Made by a program: the position numbers and the translations under genes. This document shows, piece after piece, positions 1 to 64,000 of a DNA stretch of 64,000 nt. The stretch lies in assembly GCF_014196765.1 (NCBI RefSeq), contig NZ_JACIEE010000011.1, forward strand, positions 1 to 64,000, in the 5' to 3' direction. Every line of letters starts with the position of its first letter. Position 1 is the stretch's first letter. This DNA comes from Mycoplana azooxidifex. Its GTDB lineage: Bacteria > Pseudomonadota > Alphaproteobacteria > Rhizobiales > Rhizobiaceae. Below the pieces are notes generated by a model. It saw only the letters and a list, made by a program, of their open reading frames with translations. It was not told the origin of the DNA and searched no databases.

Positions 1-44
1 CAATCTCTTGACTAAACTCTGATCAGAAAACCATACTCAGAGGT

Positions 45-88
45 GGCTCACTTCTCGGTGGAAAAACCGGCTCAGTTCTGCGCGGAAA
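45..88. repeat. Two 20-bp direct repeats, IS21-family end-like
   Basis: Two 20-bp copies, beginning at 45 and 69, both follow the pattern GGCTCA-TTCT-CG-GGAAA and sit 24 bp apart. Short ordered direct repeats of this kind are typical of IS21-family ends, and similar wording is common beside istA/istB in rhizobia. No transposase gene is visible here, so this is probably the end of an element lying off the left edge, or a relic. The family assignment is from memory of such ends and is tentative. Confidence 0.4.
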
Positions 89-278
89 CCAACAAGCAAG
101 GCAGCAATCCTTCCGGGAAGAACTCAGATTTGAACGCTATAGCATCGGTCTCCTACGGCGTCACTATGGACGCCTTGGGCGTCCGGCAAATTTTTGAATC
201 CTTGAAACCCTTATATTCTCGGGTCATCCGCTCGCCACCGCATTGCCGGTAGGCGCACTACATGCGAAATCACAGGGC

Positions 279-515
279 ATGATAGCTCCGCCGAATGTCC
301 TCCGGGCAGCACGAGAATTGGTCGGTTTGAAACAGGCCGAGGCAGCCGACGCGGCCGGTATTTCAAGGCGCACGATTCAGCGGCTAGAGTCCGGTGAACG
401 ATTCAATACAGGCACCTCGATTACACTGCAGACCTTCTACGAGACCAAGGGCATCGAGTTCGTGCGTCCAGCCAACGGCAAGGGCTGGGGCGTGTTAGAC
501 AATACGAGCGCATAG
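279..515 (+). CDS. Small XRE-type helix-turn-helix regulator
   Basis: A protein of 78 residues that is almost only a Cro/C1-type helix-turn-helix domain (about residues 8-55), with the motif KQAEAADAAGISRRT leading into a recognition helix and the family-typical RLESG. The C-terminal part (TFYETKGIEFV) resembles the stock ending of small alphaproteobacterial XRE proteins. The ATG at 279 is preferred over 243 because the domain begins right after it. It lies between IS-like repeats and a broken oxidoreductase, so it may be a stranded piece of a mobile element. Its DNA target is not evident. Confidence 0.6.
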   Translation: MIAPPNVLRAARELVGLKQAEAADAAGISRRTIQRLESGERFNTGTSITLQTFYETKGIEFVRPANGKGWGVLDNTSA

Positions 516-1331
516 AACGAATGATGCTGCTGGCAGCAGTATAGCTCGTGATACTTCTGTCCCAGGGAGATCGCACGGGCGCGCCACCTCCGAAATCATC
601 ACTGACGATCCCGCAGTCAATGAGGACCTCCGTTTCATTTTCGACTGAGCGCAACGGCTCGGAGCCGGACCGGATGTTCCGACTGTTGAGAAACGCTTCT
701 GGAAGTCGTGCCCGGCTTGCCGATCACATCGGAAGTAGGCCGGAACCTAGCGGCCTCCGGCGGCTTGCAGTGCTCTGGCACGTTCGGCTAGGTTGTCGAA
801 CTGCATCGACAGAACCGCCGCCGGCGCTGCAGGCACAATTGTTGCGGACGCCGTAACCGCCAGAACTGGAGGTGCCGTTCCATAGGTTGAATCCGATCAC
901 TGTAGATGTGTAGCAAAGGCAAAGCTTCGGTGTTAAAGAGCGATTTTGGCACTAACGCAATGAGCAAACAGCGTCAAAATATCATTTATTTTCATAAACT
1001 TGCGTCATTATTTCTTGAGAAGAATCGAGAAATGTGCGATAGTCAGATTACGGTACAGGCAGGGATGCCGATGACCGTGAAGGGTTATGGGCGACAGCGC
1101 GTGCACGATTGATGCACGCATCAATCTACCTCTATTTGAAACTACCTCTTCGCGCATTCGTTTCCGCGCTTTGATTCTGGGGGCTTTCTGCCCCCAGACC
1201 CCCGAGGATATTTGCAGAAGGGTTATAGCCAGGCGCTCGACGCTACTCCTCAGCAATTCCCACTGGAGGCAGTCGAGCGGCCTCTCTGTTGATCCGTCGG
1301 TGGCTACAAAACTGCGACAGGGGGATCAGGC
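516..1331. other. No confident gene; mosaic sequence
   Basis: The short open frames here show no recognisable domain, and the stretch ends abruptly at an oxidoreductase gene that lacks its 5' end. The base composition is uneven, with an AT-rich patch around 900-1090. A strong hairpin lies near 1176-1198. I read this as recombined or decayed DNA. Confidence 0.5.
1176..1198. terminator. Strong GC hairpin, terminator-like
   Basis: A perfect 9-bp stem (TCTGGGGGC / GCCCCCAGA) closes a 5-nt loop. It is followed by CCCCGAGGATATTT rather than a clean T-run. This wording resembles an intergenic hairpin that is abundant in Rhodobacteraceae, which may mean the segment was acquired. The function is not established. 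Confidence 0.4.
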
Positions 1332-2264
1332 ATGAACAACACCGACGTCTGGGTCCGCGAGGGCGCCTACGGCACCGAGGACGACCCGCAGGCGGTCTCC
1401 ACCTGGCGCCGTCAGGACAACACGCTGACCTTCCCGCGCATCCAGGGCACCGATACCGTCGGCCACGTCGTGGCAGTCGGAGACGGCGTCGACCCGTCCC
1501 GCATCGGCGAGCGCGTCATGGTCGATTTCTCGATCTACAATCGCGACGACGACAGCCTTGCCGACATCGACTACATGGGCCACGGCCGTGACGGCGGCTA
1601 TGCCGAATACATGGCGCTGCCGGCCGAAAACGCCCATGTCGTCGCGACCGATCTTACCGACATCGAGCTCGCCACCTTCTGCTGCGCCTACCTGACCGGC
1701 GAACGCATGCTCGAAAGGGCAAGGCTTGCCGCCGGCGAGCGCGTTCTCGTCACCGGCGCCTCCGGCGGCGTCGGCTCGGCCATCATCCAGCTTGCCCGCG
1801 CTCGCGGCGCCGTCCCGATCGCCGTCACCGCGCCGGGCAAGGAAGCCGCCCTGCTCGAGATCGGCGCGCAGGCCGTCGTGACCCGTGGCGAAGGCGATTT
1901 CGTCGAGGCGGTCGCCAGGGCGGCCGGCGGAGAGCCGATCGACGTGGTCGCCGACCTGGTGGCAGGCCCGATGTTCAACGATCTGCTGAAGATCCTGCGC
2001 CCCGAGGGACGCTACACGACGGCGGGCGCGATCGGCGGCCCGGTCGTTCGGCTCGACCTGAGAACCATGTACCTGAAGCAGCTCGAACTGCACGGCTCCA
2101 GCCAGGGCAGCCGCGCAGACTTCCGCCGGCTCGTCGGCTATATCGAGGACAGGAAGATCCGCCCCCTCGTCGGCGGCGTCTACCCGCTCTCCGACTTCCA
2201 TCGCGCCCAGACCGATTTCATGGCAAAGAACTTCGTCGGCAAGCTGGTGGTCACCCCGGACTAA
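1332..2264 (+). pseudogene. 5'-truncated zinc-type/quinone oxidoreductase (MDR superfamily)
   Basis: The 310-residue frame matches NADPH-dependent medium-chain oxidoreductases. It has the nucleotide-binding motif VTGASGGVGSAIIQLA near residue 140 and the family ending KNFVGKLVVTPD. Full members have about 345-350 residues and an N-terminal stretch of about 40 residues leading to the conserved ...NNTD... motif. Here the frame opens directly at MNNTDVWVREGAYG, and nothing upstream restores the missing part. The break coincides with the edge of the scrambled region at about 1320. It may still be translated from the ATG at 1332, but it lacks part of the catalytic GroES-like domain. Confidence 0.65.
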
Positions 2265-2296
2265 AACACGCCGCGATCCTTCAGATTCGCTCCTAA
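2265..2296. repeat. Dispersed repeat, partial copy A
   Basis: Directly after the stop codon lies CGCCGCGATCCTTCAGATTC and a short continuation. The same wording returns at 53813 and, with changes, at 44801, each time immediately 3' of a stop codon. See the full copy at 44796-44897. This copy carries only the left arm. Confidence 0.5.
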
Positions 2297-2655
2297 CTTC
2301 CCCGATAAGTCGAGTACCCATAGGCCGAGAGCAGCAGCGGCACATGGTAGTGGCTCGACGGATCGGCGATGCCGAAGCGCAGGGGGATGACGTCGAGGAA
2401 GGCGGGATCGGGCAGGTCCGCCCCGGTTTCCCTCAGGTAGTCGCCGGCATGGAATACCAGTTCGTAGGTCCCGGCCATGAAGCCCACGCCCTCGACCAGC
2501 GGGGCATCGACCCGTCCGTCGGCATTGGTCTTCACCGTGGTGATCCACTGCCGATCGCCATGCTCCAGCCAGAAGAGATCGATCGTCAGGCCCGCGGCCG
2601 GCTTGCCGAGGGCGGTGTCAAGCACATGCGTCGTCAGTCGTCCGGGCTTGGTCAT
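2293..2655 (-). CDS. uraH: 5-hydroxyisourate hydrolase (transthyretin-like)
   Basis: A 120-residue transthyretin-related protein that hydrolyses 5-hydroxyisourate to OHCU, the step after urate oxidation. The family hallmarks are present: an N-terminal [14 protein letters not shown] containing the conserved His, a central R residue, and the diagnostic C-terminal YRGS tetrapeptide that ends the protein. The start ATG overlaps the allA stop (ATGA), so it is the last gene of the puuE-uraD-allA-uraH operon and is translationally coupled. No urate oxidase gene is present in the window. Confidence 0.92.
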
Positions 2656-3185
2656 GCGCGCAGTTCCGCCTGTTCGATGATGAAGGGTTCGTCGTAGAAG
2701 AATTCCTCGAGATTGTTGCCGGCGCCGCTCCTATCGACGACGAGGAAGTCGCTGGTCGCGCCGACCGTCATCAGCGGGTGATGCCAGACGTTGCGGCGAT
2801 AGTTGACGCCCTGCCGGCCGCCCGCGAGGAAGACCTGCGGCAGGCCCGGACGGCCACCCTCGTCGTCCGCGACGATCACCAGCCAGGGCCGGTCGTCGAT
2901 CGGCGAGAAGCTCTGGCTGCCGAAGGGATGGCGTTCCATCATGGTGACGGCATAGGGAAAGGCGCGCGGGCTGCCGCGAAAGATGTTGATGACGACGCGC
3001 GCCTCCAGGCCCGTCGCCTCGGCCTCTGCGAGCGCATGATAGCGCTCGGTATTGCCGCCGTTGATCAGGCGCATGGCCGCGGGGTCGGCCTCGATGACGC
3101 TGCCGAAGGGGGCGAACGCCGCCGTCGTCAGCGGCCGGACCCAAAGGACAGCCGGCCCGCCGCCGGTCTGGCGAGGCTCAGGCAT
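2652..3185 (-). CDS. allA: Ureidoglycolate lyase
   Basis: A 177-residue AllA-family protein that releases urea and glyoxylate from ureidoglycolate. Family features are visible: FAPFGSVIE near residue 25, [10 protein letters not shown], the ERHPFGSQ(S)F-type motif with its metal/substrate His, and NVWHHPL near residue 130. It overlaps uraD by 8 nt at its start and uraH by 4 nt at its end, so the cluster is compact and co-transcribed. The ATG at 3185 is the natural start. Confidence 0.92.
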
Positions 3186-3681
3186 TGCCGTCTCCCGGCA
3201 GGAGCGCGCCGAGCCGCAGCAGCGCGATCCGCTCCACCTGCGCCTTAGCCGTCTCCAACTCCTGTATCCGGTTGTTTTCGATGCGCGTCTCGAAGGCCCT
3301 GAGGATGTCGTCCTTCGTCAGCCCCTTCACGGCGATGATGAAGGGAAAGCCGAATTTTTCCACGTAAGCCGCATTCAGCGCGGTAAAGCGCGCATGTTCC
3401 TCCGCGCTCAGCCGGTCGAGCCCCGCGCCGGCCTGCTCCTTGCGGCTGTCCTCGGTCAGTTCGCCGGCGATCGCCAATCTGCCGGCGAGATCCGGATGGG
3501 CCCGCAGCACGCCGAGTTGCTCGTCGGCGGACGCCGCGCGGAACTGTGCCGCCATGGCCTCGTGCAGGCCGGCCGCCGTCAGCGGCACTTCGATCTCGGC
3601 GGCGTCGTAGGCACGCTCGGCGATGAAGGGCGAGTGCTCGAAGACCCCGCCGAAGCGGGCGATGAAATCCGCGCGCGTCAA
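3178..3681 (-). CDS. uraD: OHCU decarboxylase
   Basis: A 167-residue 2-oxo-4-hydroxy-4-carboxy-5-ureidoimidazoline decarboxylase that produces S-allantoin after UraH. Matching motifs are [23 protein letters not shown] and [11 protein letters not shown]. The start is a TTG at 3681 that overlaps the puuE TGA stop (TTGA), a typical translational-coupling arrangement. No ATG further in would keep the conserved N-terminus. The gene supplies the step between UraH and the allantoinase encoded just upstream. Confidence 0.92.
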
Positions 3682-4607
3682 GGCTGGCCCGCCTTCGGTT
3701 TGTGATATTCGTGCCAGTGGCGGGCGATGTCGATGCGGCGCGGCACCCAGACCTTGTCGTGCGACATCACGTAGTCGACGAAGCGGGCAAGGGCTGCCGC
3801 CCGGCCCGGACGGCCGACGAGGCGGCAGTGCAGCCCGACGTTCAGCATCTTCGCGCTCCCCTGCCTGCCCTCCTCGTAGAGCACGTCGAAGGCGTCCTTC
3901 AGGTAGGTGAAGAACTGGTCGCCGGAATTGAAGCCCTGCGGCGTGGCAAAGCGCATGTCGTTGGTCTCCAGCGTATAGGGGATGATCAGGAACGGCTCGT
4001 CCTTCACCCCTCTCACCCAGAACGGCAGGTCGTCGGCATAGCTGTCGGACGAGTAGACGAAGCCGCCTTCCTCCATCACCAGCCGCAGCGTGTTCATCGA
4101 CGGCTTGCCCTGGTACATGCCGAGCGGATGCGAGCCCGTCAGTTCGGTATGCAGCCGCACGGCATCGCGGATGTGCTGGCGTTCGACCTCTTCGGAAAAA
4201 TCCTTGTACTCCAGCCAGCGGTAGCCATGGCTGGCGATCTCCCAGTTCGCTTCCTTCATGGCCGCGACCGCTTCCGGGTTTCGCGCCATCGCCAGCGTCA
4301 CGCCGTAGACGGTGACCGGCACGTTACGGCTGGTGAACAGCCGCCACAGCCGCCAGAAGCCGGCGCGCGAGCCGTATTCGTAGATCGATTCCATGTTGAG
4401 GTTACGCTGGCCCGGCCAGGACTGTGCGCCGACGATCTCCGACAGCAGGTTTTCGGAGGCCGGATCGCCGTCGAGCACGCAGCTCTCGCCGCCCTCCTCG
4501 TAGTTGACGACGAACTGCACGGCGATGCGCGCATCCCCCGGCCACTGCGGGTCGGGCGGCGTGCGGCCGTAGCCGACGAGATCGCGCGGATAGGGCTTTT
4601 CAGTCAT
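3678..4607 (-). CDS. puuE: Allantoinase, polysaccharide-deacetylase type
   Basis: A protein of 309 residues matching the metal-independent PuuE allantoinase, a member of the polysaccharide deacetylase fold that opens allantoin to allantoate. Motifs include MTEKPYPRDLVGYG at the N-terminus, QFVVNYEEGGE, and NWEIASHGYRWLEYK. The ATG at 4607 is chosen because AAGGTGGA sits just upstream and the family begins here; a longer frame running to 5093 overlaps the divergent PRC gene and is not credible. It is the first gene of the ureide operon. Confidence 0.92.
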   Translation of the reverse strand: MTEKPYPRDLVGYGRTPPDPQWPGDARIAVQFVVNYEEGGESCVLDGDPASENLLSEIVGAQSWPGQRNLNMESIYEYGSRAGFWRLWRLFTSRNVPVTVYGVTLAMARNPEAVAAMKEANWEIASHGYRWLEYKDFSEEVERQHIRDAVRLHTELTGSHPLGMYQGKPSMNTLRLVMEEGGFVYSSDSYADDLPFWVRGVKDEPFLIIPYTLETNDMRFATPQGFNSGDQFFTYLKDAFDVLYEEGRQGSAKMLNVGLHCRLVGRPGRAAALARFVDYVMSHDKVWVPRRIDIARHWHEYHKPKAGQP

Positions 4608-4751
4608 GGTTCCACCTTGAGACTTTTGGGCGACGGTAGCATCCGCGGCAGGAAAGTCGAGGCGGAAAGCGGCATTTCCACGATGCCGGCGATGGAACAA
4701 GAGCGTGACCGGCGCGTTGATTTTCCGGAAACAAGAAAGGGAGAAGACACG

Positions 4752-5126
4752 ATGATTCCACAGGATGCAAACATCAAGGAAACCGAAGCCCTGATCGCCA
4801 GCGACAAGGTCGAAGGCACCGCGGTCTACGGCGCTGACGGCAAGCACATCGGCTCGATCGAACGGCTGATTCTCGACAAGCGCAACGGCCACGTTTCGTA
4901 TGCCGTGCTCAGCTTCGGCGGTTTCCTTGGCATCGGTAACGACCACTATCCACTGCCCTGGGGCAAGCTGAACTATGACGAAAGCCTGAACGGCTATCGC
5001 ATCGACGTGACCAAGGAACAGGTCGAGGCCGCGCCGCATTACGAGAGCGAGGCGGAATACGAATGGGATCGCCGCAACGGCAAGGTGATCCACGACTACT
5101 ACGGCGTTCCGCCCTACTGGATGTAA
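4752..5126 (+). CDS. PRC-barrel domain protein
   Basis: A 124-residue protein with one PRC-barrel: VEGTAVYGADGKHIGSIE near residues 17-34, then ISYAVLS-type strands and a conserved FLGIGNDHYPLPW. The C-terminal part is rich in acidic and aromatic residues and ends in PPYWM, as in rhizobial relatives. These proteins are small, soluble and often stress-induced, and their partner is unknown. AGAAAGGGAGAAG precedes the ATG. It is transcribed away from puuE. Confidence 0.85.
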   Translation: MIPQDANIKETEALIASDKVEGTAVYGADGKHIGSIERLILDKRNGHVSYAVLSFGGFLGIGNDHYPLPWGKLNYDESLNGYRIDVTKEQVEAAPHYESEAEYEWDRRNGKVIHDYYGVPPYWM

Positions 5127-5129
5127 CGC

Positions 5130-6320
5130 CTAGGTGAGATCCCGGCGCGCAGCCTCCAGATGCGCGCCGATGGAAAACGACGGCGGTAGCTCCCCTGCGC
5201 TACCGCCGTCGATCTGTCTCATGACCGCGCGCGCAAGTTCGTGCGCGATCCCGAAGCTGATCTTGAAGCCCCCACCGAGAACCGCGACGGACGGAAAGTC
5301 CGGATGCAGACCGGCCACCGGATCCCGCCCGATGGCCTTGGGCCGCAACCCCGCCCAACGCTCCACCAGCGACGCCTCGCGCAGCACCGGCGCAAGGCGC
5401 AACGCCCTTTCGATCACATCTTCCAGCAATCCGTCGGTGGAATCGGCGTCCTCGAACGCATCTTCGCTCGTGCTGCCGACCGCACAATATCCGCCGTCGT
5501 GCGGCACGACATAGATGCCGTTGTCGAACAGGATCGGCAGATCGGGATCGAGTGTGGTCCTGAACAGCGCCGCCTGCCCCTTGACTGCCACGCCGAGCGG
5601 CCGTGGCAGCTCGCGCGGTTCCAGTGCCGTCAGCAGGTCGAAGCCTGCGACGCCTGCGCAAACCATCACATGACCGAACGCGATGTCTGCGCCGTCAGCG
5701 CAGCGCGCAACCCCTGCGACCGGGTCGAGGCGGACGATATCGACACCCTCTGCGACCCGCACCTGCGGCATCGCCTCGAGCGCGGCACGCAGAAGGGCCA
5801 GCAGGCCGCGCGGCGACACCCGTGCTGCAAGGCTGTCGAGCACGACCCCGTTTGCCGTAGCCTCCCCTGCCGGCCAGCCTGCCGCCGGAGAACGATCGGA
5901 AACCTCGTAGGAAAACGCCCTTCCCGAAACATCCCAGGCCGCCGCGGCATCGCGCGAATGCTTCAGCGCGCGCTCGCGATGGTGGGGCTCGGCCAGGGGG
6001 ATGACGCGCCCGCAGCGACGATACCCGGCCGAAAGGCCGGTCGTGGCTTCGAGCTCCGCAATCTCGCCTTCGAGCGAAACCAGCGCTTCGAGCTGAAACT
6101 GCTTCTTGGTGTTCCAGCGGTCCGGCAGATGCGGCATCAGCGCGCCCAGCAGGCCGCCGCTGGCGCCGGCGCCGACCCTTTGCCGTTCGACGACCAGGAC
6201 CGAGAGCCCGGCGCGCGCAGCCATCAAGGCCGCCCACAGCCCCATGACGCCCGCCCCGGTGACCAGCACGTCGGGGCGCGGTTGACCGGCACCGCTGAGG
6301 CGACTATCGACTGGCGGCAT
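5130..6320 (-). CDS. FAD-dependent oxidoreductase, MnmC C-terminal-domain type
   Basis: An FAD/DAO-family protein of 396 residues with the Rossmann motif VTGAGVMGLWAALMAARAG near the N-terminus, GASGGLLGALMPH, and the C-terminal GGGFKISFGIAHE. It is organised like the FAD-dependent half of MnmC, which removes the carboxymethyl group of cmnm5U34 in tRNA. The ATG at 6320 is preferred. It overlaps the start of the divergent methyltransferase gene, the other MnmC half, within one CATG. That context supports a tRNA wobble-uridine role over a generic amino-acid oxidase, though the latter is not excluded. Confidence 0.75.
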   Translation of the reverse strand: MPPVDSRLSGAGQPRPDVLVTGAGVMGLWAALMAARAGLSVLVVERQRVGAGASGGLLGALMPHLPDRWNTKKQFQLEALVSLEGEIAELEATTGLSAGYRRCGRVIPLAEPHHRERALKHSRDAAAAWDVSGRAFSYEVSDRSPAAGWPAGEATANGVVLDSLAARVSPRGLLALLRAALEAMPQVRVAEGVDIVRLDPVAGVARCADGADIAFGHVMVCAGVAGFDLLTALEPRELPRPLGVAVKGQAALFRTTLDPDLPILFDNGIYVVPHDGGYCAVGSTSEDAFEDADSTDGLLEDVIERALRLAPVLREASLVERWAGLRPKAIGRDPVAGLHPDFPSVAVLGGGFKISFGIAHELARAVMRQIDGGSAGELPPSFSIGAHLEAARRDLT

Positions 6321-7068
6321 GGCTGACAATGCTCCTGAAAACGCCACAGCGGCGAACGGATTGCCCCCCGATCTGGCCCCTGATCTCGCCCTGGACTGGC
6401 ACGAGGGCGATATGCCCTATTCGCAGGCCTATGGCGATCACTTTTATTGTCGCACTGACGGCCGGCTGGAATGCGGTCACGTCTTCCTCGACGGCAACGG
6501 CCTGCCTTCTCGATGGTCGGACGGCATCGACTTCGCCATCGGCGAACTCGGCTTCGGCACCGGCCTCAATCTCTGCGAAACCTGGCGTCAATGGCGCTCC
6601 GCCCGCACCGATGGCGGCACGCTGCACTTCGTCTCTTTCGAGCGCTTCCCGTTGCCGCGGGCGGCGATCGACCGCGCACTCTCCCATTGGCCACAGATCG
6701 CTCGCGAGCGCGAAGCGCTGTCGGGCTGCTGGCCGGAGGCGCCGGAAGGCCATGACGCGATCGGGCTGGACCTGGACGAACAGACCCGTCTCACCGTCGT
6801 CTGCGGCCCCGCGCTCGAAGGACTTCAGGGTTGTGGCCTCTCCTTCGACGCCTGGTATCTCGATGGCTTCGCCCCTTCGCGCAACCCCGACATGTGGTCG
6901 GCGGAACTCATCCGGCAGGTTTTCGACCACACCAGCCCCGGCGGTACGTTTGCGACCTATGCGGCTGCGGGGTTCGTGCGGCGCAATCTCGCCAGTGCCG
7001 GCTTTGCCGTGGAGCGGCGCCCCGGCTTTGCCGGAAAGCGCGAGATGTTGTGCGGCCGGCGCCCCTGA
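6319..7068 (+). CDS. mnmD: tRNA U34 methyltransferase, MnmC N-terminal (MnmD) type
   Basis: A 249-residue DUF752-type methyltransferase with the SAM-binding motif IGELGFGTGLN (near residue 74) and the catalytic-region motif WYLDGFAPSRNPDMW. In E. coli this domain is fused to an FAD domain in MnmC and methylates nm5U34 to mnm5U34. Here it is a separate gene diverging from the FAD gene, with both starts in the same CATG. Thus neither gene can have a conventional leader free of the other's coding sequence. Confidence 0.85.
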   Translation: MADNAPENATAANGLPPDLAPDLALDWHEGDMPYSQAYGDHFYCRTDGRLECGHVFLDGNGLPSRWSDGIDFAIGELGFGTGLNLCETWRQWRSARTDGGTLHFVSFERFPLPRAAIDRALSHWPQIAREREALSGCWPEAPEGHDAIGLDLDEQTRLTVVCGPALEGLQGCGLSFDAWYLDGFAPSRNPDMWSAELIRQVFDHTSPGGTFATYAAAGFVRRNLASAGFAVERRPGFAGKREMLCGRRP

Positions 7069-7099
7069 AACCGGCCCGATCCGGCGCAAACGCGCGCGG

Positions 7100-10000
7100 T
7101 CAATGAAGCGTGGAGCGGCGGCCAGCGGAAAACGCGGCCATGTCCATCCAGCGCCCGAGCATTTCCTCCAGCCGATCCGTGCTGATCGGTTTCGTCAGAT
7201 AGTCGTCCATCCCCGATGCCAGGCAGCTCTCCCGGTCGCCGTCGAGCACATGCGCGGTCACCGCGACGATGGGCACGCGGTCCTGCGTCCCCGCCTCCAG
7301 ATCGCGGATCGCCCGCGCCGCCTGGTGGCCGTTCATCACCGGCATCGACACGTCCATCAGGATCACCCGCGGCTTCAGCCGCTGGTAGGCCTGCACGGCT
7401 TCCTCGCCGTTGGCCACCACCTCGTAGCCGATCCCCAATCCCTCCAGCAACTGCCGGAAGACCAGCTGGTTGACCTCGTTGTCCTCTGCGACGAGCACGT
7501 CGACATTCCCTTCTCCGGCGGCCGCAGCCGCAGGCGATGGCTGCCGGATGCTGACGACGATGCCGCCGTCGGTCTCTGGCCCAGCTTGCCCGGATGCGCG
7601 GCGCCGTGCTGTGCGCACCACCTCGCACACCGCCTCGCGCAACAGCCCGGCCCGCACCGGCTTCATCAGGTGCGCCTCGGCCTCGAACGCGTCCAGCACG
7701 CCCTGCGGCGAGGCGCCGCTAAACGTGGAAACGGCGATCAGCGCCGTCTCGGGGAATTCCTTGCGGATGGCCTCGATCAGGGTCCGGCCGTTGCCGTCGC
7801 GGATGTTGCGGTCGACGATCACCGCCTCCACCATGATGTCGATCGCGCTGGCTGCCGAAAGCAGCGCGAGCGCTTCCTCGGCATTGGCCACCGCGGTGAC
7901 GTCGAAGCCCCACTCCGACAGGAGTTCGCGCGCGACGGAGCGCGTGGCGTCGCTGCGGTCGGCGACGAGGATCCTCGCCCCGCGCAGGTTGACGGGCACG
8001 GCCGTGTTCGATGCCGAGAGCTGGTCGATCTCGAACGGCAGGGTCACGGTGAAGACTGACCCCTGGCCGACCGTGCTAGCCACCGACAGCGAGCCGCCGA
8101 AAAGCGTCACCAGGCCATGAGTGATCGCCAGGCCCAGGCCGGTGCCCTCGTGGCGGCGGGTGGACGAAGAATCGACCTGCGAGAACTTCTCGAACACCGA
8201 GGCGAGCTTGTCTTCCGGAATGCCCGTGCCGGTATCTTCCACCGTCAGGGTGATGTCGATCCTGCCGCCTTCGGCCTCCTGCGCGGCCATGTCGATGCGG
8301 ACGTGCCCGCGATCGGTGAACTTCACCGCATTGCCGACGAGGTTCGTCACGATCTGGCGGAAGCGCCCGGCGTCGCCGAGCAAGGCCGCAGGCATTTCCG
8401 CCGCACCCCGGACCACGAGCTCGATATCCTTTTCGGCCGCCTTCGCCGCCAGCAGCGTCGCCACGTCCTCCACCGCCTCCAGCGGGTTGAACGGCGCCTT
8501 GCGCAGGCTCATCTGGCCCGCATCGATCCTGGAGAAGTCGAGCACGTCGTTGATGATCGTTAGAAGCGCGTTGCCCGACTTCACCATGATGTCGATGAAG
8601 GTCTTCTGGCGCGTGTCGAGGTGCGATTTCGCCAGCAACTCGGCCATGCCGAGCACTCCGTTCATCGGCGTGCGGATCTCGTGGCTCATATTGGCCAGGA
8701 ACTCGGACTTCGCCTTGTCAGCCGTCTCCGCCCTGACCACGAGACGGCGCAGTTCCTCCTCGCGCTCCTTCAGCTGGGTGATGTCGGAGAAGACGAAGAC
8801 GATGCGGCCGTGCTCGGTGGGCCGCGCCTCCATCTGCAGCCAGCTGCCCCTGCCGCTCACAAGCGTGATCGAGGCCCTCTGGTCGCGCAGCAGCGTATCA
8901 CGGAAGTCCTCGACCGAGACGCGCTGGTCGCCGGAAAACCCGAAGATTCCGCGTTCGCGGCAATCGGCGACGATGTCGGCCACGAGTGCGCCGGGCCGGA
9001 GGAGATCGGGAGAAATGTCGACCATCGACAGCAGTGCCTCGTTGGCGAGTTCGACGCGGTCCTTGTCGATGATCAGCAGGCCCTGGCCCATCGCCGCCAT
9101 GGCGTCCTTGACGAGGCTTCCGACCTCTTCGAGCGCGCTACGCGTCTCCAGCACCTCGCGCTCGTGTTCGCGCCGCTCGGTGATGTCGATGTAGGTCAGC
9201 AGGCTGCGCCCGCCCGATATCGGCTGCCCGGATTCGATCAGCGTGCGGCCGTTCGCATAGCCGACCTCGCGCGTCGGAAACCCGCCGTCCCGCACCCGGC
9301 AGAGCCAAGCCTGGTGATCGGTGTCGCAGACGCCGGCCTTGGTCCCGATCGTCTCGCCCTGCTCCTTCTTGAACCGCAGCAGCGCGCCGAAGGGCTTGCC
9401 GGTCAGCGCCGGCAGCGCGCCGTCCCACAGGCTTTCGAAGGCGCTGTTGACCAGCTCGATCGTCGAGCTCTCGTCGACCACGACGATGCCGACATGGAGC
9501 GAGGCGACGATGCTCTCCAGGTCAGACTTGATCTCCTCTGCCTGCCGGCGCGCCTCGATCAGTTGTTCCTCGCGCCGCTTCAGCATCGAGGTGTCTGTGA
9601 TGGAGCCGATCAGATATTTGTGGTTGTCGGCAGAGATTACCCGGTAGCTGCGCGCGATCGTCGGGATGACCTGGCCACCCTCCCGGTGGAACTCGGCTTC
9701 CACCTCCACCAGTGCGCCGTCGTCCAGCACGCTCTGGTTCTGGGCGTGGAACTCCTTGCCCTGGTCGGGGAACATTTCATGCGTGGTCTTGCCAATGACA
9801 TCGGCGGCCGCAAGCCCGGTCAGTTCGAGGAAGGCCCGGTTGGCGAACACCAGCCGCTGCTTCTCGTCGCGCACGAAGGTCGCCACCGGCAATTCGTCGA
9901 GCAGCGCACGGTAGAGCCCGATCTCCTGCCCCTGCTGGCGCAGCCGGCCCTCGTTCTCCTTCATGGCGGTGACGTCAGAGCGCAGCGCCACGAGCGTGCC

Positions 10001-10828
10001 GTCGGGGCGACGCTGGGTGACGAGCCGCATCCAGCCGCCCGCAACCGTGCGGCTGACGCGCTCGAACAAAGGCAGTTCGTATTCATCGAGCCGCTGCCGG
10101 ATCCAGTCTTCCCTGGCACCGTCCCCCTCGTCATCTTCCCCGTCCGGCGCCTCGACCTCGTACAGCGCCTCCAGCAGCGCGCGCACGGTGACGTCCGCGT
10201 CGCCAACCTCGCCCAGAAGCGCCGTGTAGAAGGCGCGCATCACCTGGTTGGCGTGGGTCAGCTGGCCGGACCGATCGTAGATCGCAACCCCCGTCCCGAT
10301 CGCATCCAGCAGGTCCTCCGCCGAGGCGGTGCCTGCGTCTTCCCTCGGCGGCTCGACTGAGACCTTCGGGAGCGCGGCGACACCAGCCGTCTCGGGCACA
10401 CCGGAAAAGGCGATGCCCGCTCCCTGCGCCAGCACGTCGAGCCGGTTGGCAAGCGATTCCGTCGCCGGCAGGAAAGTGCCGACCACGATCGACAGCTCCG
10501 GCGACAGCTTCTGTCGCCGCATCGATATGACGAATGAGGAGGCGCTGGCCCCGTGATGATAGCGGGCCGTCTCGTCGCTTCCGAAAACAAGGCAGCGGCG
10601 CTCGTGCTCGTGCCTGTCCTCGTGGCCGTCGCACTCGTCGATCTCCTCGCCGCTGCGGCCGACGACCTCGTTCTTCGACAAGCCGAAGAGCTCGCAGAAG
10701 GCGTCGTTGACGGCGAGATAGCGCATCTCGCTGCCCTTGATGTAGGCCGGCGATTTCTGCGCCCGAATCGCGTCGCGGGCGGCAAGCAAAAGATCGTCTC
10801 GTATGTCAGCCACGCCGGCGCTTTCCAA
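7100..10828 (-). CDS. Multi-PAS hybrid sensor histidine kinase with two receivers
   Basis: About 1,240 residues with no obvious membrane segment. Several PAS-type sensor regions fill residues ~20-690. They are followed by HisKA with MSHEIRTPMNG (phospho-His near 715), HATPase_c with NLVGNAVKFT, and two receiver domains. Receiver 1 (about 950-1075) looks degenerate: it has one acidic residue where the usual pair is expected (LVADRSD), although VIVDRN and the MKP lysine remain. Receiver 2 is intact (VAEDNEVN, LMDVSMP with Asp near 1159, LTKPI). The frame opens at a TTG (10828); a GTG at 10813 with GGAAAG 7 nt upstream is an equally good start. No cognate regulator is adjacent. Confidence 0.88.
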   Translation of the reverse strand: MESAGVADIRDDLLLAARDAIRAQKSPAYIKGSEMRYLAVNDAFCELFGLSKNEVVGRSGEEIDECDGHEDRHEHERRCLVFGSDETARYHHGASASSFVISMRRQKLSPELSIVVGTFLPATESLANRLDVLAQGAGIAFSGVPETAGVAALPKVSVEPPREDAGTASAEDLLDAIGTGVAIYDRSGQLTHANQVMRAFYTALLGEVGDADVTVRALLEALYEVEAPDGEDDEGDGAREDWIRQRLDEYELPLFERVSRTVAGGWMRLVTQRRPDGTLVALRSDVTAMKENEGRLRQQGQEIGLYRALLDELPVATFVRDEKQRLVFANRAFLELTGLAAADVIGKTTHEMFPDQGKEFHAQNQSVLDDGALVEVEAEFHREGGQVIPTIARSYRVISADNHKYLIGSITDTSMLKRREEQLIEARRQAEEIKSDLESIVASLHVGIVVVDESSTIELVNSAFESLWDGALPALTGKPFGALLRFKKEQGETIGTKAGVCDTDHQAWLCRVRDGGFPTREVGYANGRTLIESGQPISGGRSLLTYIDITERREHEREVLETRSALEEVGSLVKDAMAAMGQGLLIIDKDRVELANEALLSMVDISPDLLRPGALVADIVADCRERGIFGFSGDQRVSVEDFRDTLLRDQRASITLVSGRGSWLQMEARPTEHGRIVFVFSDITQLKEREEELRRLVVRAETADKAKSEFLANMSHEIRTPMNGVLGMAELLAKSHLDTRQKTFIDIMVKSGNALLTIINDVLDFSRIDAGQMSLRKAPFNPLEAVEDVATLLAAKAAEKDIELVVRGAAEMPAALLGDAGRFRQIVTNLVGNAVKFTDRGHVRIDMAAQEAEGGRIDITLTVEDTGTGIPEDKLASVFEKFSQVDSSSTRRHEGTGLGLAITHGLVTLFGGSLSVASTVGQGSVFTVTLPFEIDQLSASNTAVPVNLRGARILVADRSDATRSVARELLSEWGFDVTAVANAEEALALLSAASAIDIMVEAVIVDRNIRDGNGRTLIEAIRKEFPETALIAVSTFSGASPQGVLDAFEAEAHLMKPVRAGLLREAVCEVVRTARRRASGQAGPETDGGIVVSIRQPSPAAAAAGEGNVDVLVAEDNEVNQLVFRQLLEGLGIGYEVVANGEEAVQAYQRLKPRVILMDVSMPVMNGHQAARAIRDLEAGTQDRVPIVAVTAHVLDGDRESCLASGMDDYLTKPISTDRLEEMLGRWMDMAAFSAGRRSTLH

Positions 10829-11048
10829 GTGTGGGCAGAAGGAACTCTCCCTCCAGCGAGTAGCACGAAGGATTTGAACAGATGGTTAAGAATCGGTTGC
10901 TTGCGCCGTGGGGTTGCATCGCCACAGCCGCAAATTGCCGAAACTTTGTGCACCTGCCCGCAAGGCGCGGCATGTCGCAAATCGCCCGTCGTCCGGGCCG
11001 TTTCTGTGGCAGGATCAGCAGCATAGAGAACGGCAATCGGGACGGATC

Positions 11049-12641
11049 ATGGGCGACGTCGTAAACCTGGGCTTGAACCACGCACATCAGGCCGCAGAAG
11101 GGCCCGTCGAACGCCGCCGGCGCTCGGGGGGACGCGGAGCCGAGAGGCAAAGAACCGCATCGGCCGGATCGCGGTATCTCAACCTGCGAAACACGATGGC
11201 CTCGTCGAGCGTCCTTTCGGACGACGCCGTGGAGGCCATCCACCAGGCCTCGCTGACGATCCTTGAAGAGATCGGCATGGACGTCATCCTGCCCGAAGCG
11301 CGCGAGCGGATGAAGGCGGCGGGCGCCGACGTCACCCCCGGCACCGATCGCGTGCGCTTCGACCGCGGGCTCATCATGGACATGGTGGCACAGGCGCCGT
11401 CGGGCTTTACGATGCATGCCCGCAACCCGATGCGCAACGTCGAGATCGGCGGTGACAATCTCGTGTTCGCACAGATTGCCTCGGCTCCCTTCGTCGCCGA
11501 CCGCGAGGGCGGCCGGCGCACCGGCAACCAGGAGGATTTCCGCAAGCTCGTCAAGCTCGCCCAGTCCTACGATGTGATCCACACCACCGGCGGCTATCCC
11601 GTCGAGCCCGTCGACCTGCATGCCTCGGTCCGCCACCTCGACTGCCTGTCGGACCTCGTGAAGCTCACCGACAAGGTGTTCCACGTCTATTCGCTCGGCC
11701 GCCAGCGCAATCTCGACGGCATAGAGATCGCCCGTATCGGCCGCGGCATCTCCATGGAACAGATGGAGCGCGAACCCTCGCTCTTCACCATCATCAACAC
11801 GTCGTCGCCGCTCAGGCTCGACGGCCCGATGCTGCAGGGCATCATCGAGATGTCCTCGCGCAACCAGGTCGTCGTCATAACACCGTTCACGCTCGCCGGC
11901 GCGATGGCGCCGGTCACGGTCGCAGGCGCGCTCACCCAGCAGAACGCCGAGGCGCTGGCCGGCATCGCCTTCACCCAGATGGTGCGCAAGGGCGCACCGG
12001 TGATGTATGGCGGCTTTACCTCGAACGTCGACATGAAATCGGGCGCGCCCGCCTTCGGGACCCCGGAATACATGAAGGCCGTGATCGCCGGCGGCCAGTT
12101 GGCGCGCCGCTACAACATTCCCTATCGCACCTCCAACACCAACGCCTCCAACACGCTGGACGCGCAGGCCGCCTACGAATCGGCGTTTTCGCTCTGGGCA
12201 CTGACGCAGGGCGGCGGCAACTTCATCATGCATTCCGCCGGCTGGAGCGAGGGCGGGCTTACGGCGTCGTTCGAGAAGTTCATCCTCGACGTCGACATGC
12301 TGCAGATGGTGGCGGAGTTGCTCACGCCCCTCGACACCAGCCCCGATGCGCTGGGGCTCGATGCGGTGCGCGACGTCGGACCGGGCGGGCACTTCTTCGG
12401 CACGCCCCATACGCTCGCACGTTACGAGACCGCCTTCTATTCCCCGATCCTGTCGGACTGGCGTAACTTCGAGACCTGGTCGGAGGCCGGCCGGCCTACC
12501 ACCTACGACCATGCCAACCGCGTGTTCAAGGAGAAGCTGAACACCTACGAGCGTCCCGCGATCGATCCGGCGGTCGAGGAAGAACTCGACGCCTTCGTGG
12601 CAAGGCGCAAGGAGGAAGGCGGCGTGCCGACGGATTTCTAA
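11049..12641 (+). CDS. MttB-family (non-pyrrolysine) corrinoid methyltransferase
   Basis: A 530-residue trimethylamine-methyltransferase-family protein (COG5598) with LTILEEIGMDV, the core ...TTGGYPVEPVD..., and a ...NTNASNTLDAQAAYES... segment, reading through with no in-frame TAG. Members lacking pyrrolysine are known to include glycine-betaine methyltransferases (MtgB), so quaternary amines are more likely substrates than trimethylamine. No corrinoid protein or activator gene is adjacent. The ATG at 11049 is chosen; the open frame extends upstream but lacks family similarity. It diverges from the histidine kinase gene. Confidence 0.8.
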   Translation: MGDVVNLGLNHAHQAAEGPVERRRRSGGRGAERQRTASAGSRYLNLRNTMASSSVLSDDAVEAIHQASLTILEEIGMDVILPEARERMKAAGADVTPGTDRVRFDRGLIMDMVAQAPSGFTMHARNPMRNVEIGGDNLVFAQIASAPFVADREGGRRTGNQEDFRKLVKLAQSYDVIHTTGGYPVEPVDLHASVRHLDCLSDLVKLTDKVFHVYSLGRQRNLDGIEIARIGRGISMEQMEREPSLFTIINTSSPLRLDGPMLQGIIEMSSRNQVVVITPFTLAGAMAPVTVAGALTQQNAEALAGIAFTQMVRKGAPVMYGGFTSNVDMKSGAPAFGTPEYMKAVIAGGQLARRYNIPYRTSNTNASNTLDAQAAYESAFSLWALTQGGGNFIMHSAGWSEGGLTASFEKFILDVDMLQMVAELLTPLDTSPDALGLDAVRDVGPGGHFFGTPHTLARYETAFYSPILSDWRNFETWSEAGRPTTYDHANRVFKEKLNTYERPAIDPAVEEELDAFVARRKEEGGVPTDF

Positions 12642-12668
12642 ACCGCGCCGTGACCGTCCGTTCGCCCT

Positions 12669-13187
12669 TCACTTGGCGGGCGGCGGCGTGCCTTCCGGAA
12701 AGATGATCGTCAGCACCGGAAAGGTCGGCTTCTCGCCCGGCCCCAGCGGCCCCGGCACCTTGTTTTCGACCGGCTTCAACGATTTGAGGAAGGAGGCGAT
12801 CGCCGCCGCATCCTCCTTCGTCAGCTTGGCAAAGGCGTGCCAGGGCATGATCGGCGCCAGCATCCGCCCGTCCGGCCGCACGCCCGTCTGCAACGCAGTG
12901 ACGATCTGCGCCTCGGTCCAGTCGGCAAGCCCGGTCTTGTCCGGCGTCAGGTTCGGACCTACAAAGGTGCCCTGCGGCATCTGGAAGCCGACATCGGAGC
13001 CGGAGAGATAGGTTTCCGGGGTCGTCTTGCCGAAGAAATATCCGGGCGTGTGACAGTCGTTGCAGCCGCCGAACTGGGCCAGATACTGTCCGCGCTCGAC
13101 CGGCGTTTCCGCGCGGGCAATCCCGACCGAAAAGATCGCCGGACAGCACAGAAGCACTGTCGCGGCGAAGGCGCTCTGCGTTCGCAT
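12669..13187 (-). CDS. Periplasmic monohaem cytochrome c
   Basis: About 172 residues with an N-terminal signal peptide (hydrophobic core AATVLLCCPAIF, cleavage near ARAE) and one haem-binding CNDCH at about residue 43. A likely axial Met lies in MLAPIMPW. The GQYLAQFGGCNDCHTPG start is typical of class I cytochromes attached to alcohol or sugar dehydrogenases, but no dehydrogenase gene is adjacent. The ATG at 13187 is preferred because it gives a compact signal peptide. Confidence 0.85.
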   Translation of the reverse strand: MRTQSAFAATVLLCCPAIFSVGIARAETPVERGQYLAQFGGCNDCHTPGYFFGKTTPETYLSGSDVGFQMPQGTFVGPNLTPDKTGLADWTEAQIVTALQTGVRPDGRMLAPIMPWHAFAKLTKEDAAAIASFLKSLKPVENKVPGPLGPGEKPTFPVLTIIFPEGTPPPAK

Positions 13188-13323
13188 GGGATGATGCTCC
13201 ATCAAGAATGCGCGAACTATAACAAGCGCGTCCGGGAGCCGGCAATTCGTGCAATGGACGTAGGTTTGTCAAAACGAAAGGAGGGCGGCCGGAACGCCGC
13301 CAGCTGCCCCCCCCTGTCGCCAA

Positions 13324-13770
13324 TCAATCGAACATGATCGAGCGCACCGACGAGACGAGCTTGTCCGTCGGCAGGTTGGTGAAGTCCTTGTCGATCTCCG
13401 CCGTGGTCTTTTCCCGGCATTTGGCGCCGAGCATGCTGCGCAGGTCGCCGAGCGTTTGCGGCGCAGCGCAGACGATCAGGCGGTCGAAGGCGCCGGCATC
13501 GGCATAGCCTTCCAGCTTGTGGGCCACTTCCGCGGTGAAGCGCTGCTGCTCGTCGCGCACGGGATCGCTCGTGTATTCCATCGCCGAACGCCCCGGCCCG
13601 TGCGAGGAATAGCTGCGCCCCGGCCTGTCGGTCATGATGTCCTGTACCCTCTTCGGTTCACTCTTGAAGACCTCCTGCTCGGGGCTGCGCCTGTTGTCCT
13701 TGAGGAAATTCACGCCCTTCAACAGGCGGGCCTGGTTACCGTCGGCGGCGAGGATCCAAGTGGTCGTCAT
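13324..13770 (-). CDS. Host-attachment family protein
   Basis: A 148-residue protein of the Host_attach family (first named from Agrobacterium plant attachment). It begins MTTTWILAADGNQARLL and contains DRLIVCAAPQTLGDLRSML near residue 100. The fold resembles eRF1/Pelota-like domains, and the biochemical role is unknown. The ATG at 13770 has AAAGGAG upstream; a longer frame continues without family similarity. Confidence 0.85.
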   Translation of the reverse strand: MTTTWILAADGNQARLLKGVNFLKDNRRSPEQEVFKSEPKRVQDIMTDRPGRSYSSHGPGRSAMEYTSDPVRDEQQRFTAEVAHKLEGYADAGAFDRLIVCAAPQTLGDLRSMLGAKCREKTTAEIDKDFTNLPTDKLVSSVRSIMFD

Positions 13771-14194
13771 GCTTTTCACTCCTTTGGCAGTTGCCGGCGG
13801 CAGCACCTGATGCTGCGGCCTCGGGATGCCACCAGCGGGTGCATCCCATGAGGGCAACGCGAGGCCTGGGTCGAGGTTCCTTGCTTCGTCCGGAACGGCA
13901 GTCATGCTGCACCCGCGAAAACTCGCGCTTGACTTTCAGGTTGAAAAGCACGACATGGGGCCTGTGTAATCCTTCCGGCCGCCGCGTGAGCGAGCCCCGC
14001 ACAGTTCCTGATTGGACTGCGGAAGAAGGAAGAGCGCAAGAGAAATTGTGCCGCCACCCGGCGGGAAACTGCGCCAGACGCCTCTATCAACCCACAAGTT
14101 CCCAATTCACGCGGGGTTCTTGACGCCAAACGATACCGGATCGGCAATGGAGCCGCTCCGGTCGATGCGTTTGGCGCCCCGAAAGGCTATTGCT
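13771..14194. other. Long divergent intergenic region upstream of rhlE
   Basis: About 420 bp between the host-attachment gene and the helicase gene. No coding frame is convincing. A possible promoter (TTGACT near 13931, then a weak -10 about 17 bp on) would give rhlE a long 5' leader, which is common for cold-induced helicase mRNAs. That is an inference. Confidence 0.35.
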
Positions 14195-15637
14195 TTGACC
14201 ACTTTTCATGACCTCGGTCTGTCGAAGAACGTTCTGTCTGCGCTGGAAGCGCTCGGCTTCGACAAGCCAACCCCGATCCAGGAGAAGGCGATTCCGATGG
14301 TTCTCGCCGGCAACGACCTGATCGGTCTTGCCCAGACCGGCACCGGCAAGACGGCCGCCTTCGGCCTGCCGATGATCGAGCGGCTGCTCGCCGAAGACCG
14401 CCGCCCCGACCCGCGCAACATCCGCGCGCTCGTTCTAGCCCCGACCCGCGAACTGGTGAACCAGATCGCCGACAACCTGCGCGATTTCGTCAAGAAGACA
14501 CACCTGCGCGTCGTCACCGTCGTCGGCGGCGCCTCGATCCACAAGCAGTCGCAGATGCTGGAACGCGGCACCGACATTCTCGTCGCAACGCCCGGCCGCC
14601 TGCTCGACCTCGTCTCCCGCAAGTCGGTCACCCTGACGCAGGGCCGCTACCTCGTCCTCGACGAAGCCGACCAGATGCTCGACCTCGGCTTTATCCACGA
14701 CCTGCGCAAGATCTCCAAGCTCGTGCCGAAGAACCGGCAGACGCTGCTATTCTCCGCGACCATGCCGAAGCTGATCGCCGAGCTTGCCGGCGAATACCTG
14801 ACGAACCCGCTGAAGGTCGAAGTGAGCCCTCCGGGCAAGGCTGCCGACAAGGTCGAGCAGTACGTCCACTTCGTCCCCGGCAAGGACCACAAGACGCAGA
14901 TCCTCCGCCAGACGCTCAACGACAATCCGGACGGTCTCGCGCTGATCTTCTCGCGCACCAAGCATGGCGCCGAGAAACTGATGAAGCATCTCGACCACAT
15001 CGGCTTCAAGGCTGCCTCGATCCACGGCAACAAGAGCCAGGGCCAGCGCGAGCGGGCGCTCAAGGCGTTCCGTGACGGCGAGATCCGCGTTCTCGTGGCG
15101 ACCGACGTCGCCGCACGCGGCATCGACATTCCGGGCGTCACCCACGTCTACAACTACGACCTGCCGGAAGTGCCGGACGCCTATGTCCACCGCATCGGCC
15201 GCACCGCCCGCAACGGCCGTGACGGCATTGCGATCGCCTTCTGCGCACCGGAAGACATCCGCCTGCTGCGCGACATCGAGCGGCTGATGGGCATTTCGAT
15301 CGCCGTTGCCAGCGGCGAACCCCCGGTCGGCATGCCCGGCCCCGGCGGCAAGTCCGTCAAGGGTCGCGGCGGCCAGCGCGGCGGCCAGGGCCGTCCGGCC
15401 CGCCCGCAGGGCCAGGGCGCCCGCGGCGGCCAGCAGCGCACCGAGCATCGCGCGCAGTCAGGCAGCCAGTCAGGCGAACGCGGCGACGGCACGGGACAGA
15501 ACCGCCACGCACCGGGCCGCCCCGACCAGAAGCACGCCGAAGGCCGCAACCGCAACCACGCCGGCGGCCGCCCCGGCAACAACGGCAACCGCAACGGCCA
15601 GTCGCGCCGCCAGAACGGCAAGCGCGAACAGGCCTGA
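14195..15637 (+). CDS. rhlE: DEAD-box RNA helicase
   Basis: A DEAD-box helicase of RhlE type with the Q motif (FDKPTPIQ), motif I AQTGTGKTAA, motif Ia PTRELVNQ, motif II DEAD, motif III SAT, motif V TDVAARGID and motif VI HRIGRTARNG. A C-terminal tail of about 130 residues is very rich in Gly, Gln, Arg and Asn and disordered, as in cold-adaptation/RNA-degradosome helicases. A TTG at 14195 with GAAAGG 8 nt upstream matches the family start (TTFHDLGLS). An ATG at 14147 would add 16 residues. Confidence 0.9.
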   Translation: MTTFHDLGLSKNVLSALEALGFDKPTPIQEKAIPMVLAGNDLIGLAQTGTGKTAAFGLPMIERLLAEDRRPDPRNIRALVLAPTRELVNQIADNLRDFVKKTHLRVVTVVGGASIHKQSQMLERGTDILVATPGRLLDLVSRKSVTLTQGRYLVLDEADQMLDLGFIHDLRKISKLVPKNRQTLLFSATMPKLIAELAGEYLTNPLKVEVSPPGKAADKVEQYVHFVPGKDHKTQILRQTLNDNPDGLALIFSRTKHGAEKLMKHLDHIGFKAASIHGNKSQGQRERALKAFRDGEIRVLVATDVAARGIDIPGVTHVYNYDLPEVPDAYVHRIGRTARNGRDGIAIAFCAPEDIRLLRDIERLMGISIAVASGEPPVGMPGPGGKSVKGRGGQRGGQGRPARPQGQGARGGQQRTEHRAQSGSQSGERGDGTGQNRHAPGRPDQKHAEGRNRNHAGGRPGNNGNRNGQSRRQNGKREQA

Positions 15638-15669
15638 GCGCGGCACACGCTGTGAAGTGAACTGAATTG

Positions 15670-15693
15670 CGGCGGGCTTCGGTCCGCCGTTTT
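15670..15693 (+). terminator. Rho-independent terminator of rhlE
   Basis: Stem CGGCGG/CCGCCG with an 8-nt loop, followed by TTTT. It lies 33 bp after the helicase stop codon. Confidence 0.75.
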
Positions 15694-15713
15694 CATTTGG
15701 TCGGGCCTTGCCT

Positions 15714-16349
15714 CTACGCCCCTGCCCGCCGATAGAGGGCCAGCGATCCGGCAAGCGCCAGCAGCGCGCCGCCGCAGATCCGGTCGAGCCAGATGGCGCC
15801 CGACCTGCGCAGCATCCGGACCGCCTGCGCACCCAACAGCGCATAGCCGAACATGACGATGAAATCGATGCCGGCAAAGACGAGCGCAAGCACCAGGTAT
15901 TGCTGAGCCTGCGGCGCCGCCGGATCGATGAATTGCGGCAGGAAGGCCGAGAAGAACAGATAGCCCTTCGGGTTCGTTACCGCGACGAGGAAGCTCTTGA
16001 GGAAGATCGGCCGGGTCGTCCCGATGTCTGTGCCGCCCACCGGCTGCAGCGCGGCGTCGAGCGTGCCCTTCGAACGAAGGAGCATCACGCCGAGGAAGGC
16101 GAGATAGCCTGCGCCGAGCCACTTGACGACCGAAAACCAGAATTCGGACGCGGCAAGCAGAGCCCCGAGGCCGAGCGCGACCGCGCCGATCAGCACGAAG
16201 TCCGACAACACCGCACCGACCATGCCGAGGCAGGCACGTCGCACCCCGAAGCGCGATCCGTTCGAAAGCGCGAGCAGCACCGTTGGTCCCGGCGTCGTGA
16301 TCCCGATGAAGGCAACGAGTGCAAACGCAAATACGGTCGTTCCAACCAT
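15714..16349 (-). CDS. LysE/RhtB-family exporter
   Basis: A 211-residue inner-membrane protein with about six hydrophobic segments and the LysE/RhtB signature ITTPGPTVLLALSNGSRFG near residue 17, then NPKGYLFFSAFLPQF near residue 127. Members export amino acids such as homoserine, threonine or lysine, and the substrate here is not predictable. It converges with rhlE, from which it is separated by a terminator. Confidence 0.85.
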   Translation of the reverse strand: MVGTTVFAFALVAFIGITTPGPTVLLALSNGSRFGVRRACLGMVGAVLSDFVLIGAVALGLGALLAASEFWFSVVKWLGAGYLAFLGVMLLRSKGTLDAALQPVGGTDIGTTRPIFLKSFLVAVTNPKGYLFFSAFLPQFIDPAAPQAQQYLVLALVFAGIDFIVMFGYALLGAQAVRMLRRSGAIWLDRICGGALLALAGSLALYRRAGA

Positions 16350-16487
16350 GTCGGCTCCCCCGTCCGGATATGCTCCACTCCCGCCGCCGTCCGGACACCG
16401 CGGTCGCCCGGATGCGGCATCCGGCCGCCGCAGAGTACGGAATTTTGCCGTGACTGCAACTGCCGGTGGCGGCCCGCCTGAGCCGCC

Positions 16488-17378
16488 CTACTCCGCCGGC
16501 GCCGCCTGCCGTTGCTTGCGGTTGGCGAGGTAGACGCCGGCGATGACGACGAGCGTGCCGAGGATCATCGGCAGCGTCAGTTCCTCGCCGAAGATGATGG
16601 CTGCCTGGACGGATGCGAGCGGCGGCACGAGGTAGATCAGTGCGGCGGCACGCGACACCTGGCCGCGGCGCAGCAGGTAGAGCAGCAGCAGGATCGCCCC
16701 CATCGAGATGCCGACGACCGACCACAGGAGGAGCGCTATGAACCCGAAGGAAAGCTCCACCCGGAACGGCTCCAGGGCGAGTGCGAAGGGCAGCGTGACG
16801 GCGGCCGCACCGACATATTGCAGCGTTGCGATCGCCCTGAGGTCGCCGGTCTGCAGGTGCTGCTTCTGGTAGATCGTGCCGTAGGTCACCGAGACCATGC
16901 CGATCACGTTCATGATCACCGGGAACACCGGGATCTCCGATTGCCCCGTGCCCAGGAGCTTGGGCACGACGGCGATGGCGACGCCGGCAAAGCCGAGGCA
17001 GATACCGCTCTTCTGCAGCGGCGACAGCCTCTCGCCGATGAAATACGGCGCGGCCAGCGCCGTCATCAGCGGCTGCAGCGCGGCGATGATGCCCGAAAGC
17101 GCTGCCGGCACCCCGTGCGCGATCGCCCACCAGACCGTGCCCAGATAGAAGCCGTGCAGGAAGGCGCCCGAGATCATCGCGTGCACGATCGCCGACCGCC
17201 CCTTCGGCCACCGCACGCCGGCGACCCAACAGACGGCGGCAAAGAGGAGTGCTGCGGTGATATAGCGCACGACGAGGAAGGTCAGCGGATCGGAATAGAT
17301 GCCGCCATACTTCGCCGCCACCCAGCCGGAGGACCAGAGCAGCACGAAAAGGGCCGGAGCGATGCGGTCGAGGGTCAT
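16488..17378 (-). CDS. EamA/DMT-family transporter
   Basis: A 296-residue inner-membrane protein with ten predicted helices in two EamA repeats: ALFVLLWSSGWVAAKYG at the start, VPAALSGIIAALQPLMTAL in the first repeat, and LPMILGTLVVIAGVYLANR at the end. DMT carriers export metabolites, and the substrate is unknown. The ATG at 17378 begins the first helix directly; the frame continues far upstream but adds an unlikely N-terminus. Confidence 0.85.
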   Translation of the reverse strand: MTLDRIAPALFVLLWSSGWVAAKYGGIYSDPLTFLVVRYITAALLFAAVCWVAGVRWPKGRSAIVHAMISGAFLHGFYLGTVWWAIAHGVPAALSGIIAALQPLMTALAAPYFIGERLSPLQKSGICLGFAGVAIAVVPKLLGTGQSEIPVFPVIMNVIGMVSVTYGTIYQKQHLQTGDLRAIATLQYVGAAAVTLPFALALEPFRVELSFGFIALLLWSVVGISMGAILLLLYLLRRGQVSRAAALIYLVPPLASVQAAIIFGEELTLPMILGTLVVIAGVYLANRKQRQAAPAE

Positions 17379-17673
17379 GAGGGCTGCGGACTGCCTTGCG
17401 GGATCGAAGGCGCCAGCGTTAGGGCGCTGCCACCCGATGGTCAAAGCAATATTCTTGATCGTTAGGTTCAGCCATGCTGCGCCGGCGGCATTTGCATTTT
17501 TATTGAGCAGCCAGGGCCGCACGGTAGGACAACGACAAGCTGCCCCGGCGGAACCGAACGCATGCAATTGCCGTTTGTTTGCGCCCGGCAGATTTTTGCA
17601 TGCCGATTGAGCACGGTTCTTGCATTGCCCAGGACGTTGTACTCAAATGGCGAGAAAATTGGGGAACACGCCG

Positions 17674-19083
17674 TTGGCATTTGATGAAATGATGAACGCG
17701 GACTCCAGTCCGCGCCGGCCGTACAAAGACTACCATGAATGGTACTCCAGTCAGGATCGGGCCCGCCTGATCACCAAGTCCAGGGACGCCGAGAACATCT
17801 TTCGCAAGACCGGTATCACCTTCGCCGTCTACGGCCACGCCGATAGCTCCGAAAAACTCATCCCCTTCGATCTCATCCCCCGCATCATTTCCGGCCGCGA
17901 GTGGCGTAAGCTGGCCCAGGGCATCGAGCAGCGGGTGATCGCGCTGAACGCCTTCCTGGACGACATCTACCACAAGCAGGAGATCATCCGCGCCGGGCGC
18001 ATCCCGCGCCAGCTGATCGAGAAGAACGAGACCTTCCTGCCGCAGATGATCGGCTTCAAGCCGCCGGGCGGCGTCTACACCCATATCGTCGGCACCGATA
18101 TCGTCCGCACCGGCGAGGACCAGTTCTACGTGCTGGAGGACAATGCGCGCACGCCGTCGGGCGTCAGCTACATGCTGGAAAACCGCGAAACCATGATGCA
18201 AATGTTTCCGGAGCTGTTCCACCAGAACAAGGTCCGCCCGGTCCAGAACTATCCGAACCTCTTGCGCCAGAGCCTCGCATCGCTGGCCCCGCCCGGCTGC
18301 AGCGGCCGGCCGCGCGTCGCAGTCCTCACGCCCGGCATCTACAACTCCGCCTACTATGAGCATGCCTTCCTCGCCGACCAGATGGGCGTGGAGCTGGTGG
18401 AGGGATCGGACCTGCGCGTCATCGACGGCAAGGTGAAGATGCGCACCACCCGCGGCTACGAGGCGATCGACGTGCTCTACCGCCGCGTCGACGACGACTT
18501 CCTCGATCCCCTCACCTTCCGTCCCGAATCTGCGCTGGGCATTCCCGGCATCATGGACGTCTATCGCTCCGGCAACATCACCATCGCCAACGCGCCCGGC
18601 ACCGGCATCTGCGACGACAAGGCGATCTATTCCTACATGCCGGAGATCGTCGAGTTCTATACCGGCCGCAAGGCGATACTGGAGAACGTGCCGACCTGGC
18701 GCTGTTCGGAGCCGGACAGCCTGAAATACGTGCTCGAACATCTGGAAGAGCTCGTGGTGAAGGAGGTGCACGGCTCGGGCGGCTATGGCATGCTGGTCGG
18801 ACCGACGGCAACGAAGCGGGAGCGTGCGCTCTTCGCCGACAAGCTGAAGGCCAGGCCGGGCAGCTACATCGCCCAGCCGACGCTGTCGCTCTCCACCGTC
18901 CCCATCCTGGTCAACAAGGGCGTGGCGCCCCGCCACGTCGACCTGCGCCCCTATGTGCTCGTCTCCGACAAGGTGCAGATCATCCCCGGTGGCCTGACGC
19001 GCGTCGCGCTGAAGGCCGGATCGCTCGTTGTCAATTCGAGCCAGGGCGGCGGCACCAAGGACACCTGGGTTCTGGAGGACTGA
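17674..19083 (+). CDS. Circularly permuted ATP-grasp type 2 protein
   Basis: About 469 residues of the CP_ATPgrasp_2 (DUF404/DUF407) family, with VLEDNARTPSGVSYMLENR, PGIYNSAYYEHAFLADQMG and VKEVHGSGGYGMLVG. ATP-grasp enzymes make amide or ester bonds through acyl-phosphates, and the family is predicted to be peptide-forming. A TTG at 17674 has GGGGA 8 nt upstream and gives the family start AFDEMM; an ATG at 17647 is the alternative. The next gene (alpha-E) begins 6 bp after the stop and a transglutaminase gene follows, so the three form a conserved operon. Confidence 0.85.
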   Translation: MAFDEMMNADSSPRRPYKDYHEWYSSQDRARLITKSRDAENIFRKTGITFAVYGHADSSEKLIPFDLIPRIISGREWRKLAQGIEQRVIALNAFLDDIYHKQEIIRAGRIPRQLIEKNETFLPQMIGFKPPGGVYTHIVGTDIVRTGEDQFYVLEDNARTPSGVSYMLENRETMMQMFPELFHQNKVRPVQNYPNLLRQSLASLAPPGCSGRPRVAVLTPGIYNSAYYEHAFLADQMGVELVEGSDLRVIDGKVKMRTTRGYEAIDVLYRRVDDDFLDPLTFRPESALGIPGIMDVYRSGNITIANAPGTGICDDKAIYSYMPEIVEFYTGRKAILENVPTWRCSEPDSLKYVLEHLEELVVKEVHGSGGYGMLVGPTATKRERALFADKLKARPGSYIAQPTLSLSTVPILVNKGVAPRHVDLRPYVLVSDKVQIIPGGLTRVALKAGSLVVNSSQGGGTKDTWVLED

Positions 19084-19088
19084 GCACC

Positions 19089-20030
19089 ATGCTGGGCAGA
19101 ACCGCAAACGGACTATACTGGATGTTCCGCTACATCGAGCGGGCGGAAAATACCGCCCGCCTGATCGATGCCGGCCTGCGCATGTCGCTCACCCGCACCG
19201 ACAGTCGCGACGAAGACTGGGACGGCGTCCTGCAGAGCGCAGGCGTGCGCGAGGACTACGACAAGGTCCACCCGGCCCTTTCGAGCATGGACGCGGTCGA
19301 CTACCTGCTGCGCGACAAGGCCAACGGCTCGAGCGTGCTGTCCTGCATCGAGGCGGCCCGCAACAATGCCCGGATGGTGCGCACCGCGCTGACGCGGGAG
19401 ACCTGGGAAGCGGTCAACGAATGCTGGATCGATCTGAAGCATGTGTTCGCCCGCAAGGCACGCTCCACCGACCTGCCCGAGATCATCGAGACGATCAAGC
19501 GGCGGGCCGGCCTCATCCGCGGCGCCTTCCACGGCACGATGCTGCGCGACGACATCTACAACTTTGCCCGCATCGGCACCTTCATCGAGCGCGCCGACAA
19601 CACCGCGCGCATCCTCGACGTGAAGTACTACGTGCTCCTGCCGGCGATCTCGCAGGTCGGTTCGTCGCTGGACAACATGCAGTGGGAATCGATCCTGCGA
19701 TCGGTCTCCGCCCACCGCTCCTACGGCTGGGTCTATGACGGCGAGTACACGCCGTCCAACATCGCCCATTTCCTCATCCTGAATGCGCGCATGCCACGTT
19801 CGCTCGCCTTCAGCTACGAGAAGATCGTCAGCAACCTCTGCTTCCTCGGCCAGACCTACGGCGAGACCCACGCCGCCCACGAGACCGCCTCCACGACACT
19901 GACGCTTTTGCAGAACCGGACGATGGAAGACGTCATGGACCAGGGGCTGCACGAGTTCATCGAGGAATTCATCGTCCAGAACAACAGGCTGGGGCAGGAG
20001 ATCGCCGACGGCTACCGCTTCTATCAGTAG
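19089..20030 (+). CDS. Alpha-E domain protein
   Basis: A 313-residue all-helical alpha-E (DUF403) protein beginning MLGRTANGLYWMFRYIERAE, with a second copy of the helix signature near residue 170 (IGTFIERADNTARILD). The function is unproven. The family occurs almost always beside circularly permuted ATP-grasp and transglutaminase genes, as here, and is predicted to act with them in peptide tagging or ligation. Confidence 0.88.
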   Translation: MLGRTANGLYWMFRYIERAENTARLIDAGLRMSLTRTDSRDEDWDGVLQSAGVREDYDKVHPALSSMDAVDYLLRDKANGSSVLSCIEAARNNARMVRTALTRETWEAVNECWIDLKHVFARKARSTDLPEIIETIKRRAGLIRGAFHGTMLRDDIYNFARIGTFIERADNTARILDVKYYVLLPAISQVGSSLDNMQWESILRSVSAHRSYGWVYDGEYTPSNIAHFLILNARMPRSLAFSYEKIVSNLCFLGQTYGETHAAHETASTTLTLLQNRTMEDVMDQGLHEFIEEFIVQNNRLGQEIADGYRFYQ

Positions 20031-20054
20031 CGTTGCGCAGCAGGGGACTTGAAG

Positions 20055-20879
20055 ATGCGGCTGAAGATCAACCATACGTCCGTCTATACCTATGACGAGC
20101 CGGTACAGTACTCTCTGCAGCGCCTGCGGCTGACCCCGAAGACCCAGCCCGGGCAGACCGTGCACGACTGGCGAACGACTGTCCACGGCGCGCATGTGGA
20201 GGTGGGCTACGCCGACCATTTCGGCAATCATGTCGATCTCGTCAGCATGAATGCGGACCAGACGACAATCCGCATCGTCGCCGAAGGCGAGGTCGACACG
20301 GAGGACCGCGCCGGCGTCTTCGGTCCCCACCAGGGCTTCGTTCCGCTCTGGCTCTACCTGCGCGAAACACCGCTGACGAGGCCCGGCCGGCTGGTGCGCG
20401 AACTCGCCCGCGCCACCGACGGCGAAAACGAGCTCGCCCGCATGCATGCGATGATGGGGCTAATCCACGAGGCGATCGACTACAAGGCCGGCGAGACCGC
20501 AGCCGACACCACCGCCGAGCGCGCGCTGGAGAAGGGTTCCGGCGTCTGCCAGGACCACGCCCATGTGATGATCGCAGCCGCCCGCGTGCTCGGCCTGCCG
20601 GCCCGCTACGTCTCAGGCTACCTGCTGATGGACGGCCAGGCCGACCAGACCGCCAGCCACGCCTGGGCCGACGTCCACATCCAGGGTATCGGATGGATCG
20701 GCTTCGATGCGGCCAACGACATCTGCCCCGACGATCGCTACGTGCGGCTGGCAACCGGCCTCTGCTACAGCGACGCCGCCCCCGTCTCCGGCCTTGTGCT
20801 CGGCAGGGCGGCCGAGACGATGAGCGTCTCCATCAGGGTCGAGCCCGCGGGGCAAAGCCAGTCGCAGAGCCAGAGCTGA
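20055..20879 (+). CDS. Transglutaminase-like cysteine peptidase family protein
   Basis: A 274-residue protein with an N-terminal beta domain (RLKINHTSVYTYDEPVQY) and a transglutaminase core. The catalytic Cys lies in KGSGVCQDHAHVM (near residue 166), the His in SHAWADVHI (near 203) and the Asp in WIGFDAAND (near 219). The tail is Q/S-rich. The ATG at 20055 is preferred because GGGG lies 8 nt upstream; a TTG at 20049 is also in frame. It is the third gene of the ATP-grasp/alpha-E cassette and may cleave or transfer the product peptide. The proteasome-like hydrolase often found next in relatives is absent. Confidence 0.88.
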   Translation: MRLKINHTSVYTYDEPVQYSLQRLRLTPKTQPGQTVHDWRTTVHGAHVEVGYADHFGNHVDLVSMNADQTTIRIVAEGEVDTEDRAGVFGPHQGFVPLWLYLRETPLTRPGRLVRELARATDGENELARMHAMMGLIHEAIDYKAGETAADTTAERALEKGSGVCQDHAHVMIAAARVLGLPARYVSGYLLMDGQADQTASHAWADVHIQGIGWIGFDAANDICPDDRYVRLATGLCYSDAAPVSGLVLGRAAETMSVSIRVEPAGQSQSQSQS

Positions 20880-20947
20880 GCCAGGCCCGCCATCCGCATG
20901 GCCCCTGATGTGGAGCCGTCTACCTTGCAGGCTGGATAGCGTGGACG

Positions 20948-21844
20948 CTAGTGAGCCATCTGCGCGCGTAGGCGGGGCCCAATCCAGTCGAGGAAGCACC
21001 GCACCCTCAGCGGCAGGGGATCGGCTGGTCCATGGACAACGTTCACCGGCAGCGGTTCCGGTGCGAACTCGGTCAGCACTTCCTGCAGCGCGCCGGAGCG
21101 CAACTGATCGGAGATCTGGTAAGACAGCACGCGGATAATGCCGATACCGGCCAGTGCAGCCTGAATGGCAGCCTCCGTCGTGTTTACCGCGAGCTTGGAA
21201 CGCGGCTCGATGGTAAAGCCCGCGCCGTCCCGGCGGTAGCGCCATTCCGGGGCGGTCGCGAAGCCCTGGAAGCTTATGCCGTCATGCTGCGCGAGGTCAT
21301 CCGGCTGACGCGGCACGCCTCGACGGGCGAGATAGTCCGGGCTCGCGCAGATCACCCGGCGGACGGCGCCCACGCGCGTTGCGATCAGCGCGCTGTCCGG
21401 CAGATGCCCGATCCGCAGGGCCACATCGACGTGGTCATCCGCCAGGCTTAGCTGCCGATCGGCCAAGGTCAGGCGCAGGTTGATATCGGGGTGCTCCTTC
21501 AGGAATTCCATCGCCATTGGCAGCAGGTGGCGCTCGCCGAAGGCTATCGGTGCGGTCACGTGCAGACTTCCACGCAGCGCGCCATGATCGCCGCTGGCCT
21601 GCCGCTCCGCCGCATCCAAGTCCTCCAGGATGCGACGTGACGCGGCGATGAAGGCGCGCCCCTCCTCCGTCATGGCGAGGCCGCTGCGGGTGCGCAGGAC
21701 CAGGCGCACACCGAGGTGCTTTTCGAGATCGGCGACCTTGCGGCTGACCGTGGCGAGCGGTGCATGCAGTCGCCGCGCCGCGGCCGAGAGGCTGCCTGCC
21801 TCGACCACCGCCAGCAGCACCGACATTGATTCGAACCGATCCAT
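20948..21844 (-). CDS. LysR-family transcriptional regulator
   Basis: A 298-residue regulator with an N-terminal winged helix (VVEAGSLSAAARRLHAPLATVSRKVADLE) and a LysR substrate-binding domain. The pattern is that of the CrgA/DhcR-like branch. It diverges from the metallo-hydrolase gene at 21982 over a 137-bp gap and probably controls it. The ATG at 21844 is at the family position; an upstream in-frame ATG at 21922 would run across the shared promoter. Confidence 0.88.
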   Translation of the reverse strand: MDRFESMSVLLAVVEAGSLSAAARRLHAPLATVSRKVADLEKHLGVRLVLRTRSGLAMTEEGRAFIAASRRILEDLDAAERQASGDHGALRGSLHVTAPIAFGERHLLPMAMEFLKEHPDINLRLTLADRQLSLADDHVDVALRIGHLPDSALIATRVGAVRRVICASPDYLARRGVPRQPDDLAQHDGISFQGFATAPEWRYRRDGAGFTIEPRSKLAVNTTEAAIQAALAGIGIIRVLSYQISDQLRSGALQEVLTEFAPEPLPVNVVHGPADPLPLRVRCFLDWIGPRLRAQMAH

Positions 21845-21981
21845 CGGATCCTTCCGGAATTTGGGAGGAAAGCTCCCTGAATGGCAGGGTACCCTATTGG
21901 TTGTGGATATCATAGCTTTCACGCCGTCCTGGGGACGCAGGCCGGCCCCACCCTATTCTCAACGATCCGGAGGAAGGCGTC

Positions 21982-22974
21982 ATGCCTCAACTATTGCGTC
22001 GCGCCTTTGTCGGTGCCCTTCCCATGGGCCTTATCGGGGGGAGCCTCCTCGGGGGAGGCCTGATCGGTGGCGCTCCTGCGTCCGCCCTTGCCGCGACCCA
22101 GGCTGCCGCCAGGACGCCGGTCAGCGTTACGCCGCTGGCGCAGATCCGCATCGGCCGCTTCACGGTGACGGCCCTGACGGACGGGTATGCCGACATGCCC
22201 TACGACTATTTTCCGGGACGCACCGCGGCCGAGGTCGAGCAGGCGGCAATCGCGCAATTCACCGCCCGGAAAAGCGGCGTGCGGTTCCTCTTCAACCAGT
22301 ATCTCGTCGAGGATGGCGAGCGCCGCATCCTGATCGACGCCGGTCCAGCGGGCTCGATCGGGGAGACGGGCTCACTGCCGCTGGCGCTCGCCGCGCTCGG
22401 CCTGCAGCGCGACCAGATCGACGCGGTGATCGTGACGCACATGCATCAGGACCACATGGGCGGCCTGATCGTCGGGGGCAAGAACAACTACCCCAACGCG
22501 GATCTCTACATCGATCGTCGCGACGTTACCCATTGGACCGACCCGGCCAAGCGCAGCGGCGCGCCCGACTATCTACAGACCAGCTTCCAAATGGCCGGCG
22601 AGGTCGTGCGCCTCTACCCGAAACTCCAGGCGATTGACGGCGAGCGTGAGATTGTGCCGGGCGTCTCCATTGTCGACCTTACCGGCCACACGCCCGGCCA
22701 TATCGGCGTGCGGGTCGAAGATGGCGGGCAGAGCCTCATCATGGTTTCGGATATGATCTTTCCGGTCGTGCATCCTGGGGCGACCGATGTGTTCTTCCTG
22801 TTCGAGCAGGACCCTGCAGCGGCCAAAGCGATGCGCGACCGCTTTTTTCCTCGCGCCGCTTCGGAAGGCGCGCTCATCGCTGCCACGCACATGCCCTTCC
22901 CGGGGCTCGGCCGTGTCGTCACCGACCGCGGGCAGTTGCGCTGGCAGGTGGCGGACTGGGCCCTGCAGAACTGA
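21982..22974 (+). CDS. Exported metallo-beta-lactamase-fold hydrolase
   Basis: A 330-residue MBL-fold protein with an Ala/Gly-rich N-terminal signal (about 38 residues, ending near ALAAT) and the zinc motif HMHQDHMGG near residue 154. Further metal ligands lie in TGHTPGHIGV and ATHMPFPGLG. It resembles periplasmic lactonase-like members such as AidC/PNGM-type enzymes, and the substrate is unknown. The RBS is AGGAAGG. The LysR gene is divergent. Confidence 0.85.
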   Translation: MPQLLRRAFVGALPMGLIGGSLLGGGLIGGAPASALAATQAAARTPVSVTPLAQIRIGRFTVTALTDGYADMPYDYFPGRTAAEVEQAAIAQFTARKSGVRFLFNQYLVEDGERRILIDAGPAGSIGETGSLPLALAALGLQRDQIDAVIVTHMHQDHMGGLIVGGKNNYPNADLYIDRRDVTHWTDPAKRSGAPDYLQTSFQMAGEVVRLYPKLQAIDGEREIVPGVSIVDLTGHTPGHIGVRVEDGGQSLIMVSDMIFPVVHPGATDVFFLFEQDPAAAKAMRDRFFPRAASEGALIAATHMPFPGLGRVVTDRGQLRWQVADWALQN

Positions 22975-23088
22975 GGTCCGCTGCGGCCGCACAGGAGCAC
23001 GCGGCGTCCGGGCGCGCCACGGTTTCCATCTCGGCGACATGGGGCGGAGATCGGAAGGTGGTGTCCAACGGTCAACGGGCGGTAAACG

Positions 23089-23113
23089 AAAAAAGGCGGG
23101 GCCATACCCCGCC
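23089..23113 (-). terminator. Rho-independent terminator of the ggu/pentonate operon
   Basis: Stem GGCGGGG/CCCCGCC with a 5-nt loop. On the minus strand it is followed by six T. It lies 31 bp past the dehydratase stop codon. Confidence 0.85.
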
Positions 23114-23144
23114 TCTTTACCGTTTCGGTTCCTGCGCGAACGCC

Positions 23145-24884
23145 TCAGTGGCTGTCCTTGCCGACTGCGCTTCCGCGACATCCCTTGAGGAAGTCGAGGT
23201 CGGCGCCGGTGTCGGCGCCCTGGACGTGCTGCTGGTGCAGCCAGGCGTAGCCGGACGTCGGCAGTTCGTGGTTCGGCTGCCATTCGGAAAGCCGCTTCGC
23301 CAGCTCTTCGTCGGAAATGTCGAGATGCAGGCGCCGGTTCGGCACGTCCAGCTCGATCATGTCGCCGTTCTTCACGACCGCGAGCGGCCCGCCGACGGCG
23401 GCTTCCGGCGAGGTGTGCAGGACGACGGTGCCGTAGGCGGTGCCGGACATGCGGGCATCGGAGATGCGCACCATGTCGGTGATGCCCTTCTTCAGAACTT
23501 TCGGCGGAAGGCCCATGTTGCCGACCTCGGCCATGCCGGGATACCCCTTCGGCCCGCAGTTCTTCATGACCATGACGCAGGTCTCGTCGATGTCGAGATC
23601 GTCGTCGTTGATCTTGGCCTTGTAGTCGTCGATGTCCTCGAACACGACCGCCCTGCCCCGGTGGACGAGCAGATGCTCGGAGGCGGCCGACGGCTTCAGC
23701 ACCGCGCCCTTCGGCGCGAGGTTGCCGCGTACGACGACGATGCCGCCCGACTGCGTCAGAGCCTGTTCGGCCGGCAGGATGACATCCTCGTTCCAGTTGA
23801 CGACGCCCTTGACCTCGTCCCACATGGTTTCGCCGGAGACCGTCAGCGCGTCCTTGTGCAGGAGGCCGGCCTCGCCGAGGCGTTTCAGCACCACCGGCAG
23901 GCCGCCGGCGTAGAAGAACTCTTCCATCAGGTACTTGCCGGACGGCATCAGGTTGACGATCGTCGGCACGTCGCGGCCGCAGCGGTCCCAGTCGTCCAGC
24001 GTCAGGTCGATGCCGACGCGGCCGGCGATGGCGAGCAGGTGGATCACGGCATTGGTCGAGCCGCCGATGGCCGCATTGGTGCGGATGGCGTTCTCGAAGG
24101 CCTGCTTGGTCAGGATGTCGGAGGGCTTGAGGTCGTCCTTGACCATCTGGACGATGCGCCGGCCGGTCATCTGCGCCATCACCTTGCGGCGGGAATCGAC
24201 CGCGGGAATCGCGGCGTTGCCGGACAGCGCCATGCCGAGCGCCTCGGCCATGGAAGCCATGGTGGAGGCGGTGCCCATGGTGTTGCAGGTGCCCGTCGAG
24301 CGGCTCATCGAGGCCTCGGCCTCGAGGAACTCGGCCTGGGTCATCTCGCCGGCCTTCACCATCTCGGAGAACTTCCACAGATGCGTGCCCGAGCCGACGC
24401 GTTCACCGCGGAAATAGCCGTTCAGCATCGGCCCGCCGGTGACCACGATCGAGGGCAGGTCGACGGAGGCGGCACCCATCAGCAGCGACGGCGTGGTCTT
24501 GTCGCAGCCGACCATCAGCACGCAGCCGTCCATCGGCTGGCCGCGGATCGCCTCTTCGACCGCGAGTGCGGCGAGGTTGCGGTACATCATCGCGGTCGGG
24601 CGGAAGGTGTTTTCGGACGCCGAGAACACCGGCACCTCGACCGGGAAGCCGCCGGCTTCCCACACGCCCGCCTTCACCTTCTCGGCAAGCTCGCGCAGAT
24701 GGCCGTTGCAGGGCGTCAGATCCGACCAGGTGTTGAGGATGCCGATCACCGGACGCCCGTCGAACAGGTCGTGTGGATATCCCTGGTTCTTCATCCAGCC
24801 GCGATGATAGATCACGTCGCGGCTCGTGCCGCCGTACCATTCCTGTGACCTCAGCCTGCGCGGCCATTCCGCTTTCTTCGTCAT
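23145..24884 (-). CDS. L-arabinonate/pentonate dehydratase (IlvD/Edd family)
   Basis: A 579-residue Fe-S dehydratase of the IlvD/Edd family, the size of the characterised Rhizobium L-arabinonate dehydratase. Visible motifs are ILNTWSDLTPCN and VGCDKTTPSLLMGA (cluster Cys), STGTCNTMGTAST, and a C-terminal SDARMSGTAYG. It would convert a sugar acid to its 2-keto-3-deoxy form. Adjacent 2-oxoglutarate-semialdehyde dehydrogenase and FAH-family genes and the ChvE transporter favour L-arabinonate or a related pentonate over branched-chain amino acid synthesis. Confidence 0.85.
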   Translation of the reverse strand: MTKKAEWPRRLRSQEWYGGTSRDVIYHRGWMKNQGYPHDLFDGRPVIGILNTWSDLTPCNGHLRELAEKVKAGVWEAGGFPVEVPVFSASENTFRPTAMMYRNLAALAVEEAIRGQPMDGCVLMVGCDKTTPSLLMGAASVDLPSIVVTGGPMLNGYFRGERVGSGTHLWKFSEMVKAGEMTQAEFLEAEASMSRSTGTCNTMGTASTMASMAEALGMALSGNAAIPAVDSRRKVMAQMTGRRIVQMVKDDLKPSDILTKQAFENAIRTNAAIGGSTNAVIHLLAIAGRVGIDLTLDDWDRCGRDVPTIVNLMPSGKYLMEEFFYAGGLPVVLKRLGEAGLLHKDALTVSGETMWDEVKGVVNWNEDVILPAEQALTQSGGIVVVRGNLAPKGAVLKPSAASEHLLVHRGRAVVFEDIDDYKAKINDDDLDIDETCVMVMKNCGPKGYPGMAEVGNMGLPPKVLKKGITDMVRISDARMSGTAYGTVVLHTSPEAAVGGPLAVVKNGDMIELDVPNRRLHLDISDEELAKRLSEWQPNHELPTSGYAWLHQQHVQGADTGADLDFLKGCRGSAVGKDSH

Positions 24885-24948
24885 CTGTCGTAGTCCTTGA
24901 GAGAGCCGCCCCGGCGCCAGTGCCGGGGCAATGTGTCAGGCCGGCGGG

Positions 24949-26382
24949 TTACGCCAGCGTGTAGGCAGTCTTGACCGTCGTGTAGAACTCGTTGGCGTAC
25001 TTGCCCTGTTCGCGCGGACCGTAGGAGGATCCCTTGCGGCCGCCGAAGGGCACGTGGAAGTCGACGCCCGCGGTCGGCAGGTTGACCATCACCATGCCGG
25101 CCTCGGCGTTGCGCTTGAAGTGCGTCGCATGCTTCAGGCTCGTCGTGGCGATGCCCGACGACAGCCCGAACGGCGTGTCGTTGGCGGTCGCGAGTGCTTC
25201 CTCGTAGTCCTTCACCCGGATCACGGAGACGACCGGGCCGAAGATCTCCTCGCGGCTGATCCGCATCGCGTTCGTCGCCTCGGTGAACAGTGTCGGCTGC
25301 AGGAAGAAGCCGGGATTGTCGCGCTTGACGAGATCGCCGCCGAAGGCGAGCTTGGCGCCCTCTTTCCTGCCGATCTCGATATAGTCGGTGTCCTGCTTCA
25401 ACTGGCCGGCATCGACCACCGGGCCGATATGGGTGCCGGCCTTCAAGGCGTCGTCGACGACCAGGCCCTTCAGCTTCTCCGTCAGCGCTGTGACGAACTT
25501 GTCGTGGATGCCTTCGGTGACGATCAGCCGCGACGACGCCGTGCAGCGCTGGCCGGTGGAGAAGAAGCCGGAATTGGCGGCGGCCTCGACGGCCACGGTG
25601 AGGTCGGCATCGTCGAGGACGACGAACGGGTTCTTGCCGCCCATCTCCAGCTGGAACTTGCGGTTATGCTCGATCGAGGCGGCCGCCACGCGCTTTCCCG
25701 TGCCGGTCGAGCCGGTAAAGGTTATGGCGGCGACGTCCGGGCTTTCCAGCATCGCCTGGCCGACGACCGAGCCCTTGCCCATGACGAGGTTCAGCACGCC
25801 CTTCGGCAGGCCCGCGCGATGCAGGATGTCGACGATCGCCCAGGCGCAGCCGGGCACCAGCTCGGCCGGCTTGAACACCACCGTGTTGCCGAAGGCGAGC
25901 GCCGGCGCGATCTTCCAGGCGGGAATGGCGATCGGGAAGTTCCACGGTGTGATGATGCCGACGACGCCGACCGGCTCGCGGGTGATCTCGACGCCGATGT
26001 TCGGACGAACGGACGGCAGCACCTCGCCGGCCAGCCGCAGCGTCTCGCCGGCGAAGAATTCGAAGATCTGCGCCGCGCGGATCGTCTCGCCGATCGCCTC
26101 GGGCAGCGTCTTGCCCTCTTCACGGGCGAGCAGCGTGCCGAGTTCGTCCTTGCGCGCCAGGATCTCGTCGGCGGTCTTCTTCAGGATCGCATGGCGCTCG
26201 AGGATGCCCGAGCGCGACCAGGCCGGGAAGGCGGCCTTGGCAGCGGCGATCGCAGCCTTGGCATCGTCGGCAGACGCGCGGGCGTATTCGCCGACCACGT
26301 CGTTGGTGTTCGACGGGTTGATGTTCTTGATCGCTTCGCTGCCGACCCATTCGCCGGCAATCAGGTTCTTGTGCATGGTCAT
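24949..26382 (-). CDS. Aldehyde dehydrogenase, 2-oxoglutarate semialdehyde type
   Basis: A 477-residue NAD(P)+ aldehyde dehydrogenase with GIITPWNFP, TFTGSTGTGK, the catalytic Glu in LEMGGKNP and the Cys in STGQRCTASS. Its place between pentonate dehydratase and GguC makes oxidation of 2-oxoglutarate semialdehyde to 2-oxoglutarate the likely role. The ATG at 26382 is chosen because GGAGGG sits ahead of it; a TTG six bases upstream is also in frame. Confidence 0.85.
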   Translation of the reverse strand: MTMHKNLIAGEWVGSEAIKNINPSNTNDVVGEYARASADDAKAAIAAAKAAFPAWSRSGILERHAILKKTADEILARKDELGTLLAREEGKTLPEAIGETIRAAQIFEFFAGETLRLAGEVLPSVRPNIGVEITREPVGVVGIITPWNFPIAIPAWKIAPALAFGNTVVFKPAELVPGCAWAIVDILHRAGLPKGVLNLVMGKGSVVGQAMLESPDVAAITFTGSTGTGKRVAAASIEHNRKFQLEMGGKNPFVVLDDADLTVAVEAAANSGFFSTGQRCTASSRLIVTEGIHDKFVTALTEKLKGLVVDDALKAGTHIGPVVDAGQLKQDTDYIEIGRKEGAKLAFGGDLVKRDNPGFFLQPTLFTEATNAMRISREEIFGPVVSVIRVKDYEEALATANDTPFGLSSGIATTSLKHATHFKRNAEAGMVMVNLPTAGVDFHVPFGGRKGSSYGPREQGKYANEFYTTVKTAYTLA

Positions 26383-26440
26383 GGGCAAGGCCCTCCTGTC
26401 TCATCGCGACCCGGCGCGGACGCCGCGCCGGGATCTGTTA

Positions 26441-27436
26441 CTAGAGTTGCTGGATTTCGAACTTTTCTTCCTTGGCAATTGCCAAGGGATTGCGCAGCGG
26501 CAGGCCGAATCCGTCGGCGCCGATCTCGAAGACGTCGCCTTCCTGCGTGCGGATGCCGTCACCGAACGACAGCGTCGCCGTGCCGAACATGTGCACGTGC
26601 ACCTCGCCCGGCTGGCGGAACAGGCCGTACTTGAAATGATGGTACTCGAGGTTGGCGAAGGTGTGCGACATGTTCGCCTCGCCCGACAGGAACGGCTTTT
26701 CCCACAAGACCTTGCCGTCGCGGACGATGCGCGAGAAGCCGCGAATGTCCTCGGGCGCAGCACCGATGCGGATCTCCGGGCCGAAGCTCGCCTGGCGCAG
26801 CTTGGAATGCGCCAGCCACAGGTAGTTCACCCGTTCGGTGACGTGGTCGGAGAACTCGTTGGCGACGGCAAAGCCGAGGCGGAAGGGCACGCCCCTGGAC
26901 GAGATGATGTAGATGCCGGCCATTTCCGGCTCCTCGCCGCCATCCTCGGCAAAGGAGGGCGAGGTCAAGGCACCACCGGGGGCAACGGCCTGGGTGCCGT
27001 TGCCCTTGTAGAACCACTCGGGCTGTACGCCCTTCTCACCCGGCTTCGGCTTGCCGCCCTCCAGGCCCATCCTGAACATCTTCATGGAATCGGTCAGCGT
27101 CTCGGCGGCCGCCTCGGTTGTCTTCTTGTGCATCGCGTCGCGGGTCGCAGCCGACCCCAGATGCGTCAGGCCGGTGCCGGTCAGGTGCAGGTGGGCGGGA
27201 TCGGGATGGGTGATGGGCGAGACCAGCCGGCCTTCGGCATAGGCCTTCTCCAGGTCCACCGCCTCGCCATAGCCGTGTGCCTCGATCACCGCCTTCAGGC
27301 TCTTGCCGCCGTCGGCAGCCTCCATCGCCAGCGCATGCAGGCTCGCCGCGTTCTTGACGGCCCGGGCGCCCTGCCCGTCCTCGCGTGCGGCAACCGTGAT
27401 CGAGCCGTCGGCATTCTTCAACTGTGATACCAGCAT
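26441..27436 (-). CDS. gguC: GguC/AraD1, FAH-family 2-keto-3-deoxy-sugar acid dehydratase
   Basis: A 331-residue fumarylacetoacetate-hydrolase-family protein with LTHLGSAATRDAMH, the metal-site region EPEMAGIY, and VHVHMFGTATLSF near the C-terminus. In Agrobacterium gguC follows chvE-gguA-gguB, as here, and close homologues are named AraD1. The likely reaction is dehydration of 2-keto-3-deoxy-L-arabinonate to 2-oxoglutarate semialdehyde, linking the flanking dehydratase and aldehyde dehydrogenase. The ATG at 27436 has AAGGA upstream. Confidence 0.88.
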   Translation of the reverse strand: MLVSQLKNADGSITVAAREDGQGARAVKNAASLHALAMEAADGGKSLKAVIEAHGYGEAVDLEKAYAEGRLVSPITHPDPAHLHLTGTGLTHLGSAATRDAMHKKTTEAAAETLTDSMKMFRMGLEGGKPKPGEKGVQPEWFYKGNGTQAVAPGGALTSPSFAEDGGEEPEMAGIYIISSRGVPFRLGFAVANEFSDHVTERVNYLWLAHSKLRQASFGPEIRIGAAPEDIRGFSRIVRDGKVLWEKPFLSGEANMSHTFANLEYHHFKYGLFRQPGEVHVHMFGTATLSFGDGIRTQEGDVFEIGADGFGLPLRNPLAIAKEEKFEIQQL

Positions 27437-27569
27437 GGTCCAAATCCTTGTTCGTTCGCGACAGCCCGCCTCGGCAAGGCTTCGCAACCGGCGCGGCCGT
27501 TACCGCACCGCCCGACCGCCCCGCGGCCCGATAGGTTGACGACTGTGCGGCTGTCCGGCGTCGAGCCGG

Positions 27570-28778
27570 TCAGCCCTTGTTCTTGTTGTAGACGTCGAAG
27601 AACACGGCAGCGAGCAGCACCAGGCCCTTGATCAGCTGCTGGTAGTCGATGCCGATGCCCATGATCGACATGCCGTTGTTCATCACGCCCATGATGAAGG
27701 CGCCGATCACGGCACCGGTGATCTTGCCGACGCCGCCGGAAGCCGAAGCGCCGCCGATGAAGCAGGCCGCGATCACGTCCAGCTCGAAGCCGACGCCCGC
27801 CTTCGGCGTCGCCGAGTTGAGACGCGCCGTGATGATCATGCCGGCAAGCGCTGCAAGCACGCCCATGTTGGCGAAGGTGTAGAAGGTCAGCCGTTCGGTG
27901 TTGATGCCCGAAAGCTTCGCCGCCTTCTCGTTGCCGCCCATGGCATAGATCCGCCGGCCGACCGTCGAGCGTGTGGTGACGAAGGAATAGAGGGCGATCA
28001 GGACACCCATGACGACCAGCACGTTCGGCAGGCCGCGATAGGTGGACAGCTGGAAGCCGATGAACAGCGCAACGATGGCGATGACGGCCATCTGGCCGGC
28101 GAAGAACACGAACGGCTCGTTTTCCGTACCGTGCATCTCGTTGATCCTGCGGCTGCGGAAGCCGGACCAGATCGCCAGCGCCACGAGCAGGATGACGGCG
28201 ACGAGCGCGACCATGTTCTTGATCGTCTCGGGCGCCGGGTTCAGGAAAGACAAGAAATCGGGCACGAAGCCGGTGGAGAGAACCTGGAATTCCTTCGGGA
28301 ACGGACCGATCGGGCGGCCGCCGAGCACGACATAGGTCATGCCGCGGAAGACCAGCATGCCGGCCAGCGTGACGATGAACGCGGGGATCTTCTGGTAGGC
28401 CACCCAGTAGCCTTGCGCAGCCCCCAGGATACCGCCGACGATGAGACAGGCCGGAACCACGATGATGGCGGGCAGGCCCCATTTCACCAGCATGATCGCC
28501 GAGATCGCGCCGATGAAGGCCACGATCGAGCCGACCGAGAGGTCGATGTGTCCCGCCACGATGATCAGCAGCATGCCCAGCGCCATGATGACGATGAACG
28601 AGTTCTGCAGCACCAGGTTGGTGATGTTGACGGGCCGGAACAGGACGCCGTTCGTCAGGATCTGGAAGAACACCATGATGACCACGAGCGCGACGAGCAA
28701 GCCGTACTCACGGATATTGTTCTTGAGATAGTCCCCGATGGACGGTTTCGAAGTTGGAGCGCTGGTATCGGCGACCAT
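27570..28778 (-). CDS. gguB: Sugar ABC transporter permease
   Basis: A 402-residue inner-membrane permease of the BPD_transp_2/RbsC class with about ten helices. GHIDLSVGSIVAFIG and GALNSATP-like RLNSATPKAGVG motifs mark the EAA-less sugar permeases. Its ATG overlaps the gguA stop by one base (TAATG), showing translational coupling. It works with GguA and ChvE for galactose, arabinose and other aldoses. Confidence 0.92.
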   Translation of the reverse strand: MVADTSAPTSKPSIGDYLKNNIREYGLLVALVVIMVFFQILTNGVLFRPVNITNLVLQNSFIVIMALGMLLIIVAGHIDLSVGSIVAFIGAISAIMLVKWGLPAIIVVPACLIVGGILGAAQGYWVAYQKIPAFIVTLAGMLVFRGMTYVVLGGRPIGPFPKEFQVLSTGFVPDFLSFLNPAPETIKNMVALVAVILLVALAIWSGFRSRRINEMHGTENEPFVFFAGQMAVIAIVALFIGFQLSTYRGLPNVLVVMGVLIALYSFVTTRSTVGRRIYAMGGNEKAAKLSGINTERLTFYTFANMGVLAALAGMIITARLNSATPKAGVGFELDVIAACFIGGASASGGVGKITGAVIGAFIMGVMNNGMSIMGIGIDYQQLIKGLVLLAAVFFDVYNKNKG

Positions 28779-30313
28779 TAGTGTTTCTCCCCGGAGCGCA
28801 TGATGGCGCGCATGATGGATTCTTGGCTTGCCTCCTCCTTGGAAAGCTCCGCGACGATACGTCCTTCATTCATGACATAGATGCGATCGCAGGTTCCAAG
28901 CAGCTCGGGCATCTCCGAAGAGATCATCAGAATGCCTTTGCCCTCGGCTGCAAGCTGGTTGATGATGGTGTAGATTTCAAACTTGGCGCCGACGTCGATG
29001 CCGCGCGTCGGCTCGTCGAGGATCAGCACTTCCGGATTGGTGAACAGCCACTTCGACAACACCACCTTCTGCTGGTTGCCGCCGGAGAGGTTCACCGTCT
29101 CCTGATAGATCGAATGCGAGCGGATGCGCAGCTTCGAGCGATAGTCGGTCGCGACCTTCGTTTCCTTGTGGTCGTCGATGATGCCGTTCTTCGAGACGTC
29201 CTCGAGGTTGGAAAGCGTGGTGTTCTGCTTGATGTTGTTCATCAGCACGAGGCCGAGATGCTTGCGGTCCTCGGTGACATAGGCGAGGCCCGCGTCGATG
29301 GCCTTCGGGATGGTACTGACGTCGACCGGCTTGCCGCGCATGCTGACTTCGCCGGTGATCTTGTGCCCCCAGGACTTGCCGAAGATGCTCATCGCGGTCT
29401 CGGTGCGGCCCGCGCCCATCAGCCCGGCGATGCCGACGACTTCGCCGGCGCGGACGTTGAAATGAATGTCGTGCAGGAACTGCCGGTCGCGGTGGTGCTG
29501 GTGGAAGACGTTCCAGTTCTTCACTTCCAGCAGGTTCTCGCCGATCTTCGGCTCGCGCGGCGGATAGCGGTCTTCCATGTCGCGACCGACCATGCCCTTG
29601 ATGATCCGGTCCTCGCTGATGTCTTCCTTGTGACAGTCCAGGGTCTCGACAGTGCCGCCGTCGCGCAGGATCGTAATCTTGTCGGCGACCTTCTTGATCT
29701 CGTTCAGCTTGTGCGAAATGATGATCGAGGTCATGCCCTGGGCGCGGAACTCCATCAGGAGCTTCAGCAGCGCCTCGGAATCCTTTTCGTTCAGCGACGC
29801 CGTGGGCTCGTCGAGGATCAGCAGGCGCACCTTCTTCGACAGCGCCTTGGCGATCTCGACCAGCTGCTGCTTGCCGACGCCGATATCGGTGATGAGGGTG
29901 GCGGGCGATTCCGTCAGGCCGACCTTCTTCAGGAGTTCCTGCGTGCGGGCAAACGTCTGCGGCCAGTGGATCACGCCGTTGGTGGCGATCTCGTTGCCGA
30001 GGAAGATGTTCTCGGCGATCGACAGCAGCGGCACGAGTGCCAGCTCCTGGTGGATGATGATGATGCCGAGATGCTCGCTGTCGGCGATTGTGGAAAACCG
30101 GCGGAGCTCGCCGTCATAGTGGATCTCGCCTTCATAGGTGCCGGCGGGATAGACGCCGCTCAGCACCTTCATCAGGGTCGACTTGCCGGCACCGTTCTCA
30201 CCGACGAGCGCGTGGATCTCACCTTCGCGGACCTTGAAGCTGACGTCGTCGAGCGCCTTGACGCCTGGAAACGTCTTGGTGATGCTCCGCATTTCGAGGA
30301 TGATGTTGTCCAT
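28778..30313 (-). CDS. gguA: Sugar ABC transporter ATPase, tandem domains
   Basis: A 511-residue tandem ATPase of the carbohydrate-uptake (CUT2) type. Domain 1 has Walker [10 protein letters not shown], signature [14 protein letters not shown] and Walker [11 protein letters not shown]. Domain 2 carries the degenerate Walker A usual for the class, then [15 protein letters not shown] and [13 protein letters not shown]. It follows chvE after an attenuator-like hairpin. Confidence 0.93.
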
Positions 30314-30383
30314 GTTCAGGCATTCCGGCAGTATTCTGCGTGCGACGGGTGGGGCGCAAACTCTACAGGCTCCCCCGCCAAGA

Positions 30384-30412
30384 TAAAAGGGTCCGCAACC
30401 GATCGCGGACCC
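30384..30412 (-). terminator. Attenuator-type hairpin between chvE and gguA
   Basis: Perfect 8-bp stem GGGTCCGC/GCGGACCC with an 8-nt loop. On the minus strand a run of four T follows. It would end part of the transcripts after chvE, fitting the need for excess binding protein. Confidence 0.65.
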
Positions 30413-30430
30413 CCCGATTTCAAACCGCTA

Positions 30431-31501
30431 TCAGTTGTCGATCTGATCTTCGGTGTAGTAGCCGGCGCCGACCAGGATTTCCTTGGCGTTGGACTTGTCG
30501 ACCGCAACCGGCTTCAGCAGGTAGGACGGAATGACCTTGACGCCGTTGTCGTAGGTCTTGGTGTCGTTCACTTCCGGCTCCTTGCCGCCGAGGATGGCGT
30601 CCGTCATGCTGACGGCAACCTTGGCGAGCTCGCGGGTGTCCTTGAAGACCGTCGAGCCCTGCTCATCGGCGAGGATCGACTTGACCGACGGCAGCTCCGC
30701 GTCCTGGCCGGTGACGACCGGCATCTTCTGGTCGCCCGAGCCGTAGCCGACGCCCTTCAGGGCCGACAGGATACCGATGGAGAGGCCGTCATAGGGCGAC
30801 AGGACGCCGTGGACCTGCGCATCGGTGTAGTTCGACGACAGCAGGTTTTCCATGCGGGCCTGGGCGACCGCACCGTCCCAGCGCAGCGTGCCGACCTGGT
30901 CCATGCCCTGCTGGCCGGACTTGATCACGATGTCACCGCTGTCGATGAGCGGCTGCAGCACCGACAGCGCGCCGTCGTAGAAGAAGAAGGCGTTGTTATC
31001 ATCCGGCGAACCGCCGAACAGCTCGACGTTCCACGGCTTCACGTCCGGGAACTTTGCCTTCAGACCGTCAACGAGGCTGCTCGCCTGCAGGACGCCGACC
31101 TGGAAGTTGTCGAAGGTGGCGTAGTAGTCGACATTGCCCGAATCGCGGATGAGGCGGTCATAGGCGATGACCTTGACGCCGGCGTCGTGTGCCTTGGCCA
31201 GGATGTCAGACAGCGTGGTGCCGTCGATGGCGCCGATGACGAGAACCTTGGCACCCTTGGTGACCATGTTTTCGATCTGGGCCAGCTGGTTCGGAATGTC
31301 GTCGTCAGCAAACTGCAGGTCCGCCGTGTAGCCGGCGTCCGTGAACAGCTTCTCCATGGTCTCGCCGTCGGAAATCCAGCGGGTCGAGGTCTTGGTCGGC
31401 ATGGAAATGCCAACGGTGCCCTTGTCCTGCGCAAAGGCAGGCACGGCAAACGACGCCACGCTGATGGCAGCCGCGGCGAGAAGCGAAGTGATCAATTTCA
31501 T
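30431..31501 (-). CDS. chvE: Periplasmic multiple-sugar-binding protein ChvE
   Basis: A 356-residue binding protein with a signal peptide (cleavage after VPAFA) followed by [19 protein letters not shown], the ChvE signature. In Agrobacterium ChvE feeds the GguAB transporter and also signals sugars to VirA, although no vir genes appear here. It is first in the operon and is likely controlled by the divergent GbpR-type regulator. Confidence 0.93.
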
Positions 31502-31719
31502 TATTTAGTCTCTCCCTTGTACAGGCCTGACTCCACGTCCAGACCGAATTCAGTGCTTCGCTGCCCGCTGTCGCAGACGACGGTCTCCAACGGAGGAAAA
31601 GGATGATTACCCCTCCCGGCCTCAACTCCCTTGGGCGCGAGCGCACCTCGCGGCAAACTCTACCGAAATGCTATAACTGTCAAATACAATAAGCTTCTAT
31701 TCTCATACCAAAAGCGATA

Positions 31720-31736
31720 TAATGATCGTTAATGAT
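31720..31736. promoter_or_regulatory. Candidate GbpR-type operator in the chvE-gbpR gap
   Basis: TAATGAT occurs twice with a 10-bp period (31720 and 31730) in an AT-rich patch between chvE and gbpR. Spacing of one helical turn on the same face is expected for LysR-family sites. The identity of the binding protein is inferred. Confidence 0.4.
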
Positions 31737-31768
31737 ATGATTTTTGAGTGAAGGAACGCGGTTAACAT

Positions 31769-32785
31769 ATGCATGAAGCCATATCCGTCGGCCAGCCGCC
31801 GCCCGATCGCCCCGCCGATGACCAGCTTGGCCTCGGCCTGCTGCGCTCGGGGCTCAAGCTCAACCATCTGCGCATGATCGTCGCAATCGACCAACACAAG
31901 CAGGTCAGCGCGGCCGCAGCGGCCCTCAACATCTCCCAGCCGGCGGCATCGCGCATGCTGACGGAGATGGAGAGTATAATAAAGGTACCGCTCTGTGAAC
32001 GGGTTTCGCGCGGGGTCGAGCTCACCCAGTTCGGCCGGGCATTCGCCCGCCGCGCCCGCACGATCCTGCTGGAGCTGGACGAAGTCGACCGGGAAATCAC
32101 CGCACTCAAGTCCGGCGCCGGCGGCACGGTCTTCCTCGGCACGGTGACCGCACCGGCGATCAGCCTCGCCGTCCCTGCGATCCAGCAGGTCAGCGCCGCC
32201 TATCCCGGCATCGAGGTCAACGTCCGCATCGAGACAAGCAATGTCCTTGCCCGCGAGCTGATCTCGTCGAAGCACGACTTCATCATCGCCCGCGTGCCCG
32301 ACGATCTCGACCCGCGCCTCTTCCACGTCCAGGAGATCGGAGTGGAGAAGGCCTGCCTGATCGTACGCAAGGGGCACCCGTTGACCGAAAAGGACACCGT
32401 GTCGCTGACGGACCTACCCTCCTACGACTGGGTGTTCCAGCCGCCGGGAACGCTGCTGCGCCGGCGGGTCGAGGAGCTCTTCATCGCCGGCGACGTTCCC
32501 CTGCCGGCGACGGTGGTCAACACCGCCTCGCTGCTTCTGACGGTGGCGCTCGTCTGTTCCTCCAACGCGATCGCGCCGGTCGCCCTCGACATGGCCGAGT
32601 TCGTCATCGAGAACGGCGGGGGACCGAGCGAGGTGCGCATCCTGAAGACCGACTTCGACATCGACATCAAGCCCTACAGCCTCATCGCCGTTAAAGGCCG
32701 GGAACTGCCGCCGAGCGCCAAGCTGTTCTATGATCTGATTCTCCAGCGCAGTCGGATGCTCTTTCCGGACCGCTCGGAAGGCTGA
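31769..32785 (+). CDS. gbpR: LysR-family regulator of chvE
   Basis: A 338-residue LysR protein with an extended N-terminus, then HTH residues VSAAAAALNISQPAASRML (near residue 48) and a ligand-binding domain. Its position divergent from chvE is the Agrobacterium gbpR arrangement, where GbpR activates chvE in response to galactose or arabinose and represses it without sugar. Residues before about 25 may be dispensable. Confidence 0.88.
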   Translation: MHEAISVGQPPPDRPADDQLGLGLLRSGLKLNHLRMIVAIDQHKQVSAAAAALNISQPAASRMLTEMESIIKVPLCERVSRGVELTQFGRAFARRARTILLELDEVDREITALKSGAGGTVFLGTVTAPAISLAVPAIQQVSAAYPGIEVNVRIETSNVLARELISSKHDFIIARVPDDLDPRLFHVQEIGVEKACLIVRKGHPLTEKDTVSLTDLPSYDWVFQPPGTLLRRRVEELFIAGDVPLPATVVNTASLLLTVALVCSSNAIAPVALDMAEFVIENGGGPSEVRILKTDFDIDIKPYSLIAVKGRELPPSAKLFYDLILQRSRMLFPDRSEG

Positions 32786-32794
32786 GGAAGACGG

Positions 32795-33316
32795 ATGTTC
32801 GGCAAGAGCGTGTTCGAGAGCGTGCTGGAGCGCCTGCGGGAAGAGGAGGAGGATGCCGGACCGGCCGCGCGCGTCGAGGACGCGGGCGAAACTGTCCGCA
32901 GCGCCCATCCCGTCTTCACCGTGCTGCCCACGGGCCGGCCATCGGTCCCGTCCCATTCCGCCGCAGCCGCCTACCGCGACATGGACGACTTCGACGCGTC
33001 GGAGCGAGCCGACCCGTTCGGGGAGGCCGGTGCTTCGGCCGAAGCAGCGCCGGCCATGCCAGTAGCACCCGCGCCGCCGCCGCATCTGTTGCGGACCGCC
33101 CCGGAGGAGATCGCGGCCGACCTCGGCCTCACCGGAAACGAGACCCAAGCGCAACTCGCAGGGATCCGCCGTGCCTTTGCCCGCGACAATCACCCCGACA
33201 CAGCACCTTGGGATCTACGGGAAAACGCCACGCGGCGCATGATGATCGCCAACATGCTGATCGACGAGACGCTGCGGCGGATGCAGGCGGAGGCGGCCCT
33301 GGGCCTTCGCCGCTAG
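32795..33316 (+). CDS. Degenerate J-domain-like protein
   Basis: A 173-residue protein beginning 9 bp after gbpR. Residues 1-100 are Ala/Pro/Glu-rich and probably disordered. Residues ~105-165 look like a shortened J domain: a helix, then IRRAFARDNHPD with the HPD tripeptide, and a closing helix with ANMLIDETLRRM. Such proteins may recruit Hsp70 (DnaK). No partner is indicated by the neighbours, and the call rests on the HPD context alone. Confidence 0.55.
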   Translation: MFGKSVFESVLERLREEEEDAGPAARVEDAGETVRSAHPVFTVLPTGRPSVPSHSAAAAYRDMDDFDASERADPFGEAGASAEAAPAMPVAPAPPPHLLRTAPEEIAADLGLTGNETQAQLAGIRRAFARDNHPDTAPWDLRENATRRMMIANMLIDETLRRMQAEAALGLRR

Positions 33317-33337
33317 GATGTCGGCGCGAGCCCGCCG

Positions 33338-33571
33338 CTACTTCTCGCCGCCCTCTTCGGGCGGCTTCTTGTCCGGCGTGCGCGCCTCGTCCGGCTTGTA
33401 GAACAGGATCAGCTGGGCGAAAGCATAGGCGCTGACGATGAGGAAGATCAGCCCCCAGGTCTCCTGGCCGTTGTAATACTCGACCGCCGTCCAGGCCGCA
33501 CAACTCCCCACGATCAGAAGGCGCACCCAAAGCGGACGATAGACCGGGTGGGTGGGATCGATGAATTTCAT
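33338..33571 (-). CDS. Small two-helix membrane protein
   Basis: A 77-residue protein with two hydrophobic segments (VRLLIVGSCAAWTAVEYY and GLIFLIVSAYAFAQLILFY) and a charged cytoplasmic tail rich in Lys, Pro and Glu. I do not recognise the family beyond the pattern of rhizobial uncharacterised proteins. The ATG at 33571 gives the compact form. Confidence 0.65.
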   Translation of the reverse strand: MKFIDPTHPVYRPLWVRLLIVGSCAAWTAVEYYNGQETWGLIFLIVSAYAFAQLILFYKPDEARTPDKKPPEEGGEK

Positions 33572-33741
33572 GAGGCTGGCTCCGTTTTTCTTCACAGGCC
33601 CTCTTAGAACCAATCGCTGCCAAAGGAAATCGGTTCTGCCCGCCCGAACCGGCCCCGGCGCTCGATCGGCCGGCATGCGCGCGTGACCCGTGGGAGGAAG
33701 CATGCGGGTGGACATTCGCGTCGCAAACGCCAAACTGCCCC

Positions 33742-33776
33742 TTGACGGCATAGGCATGAAATGGAATGAATATTCC
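33742..33776 (+). promoter_or_regulatory. iolG promoter with IolR-type operator
   Basis: GGAA-TGAATA-TTCC (33763-33776) matches the GGAA-N6-TTCC pattern reported for Sinorhizobium meliloti IolR sites. A -35-like TTGACG begins at 33742, so the operator would cover the -10 region. It lies about 150 bp ahead of the inositol dehydrogenase gene. Confidence 0.6.
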
Positions 33777-33928
33777 ACGGGAGAGAGAATTCAGACTACA
33801 TATTCCAAATCGGCTATGTCGACCCGATCCTCCCCCGAACCCCGCCCCTGCGGCGGGCGCGATCCGGGGAAGCGCAGAGCCCCGCCTTTCGCCGGACGGA
33901 ACGGTCCGGCTACATGAGAGCAGGACAG

Positions 33929-34921
33929 ATGACCGTCAGATTTGGTCTCCTCGGCGCCGGCCGCATCGGCAAAGTTCACGCCAAGGCGGTATCCGGCAAC
34001 CCCGACGCCACCCTTGTCGCCGTTGCCGACGCTTTTCCTTCGGCCGCCGAGGCGATTGCCGCGCAATATGGATGCGCCGTGCGCACGATCGAGCAGATCG
34101 AGGCGGCAGGCGACATCGACGCCGTCGTCATCTGCACCCCGACCGATACGCATGCCGACCTGATCGAGCGCTTCTGCCGGGCCGGCAAGGCCGTGTTCTG
34201 CGAAAAGCCGGTCGACCTCGACGTGGAGCGCGTGCGCACCTGCATGAAGGTCGTGAAAGAGACGAATGGCAAGCTGATGGTCGGCTTCAACCGCCGTTTC
34301 GATCCGCATTTCATGGCGGTGCGCGCAGCGATCGATGCCGGAAAGATCGGCGACGTGGAGATGGTCACGATCACCTCGCGCGACCCCGGCGCGCCGCCGG
34401 TGGACTACATCAAGCGCTCCGGCGGCATCTTCCGCGACATGACCATCCACGATTTCGACATGGCCCGCTTCCTGCTCGGAGAGGAGCCGGTCACTGTCAC
34501 GGCGACGGCCGCCGTGCTCGTCGACGAGGCGATCGGCAAGGCCGGCGACTATGACAGCGTTTCGGTGATCCTGCAGACGGCCTCGGGCCGGCAGGCGATC
34601 ATCTCCAATTCGCGCCGCGCCACCTACGGCTACGACCAGCGCATCGAGGTCCACGGCTCGAAAGGCATGGTCTCTGCGGAAAACCAGCGCCCGGTCTCCA
34701 TCGAGGTCGCCACCGGCGACGGCTATACCCGCCCGCCGCTGCACGATTTCTTCATGACCCGCTACACCGAGGCCTATGCCAACGAGATCGCAGGCTTCAT
34801 CGGCTCCCTGGAGAAGGGAGCGCCGCTTGCGCCTTCCGGCGCAGACGGGCTCGCAGCGCTCGTCATCGCCGATGCGGCGCTGAAATCGGTCAAGGAAAAG
34901 CGGCAGGTCTCGATCGGCTGA
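33929..34921 (+). CDS. iolG: Inositol 2-dehydrogenase
   Basis: A 330-residue GFO/IDH/MocA-family NAD-dependent dehydrogenase that oxidises myo-inositol to 2-keto-myo-inositol. It has a Rossmann motif LLGAGRIGKVHAKAV, the signature CEKPVDLD with the catalytic Lys, and DMTIHDFDMARFLLG with the Asp/His pair. The ATG at 33929 has AGCAGGA upstream. It stands alone here, as idhA does in rhizobia, and an IolR-type site precedes it. Confidence 0.92.
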   Translation: MTVRFGLLGAGRIGKVHAKAVSGNPDATLVAVADAFPSAAEAIAAQYGCAVRTIEQIEAAGDIDAVVICTPTDTHADLIERFCRAGKAVFCEKPVDLDVERVRTCMKVVKETNGKLMVGFNRRFDPHFMAVRAAIDAGKIGDVEMVTITSRDPGAPPVDYIKRSGGIFRDMTIHDFDMARFLLGEEPVTVTATAAVLVDEAIGKAGDYDSVSVILQTASGRQAIISNSRRATYGYDQRIEVHGSKGMVSAENQRPVSIEVATGDGYTRPPLHDFFMTRYTEAYANEIAGFIGSLEKGAPLAPSGADGLAALVIADAALKSVKEKRQVSIG

Positions 34922-34943
34922 CCAAAGGCTCCTCCCAGCAACT

Positions 34944-34970
34944 GGCCGGGCCCTGCGCCCGGCCTTTTTT
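34944..34970 (+). terminator. Rho-independent terminator of iolG
   Basis: Perfect 8-bp stem GGCCGGGC/GCCCGGCC, 5-nt loop, six T. Confidence 0.9.
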
Positions 34971-35024
34971 GTTGCGACCGGTCCCTTAGGCGGCGACAGG
35001 GCGGGATGCGCCGCCGGTAACCCC

Positions 35025-36239
35025 TCACCCGCCGCTTGTCGCCCGCTCCCCGGCGAGCGCCCGGTCCACCTGCGTCAGCGCCCGGTCGAGATGGCCCTCG
35101 AACACGAGCGTCGCCTCGTCCTGCGCGATCGTGATCGCAGGCATGCCCTGCAGGCGGCCCTGCTGCGTCTGCATCAGCCCCTCCTCGATCCCGCGCGCCA
35201 ACAGGTCCATGAAGCGCACGCCCAGTCCGGTGATGGTGACCGGCATGCTCTCGTGGAGGCTGAAGACGCGCGACAGGCCCTGGCCGAGCGCAAGTCCGGC
35301 CTGGCGGAAGGCATACTCCGACATGCGATGCCCCTGGCGCGCGCGGAGCGCGATCTTTTCCATCTCCGCAAGCGGGACGAACTTGGCCGGTATCGTGTCC
35401 GGCGGCACCTCGAAGGCCGTGCGCAGGATGCCGTAGAAGCCGGCCGAAGCCTCGATGCAGCCTTGCGCGCCGCAGCGACAGACCTTGCCGTCGGTGGCGT
35501 GCAGCATGTGGCCGAAGTTGGGAGCGGACACCTTGAGGTCGCCGTCGGCATCGCCGCTGACGATCCCGAGCCCGACGCTGTGGCCGAGCGACAGCGCCGC
35601 AAGCGACCGCCCGCCCTCGCCCGCCTTCTCCGCCCGCCGGCCGAGCGCATGGGCGACGAGCAGCGTCTCGTTGCTGAGCGTGACCGAAGACCATTCGGAA
35701 AGCACCGATGCGAAGTCGATCTGCGCAAGGCCGAAGACCGGCGACCAGACAAGCCGCGTTCCGGTCGGATCGACGATCCCTTTGCTGCTGATGGAGACGG
35801 CCAGCACGCGCTCGCGGCCGAGCGCCGAACGCTGCAACACCTTGGCGAGCCCCTCCTGCAGCGTAAGAACGAACCTTTCCGTCGAGGGGTCGGCATGCTG
35901 GCGCGGCTCATCGAAGCGGTCGATCAGCGTGCCCGCATAGTCGGCGAGCGAATACTGCACCACATCGGAGGAGATGCGCACGGCAACGAGATAGCCGCAG
36001 TCCCGCCGCGGGCTGAAGAGCACCCGCGGGCGGCCGCGGGCTCCGGCGCTCTGCTGCTCCAGCTTCTCGATGATCCGGGCGCGCTCCAGCTCGGCCGTGA
36101 TGGCCGAAACGGTGGCCGACGCAAGGCCGGTGCGGGCAGAGAGTTCGGTGTGCGACAGCGCGCCCAGGCGGCGCAGCGTCGCCAGGACGAGCGCGCTGTT
36201 TTGCTGACGCACCAGCTCGGTGCTCGATCGCGTCAGCAT
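35025..36239 (-). CDS. ROK-family transcriptional regulator (XylR type)
   Basis: A 404-residue ROK protein with an N-terminal winged HTH (ALSHTELSARTGLASATVSAI) and a sugar-kinase-like ROK domain that includes a zinc motif CRCGAQGCIEA. It diverges from xylF, and a perfect inverted repeat in the shared gap is its probable operator. By position it represses xylFHG until xylose or a related sugar binds. Confidence 0.85.
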   Translation of the reverse strand: MLTRSSTELVRQQNSALVLATLRRLGALSHTELSARTGLASATVSAITAELERARIIEKLEQQSAGARGRPRVLFSPRRDCGYLVAVRISSDVVQYSLADYAGTLIDRFDEPRQHADPSTERFVLTLQEGLAKVLQRSALGRERVLAVSISSKGIVDPTGTRLVWSPVFGLAQIDFASVLSEWSSVTLSNETLLVAHALGRRAEKAGEGGRSLAALSLGHSVGLGIVSGDADGDLKVSAPNFGHMLHATDGKVCRCGAQGCIEASAGFYGILRTAFEVPPDTIPAKFVPLAEMEKIALRARQGHRMSEYAFRQAGLALGQGLSRVFSLHESMPVTITGLGVRFMDLLARGIEEGLMQTQQGRLQGMPAITIAQDEATLVFEGHLDRALTQVDRALAGERATSGG

Positions 36240-36328
36240 TCAGGAACTCCGATCTCGATGCGTATCTCCAACCAATGCTCCTCCCAAAGCATCTGCCGCC
36301 GCTGCCTGCAAGTCCTCCACACCCCTTG

Positions 36329-36379
36329 TTGACAGCCGTTAGAACTTCTGACATCTATTTTCTCGACTGTCGAGAAAAT
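36329..36379 (+). promoter_or_regulatory. xylF promoter and ROK operator
   Basis: Consensus -35 TTGACA at 36329. A perfect inverted repeat ATTTTCTCGAC / GTCGAGAAAAT with one central base lies at 36357-36379, where it would cover the -10/+1 region. Symmetry and place point to the ROK repressor. Confidence 0.75.
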
Positions 36380-36482
36380 TCCCCGAGAGCTTGAGGGAGA
36401 GGATTTGCGGCAGCGTCTTGGTTGGTCGTCGACGGTGACGGGAGGTTCGTCCGGGCGGCCGGCATTCATTTGGGAGGATGAA

Positions 36483-37520
36483 ATGAAATCAGTTCTGAAG
36501 CTGATGGCAGGGGTTGCCGTCATCGTGTCGCTGCATTCCGTAGCGCAGGCAAAGGACCTCGTGGTCGGCGTTTCCTGGTCGAACTTCCAGGAAGAGCGCT
36601 GGAAGACCGACGAAGCCGCGATCAAGGCTGCACTCGAGGCCTCCGGCGACAAGTACATCTCGGCCGACGCCCAGTCGTCCGCCGCCAAGCAGCTGACCGA
36701 TGTCGAATCGCTGATCGCCCAGGGCGCCAATGCCCTGATCGTGCTCGCGCAGGATTCCGATGCAATCGCCCCGGCGATCGAAAAGGCCGCGGCCGAAGGC
36801 ATCCCGGTCGTCGGCTACGACCGCCTGATTGAGAACCCGGCCGCCTTCTACATCACCTTCGACAACAAGGAAGTGGGCCGCATGCAGGCCCGCGAAGTGT
36901 TCAAGGTGAAGCCGGAAGGCAACTACGTGTTCATCAAGGGCAACTCCGCCGACCCGAATGCGGATTTCCTCTTCTCCGGGCAGATCGAAGTGCTGAAGGA
37001 AGCGATCGACGCAGGCAAGGTCAAGAACGTCGGCGAAGCCTATACCGACGGCTGGAAGCCCGAGATCGCCCAGAAGAACATGGAACAGTTCCTGACCGCC
37101 AACGACAACAAGGTCGACGCGGTCGTCGCCTCCAACGACGGCACCGGCGGCGGCGCGATCGCAGCCCTCGACGCCCAGGGCCTTGCCGGCTCCGTTCCGG
37201 TTTCCGGCCAGGATGCCGACAAGGCGGCGCTGAACCGCATCGCGCTCGGCACGCAGACGGTCTCGGTCTGGAAGGACTCGCGTGAACTCGGCAAGCGTGC
37301 GGCTGAAATCGCCGTCGAACTCGCCGGCGGCAAGAAGATGGAAGAGATCGCAGGCGTCACGACCTTCGACGGCGGACCGAAGGGCGTTGCCATGCAGTCG
37401 GTCTTTCTGGCACCGCTGCCGATCACCAAGGACAACCTGAACGTCGTCATCGACGCGGGCTGGATCTCCAAGGACGAAGCCTGCCAGGGCGTCAAGGGCG
37501 ACGTCGCCGCCTGCAAGTAA
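36483..37520 (+). CDS. xylF: Xylose-type sugar-binding protein
   Basis: A 345-residue periplasmic binding protein with a signal peptide (cleavage after SVAQA) and the XylF pattern: [35 protein letters not shown] and [14 protein letters not shown]. The ATG at 36483 follows GGAGGATGAA. It is the first gene of xylFHG and the ROK gene is divergent. No xylA/xylB is present in the window, so xylose as ligand is by family. Confidence 0.88.
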
Positions 37521-37568
37521 CCGATCCCGACGGGGGCCAAGGGGAAACCTGACCTCGATCCTTCCCGA

Positions 37569-37595
37569 GCGCCGCAACGCACCCCGTTGCGGCGC
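37569..37595 (+). other. Stable hairpin between xylF and xylH
   Basis: Perfect 11-bp stem GCGCCGCAACG/CGTTGCGGCGC with a 5-nt loop and no T-run. Such a structure could protect the 3' end of xylF mRNA and raise binding-protein yield over the membrane parts. Confidence 0.6.
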
Positions 37596-37775
37596 TTGCG
37601 CAAGGTGGGACCGCGGCGGACAATGGAAAAGCCATCGTCTCCGCCGTGACGTCAAAAGAGCCCGCCGGCGAGATGCCCGGCAGCTCCCGTCATCGCAAGA
37701 CCTGCCGCCTCCCCCTCCCCGCCAGGGCAGGTGGTGCGGCATCATCAACAAGCTTCAGTGGGGGAAGGCACGTCC

Positions 37776-39089
37776 ATGGCCGACATCACACACGCGAACC
37801 AGGCAAACCGCGCCCGGAACGCGGACGAAAATCCGATCAGGCGCTTTTTCAGGGCGACCGAGATCGACACCCGCCTGCTCGGAATGGTCGGGGCCCTGGT
37901 CATCATATGGCTCGGCTTCCAGTTTCTGACCGGCGGGCTGTTCCTGACGCCGCGCAACCTGTGGAACCTGACGGTGCAGACGTCGTCCGTCGCCGTGATG
38001 GCGACCGGCATGGTGCTGATCATCGTCACCCGCAACATCGATCTCTCGGTCGGCTCCGTGCTCGGCTTCTGCGGCATGATCATGGGCGTCATGCAGGCGA
38101 AGATCCTGCCGCAATATCTCGGCCTCGAGCACCCGGCGATCTGGATCATCACGCTCACAAGCGGCGTTCTCGTCGGTGCCGCCATCGGCGCGCTGCAGGG
38201 CTCGATCATCGCCTTCCTCAACGTGCCCGCCTTCATCGTCACGCTCGGCGGCCTGCTCGTCTGGCGCGGCGCGACCTGGTTCGTCACCAGCGGCCAGACG
38301 GTCGCCCCGATGAATTCCACCTTCCGCCTGATGGGCGGCGGCACCGAGGGTTCGATCGGCGCGACCGCCAGCTGGATCGTCGGCATCGTCGCCTGCGTCG
38401 CCATCGTCGGCGCGATCCTCAATTCCCGCAAGCAGCGCAAGCGCTTCGGCTTTCCGCTGCGACCGGTCTGGGCAGAATACTTCTTGTCGGTGCTGGGCTG
38501 CGTGCTGGTTCTCGGCGCCGTCGCGATCGCCAACGCCTACTTCTGGCCGATCAACATCGCCCGCCGCTATGCCGACGCCAACGGCATCGCCTGGCCCGAG
38601 GGGGGCCTGCAAATCTCGCACGGGATTGCCATACCGGTCCTCATCGCGATCGCCGTCGGCATCGTCATGACCTTCATCGCCACCCGCCTGCGCTTCGGCC
38701 GCTACGTCTTCGCGCTCGGCGGCAACCCGGAGGCCGCCGAACTGGCCGGCATCAAGACACGCTGGGTGACCGTGAAGATCTTCATGCTGATGGGCGTGCT
38801 TTGCGCCATTGCGGCTGCAATCTCCACCGCGCGCCTCAATGCGGCGACAAACGCGCAAGGGGAGCTCGACGAGCTCTACACGATCGCCGCCGCCGTCATT
38901 GGCGGCACCTCGCTCGCCGGCGGCGTCGGCACCATCGCCGGTGCGATGATCGGCGCTCTCGTCATGCAGTCGCTGCAGTCCGGCATGGTGCTTCTGGGCA
39001 TCGACAGCCCGTTCCAGCGCATCGTCGTCGGTGTGGTTCTCGTCGTCGCCGTCTGGCTCGACACCGTTTACCGCGCCCGAGCCAAGTAA
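37776..39089 (+). CDS. xylH: Xylose-type ABC permease
   Basis: A 437-residue inner-membrane permease of the XylH branch, longer than RbsC-type permeases because of an inserted segment around residues 215-285. It has [17 protein letters not shown] near residue 88 and [20 protein letters not shown] near the C-terminus. The ATG at 37776 is used. Confidence 0.9.
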
Positions 39090-39103
39090 GAAGGAGTACG
39101 CCC

Positions 39104-39889
<786 letters not shown>

Positions 39890-39929
39890 ACCTGGCTGAG
39901 ACCATAATCTAGCTGAGACCAGCAAAGCT

Positions 39930-39960
39930 CCGTCGGCCCTTCGGGGACGGCGGATTTTTT
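39930..39960 (+). terminator. Terminator after xylG
   Basis: Stem CCGT...ACGG with an inner CCC-TTCG-GGG tetraloop hairpin, followed a few bases later by six T. A three-base bulge interrupts the stem. Confidence 0.6.
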
Positions 39961-40104
39961 CTGCCCGCCCGATCCCCTCCCCGCTCCGGCGGCATCGCGA
40001 CACTTTGCCGCCCTCGCCGGACATGTGCCGGCGCACGAGGCCCGCGGGCCCGCTCCGCGCAGCGCCATTTGCAATCATGGGTCGCATTTCTCCAAGCTTA
40101 TTAC

Positions 40105-40134
40105 TTGACTCTAAATGTCATGATAAAATATGAC
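40105..40134 (+). promoter_or_regulatory. Candidate promoter/operator of the RTX gene
   Basis: The 412-bp gap before the RTX gene holds no gene but has an AT-rich patch with TTGACT at 40105 and an inverted repeat GTCAT-N8-ATGAC (40117-40134) across the presumed -10 region. Confidence 0.4.
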
Positions 40135-40302
40135 GATTCTGCCGGCCGTGAGGGGGCGGCTGCATTCGTGGGGCGGGGGTCCTGCGCTTGTAAATTCAGT
40201 TCATTTGATCACTGCCTGACCCGGATCGCTTCGCGACCCGGGAACGAACCTTTGCGTCAGTCAGCCTGACGGCCGACCCGCCGGATACTGGAGAAATTCC
40301 TT

Positions 40303-43300
40303 ATGAGTGCCCCAACGATCAGCATAACCCCGACCACCATCTCCTACGACACGGTGGAAGCCGTCGGAGGCAGCACGCAGGCCCAGGAGACCCTCGTCAT
40401 CGACGCGAACGGCGACGGTCATCTCGACCTCGTGCTGAACGGCCGCAATGCCGAGACGATCACCGTGCTCTTGAACCAGGGCGACGGCACCTTCGGCACG
40501 CCCACGACCATCGAGAACGGCTACTACTGGCACATGTTCGAGGCCGACATCGAAGGCGATGGCCGACAGGACATTCTCGTGGCCAAGTGGAACGAGGACT
40601 ATTCGTCCCAGACGCTCGGCTATCTGAAGAACAACGGCGACGGCACCTTCGGCGAGTTCCAGGAGCTTTCCTCGGGCTTCAACAACGTCCTCGACATTGC
40701 GAGCGTCGATTTCGACGGCGACGGGGACCTCGACATGCTGGCTGCCGCCAGCAACGGGGCCGGCATCGTTCTGACGAAGAACAACGGCGACGGAACTTTC
40801 ACGAACTCGATCGTCGCCGAAGTGCCGTCGGCCTATTCGGTCGCCACCGGCGACCTGAACGGGGACGGCAGGCTCGATCTCATTGCTTCCAACGCTGCAG
40901 GCGACATCTCCGTCTTCACCGTCAACGCCGACGGAACGACCACCAGCGGCCAGGTCATCGAGGCGGACAATGTCTACAGCGTGGAGAAGGTCACGCTCGT
41001 CGACCTCGACGGCGACGGCAGTCTCGACATCGTCGCCGCGAACTCGAACCGCAAGGAGCTCACGTGGTACAAGGGCGGCGGCGACGGCACGTTCGGCGAC
41101 AAGCAGATCATCTCCGCCGGCACCTATAACAGCGGCTATGTCAGCAGCTTCCAGGTCGTCGACATCAACGGCGACGGGTTGAAGGACATCGTGGCCGGAT
41201 CCCGGCAGACGGTGGGCGATACGGCCAATACGCAGCAATCGTACCTGTCCTGGTTCGAACAGCTGGCGGACGGCTCCTTCAAGGAGCACATGACCGCCGC
41301 CCTCTATCCCGACAATGCCGATTTCTTCGGCGTATCCTACGGTGACCTCAACGGCGACGGCGTGGCCGACCTGATCACGGCGGGTCCGGCGGTCAAGGAC
41401 GGCGTGCGCAGCGACGTACGCGTCGCCTTCGGCATGCAGGCGCTCGAGGTCAACGAGAACGAGGCAACGGCCATCACCGGCATCGCCTTCAGCGACGACC
41501 AGGCCGGCCCGGTCAGCGTGACGCTCACTGTCGATCGCGGGACACTCGAGGGCGACGCCACCTTTGCCGGCGTCACGGTCACCGGCGGCGGCGGCACGAT
41601 CACGCTGGTCGGCTCGATCGCCGACATCAACGCCTTCATCGCAGCCGGCGGCGCGACGTTCACGACCGCCAACAACGACGAGACCACGGCCAAGCTGTCG
41701 ATTTCGATCGACGACCAGGACGCCGGCGGCGCTTCGACCACGACCAAGACCATCGCACTTGCCGTGACGCCGGCCCATGACGAGGCCCCGACCGATCTCA
41801 CGCTCGACGGCCACGAAATATCCGAGGCCGCCGATGTCGGCACGGTGATCGGCACGCTCTCCGGCCTGGACCCGGAAGGCGGAGCCGTCACCTACAGCCT
41901 GTACTCCAGCGCCGGCTCGATGTTTTCGATCGAGGGCAACCAGCTCAAGCTCAACGGCACGCTCGATTTCGAATCCGAAAGCAGCTACGAGATCATCGTT
42001 CGCGCGAAGGACGCAGGCGGAAACGTCACCGACAAGACCTTTACGATCGGCGTGACCAACGCCAACGAGGCCCCGACGGCGGTTACCCTGTCGAAGGTGC
42101 TCGTCCCCCAGAGCGCTGAGGCGGGAACGGTCGTCGGAACGCTTGCCGCGACCGACCCCGACAGCGGCGACACCTTCACCTACAGCATCCCCGGCGGCAG
42201 CGACGCATTCGAGATCGTCGACAACAAGCTGGTCGTCAAGGACCTGGGCGATGCCCTCACCTACGACGTGAAGGTCCTGGCCACCGATTCCGGCGGCCTG
42301 ACCGTCGAAAAGACCTTCCGCATCACCACGACCGACGATGATGGCAACCCGCTGGGGTCGGCCGGCACCATCACCATCGATGCTTCCAACGCCGCCAGCA
42401 TGGACTTCGAGGCCTATATTCGCGGCGGTTTCGTCGCCGGCACCGAAGGCGGCGGCATGCCGGTCTTCGACAACAGCGCAGCCTTCTCCGGCCACGAGAT
42501 GATGTTGGGCTACGGCACGGAGCCGACCTCGAAATACGTGGTAGCGGGCGGATCGCTGGAATACTACTTCAACACCCACACGGTCTGGGGCGAGATCAAC
42601 ACGATCGAATACGGCATCCGCGGGTCAGGCTCCTACGACGGCTCGGGTTCGTTCAAGGGCGGATCGGCGGAACTGCGCATCACCGGCCTCACCCTCGAAA
42701 ACGGCAAGCCAGCCAGTGCTCTGGAAGAAGCCGACATCGAGGCGAACGGCCCGGTCCACAACTTCGCGCTTTCGCACATGTATGGCGCCGCCGGCTCGCC
42801 GACGCGACTGGCGGTCTATGCGGATTCGCTAGATGCCTACGCCCAGAACTACATCGGCTCGTCCGGCGCCGACGTCTATACCGGCACGGTCTTCGCCGAC
42901 ACGATCAAGGGCGGCGGCGGCGACGACACCCTGAATGGCGGTGCCGGCGGCGACACGATCACCGGCGGCGCAGGCAACGACGTCGTCGACGGCGGCGAGG
43001 GTACCGATACCTTCATCGTCTCCGGCAAGGCTGCCGACTACAACGCGCTCGTCCTGACCACGACCTATCTCACCGACAACACCACGGGCGAGATGGATCG
43101 GCTCAAGAACGTCGAGTTCATCAAGTTCAAGGATGCGCTCTTCAACGTCGCGACGCAGGAATATGCCCCGATCGAGAACGCGGCGCCCACCGACCTCGGC
43201 ATCTCCGCCACCTCGGTGAAGGAGAACGTCGCCACCGGCACCACGGTCGGCACGCTCTCGGCAACCGACCCGGAAGGCTCGGCCCTGACCTACAGCCTCA

Positions 43301-44799
43301 GTTCCAACCCCGGCGGCTATTTCAAGATCGTCGGCAACAAGCTCCAGGTCGCCAAGGCCCTCGATCATGAGGCCAAGGCCTCCCACGTGCTGACCTTCAC
43401 CGCGACGGACGAGGACGGCAAGTCCACCTCCAGCGAGATCACCGTCAAGGTCACCGACGTCAACGAGGCGCCTGCGTCGCTTTCGCTGTCGGCCACGAAG
43501 GTCAGGGAGAACGTGGCGGTCGGCACCACCGTCGGCACGCTTTCTGCCACCGACCCGGAAGGCAAGGCCCTGACCTACAAGCTGACCGACAGCGCCGGCG
43601 GCCTGTTCAAACTCTCCGGCAACAAGCTGGTGACCGCGAAGGCGATCAACTACGAGGCCCTCAAGTCCGACAAGGTGACCGTCGCGGTGACCGACAACGC
43701 GGGACTGAAGACCACGAAGACCTTCACCATCAGCGTCACCGACGTCAACGAAGCACCCACCTCGCTTTCGCTGTCTTCGACGAAGATCAAGGAGAACGTG
43801 GCAATCGGCACCACCGTCGGCACGCTTTCGGCCAAGGACCCGGAAGGCAAGGCCCTGACCTACAAGCTGACCGACAGCGCCGGCGGCCTGTTCAAGATCT
43901 CCGGCAACAAGCTGGTGACGGCAAAGGCCGTGGACTATGAGAAGGTGCAGAAGGAGACGGTCACCGTCCAGGTCTCCGACGGCACCAGCAAGATCGTCAA
44001 GACCTTCGGCATCAGCGTCACCGACGTGGTCGATACGATCAAGGGTTCGTCCGCCTCGCAAACGTTGAAGGGTGGCGTGGGCGTCGACAGGATCGACGGC
44101 GCCGGCGGCAACGACGTGCTCCACGGCCTGGCCGGCGGGGACACCCTGCTCGGCGGCACTGGCAACGACACGCTCGTGGGCGGCGCTGGCGCCGACCGGC
44201 TGGACGGCGGGACGGGGAAGGATACCGCCTCCTATGCCGACGCGAAGACGGGCGTGACCGCAAGCCTGGCCAAGGCGTCGCTCAACACCAACGACGCCAG
44301 GGGCGACACTTTCGTCTCGATGGAGAACCTCTCGGGCTCGCGCTATGCCGACAAGCTGTACGGCAACGGCGCTGCCAACAGCCTGAGCGGACAGGCGGGC
44401 AACGACAGGCTCTCGGGCGCAGGCGGCAACGACAAGCTCGAAGGCGGTGCGGGGCACGACGATCTCTATGGCGGCGCCGGCAAGGACACCTTTGTCTTCA
44501 GGTCCGCCAAGGATCTGGGTACGAAGAAGTCTGCAACCGATACCATCTTCGACTTCGACCGCAAGGACGGCGACAAGATCGACCTTTCCGGCATCGACGC
44601 CAGCACCAAGGCGGCCGGAAACCAGGCCTTCACCTTCATCGGCAGCGACGCCTGGCACAAGAAGGCCGGGGAACTGCGCTTCGAGAAGGCCGGCCCGGAC
44701 ACCTATGTCCATGGCGACACGAACGGCGACGGCAAGTCGGACTTCATCCTGCATCTCGACGACGCCATCGCCCTGAAGGCCGGCGACTTCCTGCTCTAA
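40303..44799 (+). CDS. Giant RTX/cadherin-like secreted calcium-binding protein
   Basis: A 1,498-residue Ala/Gly/Asp-rich protein with almost no Cys. Residues ~20-380 are FG-GAP/VCBS repeats (DVNGDGLKD-like, DLNGDGVADL). Cadherin-like modules fill ~480-690, a short RTX block (GGGGDDTLNGGAGGD) lies near 870, and three near-identical 95-residue cadherin-like repeats run through ~960-1240. The C-terminus holds more RTX nonapeptides (GGAGNDRLSG-type) and a serralysin-like end finishing GDFLL. It lacks an N-terminal signal peptide, as expected for type I secretion. No ABC/HlyD exporter genes are adjacent. A role in adhesion or biofilm is inferred. Confidence 0.88.
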   Translation: MSAPTISITPTTISYDTVEAVGGSTQAQETLVIDANGDGHLDLVLNGRNAETITVLLNQGDGTFGTPTTIENGYYWHMFEADIEGDGRQDILVAKWNEDYSSQTLGYLKNNGDGTFGEFQELSSGFNNVLDIASVDFDGDGDLDMLAAASNGAGIVLTKNNGDGTFTNSIVAEVPSAYSVATGDLNGDGRLDLIASNAAGDISVFTVNADGTTTSGQVIEADNVYSVEKVTLVDLDGDGSLDIVAANSNRKELTWYKGGGDGTFGDKQIISAGTYNSGYVSSFQVVDINGDGLKDIVAGSRQTVGDTANTQQSYLSWFEQLADGSFKEHMTAALYPDNADFFGVSYGDLNGDGVADLITAGPAVKDGVRSDVRVAFGMQALEVNENEATAITGIAFSDDQAGPVSVTLTVDRGTLEGDATFAGVTVTGGGGTITLVGSIADINAFIAAGGATFTTANNDETTAKLSISIDDQDAGGASTTTKTIALAVTPAHDEAPTDLTLDGHEISEAADVGTVIGTLSGLDPEGGAVTYSLYSSAGSMFSIEGNQLKLNGTLDFESESSYEIIVRAKDAGGNVTDKTFTIGVTNANEAPTAVTLSKVLVPQSAEAGTVVGTLAATDPDSGDTFTYSIPGGSDAFEIVDNKLVVKDLGDALTYDVKVLATDSGGLTVEKTFRITTTDDDGNPLGSAGTITIDASNAASMDFEAYIRGGFVAGTEGGGMPVFDNSAAFSGHEMMLGYGTEPTSKYVVAGGSLEYYFNTHTVWGEINTIEYGIRGSGSYDGSGSFKGGSAELRITGLTLENGKPASALEEADIEANGPVHNFALSHMYGAAGSPTRLAVYADSLDAYAQNYIGSSGADVYTGTVFADTIKGGGGDDTLNGGAGGDTITGGAGNDVVDGGEGTDTFIVSGKAADYNALVLTTTYLTDNTTGEMDRLKNVEFIKFKDALFNVATQEYAPIENAAPTDLGISATSVKENVATGTTVGTLSATDPEGSALTYSLSSNPGGYFKIVGNKLQVAKALDHEAKASHVLTFTATDEDGKSTSSEITVKVTDVNEAPASLSLSATKVRENVAVGTTVGTLSATDPEGKALTYKLTDSAGGLFKLSGNKLVTAKAINYEALKSDKVTVAVTDNAGLKTTKTFTISVTDVNEAPTSLSLSSTKIKENVAIGTTVGTLSAKDPEGKALTYKLTDSAGGLFKISGNKLVTAKAVDYEKVQKETVTVQVSDGTSKIVKTFGISVTDVVDTIKGSSASQTLKGGVGVDRIDGAGGNDVLHGLAGGDTLLGGTGNDTLVGGAGADRLDGGTGKDTASYADAKTGVTASLAKASLNTNDARGDTFVSMENLSGSRYADKLYGNGAANSLSGQAGNDRLSGAGGNDKLEGGAGHDDLYGGAGKDTFVFRSAKDLGTKKSATDTIFDFDRKDGDKIDLSGIDASTKAAGNQAFTFIGSDAWHKKAGELRFEKAGPDTYVHGDTNGDGKSDFILHLDDAIALKAGDFLL
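43267..44030 (+). repeat. Three 285-bp coding repeats in the RTX gene
   Basis: The string GACCCGGAAGGC recurs at 43267, 43552 and 43837, exactly 285 bp (95 codons) apart. Copies 2 and 3 are almost identical over about 90 bp around TACAAGCTGACCGACAGCGC. Each unit is one cadherin-like module. Confidence 0.85.
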
Positions 44800-44897
44800 A
44801 GCGCCTCGCGGTCTTTCAGGTTTGCTCCCGCGCTTTAGGGCCTTGGTTCTGCGCATGTCGTGGCCGCAAAACCGCAGCACACTTTTGCGCGACATGC
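44796..44897. repeat. Double-palindrome repeat (RIME-like), full copy
   Basis: Two inverted repeats lie in tandem: CTAAAGCGC/GCGCTTTAG (44796-44838) and GCATGTCG/CGACATGC (44853-44897). The first arm includes the stop codon of the RTX gene. The architecture matches the rhizobial intergenic mosaic elements, and the assignment is from memory. Partial relatives occur at 2265 and 53811. Confidence 0.6.
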
Positions 44898-45080
44898 TCT
44901 AGGACCAGCGCCGCGCCCGTTCCACGGGCGCGGCGCCCCCATGGCCGGAGCCCGGCAACCAACGAAACCGGGCCCCCGGTCCGGTTTCGCCCTGTCGAAC
45001 TGAAATTGCCGATTGAAGCGGCAGGCATCCTGGGTTAAGAACCAGCCATCGGCCCGGCGATTCCTCGCCGAAAACGGTTA

Positions 45081-45157
45081 GCACCCGTAGCTCAGCTGGA
45101 TAGAGTGTTGGATTCCGATTCCAAAGGTCACAGGTTCGAATCCTGTCGGGTGCGCCA
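45081..45157 (+). tRNA. tRNA-Arg (anticodon CCG)
   Basis: A 77-nt cloverleaf. The acceptor stem GCACCCG/CGGGTGC carries an encoded CCA, the anticodon stem TTGGA/TCCAA has loop TTCCGAT (anticodon CCG, 45115-45117 region), and the T-arm contains GGTTCGAATCC. It reads CGG arginine codons. Decayed genes follow immediately, so its 3' end may have served as an integration site. Confidence 0.95.
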
Positions 45158-45474
45158 TTTCAGTACAGAACTGCGAACGCCAGTCGCCGCCGATTCCACG
45201 CTAATAAGGCCGCCTTGATTTGCGCCTGACTCCGAAGATCTTGCTGCTTCTCCGCCGTAGCGATGAGCCTGGGAGCTTAAGGTACGGTGACGCAGGACCA
45301 AATCCCCTCAATGTCTAGTTTCGGGGCACCTGTGTCTGCGCGCTGGTAGCCCGCTCGAATTCCTTTTTTGTGAGGATTCCAGGCACTAAGAGCGCTGGAA
45401 AGTAGCGGTTCGCACGAGGATCGGTATACTGTTATCGGGGTTATCAAGCTCGCCAGGGGGCTGGGATGTTTGCT

Positions 45475-46515
45475 ATGAAGTGGCTGGGCTTGCCGGTCGG
45501 GATGGCGCTGTGCTGCCGGTACTGTCGCGCAAGCCGCAGAAATCGAGAAGATCGATTGTCCGGGGATCGACGTTGCGCTCATCAGCTTGCGTGGGCCGAT
45601 AGAGCAAGGTGACGGCGAGAAATTCTCAAAGCTGGCCGAGGGGCTGAACCGTGCGTCCGTCATCCTGAAAGGCCCCGTTGGGCTTGTGAAGGAAGCATTG
45701 CAGATAGGAGCGACAATCCGGATGTCGGACTTCTCGACTATGGTCGCCGCCGATCAGGAATGTTTCTCCGCCTGCGGGCTGATATGGGTCTCCGGTGTCC
45801 GGCGGTACATGTCCGACACCTCCCTCATCGGATTTCATGCGGCCTATCGGGAGGAGAACGGCGAGTATCGCGAGAGCGGTGTCGCGAATGCCGAGATCGG
45901 CTCCTATCTCACCCATCTAGGTCTCCGCATCGAGGCCATACGATATTTCACGACTGCCGGGCCGAACGACTTCCTGCTCCTCACCCCCGAGCGCGCGAGA
46001 ATGCTGGGTATCGAAACCTACAAGGTGGACGGCGGAAACATCACAACGCCTTCAGCAAATCCCACGGTCGACGTCTATGCGGATAGGTTCGCCTCGTATT
46101 CGCTGCTTCAGTCCCGGTGCGCCCCCTTCCTGCAACCAGACAGGGCGGCGGTCAAACGCGCTCACGAAGCTGCTTTCGCGGAGGGCAACAAACTCGTGGG
46201 CGCCGACAAGTGGATCGATCTTTGGACACCGCTTCTCGATGAGGTGAAGGCCGAGCTGAACAAGAAGGGTGCGCTCCTGCTCTGCATCGGAACGGAAGCG
46301 CACCTCCGAGGGCACGGACAGGAGACGGGAGTTGATGGACCGAGCTTCTCGTGTATATCCGGCTCAACGCCCACAGAGGTAACAATGTGCGCCTTCTCGA
46401 AGTGCAGCGCAGGTGGCTCAAGGACCGCAACGATTGCGGTGGCGACGCGAGATGCTTGAACGCCGTCTACGATCAGCGACTCAATGAGCTTCGGGAGATC
46501 GACCTGCCGACCTGA
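45475..46515 (+). pseudogene. COG3904-like periplasmic ClpP-fold protein, frameshifted
   Basis: The main open part (45587-46459) matches exported ClpP/SDH-fold proteins with ECFSACGLIWVSG (the likely catalytic Ser in a CxSAC-type motif) and IGFHAAYREENGEY with the His. The gene appears broken twice. A signal peptide starts at 45475 in another frame (MKWLGLPVGMAL), and removing one base near 45511 joins it to AAGTVAQAAEIEKIDC. After about 46335 a third frame encodes an LprI-like tail (QRRWLKDRNDCGGDARC...NELREI), ending at 46515. A functional short product is possible but unlikely. Confidence 0.6.
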
Positions 46516-46588
46516 GTGTCCTGTCGCGAACCGAAGCAGGGACCGCCAAGCCGACCAAAGCAGGTGTTGATCTCCCGCCATCTCTAAT

Positions 46589-47263
46589 CTAAGCGAAACG
46601 TCTTGGGGCCGATTTGGCCATAGTGACCGAGCGCATCCAAGATTTCCTGTGCGGACAGGGCACGTCGAGAAGCGAGTTCGTCGGCAAGAACCGTGCAAGC
46701 TTCTCGATGCCGAACGAGAATGGTCTTCGCGGCGCAGTATGGAGCGGGCCCGTGTGGATCGATGTATCGGTGCTCGTTGCTTCTGAAGAAAATTCGGCCT
46801 CTGCCACCAACGCCTTGAACGTAGCCACGGTCTTGGAGACTACTTGCTGACCGGCGGTCGAATTCGTGCTGAAGACGTGCCCGATATCGGTGTTTAATCG
46901 CGAGTGGGCGTCAGGATAGATAGCATACAACTCGGCATAGCCATTTATGATCGTCTTTCCAAGAACTGCTTTATGGCGAGCGCCCCGAAAAACACTCCAG
47001 ACGGGAGTAAGTGTCCCAGCGCTTTCGATCAGGCCGACGAATTTAATACCTCGATCAAGAATTTGTCGTTACTGGAAGTGTATCCGATCGTTTAGCCACG
47101 CAGTTGTGACCTTTTGCGGAACACCGATCGTTAGAATATTTTCACGTAGAGGTTTAATATTTCCCGTGACATTGGTGTACCGAAGCCGCCCATGTATCCT
47201 CCAGTATAAATTGGTACTGTGCACAACGCTTGGATGGGTCGCAAGATCTGCGACATGTCGCAT
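46589..47263 (-). pseudogene. DUF5343-type protein with internal stop
   Basis: One frame on the minus strand reads GVPQKVTTAWLNDRIHFQ, meets a TAA at 47069-47071, and continues in the same frame as RQILDRGIKFVGLIESAG, TPVWSVFRGARHK and GYAELYAIYPDAH. This is the DUF5343 pattern (an HTH-like domain of unknown role, common in mobile and defence-associated loci). The stop splits it into two frames (47263-47069 and the remainder). Loss of function is likely. Confidence 0.6.
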
Positions 47264-47323
47264 ACGGCTTCAGTCAGGCGCGCGCGCCAGTTCGTCCGGG
47301 CATTTTCGCAGCGTTCGGGCGAC

Positions 47324-47716
47324 CTATTCTTCGGAGCGACCCGTGCTGTCGCGATCGCGGTCGTATTGTCGGGCGACCGGAAACGGTGGCAGCCAGGCTT
47401 CGCGGCGGACGGTCCAGAGTTCGTAGGTCGGCCGCAGTTGGTCGGGGGCATCGAGTGATCCGAGGTTCACCTCGATCTCGTCCGCGGTATGCCCGAAAAC
47501 GGGCGACCCGCAGCGGGGACAGAAGAACCGCCCGGCGTAGTCGCGCGTTTCGCCCTCGATCGTCACCGCCTCCTGCGGGAAGATCGCCGAGGCGTGAAAG
47601 AGCGCGCCGTGATGCTTGCGGCAGTCGAGGCAGTGGCAAAGGCCGACCCGATACGGGGTGCCCGACGCCACAAATCGGACATTGCCGCACAGGCAGCCGC
47701 CGGTGAACCGGTCCAT
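47324..47716 (-). CDS. GFA-family (CENP-V fold) zinc protein
   Basis: A 130-residue protein with the GFA zinc-ligand pattern: GGCLCGNVRF, LCHCLDCRKHHG and FFCPRCGSPVFG. The name-giving glutathione-dependent formaldehyde-activating role is disputed, so the activity is unknown. The ATG at 47716 has GGAGGAGG upstream and the domain starts at once. Confidence 0.88.
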   Translation of the reverse strand: MDRFTGGCLCGNVRFVASGTPYRVGLCHCLDCRKHHGALFHASAIFPQEAVTIEGETRDYAGRFFCPRCGSPVFGHTADEIEVNLGSLDAPDQLRPTYELWTVRREAWLPPFPVARQYDRDRDSTGRSEE

Positions 47717-47861
47717 GTTCGCCTCCTCCGAAATCATTCGGACGGAATGGTTACAGCTACGATACCGTCCCTGCAATTGCCTGCTGAGGCCGAGGACGCG
47801 CAGCGCCTTCCGTGGCCGCGACGATAGCCAGTCGCGGCCGCCGAACTCTTGCGATCCGTGC

Positions 47862-49973
47862 CTACTGCAGCTTCGTCGCCGGCTCCCTGGCCCAGAACCG
47901 AAGCTTGCCGAGTTTGCCCACGAAAGCGTTGACGGCCTTGCTGCCATCGAGTTCGACCATGCCTTCGTCCATGTCCTCGACGCCGGCCTTCTCAAACAAT
48001 GGCAGGGCGGCGGCGACATATCCGATGAACTTGCAGTGGGCGAAGGCGTCGGCGACGAAGTCCCGCACCGTAGCTTCCTTCAGCAGGGCGGGCACGAAAT
48101 CCGTGCCGGGCAGCAAGGCAACCGCGTCGTAGAGCACCGACGGGGCGCCGTCGATCATCTGCTGGGCCGGCAGCAACGTCCCGTCCGAAAGCGTGACGCC
48201 GCCGACCTTGGGTGCGATCAATTCGACGGCACCCTTCTCGCCTTCGATCGCCGATGCGACGGCCTGCACCAGGGCTGCATCGCTTCCATCGGTGACAAGG
48301 ATGCCGAGCTTCCTGCCTTCGAAGCGCTTCGGGCCATTTTCCATGATGCTGAGCGCCGGCGAGGGCTTGAGATCCTGCCGCGGGCCGACAGCGGCGTCCG
48401 CAGGTTTCGGCATCTTCGCAAGGCCGAGGGCTGAGGCGACCTTGTCTGCAAGGGTTTCGTCGATATTCAAGAGATGCGACACCATCCGTTCGCGGATTGC
48501 CGGCGTCTCGACCTTGCTCAGCTCGAACGTCAGCGCCATGGCGATGTGGCGCTGCTCGGGAGGGGTCTGGCTGATGAAGAACTGCCGGGCCTGGCTGTAG
48601 TGATCGGCGAAACTTTCGGGGCGCAGCCGCACCTTCTGGCCGGCTTCGTCCGACGGGAAGTGACGATATCCCGACACCGGCGATTCGCGTGGTCCTTCGC
48701 CCCAGGAGTTCGGCTGATAGTTGACCCGGCCGGCCGGGTTCCTCATCGCCATGTGCCCGTCCTGCTGGAAGGTGTGGAAGGGACACTTCGGGGCATTGAT
48801 GGGCAAGTGGGTGAAATTGGTGCTGCCGAGGCGTTTCAACTGCGTGTCGAGATAGGAGAAGTTACGGCCCTGCAGCAGCGGATCGTTGCTGAAGCCGATG
48901 CCGGGAGGAACGTTCTGCGTCATGAACGCTACCTGTTCGGTTTCGGCGAAGAAGTTTTCCGGCATGCGGTCCAGGACGAGCCGGCCGATCGGCTGCACGG
49001 GCAGGATCTCTTCCGGGACGATCTTGGTGGGATCGAGGACGTCGAAATCGAAGCTGTCGGCGAAATCCTCATCGAACAGTTGCACACACAGCTCCCATTC
49101 CGGGAAGTTGCCTGACTGGATCGCCTGCCAGAGGTCGCGTCGGTGAAAGTCGGGGTCCGCCCCGTTGATCTTCACGGCCTCGTTCCAGACGACCGACTGA
49201 AGGCCGAGCTTCGGCTTCCAGTGAAACTTGACGAAGGTGGATTCGTCCTTTGCGTTGACGAAGCGGAACGTATGGACGCCGAAGCCCTCCATGAAACGGA
49301 AGGATCGCGGAATGGCGCCGTCCGACATCACCCACATGACCATGTGCATGCTTTCGGGCGTCAGGCTGATGAAGTCCCAGAAGTTGTCGTGCGCCGACTG
49401 GGCCTGCGGGAAGCCGCGGTCGGGCTCCGGTTTCACCGCATGGATGACGTCCGGAAACTTGATTGCGTCCTGAATGAAGAAGACCGGGATATTGTTTCCC
49501 ACGAGATCCCAGTTGCCCTCCCTGGTGTAGAGCTTGACGGCGAAGCCGCGGACGTCGCGGGCAAGGTCGACGGATCCCTTGCTGCCGGCGACCGTGGAAA
49601 AGCGCACGAACGCCGGGGTCTTCTCGCCGGCCCGCTGAAGGAAATCGGCCTTCGTGTAGCGCGCAAGCGGTTCATAGGTTTCGAAGAAGCCGTGGGCGCC
49701 GTAGCCGCGCGCGTGCACGACCCGCTCGGGAATGCGCTCATGATCGAAATGAAAGATCTTCTCGCGGAAGTGGAAGTCTTCGATCAGCGCCGGCCCGCGC
49801 GCACCGACGCGCAGCGTGTTCTGGTCATCGTCGACCGGCGCGCCCTGTGCGGTCGTCAGGACGTCGTGTCCGTCCTCGGCAAACTGGTGAAGTTCGCCCC
49901 CCTTTCCCCGATGAAGCTTCTGGTCGTGGATCGTTGCAAGGTCGTTCGCCTGCTTGGAGTTCTTGCGTGGCAT
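47862..49973 (-). CDS. katE: Large-subunit catalase (clade 2, HPII type)
   Basis: A 703-residue haem catalase with the active-site His in [12 protein letters not shown] (near residue 85), the distal Asn region, and [20 protein letters not shown]. The C-terminal 150 residues form the class I glutamine-amidotransferase-like (DJ-1) domain ([11 protein letters not shown]) that marks clade 2 enzymes. The ATG at 49973 follows GGGAGG; an upstream extension in the same frame is not family-like. It diverges from the kaiC operon, which may share stress control. Confidence 0.93.
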
Positions 49974-50327
49974 GGCCCGCCTCCCATTGTCGGAATAGGG
50001 AGTAATTTCCGGGCCGGGCAGAAGTTCCATCGGGGAACGCCCAGGGACCTGCAAAACACGCGATGGGCGCCTGGATTGTCGATCGTGCGATCGACGCATT
50101 CGGAAAACAACCGCAAGGCTCGCGCTGGTAAGCGGTTGATTTGAACGACGGGGATAGCCGATCTCAAGTCGATTCAGATAGATGACTTTTTGCATGCTTG
50201 GGTCATAGTTGGCCGCGAGGGCTTGAGGCGACGTTAATGGAGGTTCGATACAGCCGTTACCTATGCCGAGTCGCGCCGCGTCCCAATTTGAGGTATCGGT
50301 GGCAATCTCAACTTCTGTGAGTGCGCA
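49974..50327. other. Divergent katE-kaiC intergenic region
   Basis: A 354-bp gap with no convincing coding frame. I looked for GGAAC-N16/17-CGTT (EcfG-type stress promoter) on both strands and did not find a clean copy. The kaiC start lacks a strong Shine-Dalgarno sequence. Confidence 0.4.
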
Positions 50328-52007
50328 ATGTCCTTTTCCCAAGCCATTTCAAAATCCTCCACCGGTGTTGACGGTTTCGATGAGCTGACGCTCGGGGGCG
50401 TCCCGACCGGTCGCCCGACGCTCGTCTGCGGTTCAGCCGGTTGCGGCAAGACGCTTTTTGCGACGACGTTCCTGGTCCACGGCGCGCGCGACCTGGACGA
50501 GCCTGGCGTTTTCGTCACCTTCGAGGAGCGTCCGGGCGATATCGTCAGCAATGTCGCCTCTCTGGGATTCGCGCTCGACAGGTTGGTCGACGACCAAAAG
50601 ATCGTTTTCGAATACATCGCATTGGACAGTTCGGAGCTTGAGGAGGCCGGCGACTTTGATCTGGAAGGTCTCTTCCTCCGGCTGGAGGCGGCGATAGATT
50701 CAGTCGGTGCCAAGCGGGTCGTGCTGGACACCATCGAAAGTCTGTTCTCGGTCTTCTCCAATGAGGCGATCCTGCGCGCCGAAATCCGCCGGTTGTTCGA
50801 CTGGCTGAAAGACAAAGGGATGACGACGGTCATCACCGCGGAGCGGGGTGATGGCTCGCTCACGCGGCAAGGGCTGGAGGAGTATGTCTCCGACTGCGTG
50901 ATCTTGCTTGACCATCGCGTGCAGAACCAGATTTCGACGCGACGCCTCCGTGTCGTGAAGTATCGCGGCACCGCACATGGCACGAACGAGTATCCGTTCC
51001 TCATCGACCAGGACGGATTCAGTGTGCTGCCTGTGTCTTCGCTTGGTCTGGATCACAAGGTTTCCGAGGAGCGTGTCTCGTCCGGGATTGCGGACCTCGA
51101 CGACATGCTGACGGGAGGCGGTTTCCACCGGGCGTCCAGCATCCTCGTCTCCGGCGTCGCCGGTTCCGGCAAATCGTCGGTCGCCGCAAGCTTTGCGGAC
51201 GCTGCCTGCACCGCCGGCGAACGTGCGCTCGTCTTTTCCTTCGAGGAATCGGCCGATCAATTCGTCAGGAACATGAACTCCCTCGGGATCGATCTCGGCC
51301 GGTGGATCAAATCAGACAAGCTTCGCTTCATCGCCACGAGGCCGACATTTTACAGCATCGAGATGCACCTGGCCGTGATGTTGCGCGAGGTGAACAAGTT
51401 CAACCCCGGCCTTGTCGTCCTCGATCCGATCTCCTCCTTCCTGGAAAGCGGCGACCGCATGGAAATCCAGTCGATGCTGCTGCGTGTGGTCGATTTTCTG
51501 AAGAGCCGTGGCGTGACTGCCGTCCTCACGCATCTCATGCACGGCCAGGAGAGGCAGGTGCAGACCGACGCCGGCCTGTCATCCATCATGGATGCCTGGA
51601 TTCTCCTGCTCAACCGTGAAGTCAACGGCGAATTCAATCGCGAACTCTATCTGCTCAAGGCGCGGGGCCTGGCGCACTCCAATCAGGTCCGCGAATTCAT
51701 CATGAGCGGCGAGGGGATCAAGCTCGTTCCTCCGTATCTCGGCGAGCATGGTGCCCTCACCGGTTCCGCGCGAAAGAGCGAAGAAGGCAAATCCCGGCGC
51801 GCGGAAATGCGGCGCCGAGCGGAATTGGCGAAAGCCCAACTGCAGATTCAGCAAAAGCGGCGGCGTGCCAAGGCCCAGATGGAAGCGTTGCAGGCAGAGC
51901 TCGATGCGGACGAGATAGAGCTCAACGCGATGACACAGAACGAAGACGAGTATTTACGCCAGGCAGAAAACGACCAGCTCGAAATGGGGAAAAGTCGCAA
52001 ATCTTAG
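50328..52007 (+). CDS. kaiC: KaiC-family double-domain ATPase
   Basis: A 559-residue protein with two RecA-like KaiC domains. CI has Walker A GSAGCGKT (residues 35-42) and the catalytic FEERPGD. CII has Walker [10 protein letters not shown] (near 276) and FEESAD. In the CII segment aligned by eye to the cyanobacterial phosphorylation loop, [12 protein letters not shown] places Ser418-Ser419 at the S431/T432 sites. Residues ~480-559 form a highly charged coiled coil ([20 protein letters not shown]). kaiB and a histidine kinase gene follow, so it probably drives a stress or timing signal. Confidence 0.9.
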
Positions 52008-52037
52008 CGGCTGGTAATTGCTCCGAAGGAAATGCCA

Positions 52038-52328
52038 ATGACGCTCGCAAAGCCTCCTCGAAAACTTATCCTGTATGTGGCCGGACAGACGCCGAAATCC
52101 CTTGCCGCAATCGCCAACCTGGAAAGGATATGCGCCGAAGACCTCCCTGGGCAATACGCCGTGGAGGTGATCGATTTGAGACAGGATCCAAAGCTCGCGC
52201 GCGAGCACGGCATCGTGGCGATCCCGACTCTCGTGCGGGAGCTGCCGATCCCGCTGCGCAAGCTCATCGGTGATCTTTCCGACACCCATAAGGTGCTGAC
52301 GAATCTCAAGCTCGGCGACGGCGCATGA
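52038..52328 (+). CDS. kaiB: KaiB-family thioredoxin-like protein
   Basis: About 96 residues with the KaiB start [17 protein letters not shown], then [28 protein letters not shown]. KaiB is fold-switching and binds KaiC. The ATG at 52038 has AAGGA 7 nt upstream, better placed than for the ATG at 52032. It lies 30 bp after kaiC and overlaps the kinase gene by 4 nt (ATGA), so the three genes are one unit. Confidence 0.92.
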
Positions 52329-53719
52329 CGTCTGCTTCGTCTTTGGACAATGATCTCCTGATCGCCGACCTTCGTCACAGGCTCGCCGAGGCCGAGGAAA
52401 CGCTGCGAGCAATCCGGGATAACGAGGTCGACGCCCTGGTCATGCGTGGTTCTCAGGCTGAGGAGATATTCACGATCGGGGGCGACCCCGATTCCTACAG
52501 GACATTCATGGAAGTCATGGAACCGGGCGCGGCTGCGCTCGACGGTTCCGGGCGCGTGCTCTACGCCAACAGCACGCTCACACGGCTGCTCGGCACGTCG
52601 CTGGCCCAATTGCAGGGAAAGGTGCTGGCGGACGCTTTGGCGGCCGATACCGGGAAGGAAATCGGGCAGTTGCTCGGCGAAGCACATACGACCCGACAAA
52701 GTCGCGAAGTTCGATTTCCTCGGGGCGAAGAGGTCGATCGTCACTTCATCGTAATGGCGAGTCCATTGCAGTTCGGCACGACTTCAGGGCATGCCGTGAC
52801 CTTTGCCGACGTGACCGAGCGGGTTCTCAACGAGGGCGTCGAGCAGAGCGAACACGCCGCTCGCGCGGTCATTGCCTCGGCCAACGAGGCCGTTCTGGTA
52901 TGCGATCGCGACGGCGTCATTACCCACGCCAACGCTGCGGCCAGGATTGTCTATGACGGAAACCCGATCGGGCAGGTCTTCGCCGATATCATTCCGCTCC
53001 GGTTCCGCGATTCCACTGGGTTCCTCCAGGCAGACGACATGCTTGCGAAGGTGATCGCCGGTACCCCTTTGCGAGGAATTGAAGCCACCGCATCGAAGGC
53101 TCCGAAGGTGAAGGACTATCTGATCAGTGCCGCCCCCTTGCGGATTGCCGGGGATCGCATCAGCGGTGCCGTTGTCACCATGGTCGATCTTTCTGAGCGC
53201 ATGGCCGCCGAAAAACAGCAGAACCTTCTGACGCGCGAATTCGACCATCGTGTAAAGAACATCCTTGCCTTGGTCGTATCTATCAGCGCCCGGACAGCTT
53301 CCAATACAGATACGCTGCAGGCCTTCCAGAAGGCATTTTCCGGTCGCATCGAGGCGTTGGCAGCAACCCATACCTTGCTCCTGGAGAAATCTTGGTCATC
53401 CCTTGAACTGCGCAGTATCGTCATGTCCGAGCTAACACCATTTATCGAGGCAACCGCTGATCAGGTTACGATCGAGGGTTTGAACGTTGCGATCACGCCT
53501 CAAACTGCGATTTCCTTTGGCCTGATCGTGCATGAGCTTGCGACCAACGCGGTGAAATACGGCGCGCTCTCACAACAGGGCGGGCACATCACTGTGCGCG
53601 CGGTTGGCCGCGATGATGGAAAAAATGGTGCATTCGTCCTTGAATGGCGCGAGTCTGGTGGGCCGCGCGTCACCCCCCCCCGAACGAAAGGGGTTCGGAC
53701 ACGCGGTCATCACGCGTAG
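52325..53719 (+). CDS. PAS-HWE sensor histidine kinase, frameshifted at the C-terminus
   Basis: A soluble kinase with an N-terminal coiled coil, two PAS domains (~50-165, ~180-295), a phospho-acceptor [13 protein letters not shown] (His near 310) and the N-box [14 protein letters not shown]. As written, the frame ends at 53719 with an abnormal tail (GVRTRGHHA). Dropping one C from the C9 run at 53673-53681 restores [17 protein letters not shown]...CRITIP and a stop at 53810, the normal HWE ATPase end. The G-box is therefore lost in the sequenced state. It is the third gene of kaiC-kaiB-HK. Confidence 0.85.
53673..53681 (+). other. C9 homopolymer causing frameshift
   Basis: Nine consecutive C in the kinase gene. 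Eight would keep the frame. It may be a phase-variation tract, a fixed mutation or a sequencing error. Confidence 0.8.
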
Positions 53720-53810
53720 CCTACGGTATTCCGGTGGAGGCGCAGAGTTCGATTTTGACCCATCAGGGGTTATCTGTCGCATCACGATTCCATCGGATGC
53801 ATTGATCTAA

Positions 53811-53850
53811 GGCGCGCCGCGATCCTTCAGATTCGCGCCCGGGCTTTGAT
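53811..53850. repeat. Dispersed repeat, partial copy C
   Basis: GCGCGCCGCGATCCTTCAGA with a short continuation begins directly after the frame-corrected stop (53810) of the kinase gene, as the related copies at 2265 and 44796 begin after theirs. Confidence 0.55.
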
Positions 53851-53938
53851 TTTGCGGAACATGCTCCCGGTCTTCAATCGGCCAAGGTCGGGGCTGCGCC
53901 GGGATGCTCGCGGCGTTGGCCAGCAATCACGACCGCGG

Positions 53939-55885
53939 TCACGGCGTGACGATGTTGAAGTCGGGTTCGAAGGTGTCCATCACCGACGCGAAGGTGTCGA
54001 GGACACCGAGGTCGCCCTCTGTCGAGAGGTGCGCTTGTTCGATGATCTCGTTCGCGCGCGAGGGTTGCAGGAGCAACGCCGCGAGCACGACCTTCGGACC
54101 AGCGACAGTGAGCTGGGCGTTGTCGACGTGACCTTTACGAGCGTTGAGCACGCCGTTGCGGACCCACATGGTCCATTCGTCGCCGAAGTCGCTGAAGGTG
54201 AAGTTGACGCGCACGTCGAGGTCATTTGCTCGCTCGCCGATGAGGTGGACGCCGGCGAAGTCGAACAGCAGATGGATCGGCATCGCGAGGATGGTGTCCT
54301 GGGTGTCGGTGCTGATCTTGCCTTTGGTCGCGACGCCTTCGCGCAGCTCCTTGGCCGCCGTCAGGAAGATCGCGCGGTATTGGGGGACCTCCTGTTGGTA
54401 CCCGAGCTGTTCGTAGGCGTCGGCCTGGAGTTGCTTGGCTTCGACGTCGCCGGGGTCGGCGAACACGAGGTGGTGCAGGATCTGCACGGCCCACCGGTAG
54501 TCGCCAGCATCGAACGCCTTGCTGCCTTCGGCGAGGATCTTGTCGCGACCGATGAGCGCTACGTGGCGTTTGGCATGCTCCTCGGGAAGGAGCGGCAGGA
54601 TGCTGGCCGGGTCGCCGTCCCAGAATCCGAGCTCCTTGCTGAACACGGCGCGCACGTTGTGGTGAAGGCCGCCGTGGTAAAAGCGGTTGTACCACTTCTT
54701 TCCAAGGGCGTCGGGGAGCTCGACGATCTCCGCGGCTTCGAGCGGCGTGAGGCCCTGGTTGGCCTGCCGGAGGGCCTGGTCGTGGATGTACTTGTACATG
54801 TCGCGCTGGGACTCGAGGAACGTGACGACGTTCGCATTGCCCCATACCGGCCAGGTGTGCGAGCCCCAGTGGACCTCGGCCTCGTCACCCCAGCGAACGA
54901 GGGTCTCGTCGATGTAGCGGGCGAAGTTGCGGGCATCGCGGGTGCGGGCCCCGCGAAGGGTCTGAATGTTGTGCATGGTATGGTTGGCGTTCTCGGCGCA
55001 GGTGAGCGCCTTGATCTCGGGGATCCAGATGTGGAATTCCTCGGGCGCCTCGGTGTCGGGGGCGTAGAGGAATTCGAATGTCCAGCCACCGAGCGTGCGG
55101 ACTTCACCGGTCCTGGTGATGCCGTCGGTGGGGGAGATGTAGCTCATCTGGGTGTTCATCAGGTCGAAGCCGCCGCTCAGGCCAATGGTCACACGCCCGC
55201 GGTCGCTGGGGGGCAGGAGGAGCCCGAACGTGTAGGCCATGCGCCGTGACATGGCGTGGCCGGTGACCACGTTCTCGCCGATCGCCAACCGGTCGAACGA
55301 CTCGATGGTGCCGGGCGCGATGATCGGGATCCTGCCGGCGACGACGTCGGCTTCCTCGACGACCCCCTTCACGCCGGCATAGTGGTCGAAGTGGGTGTGC
55401 GTGTAGATCACCGCGACGACGGGCTTGTCGTTCTTCATCTCGCGGCGGAACAGTTCGAGACCGGCTTTGGCCAGCCGGACGCTGGTGCTGGTGTCGATGA
55501 TCACGAGGCCGTCCGGAGCATCGACGATGGTCAGAGCGGCGCTGAGCCGCACCTGGTAGAGGCCGGGGACGACCTCGTACAGCCCGGCTCGCTTGATGAG
55601 TTGGGACTGGCGCCACAGGCTCGGGTTGACCGAGTCGGGGGCCGGGGCGTCGTCAGCGATGTACGCGAGGGGGGTACCGTCGTAGATCAACGTGCCGTCG
55701 TCGCTGACGAGACGATCTCCGAAACCGGCGATGAAACCGCGGTCCACGTCGTGGAAGTCGGCCCGGTCCTGCATCGCGTACTTCGCCAGCGCCGCCTTGT
55801 TGACGTCGGCCGTGAAGGTCGTCGCCGGCTTCGGATTTTGGGCCATGGGTGTTGTCCCTTCCTGACTGCTGTGCTTCGTTGCCAT
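53939..55885 (-). CDS. Alkylsulfatase, metallo-beta-lactamase type
   Basis: A 648-residue SdsA1/YjcS-like alkyl sulfatase with zinc motif THTHFDHYAG (near residue 165), PEEFHIWIPEIKALTCAEN with further ligands, a dimerisation region, and a C-terminal SCP2-like domain for the alkyl chain (~520-648). It hydrolyses primary or secondary alkyl sulfates to alcohol and sulfate. No signal peptide is clear. ATGs at 55885 and 55846 both have good RBSs. It is the last gene of a transporter-SulP-sulfatase operon. Confidence 0.9.
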   Translation of the reverse strand: MATKHSSQEGTTPMAQNPKPATTFTADVNKAALAKYAMQDRADFHDVDRGFIAGFGDRLVSDDGTLIYDGTPLAYIADDAPAPDSVNPSLWRQSQLIKRAGLYEVVPGLYQVRLSAALTIVDAPDGLVIIDTSTSVRLAKAGLELFRREMKNDKPVVAVIYTHTHFDHYAGVKGVVEEADVVAGRIPIIAPGTIESFDRLAIGENVVTGHAMSRRMAYTFGLLLPPSDRGRVTIGLSGGFDLMNTQMSYISPTDGITRTGEVRTLGGWTFEFLYAPDTEAPEEFHIWIPEIKALTCAENANHTMHNIQTLRGARTRDARNFARYIDETLVRWGDEAEVHWGSHTWPVWGNANVVTFLESQRDMYKYIHDQALRQANQGLTPLEAAEIVELPDALGKKWYNRFYHGGLHHNVRAVFSKELGFWDGDPASILPLLPEEHAKRHVALIGRDKILAEGSKAFDAGDYRWAVQILHHLVFADPGDVEAKQLQADAYEQLGYQQEVPQYRAIFLTAAKELREGVATKGKISTDTQDTILAMPIHLLFDFAGVHLIGERANDLDVRVNFTFSDFGDEWTMWVRNGVLNARKGHVDNAQLTVAGPKVVLAALLLQPSRANEIIEQAHLSTEGDLGVLDTFASVMDTFEPDFNIVTP

Positions 55886-55928
55886 CGTCGTCTCTCCTGA
55901 TTGAAGGGGTTGCAGCGGTTCGCCGATC

Positions 55929-57641
55929 TCACTTGGGTGCCGTAGATTGGCCGAGCCACTCCTGCGCCGCGGCCGCGGCGGTGTTCATGGCCGCGCCGAT
56001 CTGCGGAGTGGCCAGGAAGACGTTCTCCTCGCCGATCTTCTGAAGCATGCCGGTACGTGCCAACTGGTCCCGCACTGCAGGGTCGACTCCCACCAGCATC
56101 AGCTTGCTGTCGTGTGCGCGCAGCGCCTCGACATAGCGACTGAGGACGTTGAGAAACGTACTTCCAACCTCCGGCTGGCCGCGCAGGATCAGGGCGACGA
56201 CTGCATTGCGTGTGTCGTCTGCCGACGGCAGCGTCTTCTCCAGGGTCTTGGCGGCTGCGAAGAACAGACTGCCGGAGATGTGCAGAACCGTGAAACGATC
56301 GCTCGGCAAGGCGGGGGGCGCCGGGCGCTCTTCAGGGAAGCCTCCCGGAACGAGGGCCAGATGCACGATCTTGATCTGATTAGCCTGTCCGATCACGTAA
56401 AGCAGGAGGCTGAACACCACACCCAGGAAGACGGCGTAATGCAACGGCATGAACAAGGTCGCGAGAAAGGTCAGGACCATCGCCGCGGCCGAAATCCTGC
56501 TTGTGTTCCAGATCATCTGGGCCTGCTGGGTCCGCAATCCCTGGTAGCCCGCCACGATGAGGAGTGCGGCGAGAGCCGGCATCGGCACGAGTTCGGCCAG
56601 CGGAGCCGCAAGCAGAACCACGAGAACGACGCAGAAACCCCCAAAGATATTTGTCCAGCGCGATCGCGCGCCGGCGCCGATGACCAGCACGGTCCCCGAG
56701 ATCGACCCGCCTGCCGGCAGGCCGCCGACCAGGCTCGTGGCGATGTTACCGACGCCCTGGCCGAGAAAGTCGCCGGAGACATCGGGGTACTTGCCGTCCG
56801 GATTGGGATAGGCCTGGCCGACGCCTGCCCCCTGGACCAGGCCGATGATCGCGACCGACAGAGCCGGCAGCAACAATGGGACCAGATAATCTGGGGTCGG
56901 CAGCGTCAGTTGAGGCAGATCGTTCGGAATGCCGGCGATATCGCGCACGATCTTGACCGTGTGCCATTTGGCTCCCAGGCCCAAGGTCGGGAGGGACAGA
57001 ACCGCCAACAGCAGTGTAGCCAGGGCGATCGCCAGCACGAAGGCGAACTTGCGAAAGTGCGTTCTGAGCAGCACGACGATCAGGGCCATCGTCAGCCCGC
57101 CGATCAGGGTGGTCGCGAGGTCGATCTGGCCAAGTCGGAGGAACAGGTCCAGCGCCCGGGCCACGTTATTGGAGAAAGGGCTTTGGTATCCGGTCAATGC
57201 ACCCAGCTGGCCGAGAACGATGAGCACGGCGACACCATTCAGGAAACCGGTCATGACGGCATCGGAGACGAAGCGCAGGACAAAGCCCAGTCGCAGAAGT
57301 CCAGCCGCGATCTGGAACAGCCCAACGAGAACCACCAGCGACGACAGAGCCGCAATCCTGCTGGCGGGGGGAACCGCCGCGAGTTCGTCACCGGCGACGA
57401 CCGAAAGCGCGGCCGTGGTGGAGACGTTCATGAATACCGAGCTGGTGAAGATCGCGGCCACCGGCACCGCAACGATCAAGGTATAAATGCCCAACACGGG
57501 ATTGACCGCCGTCAGCAGCGCATGGGCCATCGCTTGCGGCACGCTTACGATTGCGAACGTAAGGCCGGCGACGAAGTCCGACTTCAGATTTGAACGCTGG
57601 GGCGTCAGGTCTCGAATTCGGCTGCGAAAGCTGAGTTGCAT
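55929..57641 (-). CDS. SulP-family anion transporter with STAS domain
   Basis: A 570-residue inner-membrane SulP protein with about 12 helices (FVAGLTFAIVSVPQAMAHAL near residue 25) and a C-terminal STAS domain (~435-550). It carries sulfate or other anions. It lies between the BASS transporter and alkylsulfatase genes and starts 4 bp after the former, so it is likely to move the sulfate released or to import it. Confidence 0.9.
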   Translation of the reverse strand: MQLSFRSRIRDLTPQRSNLKSDFVAGLTFAIVSVPQAMAHALLTAVNPVLGIYTLIVAVPVAAIFTSSVFMNVSTTAALSVVAGDELAAVPPASRIAALSSLVVLVGLFQIAAGLLRLGFVLRFVSDAVMTGFLNGVAVLIVLGQLGALTGYQSPFSNNVARALDLFLRLGQIDLATTLIGGLTMALIVVLLRTHFRKFAFVLAIALATLLLAVLSLPTLGLGAKWHTVKIVRDIAGIPNDLPQLTLPTPDYLVPLLLPALSVAIIGLVQGAGVGQAYPNPDGKYPDVSGDFLGQGVGNIATSLVGGLPAGGSISGTVLVIGAGARSRWTNIFGGFCVVLVVLLAAPLAELVPMPALAALLIVAGYQGLRTQQAQMIWNTSRISAAAMVLTFLATLFMPLHYAVFLGVVFSLLLYVIGQANQIKIVHLALVPGGFPEERPAPPALPSDRFTVLHISGSLFFAAAKTLEKTLPSADDTRNAVVALILRGQPEVGSTFLNVLSRYVEALRAHDSKLMLVGVDPAVRDQLARTGMLQKIGEENVFLATPQIGAAMNTAAAAAQEWLGQSTAPK

Positions 57642-57644
57642 GGA

Positions 57645-58499
57645 TCACCTTTTCAAAGGCGTATCTGCCGCGGTCGATGCTGGCGCCCTGCGGCCGAGTT
57701 GACGCGCGGTGACCAACAGGCCGACGAGTGAGACGACGGCGATCAGCACGCACATGACCAACACATCCGCGTCTTCGAAATTGAGGTCCGCCACGACCAG
57801 CGCTGCGGGGATGTTGCGCGCTCCAGTGCCCAGTGTGAGCACCGGCCGGGCAGCGGTGTCGGCGCCGGCGATCAGCCAGCCAATAAGAAGGGTTCCCGCG
57901 ACCAAGACGATCGAGGCGGCGACGGCGCCGGTACCGAAGGTGGCAAGCTTGGCTTGCCCGTGGAGAGCCAGAAGTGCGACCGCGCCAATAGCCAATCCAA
58001 TGTTTGCGATTATCGAGACGATCCGCTGCAAGCGGGCGGCCACTGGGGGAAAGCGCCGGTTCACGAACAGACCGATGGCAAGGGGAATGAGCATCAGCAA
58101 CACGAGCGACTTGGCGATGTCGAGCGGCCCGACCTGGACGCCCGGCAAGAGAAGCGGAAGCACCAGCGGCAAGTAGAAGACTGTCGTCCCCATCAGCAGC
58201 ACGAGCACGCCCACGCTCGCGGCGACCTCGCCCTTGGCGATCTGCACGAGTGGCGGCAAAAAAGGCGCGCCCGCGGCTGTCGCCATCAGGATCAGCCCGA
58301 TGCCAAAGCCGTCGTTGAGCGGAACGACAGCCCGGATCGCCAAGGCGAGTGCGGGCACAAGCACGAAGCTGGCCACCAGGACTTTGATCGGCAGGACCCC
58401 GCCACGCAGCGGCCCCACAATTTCACCGATGGTCAGGCGCATCCCCAAGGCGGCCATCGTGGCGACGACGAATGTGAGAATACCTAGATCGGCCAGCAC
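57645..58499 (-). CDS. Bile-acid:sodium-symporter-family (BASS) transporter
   Basis: A 284-residue membrane protein with nine to ten helices, LGMRLTIGEIVGPLRG near residue 18 and ATAAGAPFLPPLVQIAKG near 95, typical of the BASS/SBF superfamily. The start is a GTG at 58499 with GGGAGG 7 nt upstream. Members carry organic anions with sodium. Next to an alkylsulfatase gene, uptake of sulfated amphiphiles is an attractive but unproven role. Confidence 0.8.
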   Translation of the reverse strand: MLADLGILTFVVATMAALGMRLTIGEIVGPLRGGVLPIKVLVASFVLVPALALAIRAVVPLNDGFGIGLILMATAAGAPFLPPLVQIAKGEVAASVGVLVLLMGTTVFYLPLVLPLLLPGVQVGPLDIAKSLVLLMLIPLAIGLFVNRRFPPVAARLQRIVSIIANIGLAIGAVALLALHGQAKLATFGTGAVAASIVLVAGTLLIGWLIAGADTAARPVLTLGTGARNIPAALVVADLNFEDADVLVMCVLIAVVSLVGLLVTARQLGRRAPASTAADTPLKR

Positions 58500-58972
58500 T
58501 GCCGCTGCCTCCCAACATTGCCATCCTTTTGGCCTTGTGGCCGTCCATGCGGATGCCGGGGAAATTGAGGAACAACTCCGTGGACATCGCCCGGATCGCC
58601 TCGCCCTGCGAAAGACGGCGGAGCCTTAATTCTAGTCCGCAGTTAAGCGTCCACAATGGCTGGGGACGCGATGATCCGGCCGTGCGTCTCTTTTACTTGG
58701 CAACGCGTCCCAAATGTCGTGCGCTGCGGCTGAGGCACCCGTCCCGTCCGCTCCGATTCAGGATAGGCGGCATTGGAATTGGTGCGTTTTCGGCATGTCA
58801 GTGGACGCTGGTTTACGAGCGGCCCTGAACCCGGGTCCACAAGCCGGGTTCTTCCATTTTCCGGTACACTGATTGACTGAATCCTGTCTCAGCGGGGCGG
58901 AGACAGTTGGCCCATGCCTGGAGAATAACGGCCGATATCGCCGTCAAACGGCTTCACTGTCCGCTGCAGGCC
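58500..58972. other. Intergenic region upstream of the BASS-SulP-sulfatase operon
   Basis: About 470 bp without a convincing gene. It probably holds the operon promoter, between it and the same-strand AraC gene. The base composition becomes AT-richer after about 58,700. Confidence 0.4.
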
Positions 58973-60013
58973 CTATTCTCGAATTTGCGATAGTATCCGG
59001 TGCAAGATGGGGAGGTCCTCCGCCGACCCACAACCATCACCTTCGACGGCGGTGCTTGGGTGAGGAGGGATATCGCTGCGGGCCTCGACAGGCGTAATAC
59101 CAAATTCTTTCTTGAACGAGCGGCTGAAGCTGGACGGGTCGTTGAAGGCGAACGATCGGGCAATCGTTGCTATGGGATCGACGTTCGAAAATTTCGAGAG
59201 CTCAATATAAGCCTGTCGCAGGCGGCACTTCTGAATATAATGGGTTATTCCACCATTTTCTTCCATTATTCGATAGAGTTGCGAGCGAGATATTCCCGCA
59301 CTTCGACAAACAAAGGCTACGTCTAGAGCTCTATTCTTGAGATTCGATTCTACTATTCGGATAATCTTTTCGCGTCGTGTGAGTGCGATTTGTGCGGCGG
59401 CCAACTCGTAATGTTCTGCTGAGGGAGCAATGCAAGCCAGCACCATCCCGCGCACGGCATCTTGTAAATGCGGCATATCCGTCCGGGACAGTGCCGCCAC
59501 ATTTCGACCGAGCAACTGCAGGAATTCGGCCAGAAGCCTTCCCATAGCGCCATCGAGCGGCCTGCCGACCACAGTATCCAGCACTGGAGCGAGATCGCTG
59601 AACACGTCTCGGGGAAGGTAAAGTTGGAGACGACGGTCCGCGGCGCGCGTGCTGTTGATTTCCTGGCCAAGCGTTGTGACGAAGGCAACTCCGGCCGGCA
59701 CATCGAACTCCGTTCCCTTTGCTGCCTCCCCGCATGCTCGCTGCTGGCCCAGCACTATGACCCAGTCATCGACAGGATTTCGACGGATCAGGGAAGCCGT
59801 TCTGATTGCCCGTAGCGCGGGAGCTTCAACGATGCCGAGGGCGAAGTTCCCTAAAGACCAAATCTCGCTTGTCGCCGCAAATTCCCGCGGGTCCTCCACC
59901 ACGAAATCAAAGACGGGATCGAACCACGACCGAAAAGCGTCAAATTGCTCTCGAGCCGGAAGACTGTGAGTGGAGAAAACGTTAGGCATCACGTTTTGAT
60001 CCCAAAGCCGCAT
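58973..60013 (-). CDS. AraC-family transcriptional regulator
   Basis: About 346 residues: an AraC_binding_2-type sensor domain (~20-200) and a C-terminal double HTH (VCRSAGISRSQLYRIMEENG; then FNDPSSFSRSFKKEFGITP). The start is 60013, or 59989, which gives the common MPNVFSTHS opening. It is transcribed towards the BASS-SulP-alkylsulfatase operon on the same strand and may control it. Codon use is less GC-rich than in the flanking core genes. Confidence 0.85.
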   Translation of the reverse strand: MRLWDQNVMPNVFSTHSLPAREQFDAFRSWFDPVFDFVVEDPREFAATSEIWSLGNFALGIVEAPALRAIRTASLIRRNPVDDWVIVLGQQRACGEAAKGTEFDVPAGVAFVTTLGQEINSTRAADRRLQLYLPRDVFSDLAPVLDTVVGRPLDGAMGRLLAEFLQLLGRNVAALSRTDMPHLQDAVRGMVLACIAPSAEHYELAAAQIALTRREKIIRIVESNLKNRALDVAFVCRSAGISRSQLYRIMEENGGITHYIQKCRLRQAYIELSKFSNVDPIATIARSFAFNDPSSFSRSFKKEFGITPVEARSDIPPHPSTAVEGDGCGSAEDLPILHRILSQIRE

Positions 60014-60069
60014 GAATTGGCGGGCAGGCCGTTTTCGATGCCCCACATCCCGGCGAGGGATTGTATACT

Positions 60070-60294
60070 TCAAAAAAGGTCCAGGATACCTTCCGCCGCG
60101 CATGGCTGCGCTCGGTCACCGACGGCGTTGAAGTCGATGACACGGAAATTCGTTTTCACGGTCGCAAGACCATGCTGGAGCGTCTTGTGATGGGAGGAGG
60201 GGCGGCTTCGGCGGGACTGCCCGGTATTCTTCGCGCCGGACAGGATTCGGACCAGTGCTTCCCTCTCAAAGAACTCACAGGATCATCGTAACGG
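60070..60294 (+). pseudogene. Serine recombinase, C-terminal remnant
   Basis: The frame reads FRRAWLRSVTDGVEVDDTEI, then RFHGRKTMLERLVMGGGAAS and AGLPG. This is the usual C-terminus of large serine recombinases of mobile elements (VEVDDxEIRIxGRKxxLE). The catalytic N-terminal domain is absent. A relic. Confidence 0.6.
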
Positions 60295-60299
60295 TTCTA

Positions 60300-60400
60300 T
60301 CAGGCACTGCGCGCCGAGGACTGCCGGCAATTTGCGTCGATGCCCGTCACGCTAAAGCGGCGCTCGATATGGCTGCCAACAGAACCGATGCCGATGTGCG
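60300..60400 (+). pseudogene. IS110-family transposase fragment
   Basis: LPAICVDARHAKAALDMAAN followed by RTDAD is the conserved N-terminal DEDD-domain segment of IS110 transposases. YQALRAE precedes it in a neighbouring frame, so there is also a one-base frameshift. Only about 30 codons survive. Confidence 0.65.
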
Positions 60401-60443
60401 CGGCTCGGGCCAACCATCAAATGTGTCGCACCTGACGCCAGAC

Positions 60444-61289
60444 CTAATGCGTACCGGCCAGATGCTTCTTCAGGCGCCGGAAGTTGCGCATCACTAACGG
60501 CGGAGCGAGTTCCAACGCCATTTCATTTACCTTCGTTCTCCAGTCTACACGATCGTTCGTGCCGGGACGGACGCGGAATTGGGTTGTTGCGTCCCGTTTC
60601 GTTTCATCCCACGTCGAGGTGTAGTAGTAGAGTGCAATCGATCGGCGCGGTATGCCTTGCGGGTGATTAATCAGCTGCGGATTGCCGTGCATGCTCTCTT
60701 GCGTGGTATTGAATATTACGCATCGGTTGAAGCTCGGAACGATTGAGTGGGCGCACCTGGTCATGTCCTGGTCCCACAATTCGAGCTGTCCGCCGTATTC
60801 CGGTTGCCAGTCCTTGTTGAGATAGATCAGTATGTTGACGCGGCGTTCCAGATTCATCGGTTTGTGATGATTGAAGTCTGCATGAACAGAAAGGTGGCCA
60901 CCTTGATGAATCCGGTGGAGACCAGCGCCGGCAAAGTATGGGTCTGGAATGAGACCCTTTATGCCGGTGATGTTCTCGATCACCCGGATAAACGGCCGTG
61001 AGTTGAACGAATAGAAGATCTGCCGTGTAGATGGAGGCAGGATGTCCGGGTTGAAGCTTTCCTTCAGGCGCTCTTGACGCCGATCGAATTTTTGTTCGGC
61101 CTCCTCGGAACTAGCCGGAAAATCCTTCAGGCAGACTTCAAGCACATTTGGTGGCAGGAAGTTCTCTATTACTATGTGCGGGAAGGGATCAGCCTGTTGA
61201 TAGCTTTCGTGAAGTTCACTGCCCTTTTCCCGGTCGATATTGCTGGAAACATGCCCGAATTTTTCATCCATTTCATGCAGATAAACCAT
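60444..61289 (-). CDS. 2OG-Fe(II) dioxygenase family protein
   Basis: A 281-residue protein of the prolyl-4-hydroxylase-like 2OG-Fe(II) class. HxD of the iron triad lies in VHADFNHH (near residue 140), the distal His in SMHGNPQLINHP and the 2OG Arg in PRRSIALYYYT. The ATG at 61289 is preferred over the longer frame. The neighbouring glycosyltransferase gene suggests hydroxylation of a surface-glycan component or a tailoring step. The substrate is unknown. Confidence 0.8.
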   Translation of the reverse strand: MVYLHEMDEKFGHVSSNIDREKGSELHESYQQADPFPHIVIENFLPPNVLEVCLKDFPASSEEAEQKFDRRQERLKESFNPDILPPSTRQIFYSFNSRPFIRVIENITGIKGLIPDPYFAGAGLHRIHQGGHLSVHADFNHHKPMNLERRVNILIYLNKDWQPEYGGQLELWDQDMTRCAHSIVPSFNRCVIFNTTQESMHGNPQLINHPQGIPRRSIALYYYTSTWDETKRDATTQFRVRPGTNDRVDWRTKVNEMALELAPPLVMRNFRRLKKHLAGTH

Positions 61290-61481
61290 GATTCGTCCCC
61301 AAGGGTATCTGATGGCACCGTTGTTCTGGTCCAATGAGAGTCTACATGACCGGCCTGGCGCCGCAATTGGCGGGAAACCAACTTATGTGCCATGCGGGTT
61401 TACTCAATTAGAAGCAGTCGCTTTACTCTGCGTGTCGAGACGGCTCGGCGGATGCTTCCAAAGGTCACGCCGAAAATTTGC

Positions 61482-62717
61482 TCATGCTTCCAGGGCACGA
61501 CGAAGGGCGGCGTCGACGGCCGCACCGGCATCGTCCCAGGAGGCCGTAGCGACACTCTCAGAGGCTCGTTTTGAGGCTGCCTCAAAGTCGGGAATGTCTA
61601 ACACCGCTTCCAATGCGGTCGCGAGCGAGTGCGGCGTGGCCGACGCATACCGAATGTGAGGGTTATCGAGCACCATGCGGTTGTGCTCTGCATCGTTGAC
61701 GACCGGGATACAGCCGGCAGCAAGCATCTCGTAGGGCACGAGCGATACGTTGGTGAGTGAAAGGTTCAATCCAGCGAAGCACTGATTGTAAATATTGTTA
61801 AGTTCAGTCGGCCCAACCAATCCATGATTTATGAATTTGAACGGAAGCGATCCAACCTTCTCTCCAAAAATATGCAGTTCGAGCTGGGGGTGGCGATTTG
61901 CAAGTATTTCGAGCGCCAGGAGCCCAAGTTCAGTTCCTCGTCTTGGCGTCCTCGACCGTGCGTAGAAGGCGACACCCGTTCGCCTTCCGCCGCCTGGCTT
62001 CAAGCCATAGCGCGAGGTGTCGCAGCCGAACGGAAAGTAGTCGGCGTCCATGCCGAATTCATGCGACAGTTTCTGCGCCAACCACTTGCCGGCGGTGATA
62101 GCATGAAAGCCCATTCGATAGGTGTTTTCCGCCAGCACGCTCTGAGAGCCCACTGGATCAAAGTAGGGCTCATAGTCTTGGACAAAATAGAAGCGTTTTC
62201 CGCTGCAGCGTGAATTAAAAACGGCGTAGGCAGTCGGCCAGGCTGTGGCTATGACTGCATGTGCGTCCGCCATTCCTTCGCTAACGTCGGCGATCGGGCA
62301 GGTGAGTCCATAGTATTCTCTAGCGATCCCTTCGTAATACCTAAGATCACCGCCATACGTGTTGTAAAGATAGACGCGATTCTTGTATCCAAGCCTGTCA
62401 AAGTATTTGACCATTCGATAGCACGTCGTATGCCCCCCCGATCCGGGCCCTGCGGGGTGCTCGACCCAGTTTATGGTCAACGGTTCGCCTGGACTGATTT
62501 TGGGAGTTCTTGGTTTAAAGGGCTGGCTCAAATCGGCTGCCATAACATCATGGGGGAAAACTTCCCATTTCGATTTCCGTGGCCTGACCCAGTCTGACGC
62601 CATGAACAGCGCACGATCGACAATCCCTTTGTACCCATCTTTTGCGAGGATGGCGCCAACTTGGCGACTGCGCCGGCCAAATTGGCGGCGCGCAGAACTC
62701 AGAATTGAAGTCGGCAT
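61482..62717 (-). CDS. WsaF-type (rhamnosyl) glycosyltransferase
   Basis: A 411-residue GT-B glycosyltransferase. NWVEHPAGPGSGGHTTCYRM near residue 83 and VPYEMLAAGCIPVVNDAEHN near residue 320 match WsaF-like rhamnosyltransferases and related family 4 enzymes. It acts in the cytoplasm on surface polysaccharide. It lies upstream of the 2OG oxygenase gene on the same strand, 192 bp apart, and both are AT-richer than the core. No other glycan genes are visible, so the pair looks like an island remnant or cargo. Confidence 0.8.
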   Translation of the reverse strand: MPTSILSSARRQFGRRSRQVGAILAKDGYKGIVDRALFMASDWVRPRKSKWEVFPHDVMAADLSQPFKPRTPKISPGEPLTINWVEHPAGPGSGGHTTCYRMVKYFDRLGYKNRVYLYNTYGGDLRYYEGIAREYYGLTCPIADVSEGMADAHAVIATAWPTAYAVFNSRCSGKRFYFVQDYEPYFDPVGSQSVLAENTYRMGFHAITAGKWLAQKLSHEFGMDADYFPFGCDTSRYGLKPGGGRRTGVAFYARSRTPRRGTELGLLALEILANRHPQLELHIFGEKVGSLPFKFINHGLVGPTELNNIYNQCFAGLNLSLTNVSLVPYEMLAAGCIPVVNDAEHNRMVLDNPHIRYASATPHSLATALEAVLDIPDFEAASKRASESVATASWDDAGAAVDAALRRALEA

Positions 62718-63003
62718 CGTCTAAAAGGTCTCCACTGCCGTTGCTCGCCTCCGTTCAGAGCAGATCGAGCTGTCCGGCACCGATCGGGACGTGTGTAACA
62801 AACTGTGGCTCCGGCGGCACCCGCGCTGCAATGCCTCATTTCGGTCAAGGGCATACCCATGACTGCGCGAGTTCCGCTGTGTTTGCAGTATGAACGGCAA
62901 TTGCCCTGCAACAACGCTACGTCTTTTGATGCTTCTCGGTACGACATCTTCGTTCCCGGAGGGGCGGGTACTTGCTGTCTACACCAGGATCAGGACTCAT
63001 TGA
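62718..63003. other. No gene seen
   Basis: The short open frames have no recognisable product. The left end of an IS5-type relic lies at the right edge (ACTCATTGATCACA near 62995). Confidence 0.4.
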
Positions 63004-63249
63004 TCACAGCCGGAAGATGACGGTTGCGGCGATGCATATTGCCGAAAAGAGGGTGTGCGCGCTTAGTGGATTGCGATGCGCCGCCAGTCCTTGAGCTTTG
63101 CGAAGAGGTTCTCGACTTTGCGGCGCTTGCGGTAAAGTGTCTCGTCGTAGGGGTATGGCACTTTTCGGCTTCGGTTCGACGGAATGCAGGGTTCGATCCC
63201 TTTCGATCCGCGCCATCTGGCGCTCGCTCAACAAAAACAAATCACTCAT
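63004..63249 (-). pseudogene. Internally deleted IS5-family transposase
   Basis: The frame opens with the IS5 start MSDLFLLSERQMARIE, then a large deletion joins it to the C-terminal part. That part reads GIEPCIPSNRSRKVPYPYDE and ENLFAKLKDWRRIAIH in a shifted frame, and SAICIAATVIFRL ends in the first frame. About 180 internal residues, including most of the DDE core, are missing. An inactive relic. Confidence 0.75.
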
Positions 63250-63408
63250 CTTGGCCTCCAGTGGGAAGCCGTGAATCACATCTCAATCCAAATTAATAGA
63301 TTTAGAGCCTAGCTTGTTTCCGGCGCACGCGAGGCACGACCGGACGCCGCAGCCGACAGCAACTGCAGGGACCTGCTTCCGGACACACGGAACGATTGTC
63401 CCCGCGCC

Positions 63409-63879
63409 TTAATGCGGGTGGCTGATGCGGGCGACCTGGGCGTCCTTCATCAGGCTGAGGAAATTGGGGCCGGTGACGTGGACCAGCGTCCGGTGGTCTC
63501 CCGCCTCGAAATAGACGTCGCTGACCCGCCCCAGGCTTTCGTCGAGGATGACCGGGACATCATAGGCCATGCCGACGGGCGGGGCTGCCCCTTCGTCGCA
63601 ATCCGAAAAGAGCGCGCAGACCTCTTCCTCCGACGCCAGCCCGAGCCTGCGGTCGACCACGTCCTGCAGGGTGGAAAGCTCGATGCGGTGCGTGCTGGGG
63701 ACGACGGCGAGCACGTAGCCCATTTCGTGGTGGACGACCACGGTCTTGGCGAGCCTGCTGCCGGGGATATGGGCTGCCTGGGCCGACTGGCTGGTCGTGG
63801 CGGTGCGATGATGCGGGACGGTGTCGTAGGCGATCCCCTCCCGCTCGATATAGTCCTGAAGCCTTCTGGCGATGGTCAT
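63409..63879 (-). CDS. YbaK/prolyl-tRNA-editing-family deacylase
   Basis: A 156-residue YbaK/EbsC-like protein, a trans-editing fold that hydrolyses mischarged aminoacyl-tRNA. It has RLAKTVVVHHEMGYVLAVVP (the catalytic-Lys region) and GAAPPVGMAYDVPVILDE (the GxxxP loop). The ATG at 63879 starts the domain. The gene stands alone, and the remaining ~120 bp to the window end show no further gene. Confidence 0.88.
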   Translation of the reverse strand: MTIARRLQDYIEREGIAYDTVPHHRTATTSQSAQAAHIPGSRLAKTVVVHHEMGYVLAVVPSTHRIELSTLQDVVDRRLGLASEEEVCALFSDCDEGAAPPVGMAYDVPVILDESLGRVSDVYFEAGDHRTLVHVTGPNFLSLMKDAQVARISHPH

Positions 63880-64000
63880 GGTAGGCGCCCCTTCCTGTCT
63901 GCTGGCGACGCGTAACAAAGCCATTGTCCTCCCATCATCGCCGAAGTCAACGAGGAACCGGACGATGCGGATCGCTCCTGCCGCCAGGCTTCCCAGGATC

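What the first reader, a model, noticed from the sequence alone, without database searches (positions are those of the whole stretch)
50328..53810. KaiC-KaiB-HWE kinase operon outside cyanobacteria
Three tightly coupled genes encode a double-domain KaiC, KaiB and a PAS-HWE histidine kinase, with no KaiA. KaiC keeps both Walker A motifs and a Ser-Ser pair where cyanobacterial phosphosites lie. This suggests a timer or stress module signalling to an HWE kinase, divergent from catalase katE. Related kaiBC-kinase loci are known in some purple bacteria, and the role in rhizobia is poorly defined.
Basis: partly seen in the sequence, partly recalled or inferred. Interest (0 to 1): 0.75.

Follow-up and report, generated by a model that had tools for sequence, protein, structure and literature searches.

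The report
KaiBC timer operon with partner kinase
This bacterium carries a known kind of protein timer (KaiC and KaiB) next to a signalling enzyme; the enzyme begins with a short, unnamed module of about fifty amino acids whose clear copies, in the genomes we searched, all sit right behind the timer genes, so it may be the plug that connects the timer to the cell.

Summary
The operon is real. KaiC (50328-52007) and KaiB (52032-52328) closely match the Rhodobacter sphaeroides KaiBC hourglass, with Ser-Ser phosphosites and the C-terminal tail. A PAS-PAS-HWE kinase gene overlaps kaiB by 4 bp. It is not open to 53810: it stops at 53719 because the frame changes in a C9 run (53673-53681); 28 of 28 relatives of its clade have closed frames. 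katE linkage is not conserved (0 of 80 loci). kaiBC with a downstream kinase is published, so this is a new member of a known kind. The new part is the kinase's N-terminal ~50 residues: an unannotated helix-hairpin leader found behind kaiC-kaiB from alphaproteobacteria to Bacteroidota and archaea, fused to different outputs. In four genome sets every match at E<=1e-6 lay directly downstream of kaiB (76 of 76), and no KaiB-less genome had one; 32 of 32 matches outside the profile's own rows agree. I propose that it docks the output protein on the KaiB-KaiC complex. Four KaiC2-KaiB loci lack it, eight weak Myxococcota matches lie elsewhere, and binding is untested.

The parts
50328..52007 (+). 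kaiC, double-domain KaiC2-type (R. sphaeroides-like), 559 aa
   Evidence: PF06745 E 6.5e-102, two stretches; 8dba KaiC E 2.7e-273, aligned 6-557
50430..50453 (+). CI Walker A GSAGCGKT (KaiC residues 35-42)
51153..51176 (+). CII Walker A GVAGSGKS (KaiC residues 276-283)
51564..51584 (+). phosphosite stretch TDAGLSS, residues 413-419; Ser418-Ser419 pair
   Evidence: alignments; Ser at 418 in 79 of 80 and Ser at 419 in 79 of 80 related KaiC rows
51759..52004 (+). C-terminal tail of KaiC aligned with the coiled-coil extension of R. sphaeroides KaiC
   Evidence: alignment continues to query residue 557; 76 of 80 related rows have a residue at position 540
52032..52328 (+). kaiB, 98 aa
   Evidence: PF07689 E 4.6e-24; 8fwj KaiB E 1.4e-40
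52325..53719 (+). histidine kinase ORF: leader, PAS, PAS, HWE domain; 464 aa, cut short by a frame change
   Evidence: HWE_HK E 7.3e-24; PAS_4, two stretches
52337..52483 (+). N-terminal leader (kinase residues ~5-53): predicted long helix plus beta-hairpin; conserved behind kaiB across phyla; the profile row used was 52361-52516
   Evidence: 49/50, 66, 67/69, 70, 91
52496..52825 (+). first PAS domain (residues ~58-167)
53237..53479 (+). HWE_HK phosphoacceptor domain (residues 305-385; FDHRVKN at 306-312)
53673..53681 (+). run of nine C in which the kinase frame changes
   Evidence: closed frames of relatives
53682..53810 (+). C-terminal kinase stretch (G-box region) in another frame; the finding's end coordinate
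   Evidence: against L006
47862..49973 (-). katE-type long catalase, divergent neighbour; not part of the conserved unit
   Evidence: Catalase E 3.2e-179, Catalase_C E 1e-11; no katE hit in 80 related kaiC loci

Best explanation
The operon encodes a KaiA-independent KaiBC hourglass of the R. sphaeroides (KaiC2, coiled-coil-tailed) type plus its dedicated partner kinase. KaiC autophosphorylates on Ser418/Ser419 and is reset by KaiB and by the ATP/ADP ratio (inferred from the solved homologue). The kinase is coupled to the timer through its N-terminal leader, a ~27-residue helix followed by a beta-hairpin before the first PAS domain, which docks on the KaiB-KaiC2 complex, so that KaiC state sets kinase activity (output direction). 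Shown here: the identity of the parts, and the strict gene-level association of the leader with kaiB, and in the loci examined with tailed KaiC2, across phyla while the catalytic output domain changes. Inferred: docking, output direction and timing. In this assembly the kinase's ATP-binding domain is truncated by a frame change, so this copy is either mis-sequenced or broken.
For: KaiC and KaiB match R. sphaeroides KaiC/KaiB over nearly their full length including the KaiC tail. Leader profile A1 (43 rows, 58% mean column identity) at E<=1e-6: 12 of 249 order genomes, 6 of 219 phylum genomes and 19 of 296 Bacteroidota genomes have it, one copy each, all directly downstream of a KaiB hit; 0 of 225, 0 of 186 and 0 of 269 KaiB-less genomes have it. 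In 50 genomes of KaiC2 loci: 42 matches in 41 genomes, all beside kaiB; 41 of 42 KaiB+ genomes and 0 of 8 KaiB-less ones carry it. Myxococcota: 3 of 3 strong matches behind KaiB. Without the matches that are rows of the profile: 32 of 32 behind KaiB (with 66, 69). Tail-less KaiC with KaiB: no leader in 19 of 19 such loci examined. Outputs differ: HWE, HisKA (some with REC or Hpt), HisKA_2, GGDEF-EAL, PAS only; 6 label changes on the KaiC tree, the leader-less clade counted as one label. The leader is better conserved than the PAS. Model: helix 5-31, strands 37-41 and 46-50.
Against: No binding data. Four KaiC2-KaiB loci have no leader next door (L080, L124, L126, L129). The KaiB-less, leader-less KaiC2 rows form one clade, so 0 of 8 may be a single loss. 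The profile was built from kaiB-adjacent proteins, so diverged leaders elsewhere could be missed; 9 weak Myxococcota matches (E 1.6e-4 to 0.01) exist, of which one (L116) follows a KaiB and eight show none in the ~3 kb held. In the order, phylum, Bacteroidota and Myxococcota searches only part of the first-look candidates was scored in many genomes. The leader could simply be inherited with the operon. The kinase is truncated in this assembly.
Confidence: 0.55

Rival explanations
1. Input direction: the PAS kinase senses redox, oxygen or light and signals to KaiBC, as suggested in print for R. sphaeroides; the leader docks the sensor on KaiC/KaiB to reset the timer.
For: Proposed for R. sphaeroides and R. 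rubrum (passages); the leader is followed by a PAS domain in 17 of the 18 proteins scanned (in L068 no PAS passed E 1e-5).
Against: The conserved end is the leader, while the catalytic end is exchanged (HWE, HisKA, GGDEF-EAL, none), as expected for adaptors of one signal to many outputs.
Confidence: 0.2
2. The leader is only the N-cap/dimerisation helix of a PAS protein that has been inherited with kaiBC; it has no timer-docking role.
For: It precedes a PAS domain and is predicted helical; the 50 listed of 1,338 Foldseek matches for the leader+PAS model are PAS/LOV proteins.
Against: Conservation is highest in the leader (0.77 at residues 21-40 against 0.25-0.65 in the PAS); of 41 leader-bearing KaiC2 genomes 40 have exactly one copy and one has two, each beside kaiB; it survives exchanges of the output domain.
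Confidence: 0.2
3. In this strain the module is decaying: the kinase is a pseudogene and KaiBC has lost its output.
For: Frame change before the G-box; 0 of 6 congeners have the KaiC, so the cassette is sporadic.
Against: The sequence after the break keeps close similarity to L006; a C9 run is a usual place for sequencing error (general knowledge); KaiC and KaiB are intact.
Confidence: 0.15

Closest known systems
KaiBC hourglass of Rhodobacter (Cereibacter) sphaeroides (PMC10076222; passages read, part of the abstract among them)
   Same: Same KaiC type over nearly its whole length including the coiled-coil tail, same Ser-Ser phosphosites, same KaiB type; a histidine kinase or PAS protein in the kaiBC operon there is reported in PMC5520375 and PMC6627678 (passages).
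   Different: The main text of the structural paper has 0 hits for 'operon', 'histidine' and 'SasA', so the kinase is not treated under those words; the window kinase is frame-broken; divergent katE was seen only in the window.
'Circadian clock operon' BRADO1478-1481 of photosynthetic Bradyrhizobium (PMC3899966; passages read)
   Same: kaiC, kaiB, PAS/PAC histidine kinase in this order.
   Different: BRADO1481 is a CheY-like regulator downstream; behind the window kinase lies a convergent alkyl sulfatase instead.
kaiC-kaiB 'orange group' with a downstream kinase or GGDEF/EAL protein (PMC3164672; section 17 read, plus passages)
   Same: The gene-order rule itself: a kinase or GGDEF/EAL protein right behind kaiC or kaiB outside cyanobacteria.
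   Different: The section and passages read do not describe a shared N-terminal leader in this group; their N-terminal module RtaNt belongs to a KaiB-less group and resembles SasA/receiver domains. The supplementary figures were not seen.
SasA (cyanobacterial KaiC-interacting kinase; recalled)
   Same: Kinase coupled to KaiC through an N-terminal module.
   Different: SasA uses a KaiB-like thioredoxin-fold domain and is HisKA-type; here a helix-hairpin leader and an HWE kinase.

Membership tests
KaiC2 / R. sphaeroides-type KaiBC hourglass | two complete P-loop domains | tested here: met
KaiC2 / R. sphaeroides-type KaiBC hourglass | Ser-Ser at the CII phosphosites | tested here: met
KaiC2 / R. 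sphaeroides-type KaiBC hourglass | C-terminal coiled-coil extension | tested here: met
   alignment to 8dba runs to query residue 557 of 559 (sequence only)
KaiC2 / R. sphaeroides-type KaiBC hourglass | kaiB beside kaiC | tested here: met
KaiC2 / R. sphaeroides-type KaiBC hourglass | no KaiA | tested here: inconclusive
   None among the three operon proteins; the whole genome was not searched for KaiA or KaiA3-type proteins
KaiC2 / R. sphaeroides-type KaiBC hourglass | ATP/ADP-driven, damped phosphorylation timing | not testable with these tools
   Needs purified proteins
HWE histidine kinase | HWE_HK domain | tested here: met
   E 7.3e-24
HWE histidine kinase | His box, N box and WxE motif (motif names recalled) | tested here: met
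   FDHRVKN 306-312, [12 protein letters not shown] 403-414, EWRESGG 440-446
HWE histidine kinase | complete ATP-binding domain in one frame | tested here: not met
   ORF stops at 53719; the G-box stretch is in another frame
SasA-type KaiC-interacting kinase | N-terminal KaiB-like thioredoxin-fold domain | tested here: not met
   no KaiB domain in the kinase; helix plus hairpin
SasA-type KaiC-interacting kinase | binding to KaiC | not testable with these tools
   No complex prediction or assay available
RtaNt kinases of KaiB-less KaiC (PMC3164672) | no kaiB in the genome | tested here: not met
   kaiB present at 52032-52328
RtaNt kinases of KaiB-less KaiC (PMC3164672) | RtaNt consensus at the N-terminus | not tested
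Leader-bearing kaiB-linked output proteins (group defined here) | leader profile match directly behind kaiB | tested here: met
   Window E 1.8e-24, 54 bp after the KaiB hit (the window is itself a row of the profile)

The most novel reading that the evidence does not exclude
The leader is an undescribed KaiBC-docking adaptor: a ~50-residue helix-hairpin module of bacteria and archaea that goes with kaiB next to tailed KaiC2 and plugs exchangeable outputs (HWE or HisKA phosphorelays, c-di-GMP enzymes, stand-alone PAS proteins) into the same KaiA-less timer. It would do for KaiBC hourglasses what SasA does for the cyanobacterial clock, possibly by reading the coiled-coil register of the KaiC tail.
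Probability: 0.5. Interest if true: 0.75.

Novelty: new member of a known kind. Interest (0 to 1): 0.6.

Why it matters
How KaiA-less KaiBC timers outside cyanobacteria pass their state to the cell is open. If the leader is the docking piece, then one short sequence profile names the output protein of tailed KaiC2-type timers, predicts that outputs range from phosphorelay to c-di-GMP, and gives a 50-residue handle that can be deleted or fused in a laboratory strain to test timing directly.

Tried and rejected
Stress-linked katE partner: rejected as a conserved feature; katE gives no tblastn hit (E<=1e-4) in any of the 80 loci L006-L085, of which 7 (L006, L053, L054, L060, L071, L072, L084) have less than 2 kb upstream of kaiC. 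Conserved response regulator behind the kinase: 19 alphaproteobacterial loci were read by eye; in L007 almost no DNA follows the kinase, only L016 shows an obvious receiver-like ORF, L034 has a PAS-type protein; no family search was run on these neighbours. Foreign composition: the operon is 59.6% GC against 63.4% for the window, too small a shift to conclude transfer. Sigma-70 promoter in 49900-54000: 0 found, shuffled mean 1.1. Known domain for the leader: Pfam finds none in the window row at E<=1 (best of any other row E 0.026) and PDB sequences give nothing convincing (best E 0.019 over 16 positions). Foldseek with leader+PAS: the 50 listed matches are PAS/LOV proteins. My own expectation, recalled, that this leader is common in PAS kinases in general was not borne out.

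Literature on the leader: searches 32 ('EVDALVV': 0 papers), 54, 55, 77 and 78 and the passages read from them gave no description of it; most subscription papers are not held, and the Legionella kai operon paper PMC4113418 is not held.

Correction made on checking: two of the phylum matches (G463, G402) are themselves rows of the profile (L062, L082), so the count outside the training rows is 32, not 34.
Full report
What is there. kaiC (50328-52007), kaiB (52032-52328) and a kinase gene starting at 52325 lie on the + strand, 24 bp apart and then overlapping by 4 bp. Pfam and NCBIfam recognise KaiC, KaiB and a PAS-PAS-HWE histidine kinase. NCBIfam's circadian KaiC and KaiB equivalog cut-offs (TIGR02655, TIGR02654, and PRK09301 for KaiB) are not reached, whereas the broader PRK09302 KaiC model is. 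The solved chains closest in sequence are R. sphaeroides KaiC 8dba/8fwi/8db3 (E 3e-255 to 3e-273, aligned from residue 6 to 557 for the two full-length chains) and the KaiB in 8fwj (E 1.4e-40).

Phosphosites. TDAGLSS at residues 413-419 aligns with TDAGLSS of R. sphaeroides KaiC and with T-D-S-H-I-S-T in chain 8zn6, labelled only KaiC and cyanobacterial-type by my reading. S. elongatus chains such as 1u9i match the same stretch, but their alignments were not printed. In 80 related KaiC rows, Ser is at 418 in 79, Ser at 419 in 79, and Thr at 413 in 66. PMC5520375 (passages) states that KaiC2 proteins show two serines. PMC10076222 (passages) reports Ser413/Ser414, the coiled-coil dodecamer and resetting by the ATP-to-ADP ratio.

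The kinase is broken in this assembly. The ORF stops at 53719. The expected C-terminal stretch continues to 53810 in another frame, and the switch lies in C9 at 53673-53681, one of two homopolymers of 8 or more in the 64-kb window. All 28 relatives of the same clade with a kinase in hand (L006-L034 without L032) have a closed frame of 479-499 aa. The nearest, L006, matches the window's other-frame stretch closely. I cannot tell a sequencing error from a real recent break.

What is already known. A histidine kinase or PAS protein in the kaiBC operon is in print for R. sphaeroides (PMC5520375 and PMC6627678, passages), for R. rubrum, where both kaiBC clusters are preceded by a PAS kinase (PMC10931921, passages), and for Bradyrhizobium BRADO1478-1481 (PMC3899966, passages). 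PMC3164672 (section 17) says that almost all kaiC-kaiB clusters outside cyanobacteria have a kinase or GGDEF/EAL protein immediately downstream. R. palustris depends on kaiC for growth in 24-h cycles and has T-S-S phosphosites and a longer C-terminus (PMC4794148, passages). The locus is therefore a new member of a known kind.

Distribution. 1 of 7 genomes of the genus (this one; E<=1e-50) and 5 of 151 relatives (E<=1e-100) have a KaiC. Of the five, two besides the window are the same type (74% and 77% identity) and two are 41% relatives with kaiB upstream and no match to the window kinase within the 4.4 kb held. In a KaiC2 tree of 56 rows the window pairs with L006, a Beijerinckiaceae MAG (100/99), not with Rhizobium populisoli. 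The cassette is sporadic.

The leader. tblastn of the window kinase against 80 kaiC-centred loci showed that in many distant phyla mainly its N-terminus matched. Reading those ORFs gave 67 of 80 loci with the same N-terminal stretch (majority consensus: [44 protein letters not shown]). The other 13 are: L032 and L061, where the DNA held ends; nine loci without a kaiB hit (L054, L057, L059, L065, L066, L067, L070, L072, L074); L071, weak; and L080, with kaiB but no leader. A1 aligns 42 of the 67 with the window. Mean share of the commonest residue is 0.77 in residues 21-40 and 0.25-0.65 per ten residues in the following PAS. No Pfam family and no convincing PDB sequence matches it.

Genome-wide test. 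Profile A1 at E<=1e-6, with KaiB PF07689 on the same genomes. Order: 12 of 249 with leader, 24 with KaiB. Phylum: 6 of 219 and 33. Bacteroidota: 19 of 296 and 27. Fifty genomes of the KaiC2 loci: 41 with leader (42 matches) and 42 with KaiB. All 76 distinct matches lie 27-305 bp downstream of a KaiB hit on the same strand (75 if G199 and G538, which show the same place, are one genome). No KaiB-less genome in these four sets has a leader. Myxococcota at E<=0.01, without a genome-wide KaiB search: 3 of 197 genomes have a strong match (E<=2.6e-20), all behind KaiB in the ~3 kb held. Eight further genomes give nine partial matches (E 1.6e-4 or weaker), one of which (L116) is itself behind a divergent KaiC-KaiB and eight of which show no KaiB in the ~3 kb held.

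How far this is circular. The profile rows come from kaiC-centred loci, so for those rows adjacency is by construction. One search compared the places of the matches with the places of the 42 locus rows: G199, G463, G402, G578 and G568 are rows of the profile, as is the window. Setting these and the fifty-genome set aside leaves 32 matches (10 in the order set, 2 further in the phylum set, 18 in Bacteroidota, 2 in Myxococcota), and 32 of 32 are behind KaiB. For the fifty genomes the informative result is that no second copy lies away from kaiB, although for example 125 of 125 candidates were scored in G537; in 48 of the fifty all candidates were scored, in two (G545, G568) a part. In many genomes of the other sets only part of the first-look candidates was scored. 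The Fisher values printed ignore kinship and should not be read as probabilities.

Which KaiC. Among KaiB places without a leader I examined 29 stretches (L091-L099, L123-L142). In 20, KaiC is present but scores 462 bits or less to a KaiC2 profile, and in 19 of these the match ends before the tail (the exception is L097). In 5 no KaiC is in the stretch (L099, L125, L128, L130, L142). In 3, KaiC2 with tail is present without leader (L124, L126, L129). In 1 (L138) a diverged leader follows KaiB below the search threshold. Not examined: 3 of 12 KaiB+ leader-less genomes in the order set, 13 of 27 in the phylum set, 1 of 8 in Bacteroidota, and second KaiB places of some examined genomes. With L080 there are four KaiC2-KaiB loci without a leader.

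Outputs. Pfam on 18 leader proteins: HWE (L006, L035, L039), HisKA_2 (L051), HisKA, some with receiver or Hpt (L053, L056, L058, L060, L068, L069, L075, L078, L079, L083), GGDEF-EAL (L064, L076, L077), PAS only (L045). The KaiC tree needs 6 changes of label for six classes, one of the classes being the KaiB-less, leader-less group. The classes of the rows not scanned were set by length or by similarity to the window kinase or to a scanned neighbour. L060 (Gallionella, HisKA) and L076 (Gallionellales, GGDEF-EAL) are sisters with 100/100 support, and both keep the leader. The KaiB-less, leader-less KaiC form one clade nested among leader-bearing ones, so their joint absence is probably one event (the root is at the midpoint, for drawing only).

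Structure. AlphaFold2 on the window's first 180 residues with 47 relatives: pLDDT 89, helix 5-31, strands 37-41 and 46-50, then PAS; pLDDT 73-78 around the hairpin. The Foldseek matches listed are PAS/LOV proteins. The contact to a Kai protein cannot be seen in these outputs.

Mechanism. Shown: parts, order, conservation and the company the leader keeps. From the homologue: KaiC autophosphorylation without KaiA, and an hourglass reset by ATP/ADP. Inferred: the leader docks the output protein on KaiB-KaiC2. I favour output over input because the conserved end is the leader and the exchanged end is the catalytic one. Whether the dock is KaiB, KaiC or the tail is open; the joint occurrence with KaiB and tailed KaiC2 favours the complex.

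Noticed in passing
window 53673-53681: C9 run that shifts the kinase frame before the G-box; the frame is closed in 28 of 28 relatives of the clade.
   Followed up: partly
window 13307-13314: The only other homopolymer of 8 or more bases in the window (C8); not checked for a frame break.
   Followed up: no
window 53942-57641, - strand: Alkyl sulfatase (Alkyl_sulf_dimr/Alkyl_sulf_C) next to a SulP/STAS sulfate transporter, converging on the kai operon: a possible alkyl-sulfate use pair.
   Followed up: no
L080, L124, L126, L129: KaiC2-KaiB pairs without a leader protein next door; behind L126 KaiB, after ~370 bp, lies a receiver-like ORF (by eye).
   Followed up: partly
L035-L085, many loci: Many Bacteroidota, archaeal and other KaiC2 loci carry two, once three, kaiB genes in tandem between kaiC and the leader gene; L006-L034 have one (L032 has none in the DNA held).
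   Followed up: no
L045 and similar Bacteroidales loci: Leader protein of ~235 aa with PAS and no catalytic domain by Pfam in L045, the one scanned: a possible pure adaptor.
   Followed up: no
window 45081-45157: tRNA-Arg(ccg) about 5 kb upstream of the kai operon; an island boundary was not tested.
   Followed up: no
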